DNA from: a virus | IMG/VR virus record: IMGVR_UViG_3300022929_001731 | Location: 1 to 22,513 of that record | Reading direction: 5' to 3' (one strand) | DNA: 22,513 bases | Shown here: piece after piece, positions 1 to 22,513 of the stretch | How positions within the stretch are numbered: the first letter of the stretch is position 1 | How the letters are laid out: each line of letters opens with the position of its first letter | Position numbers and translations under genes: made by a program | The notes under the pieces: generated by a model | Told to the model about the DNA's origin: nothing | Seen by the model: the letters and a program-made list of their open reading frames with translations, nothing else | The model's database searches: none

Positions 1-65
1 GGTTATTAGAACCTTATGTGGTTTATAGTGGTTTAGGTAGTTCTAAACTCATGTCTATTGGATAA
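1..65 (+). CDS. C-terminal end of a head-tail connector (gp6/phiE125 gp8-like), partial
   Basis: Only the last 20 or so codons are present, in the frame that ends with TAA at 63-65. The visible tail reads LLEPYVVYSGLGSSKLMSIG. A C-terminal 'LLxPYxV' is typical of the small phage connector family known as gp6-like or phiE125 gp8. The following gene is a head-closure protein, which is where such a connector is expected. The stop codon overlaps the next start codon by one base (TAATG), which suggests translational coupling. The identification rests on a short tail plus gene order, so it is tentative. Confidence 0.55.
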   Translation, partial: LLEPYVVYSGLGSSKLMSIG

Positions 66-391
66 TGAGCAAAGTAGGTCAACTAAGACACCCGATCACA
101 CTACAAGGACAAGGCACAACTAGAGATGCAGGTGGTGGTATAAGTTCAGGGTGGTCAGACATTGCCACAATCTACGCTGATATAAGACCCAAAACAGGTA
201 AAGAGGTGTATGCACAAGGGAAGGTAGTAGGAAGCGTGTCACATGAGATTACAGTGCGTTATAGAACCGATATTACTAACGCTTCTCGTATTAGTTATGA
301 TACTAAACTCTTTAATATAAGAGCAATCATAAATGTAGATGAAAGAGATAGATTTTTAAAACTTCTTTGTGAAGAAGGAGTAGCTGTATGA
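65..391 (+). CDS. Phage head closure / head-tail adaptor protein (SPP1 gp16-like)
   Basis: This 108-residue protein belongs by appearance to the phage head-tail joining family (SPP1 gp16 / HK97 gp9 type), which forms the ring that closes the capsid after packaging and gives the tail its docking surface. Family features seen are the start 'GQLRHPITLQ' (usual form: lRhrItiq), the 'GWSDIATIYADIRP' segment (usual: w..vat.wA.v.p), a Lys-Glu-rich patch at residues 43-48, 'HEITVRYRTDI' and 'RLFNI'-like 'KLFNIRAI'. Length is normal for the family. It overlaps the next gene by four bases (ATGA). Confidence 0.85.
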   Translation: MSKVGQLRHPITLQGQGTTRDAGGGISSGWSDIATIYADIRPKTGKEVYAQGKVVGSVSHEITVRYRTDITNASRISYDTKLFNIRAIINVDERDRFLKLLCEEGVAV

Positions 392-819
392 GTATAAAAT
401 TCAAAATTAAAAATTTAAATGAATTCAATAAAAAAATTAATGATAGATTAAAAAAAAATAAAGTTAAAGAATATGTGACTCGTGGAACACTAATGGTTCA
501 AAATACAGCTAAAGAAAGTATTATGAAAGGTGGTACAGGTAGAATGTATGAAAAGTACGAACCAAGAAGATCACATAGAGCATCAGCACCAAATCAACCA
601 CCTGCAAGTGATACAGGTTTTTTAGTTAGCAATATAACTATGGATGTAGATGTTAAAGCAGATGGAAGTGTAGTAGGTCAAATAATATCTTCTGCACCTT
701 ATTCAAAACATTTAGAGTATGGCACAACTAATATGACTGAAAGACCATTTATGCAACCTGCTTTACAAAAAAATAAAAGAAAAATACAAGCTATGTTTAA
801 AAAAGGTATATTGAAATGA
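388..819 (+). CDS. HK97 gp10-like tail component
   Basis: The 143-residue protein resembles the HK97 gp10 family, a small minor tail/neck protein found between the head closure and tail completion genes of siphophages. Evidence is the Lys-rich helical N-terminus, the central 'SDTGFLVSNI' segment (family pattern: tG.L..si), 'YSKHLEYGTTNMTERPFMQPAL' (described here by its parts: Y-x-x-x-x-E-Y-G-T, then R-P-F-M-x-P-A), which is the family's clearest signature, and position. Start choice is supported by GAAGGAG just upstream. It overlaps the next gene by four bases. Its codons are richer in A than those of its neighbours because of the many lysines. Confidence 0.85.
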   Translation: MSIKFKIKNLNEFNKKINDRLKKNKVKEYVTRGTLMVQNTAKESIMKGGTGRMYEKYEPRRSHRASAPNQPPASDTGFLVSNITMDVDVKADGSVVGQIISSAPYSKHLEYGTTNMTERPFMQPALQKNKRKIQAMFKKGILK

Positions 820-1223
820 GTATAGGTCAATTTGCCTTACAGAGTACTATATATAGCACTTTATCTAGTGATAACACTTTAACATCTACTTTAGGTGCAG
901 GTGTGTATGATGAAGTTTTAGAAGGTGCAAGTTATCCTTTTGTTTCATTAGGAGAAGAAACAACTATAGATTATGGAACAAAAAATGCTGATGGTGGAGA
1001 AACAACCTTAAATATACATATATGGTCACAATACAAAGGTGCAAAAGAAACAAAGGAAATTATGGACAGAATCCATACTTTATTGCATGATAGTAGTTTA
1101 AGTGTATCAGGATTTAATCTTATAAATCTAAGATTTGAGTTTAGTGATATACTAAGAGACCCAGATGGTGTGACAAGACATGGAGTCATGAGATTTCGTG
1201 CAATAATATTAGGAACAAGCTAA
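816..1223 (+). CDS. DUF3168-like tail completion protein
   Basis: The protein has 135 residues and the look of the DUF3168 / gp17-like tail completion family: an N-terminal 'LQSTIYSTLSSDNTL' helix, 'VYDEVLEGASYPFVSLGEE' (usual pattern: vyd.vp.....Pyv.ig), a 'LNIHIWSQYKGAKETKEIMD' strand-helix, and 'LRFEFSDILRDPDGVTRHGV' close to the C-terminus (usual: ...r.dpdg.t.hg...fr). The family sits at the head-proximal end of the tail tube. AAAGG lies upstream of the ATG. It is the last gene before the strong ribosome binding site of the tail tube gene. Confidence 0.85.
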   Translation: MSIGQFALQSTIYSTLSSDNTLTSTLGAGVYDEVLEGASYPFVSLGEETTIDYGTKNADGGETTLNIHIWSQYKGAKETKEIMDRIHTLLHDSSLSVSGFNLINLRFEFSDILRDPDGVTRHGVMRFRAIILGTS

Positions 1224-1225
1224 TT

Positions 1226-1245
1226 TTATAGGAGAAAATTATGGC
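1226..1245 (+). promoter_or_regulatory. Strong ribosome binding site of the major tail protein
   Basis: AGGAG at 1230-1234 precedes the ATG at 1241 by six bases. The 20-base leader 1226-1245 differs at one position only from the leader at 20743-20762 in front of the 90-residue protein. These are the best Shine-Dalgarno sites in the window, consistent with high expression of the tube protein. Confidence 0.75.
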
Positions 1246-1663
1246 GGCACAAAAAGGTTCAGCTCTCTTACTTAAAGTTGGAGATGGAGCATCACCTGAA
1301 GCATTTACAACTATTGGTGGTCTTAGATCAACATCAATAACTTTAAATGATGAAGCAGTTGATATAACAAATAAAGATAGTAGTGGTAATAGAACACTTT
1401 TAGCTGATGGTGGAATACATTCTATGAGTATTTCAGGTTCAGGAGTGTTTACTGATCTTGCTAGTGAAGAAACATTAAGAAGTTTAATGAATGCTTCTAC
1501 ATTTACTAATTTTGGTATTGTATTACCTGACTTTGGTCAGTATGTGGGTGCTTTTATGGTTGCATCACTTGAATATGCAGGTGAATACAATGGTGAAGTC
1601 ACTTACTCAGTCACTTTAGAATCATCAGGTGCAATAGCATTTAGTAGTACTATAACAATCTAA
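1241..1663 (+). CDS. Major tail (tube) protein, TP901-1-like
   Basis: This 140-residue protein is a major tail tube protein; copies polymerise as stacked rings around the tape measure. Family marks are 'MAAQKGSALLLKVGD' at the N-terminus, 'FTTIGGLRSTSITLNDEAVD' (pattern: t.iggl.s.s.t...e.id.T), 'DITNKDSSGNRTLLADGG' and 'SMSISGSGVFTD' (pattern: s.sisg.gvf.d), and a closing 'EVTYSVTLESSGAIAF' strand. These are typical of the TP901-1 type tube fold. Length is normal. It has one of the two strongest ribosome binding sites in the window, fitting an abundant protein. It is followed after two bases by a small unknown gene. Confidence 0.9.
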   Translation: MAAQKGSALLLKVGDGASPEAFTTIGGLRSTSITLNDEAVDITNKDSSGNRTLLADGGIHSMSISGSGVFTDLASEETLRSLMNASTFTNFGIVLPDFGQYVGAFMVASLEYAGEYNGEVTYSVTLESSGAIAFSSTITI

Positions 1664-1665
1664 TC

Positions 1666-1917
1666 ATGGCTTGGAATAAAGTAGAAGTCAAAATTGATGG
1701 TGAAACAGTTAATGGTATGTTGCAACTTGGAACAGATGTTCTTGTTTTAACAAATTTATATAAACTTGGCGATACCATAAATGTTAATGGAAAAGATAGA
1801 AAGATAGTATCTTCTGTTGAAGATTTTAGAGATAACATAGTTCATATAAAACTTGCAGGTGCAAGTAAACCTAAACCAAAGGAGAAAAAGTCAGATGACA
1901 AACAAACTAAAGGGTGA
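1666..1917 (+). CDS. Small protein of unknown function between tube protein and tail chaperone
   Basis: I do not recognise this 83-residue protein. It starts [17 protein letters not shown] and looks like a small all-beta domain: alternating strands at about residues 5-18, 23-29, 38-50 and 58-65, with a turn '[15 protein letters not shown]' like those of SH3-type barrels. The tail (residues 66-83) is rich in Lys, Pro and Asp and likely disordered. No clear ribosome binding site lies before its ATG, which is two bases after the tube gene stop, so coupling is likely. Its last 23 bases overlap the start of the next gene in another frame. Position suggests a tail assembly role, but that is inference. 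Confidence 0.7.
1878..1884 (+). promoter_or_regulatory. Ribosome binding site deciding the chaperone start
   Basis: AAAGGAG ends ten bases before the ATG at 1895. An in-frame ATG 42 bases upstream (1853) has no such site and would add 14 residues that do not fit the family, so 1895 is preferred. Confidence 0.7.
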
Positions 1918-2245
1918 AACCACAGTAAATTTAGCAGGTAAAGATTACAAAGCTAGATTAAGTATTGATGCAATAATGCAAATAGAAGATGCCTGTAATT
2001 GTGGTATTATTAAACTTGCTACAAAAATGGCAGAAGCTGACATTAGATTGACTGATGTTATAAATGTTTTATTACCTGCACTAAGAGGTGGTGGTAATGA
2101 TCTTCAAAGAAAAGACGTAATTAAATTAGTACAAGAAGCAGGAATTGTTAATGCTACCGCCATAGTTGCTAATTTGATTGCACAATCCTTAACTGATGAT
2201 TCAGAGGAAGAAACAGACGAGGGAAAGTTAGAAAAGGGGGAATAG
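1895..2245 (+). CDS. Tail assembly chaperone, GTA/TAC-11-like (short, unshifted product)
   Basis: The 116-residue product starting [20 protein letters not shown] resembles the small tail assembly chaperones of gene transfer agents and alphaproteobacterial phages: a beta hairpin '[19 protein letters not shown]' (pattern: ev.ltl.gk.y.l..t..al), '[12 protein letters not shown]' (pattern: l..iE...g.g), then helices to about residue 98 and an acidic tail. Such proteins bind the tape measure before the tube forms. The gene ends at a TAG (2243-2245) that lies four bases after a slippery heptamer, and the -1 frame stays open through it. The protein is therefore probably the N-terminal part of a longer frameshift product, as in the lambda G/GT pair. 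Confidence 0.8.
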
Positions 2246-2448
2246 TAGATGATTCCCTACCCATTAAACGCTTTTTTTCAATTTGCGTGGGCATGATGGG
2301 TATGTCTCCTAGTAATTTTTGGCAATCTAGTCCTATTGAAATCTATATGGCTATAGATGGATTTAAAGAATTTAATGGTGGTGAAAAAGAAACCCCAATG
2401 ACTAAAGATGACCTACATAATTTAATGGAGTTATATCCTGATGGCTAG
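1895..2448 (+). CDS. Frameshifted tail assembly chaperone (G-T-like fusion), join 1895..2239, 2239..2448
   Basis: With a -1 shift at 2239 the product would have 184 residues: 115 from the first chaperone and 69 from the -1 frame. The added part begins [13 protein letters not shown] and continues '[20 protein letters not shown]', which resembles the second small chaperone of gene transfer agents (pattern: f.l.vG.lglsP..FW.mtp.El). Homology-like sequence runs upstream of the first ATG in this frame (2293), and no ribosome binding site precedes that ATG, so expression by frameshift is more convincing than independent start. The stop at 2446-2448 overlaps the tape measure start by eight bases. 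Such fusions recruit the tube protein to the tape measure. Confidence 0.65.
2233..2239 (+). other. Probable programmed -1 frameshift site (A AAG GGG)
   Basis: In the frame of the chaperone gene this heptamer reads A AAG GGG, which fits the X XXY YYZ rule. After slippage both tRNAs re-pair on AAA and GGG. The zero-frame stop follows at 2243. The -1 frame is open both before and after the site and codes for a second chaperone-like domain that has no convincing start of its own. No obvious stimulating hairpin was identified. Confidence 0.7.
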
Positions 2449-4720
2449 TCCAATAGATAAACTTATAGTTCGTATAGAAGCTGATACTAAACAGCTAAAA
2501 CAAGAACTAAACAAAGTTCAAGGTAAATTAAAAACTACAGGTGCTGTAGGTGGTGCAGCTTTTGGTGCAGTTGGGGGTGCAAGTGGTGCACTTGCAGGAA
2601 GTCTAAAAAAATTAGCAGGACCAGCGGCTATAGGTGCAGTTTTAATAGGTCTTAAAGAACTTACTGCTTTTTCTCTAAGAGCAGGAATGGAGTTTGAAGA
2701 TTTAAAAGATTCTTTAGATACTGTATATGGTTCTATAGAAGCAGGTGATGATGCCTTTGATAGAGTACTTAGATTCTCAGAAACAACTCCATTTCAAATT
2801 GATACAGTCACAAAAGCATTTATAAGTTTACGATCTGTTGGTATAGACCCAACGAATAGAATGATGCAAGTTTTTGCAGATGCCGCATCTGTTGCAGTTG
2901 ATCAGCGTGGCGCATTTGAAGCCATGATAAGAGTAGTTCAAAGAGCTAAAGCAGGTGCTTTAGGTTTACAAGAACTTAATATGTTAGCAGATAGAGGTAT
3001 TGATGTATTTTCAGGTTTAAAAGATGAGTTAGGTTTATCTAGACTTGAACTTACAGAATTTGGTCAAACAGCAGAGGGTGCGCAAGTCATAACAGAGTCT
3101 CTAGTTAATGTGTTAGAAACACAGTTTGGTGGTGCTATGGTTGCTAAAATGGATAACTTATCTATAAGTATATCCAACATGCAAATTGCTTTTAAAAAGC
3201 TAGGTGATGAAATATATAAAAGTGGTGTAGGTGAATTTTTTAAAGGTCTTGTAGATAATGTCACAACTTTTGTAAATGGTTTAGCTACTGCAATGGCTAG
3301 GATTCGTGGAGAAGGTTTAGGAATAACTTTAGAAGCACCACAACTTACATCAGATATGGACTTTCAAGGTATGCAAGATGAAAGAGCAAGAGCCGCGAAA
3401 GAAAATATACAAGCAATACAAGATGAAATAAGAAATCTAACTGGCATAGCAGAAGATAGTGGTGGAATTTTAAATAAGGCATTTACAAGTTATGTAAATT
3501 CTCCATCAGCACAAATGTCTGTAGACATGCTTAAAAAATTAATCATATTGACAACAAATGCAGGTTTATCTTCTGAAGAAGCCGCAAACTTAATAGAAAA
3601 CTTAAATAATCAATTAGAAGTAGAAAAAGAAAATTTAGATAATGCTACAAGGTCTGAAAAAGAATATAACGCAGAAAAAATAAAAGGATTAAAACTAAAA
3701 GGTCAAGATGTTAGTGCAATGAATCTTTTAAAAAAATCTATTAATGATCAAAAAGGAGACACTGAAACACTTACACATGCTATTGAAAGATATGATCAAA
3801 TTTTCAAAGACAATATAGAATATTTAGCTACTGAAGGTATTACTACACCTAAACAATTAAGACTTGCATTTGAAGATTTACAAAATCAACAAGAAGATAA
3901 TGCTGATACAACAGAAAAATTAACTGTAGAACAACAAAAACTAAACAACGCTTTTAATTTTGTTTTAAATAAAATTAAGTCATCTATTAAAGAAACAGAT
4001 AAATATGCTTTTGCAAATGAAAATTTAGGAACAATTCTTGAAGAGAATGCTGATGCATTTGCAGTCTTAGGTATAACATCACTTCCACAACTTAAAAAAG
4101 CATTAGAAGATACAAAAGATGCAACAGAAGATTTAGAAGATGTTTTAGGAGAAGAACTTAAACAAGCTGTAGTTAATAGTTCTAATGCTTTTACTACAGA
4201 TTTTGTTAATGCTTTGTTAGATGGGCAAAATGGTCTACAAAGTTTTAAAGATTTTGCTAGAAGTTTAGTTGCACAAATAATAGCTATATTCATGCAACTC
4301 GCTGTAGTTAATCAAATTATAAATAGTATTTTTAATCTTACAGGTGCTGATGCTCTACCAACTATTAATTTAGGTGGTGGTGGTGATAAAACTTCTGTTA
4401 GTACACCAGTTGTAGGTGGACGATTTGCAGGTGGTGGTAAATTAAATCCAAATAAACCAGTAATTGTAGGAGAAAGAGGTGCTGAAATATTTGTACCACA
4501 CACTAATGGCACACTTTTAAATAATATGAATAGTAAAAATGCTATGGGTGGTGCTACTACAGTTATAAATCAATCAATAAACTTTGCTACAGGTGTTGTT
4601 CCAACAGTTAGAGCAGAAGTGACTAAGATGCTTCCACAAATAGCTGAAGTGACAAAAGGTGCAGTACAAGAATCAGCTATGAGAGGTGGTAGTTTTAGAA
4701 GGAGTTTAGTAGGTGGCTAA
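2441..4720 (+). CDS. Tail tape measure protein
   Basis: At 759 residues this is the tape measure: it sets tail length, is coated by chaperones during assembly and passes into the host envelope at injection. Residues 1-60 are Ala/Gly-rich with a 'QLKQELNKVQGKLK' coiled coil. Residues about 84-215 match the tape measure N-terminal domain ('LRFSETTPFQIDTVTKAF', then 'AKAGALGLQELNMLADRG'). Residues 300-560 are mostly helical. A hydrophobic segment lies at about 607-631. The C-terminal part has the common 'FAGGG...PVIVGERGAEIFVP' motif. The usual rule of about 0.15 nm per residue gives a tail near 110 nm, which is inference. GGAG lies ten bases before the ATG. Confidence 0.92.
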   Translation: MASPIDKLIVRIEADTKQLKQELNKVQGKLKTTGAVGGAAFGAVGGASGALAGSLKKLAGPAAIGAVLIGLKELTAFSLRAGMEFEDLKDSLDTVYGSIEAGDDAFDRVLRFSETTPFQIDTVTKAFISLRSVGIDPTNRMMQVFADAASVAVDQRGAFEAMIRVVQRAKAGALGLQELNMLADRGIDVFSGLKDELGLSRLELTEFGQTAEGAQVITESLVNVLETQFGGAMVAKMDNLSISISNMQIAFKKLGDEIYKSGVGEFFKGLVDNVTTFVNGLATAMARIRGEGLGITLEAPQLTSDMDFQGMQDERARAAKENIQAIQDEIRNLTGIAEDSGGILNKAFTSYVNSPSAQMSVDMLKKLIILTTNAGLSSEEAANLIENLNNQLEVEKENLDNATRSEKEYNAEKIKGLKLKGQDVSAMNLLKKSINDQKGDTETLTHAIERYDQIFKDNIEYLATEGITTPKQLRLAFEDLQNQQEDNADTTEKLTVEQQKLNNAFNFVLNKIKSSIKETDKYAFANENLGTILEENADAFAVLGITSLPQLKKALEDTKDATEDLEDVLGEELKQAVVNSSNAFTTDFVNALLDGQNGLQSFKDFARSLVAQIIAIFMQLAVVNQIINSIFNLTGADALPTINLGGGGDKTSVSTPVVGGRFAGGGKLNPNKPVIVGERGAEIFVPHTNGTLLNNMNSKNAMGGATTVINQSINFATGVVPTVRAEVTKMLPQIAEVTKGAVQESAMRGGSFRRSLVGG
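4699..4703 (+). promoter_or_regulatory. Ribosome binding site supporting the GTG start at 4713
   Basis: AAGGAG ending at 4703 lies nine bases upstream of the GTG at 4713, inside the 3' end of the tape measure gene. The next in-frame ATG, at 4731, lacks a comparable site. Confidence 0.6.
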
Positions 4721-5609
4721 GATAATAACAATGCCTAATACACCTAACTTTGTTAGGAGTAATTTTAAATTAGTAAGAACTATTGGTTCAGTTGCATCAC
4801 CATATACAGGAAAAATAAGAACCCAAGAATATGATGGTGTTTTTTGGGAAGCTACTGTGACACTTCCACCTATGCGTAGAGATGTTGCTAAAAATTGGCA
4901 ATCATTTTTATTAGAGTTAAATGGTTCAGTAAATCATTTTAAATTTGCAGACCCTGATGCTTTAACTAATCAAGGCACATATGATGCAGATGATTTAAAA
5001 GCAAAAAATAGAATTAATACGACAAACATAACACTTAGTTTTAATTCAACAACAAGTGTCATATCAGCACCAAGTGATACAACACCATTTGCTAATGCTT
5101 TAGTAGGAGACTTTTTTACAGTCACAGGTGCAAATATAGAAGAACCTGAAAATGTAGGTATGCATAAAATTACAAGTATAACGAATGATTATACAGTTGT
5201 AGTAGAACCTGAATCAGGTACTTTAGTGACTGAAATTAACAAAACAGCTTGTAATGTGAAATCAAATCAAAAGGGTGCTACAGGTTTAAATTTAGCATCA
5301 AACTCTAATAGTGCTACAGGTACTATAAAAAAAGGTGACTATTTACAAATAACATCTAGTTCTACAGCAGGTGCTAATCCTGTGCAATATGTAATGGTCA
5401 CAGAAGATGCTACTTTAAATGTTAATAGTGGAGAAGATACTTATGGTGTAAAAATACAACCTAAGCTAAGAACAGCTATTACAGAAAATGATTTAGTAAG
5501 GTTTGCAAGTCCAAAAGGACTATTTAGATTAACTTCAAAAGATGTGGATTGGGATGCAGATAATATATCTAATTACGGAATGTCTTTTGCATGTATTGAG
5601 GTAGTTTAA
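4713..5609 (+). CDS. Distal tail (Dit-like, GTA g12 position) protein
   Basis: This 298-residue protein resembles a tail-tip family common in alphaproteobacterial siphophages. Residues 8-70 carry 'SPYTGKIRTQEYDGVFWEAT' and 'TLPPMRRDVAKNWQSFLLEL' (pattern: SP.tg..q.....g..w.a..tlPPm.r..a..w.afl..L.G). The C-terminal 90 residues carry 'KKGDYLQI', 'IQPKLRTAI' and 'SPKGLFRLT', also usual in the family. The middle (about 95-190) is a less conserved beta-rich insert. It holds the place of the distal tail ring between tape measure and hub. Start is GTG, backed by AAGGAG nine bases upstream and by overlap with the tape measure gene; the ATG at 4731 has no such site. Confidence 0.75.
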   Translation: MAKIITMPNTPNFVRSNFKLVRTIGSVASPYTGKIRTQEYDGVFWEATVTLPPMRRDVAKNWQSFLLELNGSVNHFKFADPDALTNQGTYDADDLKAKNRINTTNITLSFNSTTSVISAPSDTTPFANALVGDFFTVTGANIEEPENVGMHKITSITNDYTVVVEPESGTLVTEINKTACNVKSNQKGATGLNLASNSNSATGTIKKGDYLQITSSSTAGANPVQYVMVTEDATLNVNSGEDTYGVKIQPKLRTAITENDLVRFASPKGLFRLTSKDVDWDADNISNYGMSFACIEVV

Positions 5610-6692
5610 ATGTCTAATAGAGGTGGTATAGATAGCAATATCACTAACTATCTTGAAAAAGATAATCAACAACTATTTTTAGCAGTCAAAGCGGAGTTTG
5701 ATACAGGTACTATATATTTATGGTCAGGAGATTATAATTTAAGTATAGGTGGTAATACTTATCTAGGTGCAGGAACATTACTATCTATTTCTAATATTGA
5801 AGATACATTAGAACTTAAATCAAGTGGTTTATCAGTCACCCTAGCAGGTATGGATGAAACAATTTTAGATTTAGCATTAACAGAAAATTATCAAAATAGA
5901 TTTATTACAGTTTATCTAGGTTATTTACAAGGTGGCACAGATACTGTTGCAGGTGCTATGACTTTATTTAAAGGTCGTATGCAATCTATGACAATTAATG
6001 ATGACCCTAATGGTTCTACTATTACTGTTGATGCTGAAAATAGATTAATAGATTTACAAAGACCATCTAACCTTAGATATACAAAAGCATCACAGGAGTT
6101 CGTAGCTACAGGTGATACTTGTTTTAATCGTGTTCAGTCTTTACAAGATAAAGAAATCATATGGGGTTCTAGTTCTACCAAAGGTGGTAGTAGTGGTGGT
6201 GGTGGATGTTTTATTTCAGGAACTCAAATACTTATGGGAAATAAGTCTTATAAAAATATTGAAGATGTAAAACTTTATGATGAAATTTATACTTATGATA
6301 TTAATAAAAAACTATTTATAAAATCAAGTGTCTTAGGTTTGCATGAAACTAGTAATACAGAAACAGTTATTATTAAAAACAAACATAAAAACATACATAC
6401 AACACCATGTCACCCTATATATACGCTTGAAAAAGGTTGGGCTAGTGTTGACCCTAGTTTAACAAAAGAACACCATGCAATTGATGTCATGCAATTAGAA
6501 ATAAATGACACTTTATTACTTGCAAACAATGAAAAAGTAAAAGTTAAAAAATTAGTACACAAAAATCATAAAACAGCTATTAAAACTTATAACTTATTAA
6601 ATATATACCAACACAATTCTTATTTTGCTAATGACATACTTGTTCATAACAAAAGAGATGTTAATGATGGAATTACAGAGAAACATAAGTAA
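5610..6692 (+). CDS. DUF2163-like tail-tip protein with C-terminal Hint domain
   Basis: The protein has 360 residues. Residues 1-187 look like the tail-tip protein that follows the distal tail protein in many alphaproteobacterial phages and stands at the place of GTA g13: 'LWSGDYNLSIGGNTYLGAGT' (pattern: lwtG...i...g.ty.G.g), 'SISNIEDTLELKSSGLSVTL', 'AENRLIDLQRPSNLRYT' and 'QDKEIIWG', where relatives normally end. A Gly/Ser linker (about 188-199) leads to Cys200, where a 148-residue Hint domain starts: 'CFISGTQILMG...IEDVKLYDEIYTYD', 'TTPCHPIYT' and the final 'DILVHN' ending at Asn347. Residues 348-360 follow it. The next residue is Lys, so normal splicing is not expected; self-cleavage is possible. 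GAGG lies upstream of the ATG. Confidence 0.82.
   Translation: MSNRGGIDSNITNYLEKDNQQLFLAVKAEFDTGTIYLWSGDYNLSIGGNTYLGAGTLLSISNIEDTLELKSSGLSVTLAGMDETILDLALTENYQNRFITVYLGYLQGGTDTVAGAMTLFKGRMQSMTINDDPNGSTITVDAENRLIDLQRPSNLRYTKASQEFVATGDTCFNRVQSLQDKEIIWGSSSTKGGSSGGGGCFISGTQILMGNKSYKNIEDVKLYDEIYTYDINKKLFIKSSVLGLHETSNTETVIIKNKHKNIHTTPCHPIYTLEKGWASVDPSLTKEHHAIDVMQLEINDTLLLANNEKVKVKKLVHKNHKTAIKTYNLLNIYQHNSYFANDILVHNKRDVNDGITEKHK
6207..6650 (+). other. Hint (intein/Hedgehog-like) domain coding segment, no homing endonuclease
   Basis: The segment encodes residues 200-347 of the tail-tip protein. Block A starts with Cys200 followed by the FISGTQI pattern and an I-E-D-V...Y-D-E-I turn. Block B is T-T-P-C-H-P (the T-x-x-H of inteins). 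The C-terminal block is N-D-I-L-V-H-N followed by Lys. At 148 residues it has mini-intein size with no room for an endonuclease. My hand count gives about 25% G+C for 6241-6660 against about 31% for four sampled lines of the upstream half of the same gene, which hints at separate origin. Confidence 0.82.
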
Positions 6693-7108
6693 TGAAAAAG
6701 AAATTAGACTGGCAAATAGAATTTCATAAATTTATTGATGAAAATAAATTTAAAGGTTTTGCATGGGGTTCATGGGATTGTTGTAAATTTGCTAATGCTT
6801 GTATAAAAGCTATGACTGGAGAAGATTTAATACCAAAAGAATTAAGTTGGAAAAATGAAGAAGAAGCACTTAAATCTATAAAAGATTATGGTGGTACGCT
6901 TAAAAACTCTATTAAAAAAGCAAGTAAAAAAAAGAACCTACTAGAAATAGACTTAGATCATTTACAAATTGGTGATCTTGTAGTTTATAAAGAAGAATCA
7001 CAATTAGTTGGTATATATGATGGTAATTTTGTTCTAACCCCTACTGACAATAAATTAGGTGTTGTAAAAAATGCAAATATTTTATCTGCATGGAGGATAG
7101 ATGGCTAA
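6692..7108 (+). CDS. DUF6950-like (NlpC/P60-fold) tail-tip protein
   Basis: The protein has 138 residues and resembles DUF6950, which takes the place of the NlpC/P60 peptidase between the DUF2163-like gene and the hub gene. Visible are 'FAWGSWDCCKFANACIKAMT' (the Cys-containing start of the fold, Cys30 in the nucleophile position), 'YGGTLKNSI', 'LQIGDLVVY' (pattern: ..GDvv) and the closing 'LSAWRIDG'. In active NlpC/P60 enzymes a His precedes the 'VGIY' strand; here that position is Leu ('QLVGIYDG'), so peptidoglycan-cleaving activity is doubtful and a structural role is possible. Its ATG overlaps the upstream stop (TAATG), and its last eight bases overlap the hub gene. Confidence 0.75.
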   Translation: MKKKLDWQIEFHKFIDENKFKGFAWGSWDCCKFANACIKAMTGEDLIPKELSWKNEEEALKSIKDYGGTLKNSIKKASKKKNLLEIDLDHLQIGDLVVYKEESQLVGIYDGNFVLTPTDNKLGVVKNANILSAWRIDG

Positions 7109-10100
7109 ACATGTAGAAAATGCTTTAAAAGTATTCGTACTTGTAGCAACACTAGGATATGGGCTAGTTTATTTTAAAATAATTGAAGGAGCGGCACTTT
7201 TAGCATACGCAGGTTTAACTGCAGTATCAACTTTAGTAGGTGGATTACTTTCTAAAGGTGTTGAAGCATCAAGAGATAATTTTGGAACTAAAGTTTCTAC
7301 AAGGAATGCAACAGCACCAAGACAGATTGTTTATGGTCAATGTAGAGTTGGTGGAACTATCACACATATTGAAACATCAGGAACAGATAATAGTATTTTG
7401 TCTATGGTCGTTGTTCTCGCAGGACACGAGATAGAAAGTTTAGATGGTGTTTTAATTAATGATACTCTTTTAACTACAACAGCATCAGGTAATTTTCAAG
7501 CGGCAACTAATTCTAAATTTTTTAATTCAGATAATGACAATGCTTTTGGTAGTGGAACTTTATTAAGATATAAATTTAAAGATGGTTCGCAAACTACAGC
7601 AGATTCAGATGTCACAAGCAATTCATCACTTAGTGGTCTAGATAAATTTACAGATGTTGCTTATGTATTTATACAGATGGTTTTTGATTCAGAAGCATTT
7701 GGTGGTGGTATACCAAATATGGCTTTTATTATTAAAGGTAAAAAAGTTTATGACCCTAGAGAATCAGGACATATTTTTGGAGATGAATCTACTTATGCAT
7801 GGTCTAATAACCCTGCATTATGTGTATTAGATTATATAACTAACACTACATATGGTTTAAAAGCTACATCTGATGAATTTTTAGCTGATCTTAGTTTAGG
7901 TTCTTTTAAAACTGCCGCTAATACTTGTGAAACTCAAAATACTGTAGTACCAGCTATTACAAGTGGTTCTACATCAAGTTCACAATTTGTAGACTTGGTT
8001 GCATTACCTAGTAATACATTAATAGAAGTAGGTCATATAGTCTCAGGAACAGGTATATCAGGAAGTCCCATAGTTCTTAGAAGAACACAAAACCAAATTA
8101 AATTAAGTACAGCACAAACATTAAGTAGTGGTACAAATTTAACTTTTAAAGAACCTGCATATACCGCTAATGGTTTCACTAACATGACTGCTGATGGAAC
8201 TGGTGTTTTAGAAGGATTATTAAGTTCTTGTGCAGGTAAACTATCTTACATTAATGGTAAATTTGTAATGTTTGCAGGTGCTACTGTATCACCACAAATG
8301 ACTATTAATGATGATAACTTACTACAACCAATACAAGTACAAACAAAACAAACTTCAGGTGAAACTTTTAATAAAGTTAAATCTATATACATTGATGCAA
8401 ATAATAATTATGTAGCAACAGATACACCTACATTAACACCTAATAACCCTGACACTAGTAATACATATTTAAGTGAAGATACACCTACAGGCGAATCAAG
8501 TGCTAATTACGAAAAAATATTAGAACTACAGCTACCATTTACTGATTCTGTTTCTATGGCAGAAAGATTAGGAAATATAGCTTTATTACATACAAGACAA
8601 CAAACTAGTATTTCTATACTTTGTAATATTGCTTATATGCAACTCCAACCTTTTGATTGGGTTTATGTAAATAATTCTAGATTAGGATATACCAATAAAG
8701 TTTTTGAAGTTTTAAGCACAAATCTTGAAATTATTGAAGATGATGGCGTACAAGTTTTAGCTACAAGACTTGCCCTTAAAGAGATTCAAAATGCAGTCTA
8801 TACCTTTGCAACAAGTGATTATGAAAACCCCATAGACGAAGGCTCAAGCGTTTCTACAGGGGATTTTAGCGTATCTGCTCCAACAGGTTTAAGTGTATCA
8901 GCTACTTTAATTAATACTGGTTATGATCTTAATGTTGAATGGACAAATATCGCTGATGACAATATACAAGGTACAGAAATTTTATATGGAACATCATCAG
9001 GTACATATACTGGTAGTGTAATTACAGGTAAAGGTGTCGCTAAAGAAATAATTAATAATGTAAAACCAAATACAACTTATTACATAGTAGCTAGACATTT
9101 TTCAAATAATAATGTTTTTAGTTCTTATACTAGCGAAGTCACAATAAATACTAATTCTGATTCAGGTATAACAACACCATCTGCACCCACCTCTTTATCA
9201 GCTACAACAGGCAAACCATTATCTATAGGTTTATCATGGACTAACCCTAGTAATAGTGATTTAAGAGACATACAAATCTATAGATCAACTTCTAGTGGAT
9301 TTACACCTGATGATAATACAAATTTAGTAAGAACTATTGCAGGTGTACCAAGTGTTTCTCAAAAAGTATCTTTTGGTATAGATGATGGATTAGTAGCAGG
9401 TACTACTTATTATTTTAAAGTTAAAGCTGTAAGTTTCTTTGACAAAGTTTCAACTGCATCAAGTCAAGCAAGTGGTTCATTCACTAAAGTAGAAGCAACT
9501 GATATTGAAGGCATTTTTTCAGGATATTTTCATGTAGAAGGTTCTACAACTACAGCACTAAGTGATTCAGCTTTTAATACAGCACATGGAAGATTGCCTA
9601 TAGAAGATGACATTTTAATCATGGTAAATACTAGTGCAAGTCCTAAAGTATCTAAAGCATATAAGTATTCAGGAACAGCAGGTAGTGGTGGTTCTTTTGT
9701 AGAGATTACTAACTTTACAACAGGTGATTTAGTTGTTGATGGAAGTATAGCAGGTGCAAAAATAATAGCAGGAGATATTAATGCAGATAGAATTGAAGCA
9801 GGTACACTTACTTCTGCATCAGGTGTATTTGGTTCTATAAGTGCTAATGATATAGATACTGGTACTTTAAATGCGGCTAATGTCACTATTAGTGGTGGTG
9901 ATGTCACTATAAATAGTTCAGGGATTGCTATTAATGGCTCTTCCTCATCAATAAATTTAGGTTCAGGTAATTTTATAGTAAGTTCTGCAGGTTCTATAAC
10001 TGCGATATCAGGAACTATAGGTGGTTTTACATTAGGTTCTACTACTTTAACTGCAGGAAGTAATACAACAAGAGTTTCATTAAGCACAGCAGATGGTATA

Positions 10101-13100
10101 CATCTTGGTAATAATACTTTTAGTTCAGCACCATTTAGAGTCACAAGAGCAGGTGAATTAACTGCTACTAATGCCAATGTGACTGGTGATCTAGAAACAG
10201 GAAATCTAATTGTCACAGGTAATGCAGGTATACATGGTGAAGTAAGAGCAACCTCATTAACAGCAGGAACTGTGACTGTTGCAAGTATAAATCAAGAAGT
10301 ATGGAATGAAATAGATGCAAGAACTGCACCAACACAAAATGGTTTTTATGATAATTATGATTCTACTTCTACTGGCACTTACTACAATGGAGTAGCAACA
10401 AATTTTGAATTATTAGGTAGTGGTGGAAATGGTTATCTAAGTAATGGACAAAGTATTAGTATTCGTACCAGTATGGTTCATGGATATGCACAACAAGGTA
10501 GTCAAACTTATACAAATCAATCACTAATAGCAAATTTTCAATTTCAATATAAAGCATTACCAAGTGGAAGCTGGACAGACTTTGGTGATGCTTATGAAGG
10601 TATTACAAGTGTTTATAGTATTCCTAATGGATTTTTCTATGAACTAGATGCTGACCCTGATGCATCAGTTTCACTAAGTAATGGTGTTTATTATCAATTT
10701 AGACTAAGAGTCACTCCTGAAGTCACGACTAATGTATGGGCAGATAGTGATGGAGAAGATGTTTTTGCTATAGCGTTTGCTATACAACAATCATCTACAG
10801 GAACAGGTGCAGGAACAGGTACAGTCACAAGCATTGATGCTGGTGATGGTTTGCAAACATCAACAGGTAGTGCAATAACCTCAAGTGGTTCTTTATTGGT
10901 AGATAGTACAGTTGTTAGAACATCAGGTACACAAACTATAGCAGGTGATAAAACTTTCTCTGATGATATAGTTATTCAAGGTGATCTTGATGTTCAAGGT
11001 ACTACTACAACTATAGATACTACTAATCTTGATGTAGCTGATAAGAATATAACATTAAATTATTCTACAGGTGATTCATCAGCTTCCGCTAATGGTTCAG
11101 GTATTACCATTCAAGATGCTGTAAGTTCTACAGAAGATGCTACCTTAACTTGGAATACAAGTAATGATAGCTTTAACTTTTCGCATGATCTTAATTTTAC
11201 TGACAATATAAAAGCTCAGTTTGGTGCGGGTTCAGATTTACAAATCTACCATGATGGCACACATTCATATTTAGATGATCAGGGGACTGGCGATTTAAGA
11301 ATTAAAACTAATTTCTTTAGAGTTAGAAATACAGGTGATACATACAATATGATAATTGCTAACCAGTCAGGAGCAGTCACACTTTATCATAATGGAAATA
11401 CAAAACTAGCCACAACCTCAACAGGCATAGACGTCACAGGAAACATAGTTGTTTCAGGAACTGTAGATGGTAGAGATGTAGCTACAGATGGAAGTAAACT
11501 TGATGGCATAGAAGCAGGTGCTACAACAGATCAAACACAAGCAGAAATAAATGCGTTAGGTATAACCGCTATAGGTTTATCGGGTAGTCCAAATATAACT
11601 GTAGGAACTATTTCTAGTGGTGCTATAACAAGTACAGGGATTAATAACGCTACTGGTGAAATAATAGACTTAGATCATCCAACTTATACAATCTTAAAAA
11701 ATCCTGAAAATGCCAGTACTTTATATATGGGAGATTCAGGAGATAGAGGCAATTATTACGATAATAATTCTCACCATTTTAGACCTGCGGGTGGTGGTGC
11801 TACCATTAATGCCACAATTAGTGCTACTAGCATAAACGCAAGAAATGGCTCAGTTTTTGCTATAAATGGAACAACAGTAATAGATTCATCTCGTAATCTT
11901 ACTAACATAGGAACTATATCTAGTGGTGTTATAACAAGCACAGGAAACTTATCCCTAACAACAACAGGTTCAGAAATAATGCTTGATGCCTATAGCACTT
12001 CACAAGAGGGTGGTGGTATATTTTTTAGAGAAGGTTTTCAAAGCTCAAACAAATACAACTTATCAATTATAGCAAGGTCAAGAAATGATGATGGCTCTGC
12101 TGATGGCTTATCAATTAATGGCTATGAGGGTGTATTTTTCTCAACAGGTAGTAATTCATATCAAGAAAGATTTGGCATAGATATTAGCGGAAATATTTCA
12201 GTTGGTGGAACTACTATATTAAATCAGTCAAGAAACTTATCTAATATTGGAACTATAACAAATAGTGGACAAATATCTTCATCAGGAAAATTAGTATTTA
12301 CAGACAAAGGCGATTATATAGAGTTCGGTAGTGGTGGTACTGATATATCTTGGACTGCACCAGTCATCTTTAGAGAATCAGCACATTTAGCTTTATCAGA
12401 TTATTCAGGTGTAAAACTTGGTGGATTTAATGGAACAGCTTATGGACCGCGAGTTCATGTTAAAGGTGATGGTAATTTAAGCATACTTGAAGCAGGTTTG
12501 CAGATTGGAAATACTACTGTAATAGACTCCTCAAGAAATCTTACCAACATAGGAACTATCTCATCAGGTGCAATCACAAGTACAGGTTTGACTGTTGATG
12601 GTACAGCTTCAACAGTAGCAACATTTAACACTAATGTTAATGGTTCTCAAATTAGATTAAATGATGGCACTTCATCTACACAACCTTGGGATATAGGTAT
12701 AAAAAATGATGGTTCAAATGATTTTATAATCTATAACTTAGGTGCAGAAAATTTAGAATTTTATAATGCAAATAAATTAAGGCAAAAAATATCATTAAAC
12801 GGAGACATATCCTTCTACGAAGACACAGGAACTACAGCTAAGTTCTTTTGGGATGCTAGTGCTGAATCACTTGAAATTGGAAGTATTGAAAGTTCTACAA
12901 ACTTTCCTTTGGCTGTTAAATCAGGAACTAATGACCATGCTATCTCAATAGAAGAAGCATCAGGTGCTGAATCATGGCAGTTTGGTTTAGATGTTGATGG
13001 AGATTTAGGTTTTTATAATAGTGGTAGCACTACAGCTTCAGTTATTTTTGATGATTCAGGCAATCTGTTGGTAGGGCAAACTTCGCAATCACCAAACACA

Positions 13101-13865
13101 GTTGGTGTTAGTTTGAATAGCAATGGAAATATTAGTGCTAAAAGAGATGGTGGCATAGTTGCTTTATTTAATAGAGCAACATCAGATGGCGAAGTAATTT
13201 CTATTAGAAAAGATGATACAACAGTTGGAAGTATTGGTACTATCTTTGGTGACTTAACCATAGGTGATGATGATGTAGGTATAAGATTTGATACTGGCAC
13301 AGGATTAGTTCCTTGGGATTTAGGTGCAAATTCTACAGGTGGCTCAGCAACTAACGGAACTATAGATTTAGGAGTTAGTGGTGCTGCATTCAAAGACCTT
13401 CACCTTTCAGGAAATGCAAATATAGGAAATAATCTAGATGTTGGTGATGAACTTACAGTTCAAGGTGTATCAACTTTTCAAGATAGTATTCAAGGTACAC
13501 AAGGCACATCAGCAACATTTTCAGAGTTTAATGTTGGTTCAAATGTAGCTATTGGTATAGAAATAAGTAATCTAACAACTACAAGTGCAGTAGAAACAAG
13601 CAGAACATTAGGTAGTGCATCTACCTACAGAACATTTAAACTTTTAGTACAAGCTACATCAGGAACAAGTTATCATGCAACAGAAATATTATTAACACAC
13701 GATGGTACTACTGTTTATATGACCGAATATGGCACAATATTTACAGGAAACTCATTAGCAACTTTTGATGCCGACATTTCAAGTGGAAATGTAAGATTAT
13801 TGGTTGACCCTAACCAGTCTGCGTCAACAACTTTTAAATTTAGCTTATCAGCGATAAAAGTATGA
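7101..13865 (+). CDS. Giant J-like tail hub / fibre protein
   Basis: At 2254 residues this is the central tail-tip (host-specificity) protein. Residues 10-50 contain two hydrophobic stretches. Residues 70-86 carry 'ATAPRQIVYGQCRVGGTI', the standard entry to J-like hubs ('lRsA.aP..ivYG..rvgg'). Hub domains run to about 580. Two fibronectin type III-like domains follow (about 594-690 and 691-795, each with 'TTYY' near the end). Residues 880-1060 form a 'GDINADRIEAGTL'-type beta shaft. About 1085-1232 is an unrecognised beta domain. Residues 1240-2120 are fibre modules, including 'DGSKLDGIEAGATTDQTQAE' and the 'VIDSSRNLTNIGTISSG' repeat. The last 120 residues are a beta domain; there is no S74 chaperone. 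GGAGG precedes the ATG. Confidence 0.88.
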   Translation: MAKHVENALKVFVLVATLGYGLVYFKIIEGAALLAYAGLTAVSTLVGGLLSKGVEASRDNFGTKVSTRNATAPRQIVYGQCRVGGTITHIETSGTDNSILSMVVVLAGHEIESLDGVLINDTLLTTTASGNFQAATNSKFFNSDNDNAFGSGTLLRYKFKDGSQTTADSDVTSNSSLSGLDKFTDVAYVFIQMVFDSEAFGGGIPNMAFIIKGKKVYDPRESGHIFGDESTYAWSNNPALCVLDYITNTTYGLKATSDEFLADLSLGSFKTAANTCETQNTVVPAITSGSTSSSQFVDLVALPSNTLIEVGHIVSGTGISGSPIVLRRTQNQIKLSTAQTLSSGTNLTFKEPAYTANGFTNMTADGTGVLEGLLSSCAGKLSYINGKFVMFAGATVSPQMTINDDNLLQPIQVQTKQTSGETFNKVKSIYIDANNNYVATDTPTLTPNNPDTSNTYLSEDTPTGESSANYEKILELQLPFTDSVSMAERLGNIALLHTRQQTSISILCNIAYMQLQPFDWVYVNNSRLGYTNKVFEVLSTNLEIIEDDGVQVLATRLALKEIQNAVYTFATSDYENPIDEGSSVSTGDFSVSAPTGLSVSATLINTGYDLNVEWTNIADDNIQGTEILYGTSSGTYTGSVITGKGVAKEIINNVKPNTTYYIVARHFSNNNVFSSYTSEVTINTNSDSGITTPSAPTSLSATTGKPLSIGLSWTNPSNSDLRDIQIYRSTSSGFTPDDNTNLVRTIAGVPSVSQKVSFGIDDGLVAGTTYYFKVKAVSFFDKVSTASSQASGSFTKVEATDIEGIFSGYFHVEGSTTTALSDSAFNTAHGRLPIEDDILIMVNTSASPKVSKAYKYSGTAGSGGSFVEITNFTTGDLVVDGSIAGAKIIAGDINADRIEAGTLTSASGVFGSISANDIDTGTLNAANVTISGGDVTINSSGIAINGSSSSINLGSGNFIVSSAGSITAISGTIGGFTLGSTTLTAGSNTTRVSLSTADGIHLGNNTFSSAPFRVTRAGELTATNANVTGDLETGNLIVTGNAGIHGEVRATSLTAGTVTVASINQEVWNEIDARTAPTQNGFYDNYDSTSTGTYYNGVATNFELLGSGGNGYLSNGQSISIRTSMVHGYAQQGSQTYTNQSLIANFQFQYKALPSGSWTDFGDAYEGITSVYSIPNGFFYELDADPDASVSLSNGVYYQFRLRVTPEVTTNVWADSDGEDVFAIAFAIQQSSTGTGAGTGTVTSIDAGDGLQTSTGSAITSSGSLLVDSTVVRTSGTQTIAGDKTFSDDIVIQGDLDVQGTTTTIDTTNLDVADKNITLNYSTGDSSASANGSGITIQDAVSSTEDATLTWNTSNDSFNFSHDLNFTDNIKAQFGAGSDLQIYHDGTHSYLDDQGTGDLRIKTNFFRVRNTGDTYNMIIANQSGAVTLYHNGNTKLATTSTGIDVTGNIVVSGTVDGRDVATDGSKLDGIEAGATTDQTQAEINALGITAIGLSGSPNITVGTISSGAITSTGINNATGEIIDLDHPTYTILKNPENASTLYMGDSGDRGNYYDNNSHHFRPAGGGATINATISATSINARNGSVFAINGTTVIDSSRNLTNIGTISSGVITSTGNLSLTTTGSEIMLDAYSTSQEGGGIFFREGFQSSNKYNLSIIARSRNDDGSADGLSINGYEGVFFSTGSNSYQERFGIDISGNISVGGTTILNQSRNLSNIGTITNSGQISSSGKLVFTDKGDYIEFGSGGTDISWTAPVIFRESAHLALSDYSGVKLGGFNGTAYGPRVHVKGDGNLSILEAGLQIGNTTVIDSSRNLTNIGTISSGAITSTGLTVDGTASTVATFNTNVNGSQIRLNDGTSSTQPWDIGIKNDGSNDFIIYNLGAENLEFYNANKLRQKISLNGDISFYEDTGTTAKFFWDASAESLEIGSIESSTNFPLAVKSGTNDHAISIEEASGAESWQFGLDVDGDLGFYNSGSTTASVIFDDSGNLLVGQTSQSPNTVGVSLNSNGNISAKRDGGIVALFNRATSDGEVISIRKDDTTVGSIGTIFGDLTIGDDDVGIRFDTGTGLVPWDLGANSTGGSATNGTIDLGVSGAAFKDLHLSGNANIGNNLDVGDELTVQGVSTFQDSIQGTQGTSATFSEFNVGSNVAIGIEISNLTTTSAVETSRTLGSASTYRTFKLLVQATSGTSYHATEILLTHDGTTVYMTEYGTIFTGNSLATFDADISSGNVRLLVDPNQSASTTFKFSLSAIKV
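11604..12590 (+). repeat. Fibre repeat units inside the hub protein gene
   Basis: About four copies of a repeated segment coding for 'TTVIDSSRNLTNIGTISSGA' or variants lie near 11604, 11873, 12211 and 12512. The bases are partly conserved: the 17-mer ACTGTAATAGACTCCTC at 12516-12532 recurs exactly three times in the next gene. The copies are separated by unrelated beta-rich stretches of 240-340 bases, as expected of trimeric shafts built from mixed modules. Confidence 0.8.
13059..13415 (+). repeat. Fibre module A, first copy (paralogue at 17743)
   Basis: Codes for residues about 1987-2105 of the hub protein, from 'GNLLVG' to 'FKDLHLSG', with 'SIGTIFGDL' and 'VGIRF' inside. The same order of motifs occurs in the second giant fibre at 17743-18112. 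The first 14 bases (GGCAATCTGTTGGT) are identical in the two copies, and the ends AAAGACCT-CACCTTTCAGG and AAAGACCT-TACCTTTCAGG match almost fully. Confidence 0.75.
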
Positions 13866-13899
13866 TGTAATATAAAACTAAGCACATTGGATTGGGAAA

Positions 13900-16800
13900 A
13901 TGGCAACACAAAAAGATTTTAAGGTAAAAAATGGTCTGATAGTCGGTGGTGGTGATGTATCAGTAAGTTCAGGTTCTGTAAGTATCTCAGATCAAATAAG
14001 TGGAGATACAGGACAAATATCAATTAGTAATGGTCAAAATGGTGACTCTTTTACACGCATAGGTATTACAGGTAGTGGTACTGCTGATTCTTATATTAGA
14101 ACTCATAGTAATTTAGATTTTCATATAGGTCAGTCAGCTACAAGTACAACACCTAGTGTTTCTATTAATACTAGTGGTGCTATTACTAGTGCAAATATAG
14201 ATGTCACAGGTGCAAGTGGTGGAAATGGTCAAATAACAGTCGCTAGAACAAGCGGTTCAACTGTAGCAATACAATCTCAATCTGCTAGAGGATTAATAGG
14301 AACAAGTACAAATCACCCATTTAGACTAATGTCTAATGGTACACAAAGAATAGAATTAGATACTAGTGGTAATTTTAATTTATTAAGTGGTGCTTTAGAA
14401 ATAAACGGAAATACTGTAATAGACTCCTCAAGAAATTTTATTAATGCATCATCTATAGCAAATAATTTAGCAAGTGTAGATTACTCAGGGGTTATGTATG
14501 ATTCTAAAACCACAACTACACAAACAAGTTTTAATTCTTCTAATGCTTTAGCTTATGGTTCTGATTTAGCAGATATAGTTATTGAAAGAAGACATGGTGG
14601 AATTAAACACTCAGTATTAGGTTTATCAGGTTCATTAATTGATTTAAGAATAAATAATTCATCAGGTGATAGTTGGTCTGCGGCACATATTATTGGAGTT
14701 GGTGACCCTGAAGGTGGTTCAGGATATCAAGGTGGTTTAGTATTTGCTACTGGTGGTGGTGGTACTGATAACCCAACAGGTAGAAGAACTAAAGGTGTAG
14801 CACCAACCGCTAGGATGCTTATTGGTGCTAGTGGTAATGTAAGAATTCTTACTGGTAGCTTATACATGGGTTCTACAGAACTTATTACTAGTTCAGGCAA
14901 TCTTGTAAACATAGGAACTATCTCCAATAGTGCTTTTACTATACCCAACAGCATAGGTTCAGCAGGTCAAGTTTTAAAAGTACCATCTTCAGGAACAACT
15001 TTAGAATGGGGAAATGATACAGGTTTAATAACCTCTATAACTAACTTTGCTGATAATAGAATATTAACTGCAAGTGGTTCTACAACTATAAATGCAGAAG
15101 CAAATCTTACCTACAATGGCGATAGAATTAGCATAACTGATGGAACTTTTACAGGATATATAGGAGATAATTCTTCTGTTGTTGGTGGAGATGCTGATGA
15201 CTTTGTAGTTAGTTCAAGTCAAAGATTAGTACTTGGCTCTATAGGTTATGGAAGAGTTTATATTGACGGAAGTGATATAAATGTAAGTGGTAATTTAGAA
15301 ATAAATGGAGTTCAGGTTATTAGTTCTGCTAGGAATATGTCCAATATAGGAACTATCTCTAGTGGTACTATAACAATTACTGATGCCGCAGTACCTCTAA
15401 AGTTTGTTGAATCAGGAAATACTGGAAACGGACAATATTGGAGAATGCCTTTAGATTCAGGCAATTTAAGATTTGATGTTTCTCTTTCTGGTGGTGCAGG
15501 TTTTACAACTTACGATAATATTCTGCAATTAAATTCAGATGGAACTATTGATATTCAATCAGCACAAATGTTTGATAGTTCAGGAAACATTAGCACAACA
15601 AAAACTATCTCTAGTGGGCATATAACAGTAAATACATCAACTTTTAAAACTACTAATGATGCGATTGGACTTTTTACAACTGATCTTACAGTCGGTAATG
15701 ATGTAGCCCAACAATCAACAGCTACACCAAAAAGAATATTTTTCAATAATGACTATTCTAGTGGCTACACAGATGCTTCACTAAAACTTTATTTATTTAA
15801 CGATAGCACTACTAGACAAGGGTTTACTAGCGGTCCTGCTTATGACTTGCAGTATCATTCATCAGGTAGTTCAAGTGGTCGTCATGCTTTTTATGTTGCT
15901 AATGTAGAAGAAGCAAGAATAGATGCAGGTGGTATAGATATTAGAAATGGCGGACTTGATATAAATGGCACAGAAGTTATTTCAAGTTCAAGAAACTTAA
16001 CAAATATAGGAACTATCTCTAGTGGTGCAATTACAACTTCAGGAGATATAACACTTTCATCAGATAGTACACAGATTAAATTTACAGGAACAGGCGGTCC
16101 TTTTGGTTTAGAGTTTGGCGATACAGAAAATAATCCTAATTTTAGAATTTATTATAGAACTTCACCAAATTCCTTAACTTTTGAAGATAATTCTGAAAGT
16201 GCAAAACATACTTTTACTTTAGATGGTGATTATACCGCTGCTAGAGATCTTATTTCTTCTCAAGTCGTCAGAGTAGGAACATCTATATCAATGGGTGGTG
16301 GAAATGCTAAATCTATAGATTTTACAGGTACAGGCACAGACACAGTAGCAAGGAAATTTATTTATGAACAATCAGATCATCACTATGTCACTAATAGACA
16401 TACTGATGGTGATTTAGTTTTGATGTCCAATAATGGTACTGGCGGAGGTGAAACTACAAGAATTACATTACAGTCAGGTTCAGGAACACAAGATATAGAC
16501 ATTACTAATGCTAACTTGGATATGAACTCCAATAATATTAATAATGCAGGTACTATCTCTAGTGGTGCTATAACTACTAGCGCTGCTCTACAAGTTCAAT
16601 ATAGTGGAACTAATAATATTTCATTGTCACCAACTTCAACTGGTGGTGTTATAAATGCTAGAAATTCAAGTGGTACTTCAGTTGTTGTTATGGATGGTAG
16701 AGGAACACCTTTTATAGATGTCACAGGTAATTTAAAAACAGGTGGTACTACTAGAATAGATAGTTCAGGTAATTTAAGCAATATAGGAACTATCAGTAGT

Positions 16801-19800
16801 GGTGCTATTACTGCTACAAGTGATTTAAATCAGCTCAGACTTATGAGAACAGACGATGCTGGAGATGATTGGAGATTTTATTCATGGACTAGTGGATTAA
16901 ATATTTTTCCTTCAGATGAGGCATCAACTGTTTGGTTTGGACGAGACGGTCAAGCAACAAATGTAAGTGTTTATAATGGGAATCTTCAAATTGGTACGAC
17001 TACTGTAATAGACTCCTCTCGCAACCTAACCAACATAGGAACTATCAGTAGTGGTGCAATTACAAGTACATCATCAATAACAGCAAATAGTGGTGGAAAT
17101 GTAATACAAATTGGCACAGATGGAAATATTGAGATTACCAGAACAGCTGGTGGTGCTTATATTGATTTTAAAGATAGCACTAGTGAAGATTTTGACCAAA
17201 GAATACAAGCTACTTCTACAGGACACAGTTTTTCAGGAACTATCTCTAGTGGTGCAATAACATCTAGTGGTGATTTGGCTATTGATACTGATACTTTATT
17301 TGTTGATGTATCAGCTAATAGAGTTGGTATAGGTGAAGATAGTTTAGATGCTAAGCTACATATATCAGACGCAACTTTATCAAATATAAAACTAGAAAGA
17401 CTAGGTGTTAAAAAGTTTGCACTTGGAGTCACAGGAACAGATTTTAGAATAGATGGAACAAACGATGATTTATCTACACCTAGTTTTACTATAGATACCT
17501 CAAATAATGTTGGTATTGGGCTTACATCACTAACAGAAAAGTTTGAAGTAAATGGCTCTATAAATACAAGCAATCAATCATCTAACTTTAATACAGGAAC
17601 ATATCGTACCTTTATGGATATGATAAGCAGTTCAAAAATTGCTCGTATAGGTACTCTAAAAGGTGCTAATACACCTACAGGTTCACAAGGTTCTATTTAC
17701 TTTACAGTTAATGGTACTACCGAAGCTGTTTTAGACCAAGATGGCAATCTGTTGGTGGGTACTACTAATGTTGATCCTGCTGGTGCAGACGTTGCAGGTA
17801 CAGCTATAGGTGCTACTGGTTATATATCAATGTCTCGTAGTAGTGGTGCGGTTGGTATTTTTAATCGTAAAACTAACGATGGTAATATTATTGAATTTAA
17901 TAAAGATGGTACACCAGTTGGAAGTATTGGTAGTGCACTTGGAGATTCTTCAGTAAGTACTTTATTTATTGCAGATGCTGGCAATGTAGGTATACGTTTT
18001 GACCAAGCTGCTACAGATGATATACAACCATGTAATTCTAGTGGTGCTGATAGAGATAATGCTATTAACTTAGGTGCTAGTGATAACAGATTCAAAGACC
18101 TCTACCTTTCAGGAACAGCAAGAAGTAATACAGTTTCTATAAATGGAACAACAGTAATAGATTCATCAAGAAAGATTTTAAATCTTAATGGTGGCATGAC
18201 ACTACAACAAGATGGAACTTATGGTAGCGGTTATGGAATGTTATCTTTTAGTGGCACTACTAATGGTCATAATAGAATTTTTGCAAGAAATGATGGTTCA
18301 GATAGTTTATATATTTGTTCTGCTACAAGTAGGAATATAACTTTTAGAACCAATGGTGGCACTGCTAATACCTTTGCAATGACAAGTGGTGGTGACTTAC
18401 AAATGAATGACATCACTGTAATAGACTCATCTCGTAATTTAACTAATATAGGAACTATCTCATCTTCATACTTTTATACTTCAGGAAACATAAATGCAAC
18501 AGGTGTTGCAGGAGCTACAGTTGGTGGCGGTCGTTTAGGATTTGACGAATCAGGTACTCGTAGTTGGACTATGGGCGTAAGTTCAGGTTATCTAAATGTA
18601 TTCAGTGGTGATGGCAATGGTGATCTTAATTTAGCTAATAGTATTGGATTACGCCAAAATGGAACTCTTGTTTTGGATTCGTCAAGAAATTTAAGCAATA
18701 TAGGAACTATCTCTAGTGGTGCTATAACAAGTAGTGGAACTTTATCTTTAGGTAGTCATTTTCAAGCAGGAACAAATGTTTTAGCAGGTTTTTTCCAAGA
18801 TTCAGCTAATGGTGCTTACAGAGCTATTGGGACTAGTTCAAATAGAGGATTTTATTTTCAATCAAATGCAGGTGCTAATACTTATATGTATGTTGGTCTT
18901 ACTGGTACTTATGCGGGTAGAGTTGGTGTGGGGACTGCATCTCCCGCAGAGCAATTTCATGCTACAGGAGTGGCAAGAGTAGGCAGTCTTAAAATTGGCA
19001 CGACTACTGTAATAGACTCCTCTCGTAATTTAACAAATATAGTTGGTGGTGAGATAGGAAATAGCACAGATTCAAGAGGAATATTAACAATCAATCATAG
19101 CACTTCTAACACTACAACAAGTGGTGCAGGTACAGGTGCTGATATTGGTGATAGTAATAGAGCCTTGACTCTTAATAACCCAAACAATAACGGAACTGCA
19201 AGTAATTATGTAGCCTTAAGTTTTAATTTAAACCCATTTGCCAGTAGTTCTCGTTGTATGGCAGATATTAAGTTGCTTAGATCAGGAACAAACTCTAGTG
19301 CTAATGCTTTACATTTTACCCAAAAACATAGTGACGGAGTTTTTTATAATAATTTAGTTATTAACTCTAATGGCACTATTAATACTAGAGGTGGCATTAC
19401 TACAAATACAGGGGGTATACATGTTGCAGGTGGTCTGACTTTTGCACAAGGAAATCACTTTTTAGGTGAAGAAGGTGGTCAAGGACAATCTGAAGATTTA
19501 GTATTGAGAACAGGAGCAGATACTAATGATCAAACGATTAAGATACAAGCAGGATATGGGAATCCGGGCGATGTTTCAGGAAAAATACAGCTTTATACTG
19601 ATGGAGACACAACTACACCAAAATTAGAGATTGATGCTGATGGCAATATTAAAATGGGTTCTACGCAAATTATATCAAATGGTAGAAACCTTACAAATAT
19701 AGGAACTATTACAGCAGGTGGAGATATAGCTTCAAGAACATCTGCATATCCGGGCGGTAGACTGATTCTAGATCGTACAGCTTCTTCATCAGGTGCTATG

Positions 19801-20748
19801 ACTTCCTCTGAAATACATTTTAGAGCCTATGGAAATAACACAACCTTAAGAACCTTTGGCAAGATTGAAGGTAGAAGTACAGGATATACAGATGGTCAGA
19901 TAATGTTTTACACCCAAAATAGTGGAACATTAACAGAAACACTTACATTAGACTCATCACAAAATGCTACCTTTGCAGGAGACATAAACCTTGAACCTTC
20001 GTCAGCAATACACATGGACTTTGGCTCTGGAATGACCTCTGACATAGTCACAGGGAGCGGTAGTACCGTAAAATTTGGAGGTATATCTACCAATGATGAT
20101 GTCACAGCACAACTTGTTGCTTTTGGTGAAAATGGTATATTTGAAGTAGGTGACGGAGAGACTACTATACAAGGTTCACATGGTGAATTATTACACTTTA
20201 AAACTAGCTCTACTGAGTTTGAGGGAGCTATAGGCTCTAGATCAGAGTCAAGTTATAACCTCTTTATGGAGGCAGGCTCAGGCACTTCAGCAGTAGGATT
20301 TAAAGTAATGACTGCTTTTGGTAGTCACTATATAAGCCCTTCACAAGACCAAGGAGCTACAGCAGATAACATGTTAAGACTTGGTTTTTCATCTAATAGA
20401 TATAAAGAACTATATGCAGTTGATGGTAGTATTAATACTTCTGATAGAAACGAAAAACAAGATATACAAACACTATCAGATGCAGAACAAAGAGTAGCTA
20501 CAGCATGTAAAGGTTTAATAAGAAGATATAAGTGGAATCATGCAGTAGAAGAAAAAGGTGATGATGCTAGATATCACTTTGGAATTATTGCACAAGATTT
20601 ACAAGATGCTTTTACTGCGGAAGGATTAGATGCAGGTGACTATGGTATGTTTATATCTGATACTTGGACTGATGATGACGGAGTAGAGCAAACTAGGTTA
20701 GGAGTTAGGTATAATGAACTCTTAGCATTTATAATAGCAACTTTATAG
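13900..20748 (+). CDS. Giant tail fibre protein with C-terminal S74 autoprocessing chaperone
   Basis: The protein has 2282 residues and no enzymatic or hub domain that I can see. It is built of beta-rich modules separated by about ten copies of the 'VIDSSRNLTNIGTISSGAIT' linker unit. It resembles marine phage side fibres. Residues about 1282-1405 are a paralogue of a module in the upstream hub protein. The last 102 residues are a Peptidase_S74 intramolecular chaperone: 'INTSDRNEKQDIQTL' contains Ser2181 and Lys2186, the expected Ser-Lys dyad, followed by 'YHFGIIAQDLQDAF' and 'LGVRYNELLAFIIATL'. In known members the domain helps trimer folding and is cut off at the Ser, so the mature fibre would have about 2180 residues. 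The gene starts 34 bases after the hub gene. Confidence 0.9.
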   Translation: MATQKDFKVKNGLIVGGGDVSVSSGSVSISDQISGDTGQISISNGQNGDSFTRIGITGSGTADSYIRTHSNLDFHIGQSATSTTPSVSINTSGAITSANIDVTGASGGNGQITVARTSGSTVAIQSQSARGLIGTSTNHPFRLMSNGTQRIELDTSGNFNLLSGALEINGNTVIDSSRNFINASSIANNLASVDYSGVMYDSKTTTTQTSFNSSNALAYGSDLADIVIERRHGGIKHSVLGLSGSLIDLRINNSSGDSWSAAHIIGVGDPEGGSGYQGGLVFATGGGGTDNPTGRRTKGVAPTARMLIGASGNVRILTGSLYMGSTELITSSGNLVNIGTISNSAFTIPNSIGSAGQVLKVPSSGTTLEWGNDTGLITSITNFADNRILTASGSTTINAEANLTYNGDRISITDGTFTGYIGDNSSVVGGDADDFVVSSSQRLVLGSIGYGRVYIDGSDINVSGNLEINGVQVISSARNMSNIGTISSGTITITDAAVPLKFVESGNTGNGQYWRMPLDSGNLRFDVSLSGGAGFTTYDNILQLNSDGTIDIQSAQMFDSSGNISTTKTISSGHITVNTSTFKTTNDAIGLFTTDLTVGNDVAQQSTATPKRIFFNNDYSSGYTDASLKLYLFNDSTTRQGFTSGPAYDLQYHSSGSSSGRHAFYVANVEEARIDAGGIDIRNGGLDINGTEVISSSRNLTNIGTISSGAITTSGDITLSSDSTQIKFTGTGGPFGLEFGDTENNPNFRIYYRTSPNSLTFEDNSESAKHTFTLDGDYTAARDLISSQVVRVGTSISMGGGNAKSIDFTGTGTDTVARKFIYEQSDHHYVTNRHTDGDLVLMSNNGTGGGETTRITLQSGSGTQDIDITNANLDMNSNNINNAGTISSGAITTSAALQVQYSGTNNISLSPTSTGGVINARNSSGTSVVVMDGRGTPFIDVTGNLKTGGTTRIDSSGNLSNIGTISSGAITATSDLNQLRLMRTDDAGDDWRFYSWTSGLNIFPSDEASTVWFGRDGQATNVSVYNGNLQIGTTTVIDSSRNLTNIGTISSGAITSTSSITANSGGNVIQIGTDGNIEITRTAGGAYIDFKDSTSEDFDQRIQATSTGHSFSGTISSGAITSSGDLAIDTDTLFVDVSANRVGIGEDSLDAKLHISDATLSNIKLERLGVKKFALGVTGTDFRIDGTNDDLSTPSFTIDTSNNVGIGLTSLTEKFEVNGSINTSNQSSNFNTGTYRTFMDMISSSKIARIGTLKGANTPTGSQGSIYFTVNGTTEAVLDQDGNLLVGTTNVDPAGADVAGTAIGATGYISMSRSSGAVGIFNRKTNDGNIIEFNKDGTPVGSIGSALGDSSVSTLFIADAGNVGIRFDQAATDDIQPCNSSGADRDNAINLGASDNRFKDLYLSGTARSNTVSINGTTVIDSSRKILNLNGGMTLQQDGTYGSGYGMLSFSGTTNGHNRIFARNDGSDSLYICSATSRNITFRTNGGTANTFAMTSGGDLQMNDITVIDSSRNLTNIGTISSSYFYTSGNINATGVAGATVGGGRLGFDESGTRSWTMGVSSGYLNVFSGDGNGDLNLANSIGLRQNGTLVLDSSRNLSNIGTISSGAITSSGTLSLGSHFQAGTNVLAGFFQDSANGAYRAIGTSSNRGFYFQSNAGANTYMYVGLTGTYAGRVGVGTASPAEQFHATGVARVGSLKIGTTTVIDSSRNLTNIVGGEIGNSTDSRGILTINHSTSNTTTSGAGTGADIGDSNRALTLNNPNNNGTASNYVALSFNLNPFASSSRCMADIKLLRSGTNSSANALHFTQKHSDGVFYNNLVINSNGTINTRGGITTNTGGIHVAGGLTFAQGNHFLGEEGGQGQSEDLVLRTGADTNDQTIKIQAGYGNPGDVSGKIQLYTDGDTTTPKLEIDADGNIKMGSTQIISNGRNLTNIGTITAGGDIASRTSAYPGGRLILDRTASSSGAMTSSEIHFRAYGNNTTLRTFGKIEGRSTGYTDGQIMFYTQNSGTLTETLTLDSSQNATFAGDINLEPSSAIHMDFGSGMTSDIVTGSGSTVKFGGISTNDDVTAQLVAFGENGIFEVGDGETTIQGSHGELLHFKTSSTEFEGAIGSRSESSYNLFMEAGSGTSAVGFKVMTAFGSHYISPSQDQGATADNMLRLGFSSNRYKELYAVDGSINTSDRNEKQDIQTLSDAEQRVATACKGLIRRYKWNHAVEEKGDDARYHFGIIAQDLQDAFTAEGLDAGDYGMFISDTWTDDDGVEQTRLGVRYNELLAFIIATL
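14413..19720 (+). repeat. Interspersed fibre linker repeats in the second giant gene
   Basis: Copies or part-copies coding for 'VIDSSRNLTNIGTISSGAIT' lie near 14413, 14880, 15310, 15600, 15970, 16545, 16750, 17002, 17236, 18142, 18410, 18670, 19006 and 19665. ACTGTAATAGACTCCTC is exact at 14413-14429, 17002-17018 and 19006-19022. ATAGGAACTATCTCTAGTGG recurs several times, for example near 15346, 16007 and 18701. Spacing varies between about 240 and 660 bases, so these are module joints, not a simple tandem array. Confidence 0.82.
17743..18112 (+). repeat. Fibre module A, second copy (paralogue at 13059)
   Basis: Codes for residues about 1282-1404 of the second fibre, from 'GNLLVG' to 'FKDLYLSG', with 'GIFNRKTNDG', 'VGSIGSALGD' and 'VGIRF'. 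It parallels 'ALFNRATSDG', 'VGSIGTIFGD' and 'VGIRF' of the upstream protein. Base identity is high at both ends and lower in the middle. Confidence 0.75.
20440..20748 (+). other. S74 chaperone domain coding segment; predicted self-cleavage at its start
   Basis: The segment starts at the codon for Ser2181 (TCT, 20440-20442) and includes the AAA codon for Lys2186 (20455-20457). The order S-D-x-x-x-K-x-D-I matches the S-D-x-R-L-K-x-N-I pattern of the family except that Arg-Leu is replaced by Asn-Glu. The encoded 102 residues would be released after trimerisation. Confidence 0.82.
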
Positions 20749-20762
20749 GAGAAAAATATGGC
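20743..20762 (+). promoter_or_regulatory. Strong ribosome binding site of the 90-residue protein
   Basis: AGGAG at 20747-20751 lies six bases before the ATG at 20758. The 20-base leader matches that of the major tail protein (1226-1245) at 19 of 20 positions. The fibre stop codon TAG is part of it. Confidence 0.7.
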
Positions 20763-21030
20763 TATTTCAAATACAACCACTGTTCAGCGATTGGAAGTTT
20801 ATCCACCTGCTGATTCTAGTGCTGATGATACTGCAAACGCAAAACATGAAACTATAATGGTAGTTTATAACAATACTCTTACAGGCACAGGTGCTGATGC
20901 AGGACTTGATGGTAGTGTAAGTACTACTGTTAAACATCTATCTAAATTTGTTGAAGATGGTGGCGATGCTACTGATGTGACTGGTGAAGATCAATTAGTA
21001 CAAGATGTAGCAGGTGCTATTTGGAGTTAA
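20758..21030 (+). CDS. Small protein of unknown function downstream of the fibres
   Basis: I do not recognise this 90-residue acidic protein. It starts MAISNTTTVQRLEVYPPADS, has a strand 'HETIMVVYNNTLTG', a Gly/Asp-rich centre, and a C-terminal 'QLVQDVAGAIWS'. It has no signal peptide, membrane segment or cysteine. Its ribosome binding site is as strong as that of the tube protein, which suggests a product made in quantity, possibly a virion component or fibre-associated protein; this is inference. The next gene starts three bases after its stop. Confidence 0.75.
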   Translation: MAISNTTTVQRLEVYPPADSSADDTANAKHETIMVVYNNTLTGTGADAGLDGSVSTTVKHLSKFVEDGGDATDVTGEDQLVQDVAGAIWS

Positions 21031-21033
21031 ATT

Positions 21034-21384
21034 TTGGATTCAGCAGTATCACTAATTACTGAAGTAGGATTTCCTATTGCCGCCGCATTAGGACTTGGCT
21101 ACTTTGTTTGGAAACTTATCATGCGAATTATTGATGGTATGGAAACCAAACTTGATACTGTTGATGAAAAAGTTAATTTATCAATATCTGCTATGGAAGA
21201 AAGGTTAGGTACAAAACTTGACTCACAACATGGTATTTTAGTAGCATTAATTGATAGGGTTCGTAGTTTAGATAATGAAATCATTAGACAAGACACCTTA
21301 ATTAAAACTATTCTAGGAGTTCCACAACTTATAGATAGTAGTAAAATAGCAAAGGCAGATAGAGATGACCAAAGAAAAGATTAA
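21034..21384 (+). CDS. Membrane-anchored coiled-coil protein, candidate holin
   Basis: This 116-residue protein starts with TTG, supported by GGAG eight bases upstream inside the end of the previous gene. Residues 4-28 ('VSLITEVGFPIAAALGLGYF' and on) form a single membrane segment. The rest is a charged helix with heptad-like spacing ('METKLDTVDEKVNLSISAME', then 'LVALIDRVRSLDNEI'). One N-terminal membrane helix followed by a coiled coil resembles BhlA/UviB-type small holins, and its place after the fibres and before CsgF/CsgG suits a lysis function. It could also be an unrelated membrane anchor. The final 20 bases overlap the csgF-like gene. Confidence 0.65.
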   Translation: MDSAVSLITEVGFPIAAALGLGYFVWKLIMRIIDGMETKLDTVDEKVNLSISAMEERLGTKLDSQHGILVALIDRVRSLDNEIIRQDTLIKTILGVPQLIDSSKIAKADRDDQRKD

Positions 21385-21907
21385 GAAAAAAAGAGGTAGA
21401 CCTAGTAAAGCTGAACTTCAAAGAAGAAAAGAAGCTAAAGAAAAAGATACTATAATTAAATGGGTATCTGTTATAGGTATTATTTTAATTTTAGGAATAT
21501 TTATACAAAATGCTAAAGCAGATCAAATAGTCCATAAGTTTAAATCTCCTTCTTTTAATGGCATAGGTACATCTAGTCATTATCTAACTATAGAAAATCA
21601 AGAGTTTAATCGTAAAGAAGCAATAAAAGCGGAGATAAAAGCATACAAAGAAGAATTAAAAAGAGAAGCTGAAAATACTACACTTGCTAGGTTCATACGA
21701 AACCTAGAATCAAGAATCTATGCTCAACTGAGTAGGCAATTAGTAGATAATTTATTTGGTGAAACACCTAGTGATTCAGGAACTATTGAATTAGAAGGTA
21801 ATATCATTGAATATACCAGTGATGGAGTTTATATTACTCTTAAAATAACTGATGCCGATGGAAATATTACAGAAATCACGCTACCTATTGGTTCTTTTAC
21901 TTTCTAG
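21365..21907 (+). CDS. csgF: CsgF-like curli assembly factor with long basic N-terminus
   Basis: This 180-residue protein resembles CsgF, the periplasmic/extracellular partner that sits in the mouth of the CsgG outer-membrane pore. Residues 1-29 are very basic and contain 'KKKRGRPSK', an AT-hook-like motif. Residues 31-47 are hydrophobic, and 'NAKA' at 49-52 followed by Asp is a signal peptidase I site. The mature start 'IVHKFKSPSFNG' parallels the 'FxFxNPxFGG' N-terminus of CsgF, the part that plugs CsgG. The C-terminal half ('LESRIYAQLSRQLVDNLFG', then 'YITLKITDADGNITEITLP') parallels the helix and beta sheet of CsgF. The previous gene overlaps it by 20 bases and the CsgG gene by 50, so the three are likely translated together. 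Confidence 0.85.
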   Translation: MTKEKIKKKRGRPSKAELQRRKEAKEKDTIIKWVSVIGIILILGIFIQNAKADQIVHKFKSPSFNGIGTSSHYLTIENQEFNRKEAIKAEIKAYKEELKREAENTTLARFIRNLESRIYAQLSRQLVDNLFGETPSDSGTIELEGNIIEYTSDGVYITLKITDADGNITEITLPIGSFTF

Positions 21908-22513
21908 TTGTTCTATAACTAGTGTTTTACAAGACACAGAACAATATATATTTGAAAGCAAAAAAGTAGATAAAGCAAGTATCTACTCTTTACACTCAAA
22001 AGAATTACAAGAAGTTAAGCGACCACTAAATATGCCAGTAGTTGCTGTATATCCTACTTCGTTTACAGATCAAACAGGACAAAGAAAATCAAATAGTGAA
22101 TTTGCATTATTTTCTACTGCAGTCACACAAGCACCAAGCAATTTATTAATACGAGCATTAAAACATACTTCTAATGGTAAGTTTTTTCGTGTAGTAGAAA
22201 GAGTTGGTCTAGATAACTTAACTAAAGAAAGACAAATAATTAGATCAACAAGAGAACAAATGGAAGAAGAAACTGCTCTACTACCTTTGCTGTTTGCAGG
22301 TGTGTTGCTAGAAGGTGCTGTTGTATCGTATGATAGTAATCTAATTACAGGTGGTGCAGGTGCTAGATATCTAGGAATAGGGTCAAGTGTACAGTACAGA
22401 GAAGATACGATCACTGTGAGTCTTAGAATGGTTTCTGTAGCTACTGGAGAGATACTTATAGAAGTTATGTCCAGTAAGACTATCTTTAGTTATGGTCAGT
22501 CACAAGATGTGTT
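21858..22513 (+). CDS. csgG: CsgG-like outer-membrane lipoprotein pore, partial (3' end outside window)
   Basis: Of the usual 270-280 residues of CsgG, 218 lie inside the window. The ATG at 21858 lies within the csgF-like gene in another frame and gives a lipoprotein signal, MEILQKSRYLLVLLLSSC, with lipobox L-S-S-Cys18. CsgG marks are 'DQTGQRK', 'LFSTAVTQAPSNLL' (E. coli: NFSTAVPQSATAML), 'FFRVVERVGLDNLTKERQII', 'VLLEGAVVSYDSNLITGGAG', 'ARYLGIGSSVQYREDTITV' and 'TGEILIEVMSSKTIFSYG'. CsgG forms a nonameric pore that exports curli subunits. Of the E. coli constriction residues Tyr51, Asn55 and Phe56, only Phe appears kept (Phe85); the position before it is Leu84. No curlin gene is seen, so substrate and role are unknown. 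Confidence 0.92.
   Translation, partial: MEILQKSRYLLVLLLSSCSITSVLQDTEQYIFESKKVDKASIYSLHSKELQEVKRPLNMPVVAVYPTSFTDQTGQRKSNSEFALFSTAVTQAPSNLLIRALKHTSNGKFFRVVERVGLDNLTKERQIIRSTREQMEEETALLPLLFAGVLLEGAVVSYDSNLITGGAGARYLGIGSSVQYREDTITVSLRMVSVATGEILIEVMSSKTIFSYGQSQDV

Follow-up and report, generated by a model that had tools for sequence, protein, structure and literature searches.

In most descriptions, bacterial intein-like (BIL) domains are fixed parts of bacterial proteins that are themselves variable. Two types are separated by their C-terminal ends, A-type domains ending in His-Asn and B-type domains being without block G (PMC4031507). A-type BILs, described by Amitai in 2003 and Dassa in 2004 as reviewed in PMC4031507, mainly promote cleavage, and splicing has been proposed to occur when a freed amine attacks the thioester (PMC4031507). 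BILs without a nucleophile at position +1 mostly cleave rather than splice (PMC7664689; PMC4031507).

We analyzed a Hint domain encoded within the baseplate hub gene of an uncultured marine siphophage. The window, i.e. the whole stretch of viral DNA that was analyzed, is 22,513 nucleotides long (IMG/VR record IMGVR_UViG_3300022929_001731, positions 1 to 22,513). Judged from its sequence, this domain is an A-type and not a B-type BIL by the published definition (PMC4031507): the Hint fold, Cys1 and TxxH are combined with a His-Asn end, Cys, Ser and Thr are absent from +1, and all hub copies carry Lys at this position. An earlier note made on this DNA had likened it to type B domains; the presence of block G, the His-Asn end, rules out the B-type and points to the A-type (PMC4031507). 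We consider it likely that the domain is an endonuclease-free, intein-like element of the A-type BIL class that occupies one fixed site in the hub and leaves the hub either religated or deprived of its tail.

The hub gene and its Hint domain

The window carries a siphophage tail module encoding head completion, tail completion, tail tube, tape measure, distal tail and hub proteins, a DUF6950 peptidase and a J-type tail-tip protein. The local order, tape measure - distal tail - hub - DUF6950 peptidase - J, matches that of the isolated Roseobacter phages CRP-406 and CRP-811, the hubs of which (about 190 residues) are too short for a Hint. The features of the locus are as follows.

5610-6692, + strand: hub open reading frame including the Hint, 360 aa
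5610..6167, + strand: N-terminal flank (N-extein), residues 1-186, baseplate hub protein, lambda gpL / RcGTA g13-like (phrog_2048)
6168..6206, + strand: Gly/Ser-rich linker, residues 187-199, the last four Gly abutting Cys200 (from the sequence; the run is also present in Hint-free hubs)
6207..6650, + strand: Hint domain, assigned to A-type BILs, residues 200-347, 148 aa (phmmer, profile, AlphaFold2, Foldseek)
6207..6209, + strand: Cys200, Hint residue 1, predicted nucleophile of the N-S acyl shift, with Gly199 at -1 (invariant in 51 phage Hints)
6402..6413, + strand: block B TxxH, Thr265-Pro-Cys-His268, Hint residues 66-69 (in 51 Hints, Thr66 and His69 are conserved to 90% or more)
6645..6650, + strand: His346-Asn347 (Hint His147-Asn148), block G, predicted C-terminal cut by Asn cyclisation (invariant in 51 Hints, a set picked for HN ends)
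6648-6650, + strand: Asn347 codon
6651-6653, + strand: Lys348 codon (+1)
6651..6689, + strand: C-terminal flank (C-extein) starting with Lys348 (+1), residues 348-360, KRDVNDGITEKHK, to the stop codon (position, length and charge as in Hint-free hub tails)
6692..7108, + strand: next gene, DUF6950/NlpC-P60-like tail peptidase (PF22262, 4.3e-24), the ATG of which overlaps the hub stop codon
7101..13865, + strand: J-type tail-tip protein (phrog_31, central tail fiber J, 4.9e-31), probably adjacent to the hub in the baseplate

Elsewhere in the window, repeat units of the IDSSRNLTNIGTISSG type (11603-19737) are common to two giant tail ORFs of 2254 and 2282 aa, the second with a C-terminal Peptidase_S74 self-cleaving chaperone domain. 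Genes resembling CsgF (21365-21907, 3.5e-18) and CsgG (21852-22511, 1.3e-39), both of curli secretion, are also present in this phage contig.

The hub part was matched by phrog_2048 (tail protein) at 1.1e-49 over residues 12-206 of the ORF product, and more weakly by the baseplate hub attachment domain Phage_phiJL001_Gp84_N (3e-5, slightly below the Pfam cut-off). Attachment-domain homology and the order Dit - hub - peptidase - J both place the protein among siphophage baseplate hubs of the gpL / g13 type. A full-length hub fold computed from 14 sequences reached a pLDDT of only 36 and the model was discarded.

A complete Hint domain at Cys200-Asn347 is confirmed by sequence matches far beyond chance and by the structural model. 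With the single window Hint as query, phmmer matched the BIL2 structures 6y75/6tmm at 1e-7, and a profile of 51 phage Hints matched BIL2 at 2e-24 and the C. thermocellum BIL 2lwy at 5e-22, above all true inteins. The AlphaFold2 model built on the 51-Hint alignment has a pLDDT of 97, and Foldseek ranked BIL2 6tmm first (TM 0.90), then 2lwy (0.82), then inteins. A Cys start and an HN end are found in 101/105 near-full-length Hint matches. A search of IMG/VR with the window Hint as a single sequence found nothing, and the IMG/VR relatives were recovered with a 7-sequence alignment as query. Combined, these results bear out several proposals of the earlier note: a full hub-like part within about the first 187 residues, followed by a Gly/Ser linker, a full Hint from Cys200 to Asn347, and Lys after the terminal Asn with 13 residues to the end. 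The thioester and Asn chemistry that it expected is supported by the residue set. In HMM searches of the kind that it suggested, BIL structures were matched. The Pfam Hint models stayed below their cut-offs on the hub sequence, and PF13403 had no match in the window.

The sole Pfam model above its cut-off on the Hint part of the hub is AXH (ataxin-1/HBP1 module), which matched 40/51 phage Hints (window 6210-6521 and 39/50 of the others). The profile of phage Hints in turn matched ataxin-1 AXH structures at ~2e-10 over Hint residues 2-109, and AXH may be a relative of Hint. No text naming both 'AXH domain' and 'intein' was found in the literature searched.

Occupied and empty hub sites

For a comparison of hub C-termini, 80 sequences related to the hub part were taken from IMG/VR, and those with a readable C-terminus were scored. 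Nine of them, in addition to the window, carry a Hint; in all others the Gly-rich run is present as well and leads into a short, charged tail of 7-23 residues (mean 13.3 aa). In every Hint-bearing hub the domain lies exactly at the junction of Gly run and tail, always reading HN at its end and K[KR]D immediately beyond, and is followed by 12-14 residues. A DNA pattern scan for this junction over the whole viral collection returned the same nine contigs and no further ones. The window hub without its Hint would have 212 residues (360 - 148); all Hint-bearing hubs are 212-217 aa long once the Hint is subtracted, and empty-site hubs are mostly 210-220. Hubs that are 83-87% identical to that of the window are without Hint.

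As empty-site hubs have the same Gly run and a charged tail, the 13 residues are the native hub C-terminus, and not the by-product that the earlier note had taken them for. The comparison also shows an inserted and not, as the earlier note had it, an appended Hint: hub sequence flanks it on both sides, the Gly-rich run before it and the short C-terminal tail after it. As the tail codons also contain the start region of the overlapping next gene, its start signals, and not selection on the peptide, could partly account for the likeness of the tails. The C-terminal segment of the hub is a "clip domain" in RcGTA (PMC7296036) and in roseophage R4C (PMC10276861), and the 13-residue tail may correspond to it. 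A tblastn search of phage isolate records returned no Hint-bearing hub; its Hint matches were all weak and distant, and many lay in helicases and terminases.

On a tree built from hub N-terminal DNA, the presence of the Hint is sporadic and requires at least 3 changes; a tree with Hint-bearing hubs in a single clade was rejected (AU p = 0.0013), and the window hub falls among empty-site hubs (support 89/96, on a branch without a star). Yet within 76 phage Hints, those of hubs make up a single clade (100/97). In several pairs of the other group of hub Hints, synonymous change is much lower in the Hint than in the hub: mismatches between L031 and L038 amounted to 5/141 in the Hint compared to 37/104 over hub codons 1-120 (Fisher 3e-11), and those between L028 and L031 to 13/134 compared to 39/105 (p = 5e-7). 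This contrast is not strong in the closely related hub pairs L032-L038 and L001-L009, which argues that the Hint is not simply slow-evolving. Among pairs of the other group of hub Hints, to which the window copy does not belong, DNA identity is highest over the Hint and drops on either side; in one pair the island takes in ~200 bp of upstream hub sequence, and a conversion tract of this size in the hub gene can distort the hub tree. The window Hint is 52-54% identical to the other hub Hints, compared to 81-85% for the hub part, and its synonymous sites are near saturation (0.33-0.37 observed, 0.40 expected), so that no date or direction can be assigned to its transfer. The Hint of 148 aa is without an endonuclease insert, and HNH, HNH_3, GIY-YIG and LAGLIDADG_3 had no match in the ten Hint-bearing contigs, which are fragments. 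By these patterns the Hint is an intein-like allele that moves horizontally by recombination at one fixed hub site; several losses combined with recombination could mimic part of the lateral pattern.

Predicted fate of the hub protein after translation

We favour the reading of a laterally moving A-type BIL given the complete catalytic set, the exact insertion, the sporadic distribution and the lateral movement of the Hint at the site, which the sequences show. After translation, Cys200 is predicted to form a thioester with Gly199 by N-S acyl shift, and Asn347 would cyclise, which would cut the chain before Lys348 and release the Hint. Because Cys, Ser or Thr is lacking at +1, the usual branched intein intermediate cannot form. 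Either the free amine of Lys348 would attack the thioester, religating the hub to its 13-residue tail (A-type BIL splicing), or hydrolysis would leave a hub that ends near Gly199 and has lost the tail. Both outcomes would give a hub like those of insert-free relatives, and the site would therefore tolerate an element without a nucleophile at +1. We are less confident that splicing predominates than that the Hint is removed.

Removal at Gly199 might also be useful in itself during tail assembly, with the Hint serving as a C-terminal pro-domain and maturation consisting of cleavage only. The catalytic set is intact, a Gly at -1 together with a flexible linker is conducive to thioester release, and A-type BILs mostly cleave (PMC7664689). 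We nevertheless hold this to be unlikely: most close hub relatives are without Hint, which indicates that the tail does not need the step, and the native tail is retained downstream of the Hint. The dedicated step in tail maturation that the earlier note envisaged is likewise unlikely in view of the Hint-free hubs of 83-87% identity and the sporadic distribution on the hub tree. It is highly improbable that the Hint is an unreactive remnant that merely extends the hub. The absence of a nucleophile at +1 and the divergence of the window copy, down to 52-54% identity with others, would fit such a remnant; however, Cys1, TxxH and HN have survived that divergence, and most pairs of the other group of hub Hints (not the window copy) have a dN/dS of ~0.1-0.2, so that the domain is maintained there.

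Transfer of the Gly199 thioester to a Lys side chain, either that of Lys348, giving a branched hub, or one of a neighbouring baseplate protein, would result in an ATP-free isopeptide cross-link. Tetrahymena BIL2, the closest solved relative, is reported to form an isopeptide bond with a Lys epsilon-amine (PMC8616854), and Lys occupies +1 in 24/48 phage Hint clusters compared to a background of 6%, an excess for which the p of 1e-16 is overstated as clusters were treated as independent. Cellular relatives carry it too (22/77), which weakens the idea that a Lys at +1 is special to phages. The excess of Gly at -1 is biased, as one search required Gly-Gly-Gly-Cys. Against transfer, the presence of the Hint is sporadic, a candidate partner protein was not identified, and Lys is found at +1 also where nothing else follows (VHNK ends of L101, L129 and L267), so that it may be a family trait. 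We regard transfer as improbable; if it did occur, it would place a cross-link in the virion tail tip, analogous to ubiquitin conjugation driven by BIL2.

Relation to other Hints and to known systems

A Gly-rich approach, an HN end and a frequent Lys at +1 are common in Hints of uncultured phage structural proteins. A Hint lies near the N-terminus of J-type tail-tip proteins of other uncultured phages (residues 61-207 in L093, 18-147 in L111 and 24-156 in L264); both neighbouring tail-tip proteins, hub and J, are thus used as hosts. Tandem Hint arrays in one protein are present in L280, L089, L094, L101 and L129, most of them HN-ended, and L280, a Thermoplasmata MAG contig, has nine. In L101, L129, L267 and L294 the protein ends in HNK, a single Lys following the Hint with nothing else left to ligate. 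In L160, L179, L184, L271 and L135 the Hint precedes a DPLAQ[ST]F motif in phage proteins of up to ~2,800 aa, one of which has DUF4815.

No paper reporting a BIL or a Hint in a phage tail protein was found in open-access titles, abstracts and passages, a scope outside which the original BIL papers lie. What seems new is the occurrence of empty and occupied alleles together with lateral transfer of a BIL at one site. An A-type BIL with clear lateral transfer in a virion structural protein, and with no endonuclease found in ten fragment contigs, offers a natural setting in which to ask if inteins and BILs grade into each other. Two further questions are how such an element persists without a nucleophile at +1, and if the +1 Lys, common in this Hint family, has a part in the chemistry.

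Several related classes were considered and set aside. A Hedgehog Hog domain is ruled out, with no sterol-recognition region, only 13 residues after the Hint and a His-Asn end; a pretoxin HINT is ruled out, with no C-terminal toxin domain in those 13 residues; and a class 3 intein (no Cys1, WCT motif) does not agree with the presence of Cys200.

The hub Hint shares with the A-type BILs 2lwy and 6tmm/6y75 the Hint fold, Cys1, TxxH and His-Asn, the lack of Cys, Ser or Thr at +1, the lack of an endonuclease, and insertion in a variable protein region. It differs from them in residing in a virion baseplate hub that is otherwise well conserved, at a fixed site with empty-site relatives and with intein-like horizontal movement between alleles. 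Like class 1 mini-inteins, it has the catalytic residues up to Asn, precise site-specific insertion with empty-site homologues, a sporadic distribution and lateral transfer. Unlike them, it has Lys348 where class 1 inteins have Cys, Ser or Thr, its site is a variable, flexible Gly-rich tail and not a conserved functional or catalytic motif, and splicing is only predicted; a homing endonuclease, which mini-inteins may lack, was found neither in cis nor elsewhere in the ten fragment contigs. Tetrahymena BIL2, at the polyubiquitin BUBL locus, is the best structural match (TM 0.90); it is flanked on both sides by ubiquitin-like domains and makes isopeptide bonds, whereas the hub Hint has a phage hub as N-terminal flank and 13 residues as C-terminal flank. 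The Gly-Cys junction and the Hint core recall the Hedgehog autoprocessing domain (1at0, TM 0.71), but Hog has N-terminal chemistry only (PMC7664689) and the hub Hint keeps His-Asn. Finally, Hints of other uncultured-phage structural proteins in IMG/VR (J N-termini, a DUF4815 protein, Gly-rich tails) have the same Gly run, CF..GT start, HN end and frequent Lys at +1, while they reside in different host proteins and the hub Hints form a clade of their own.
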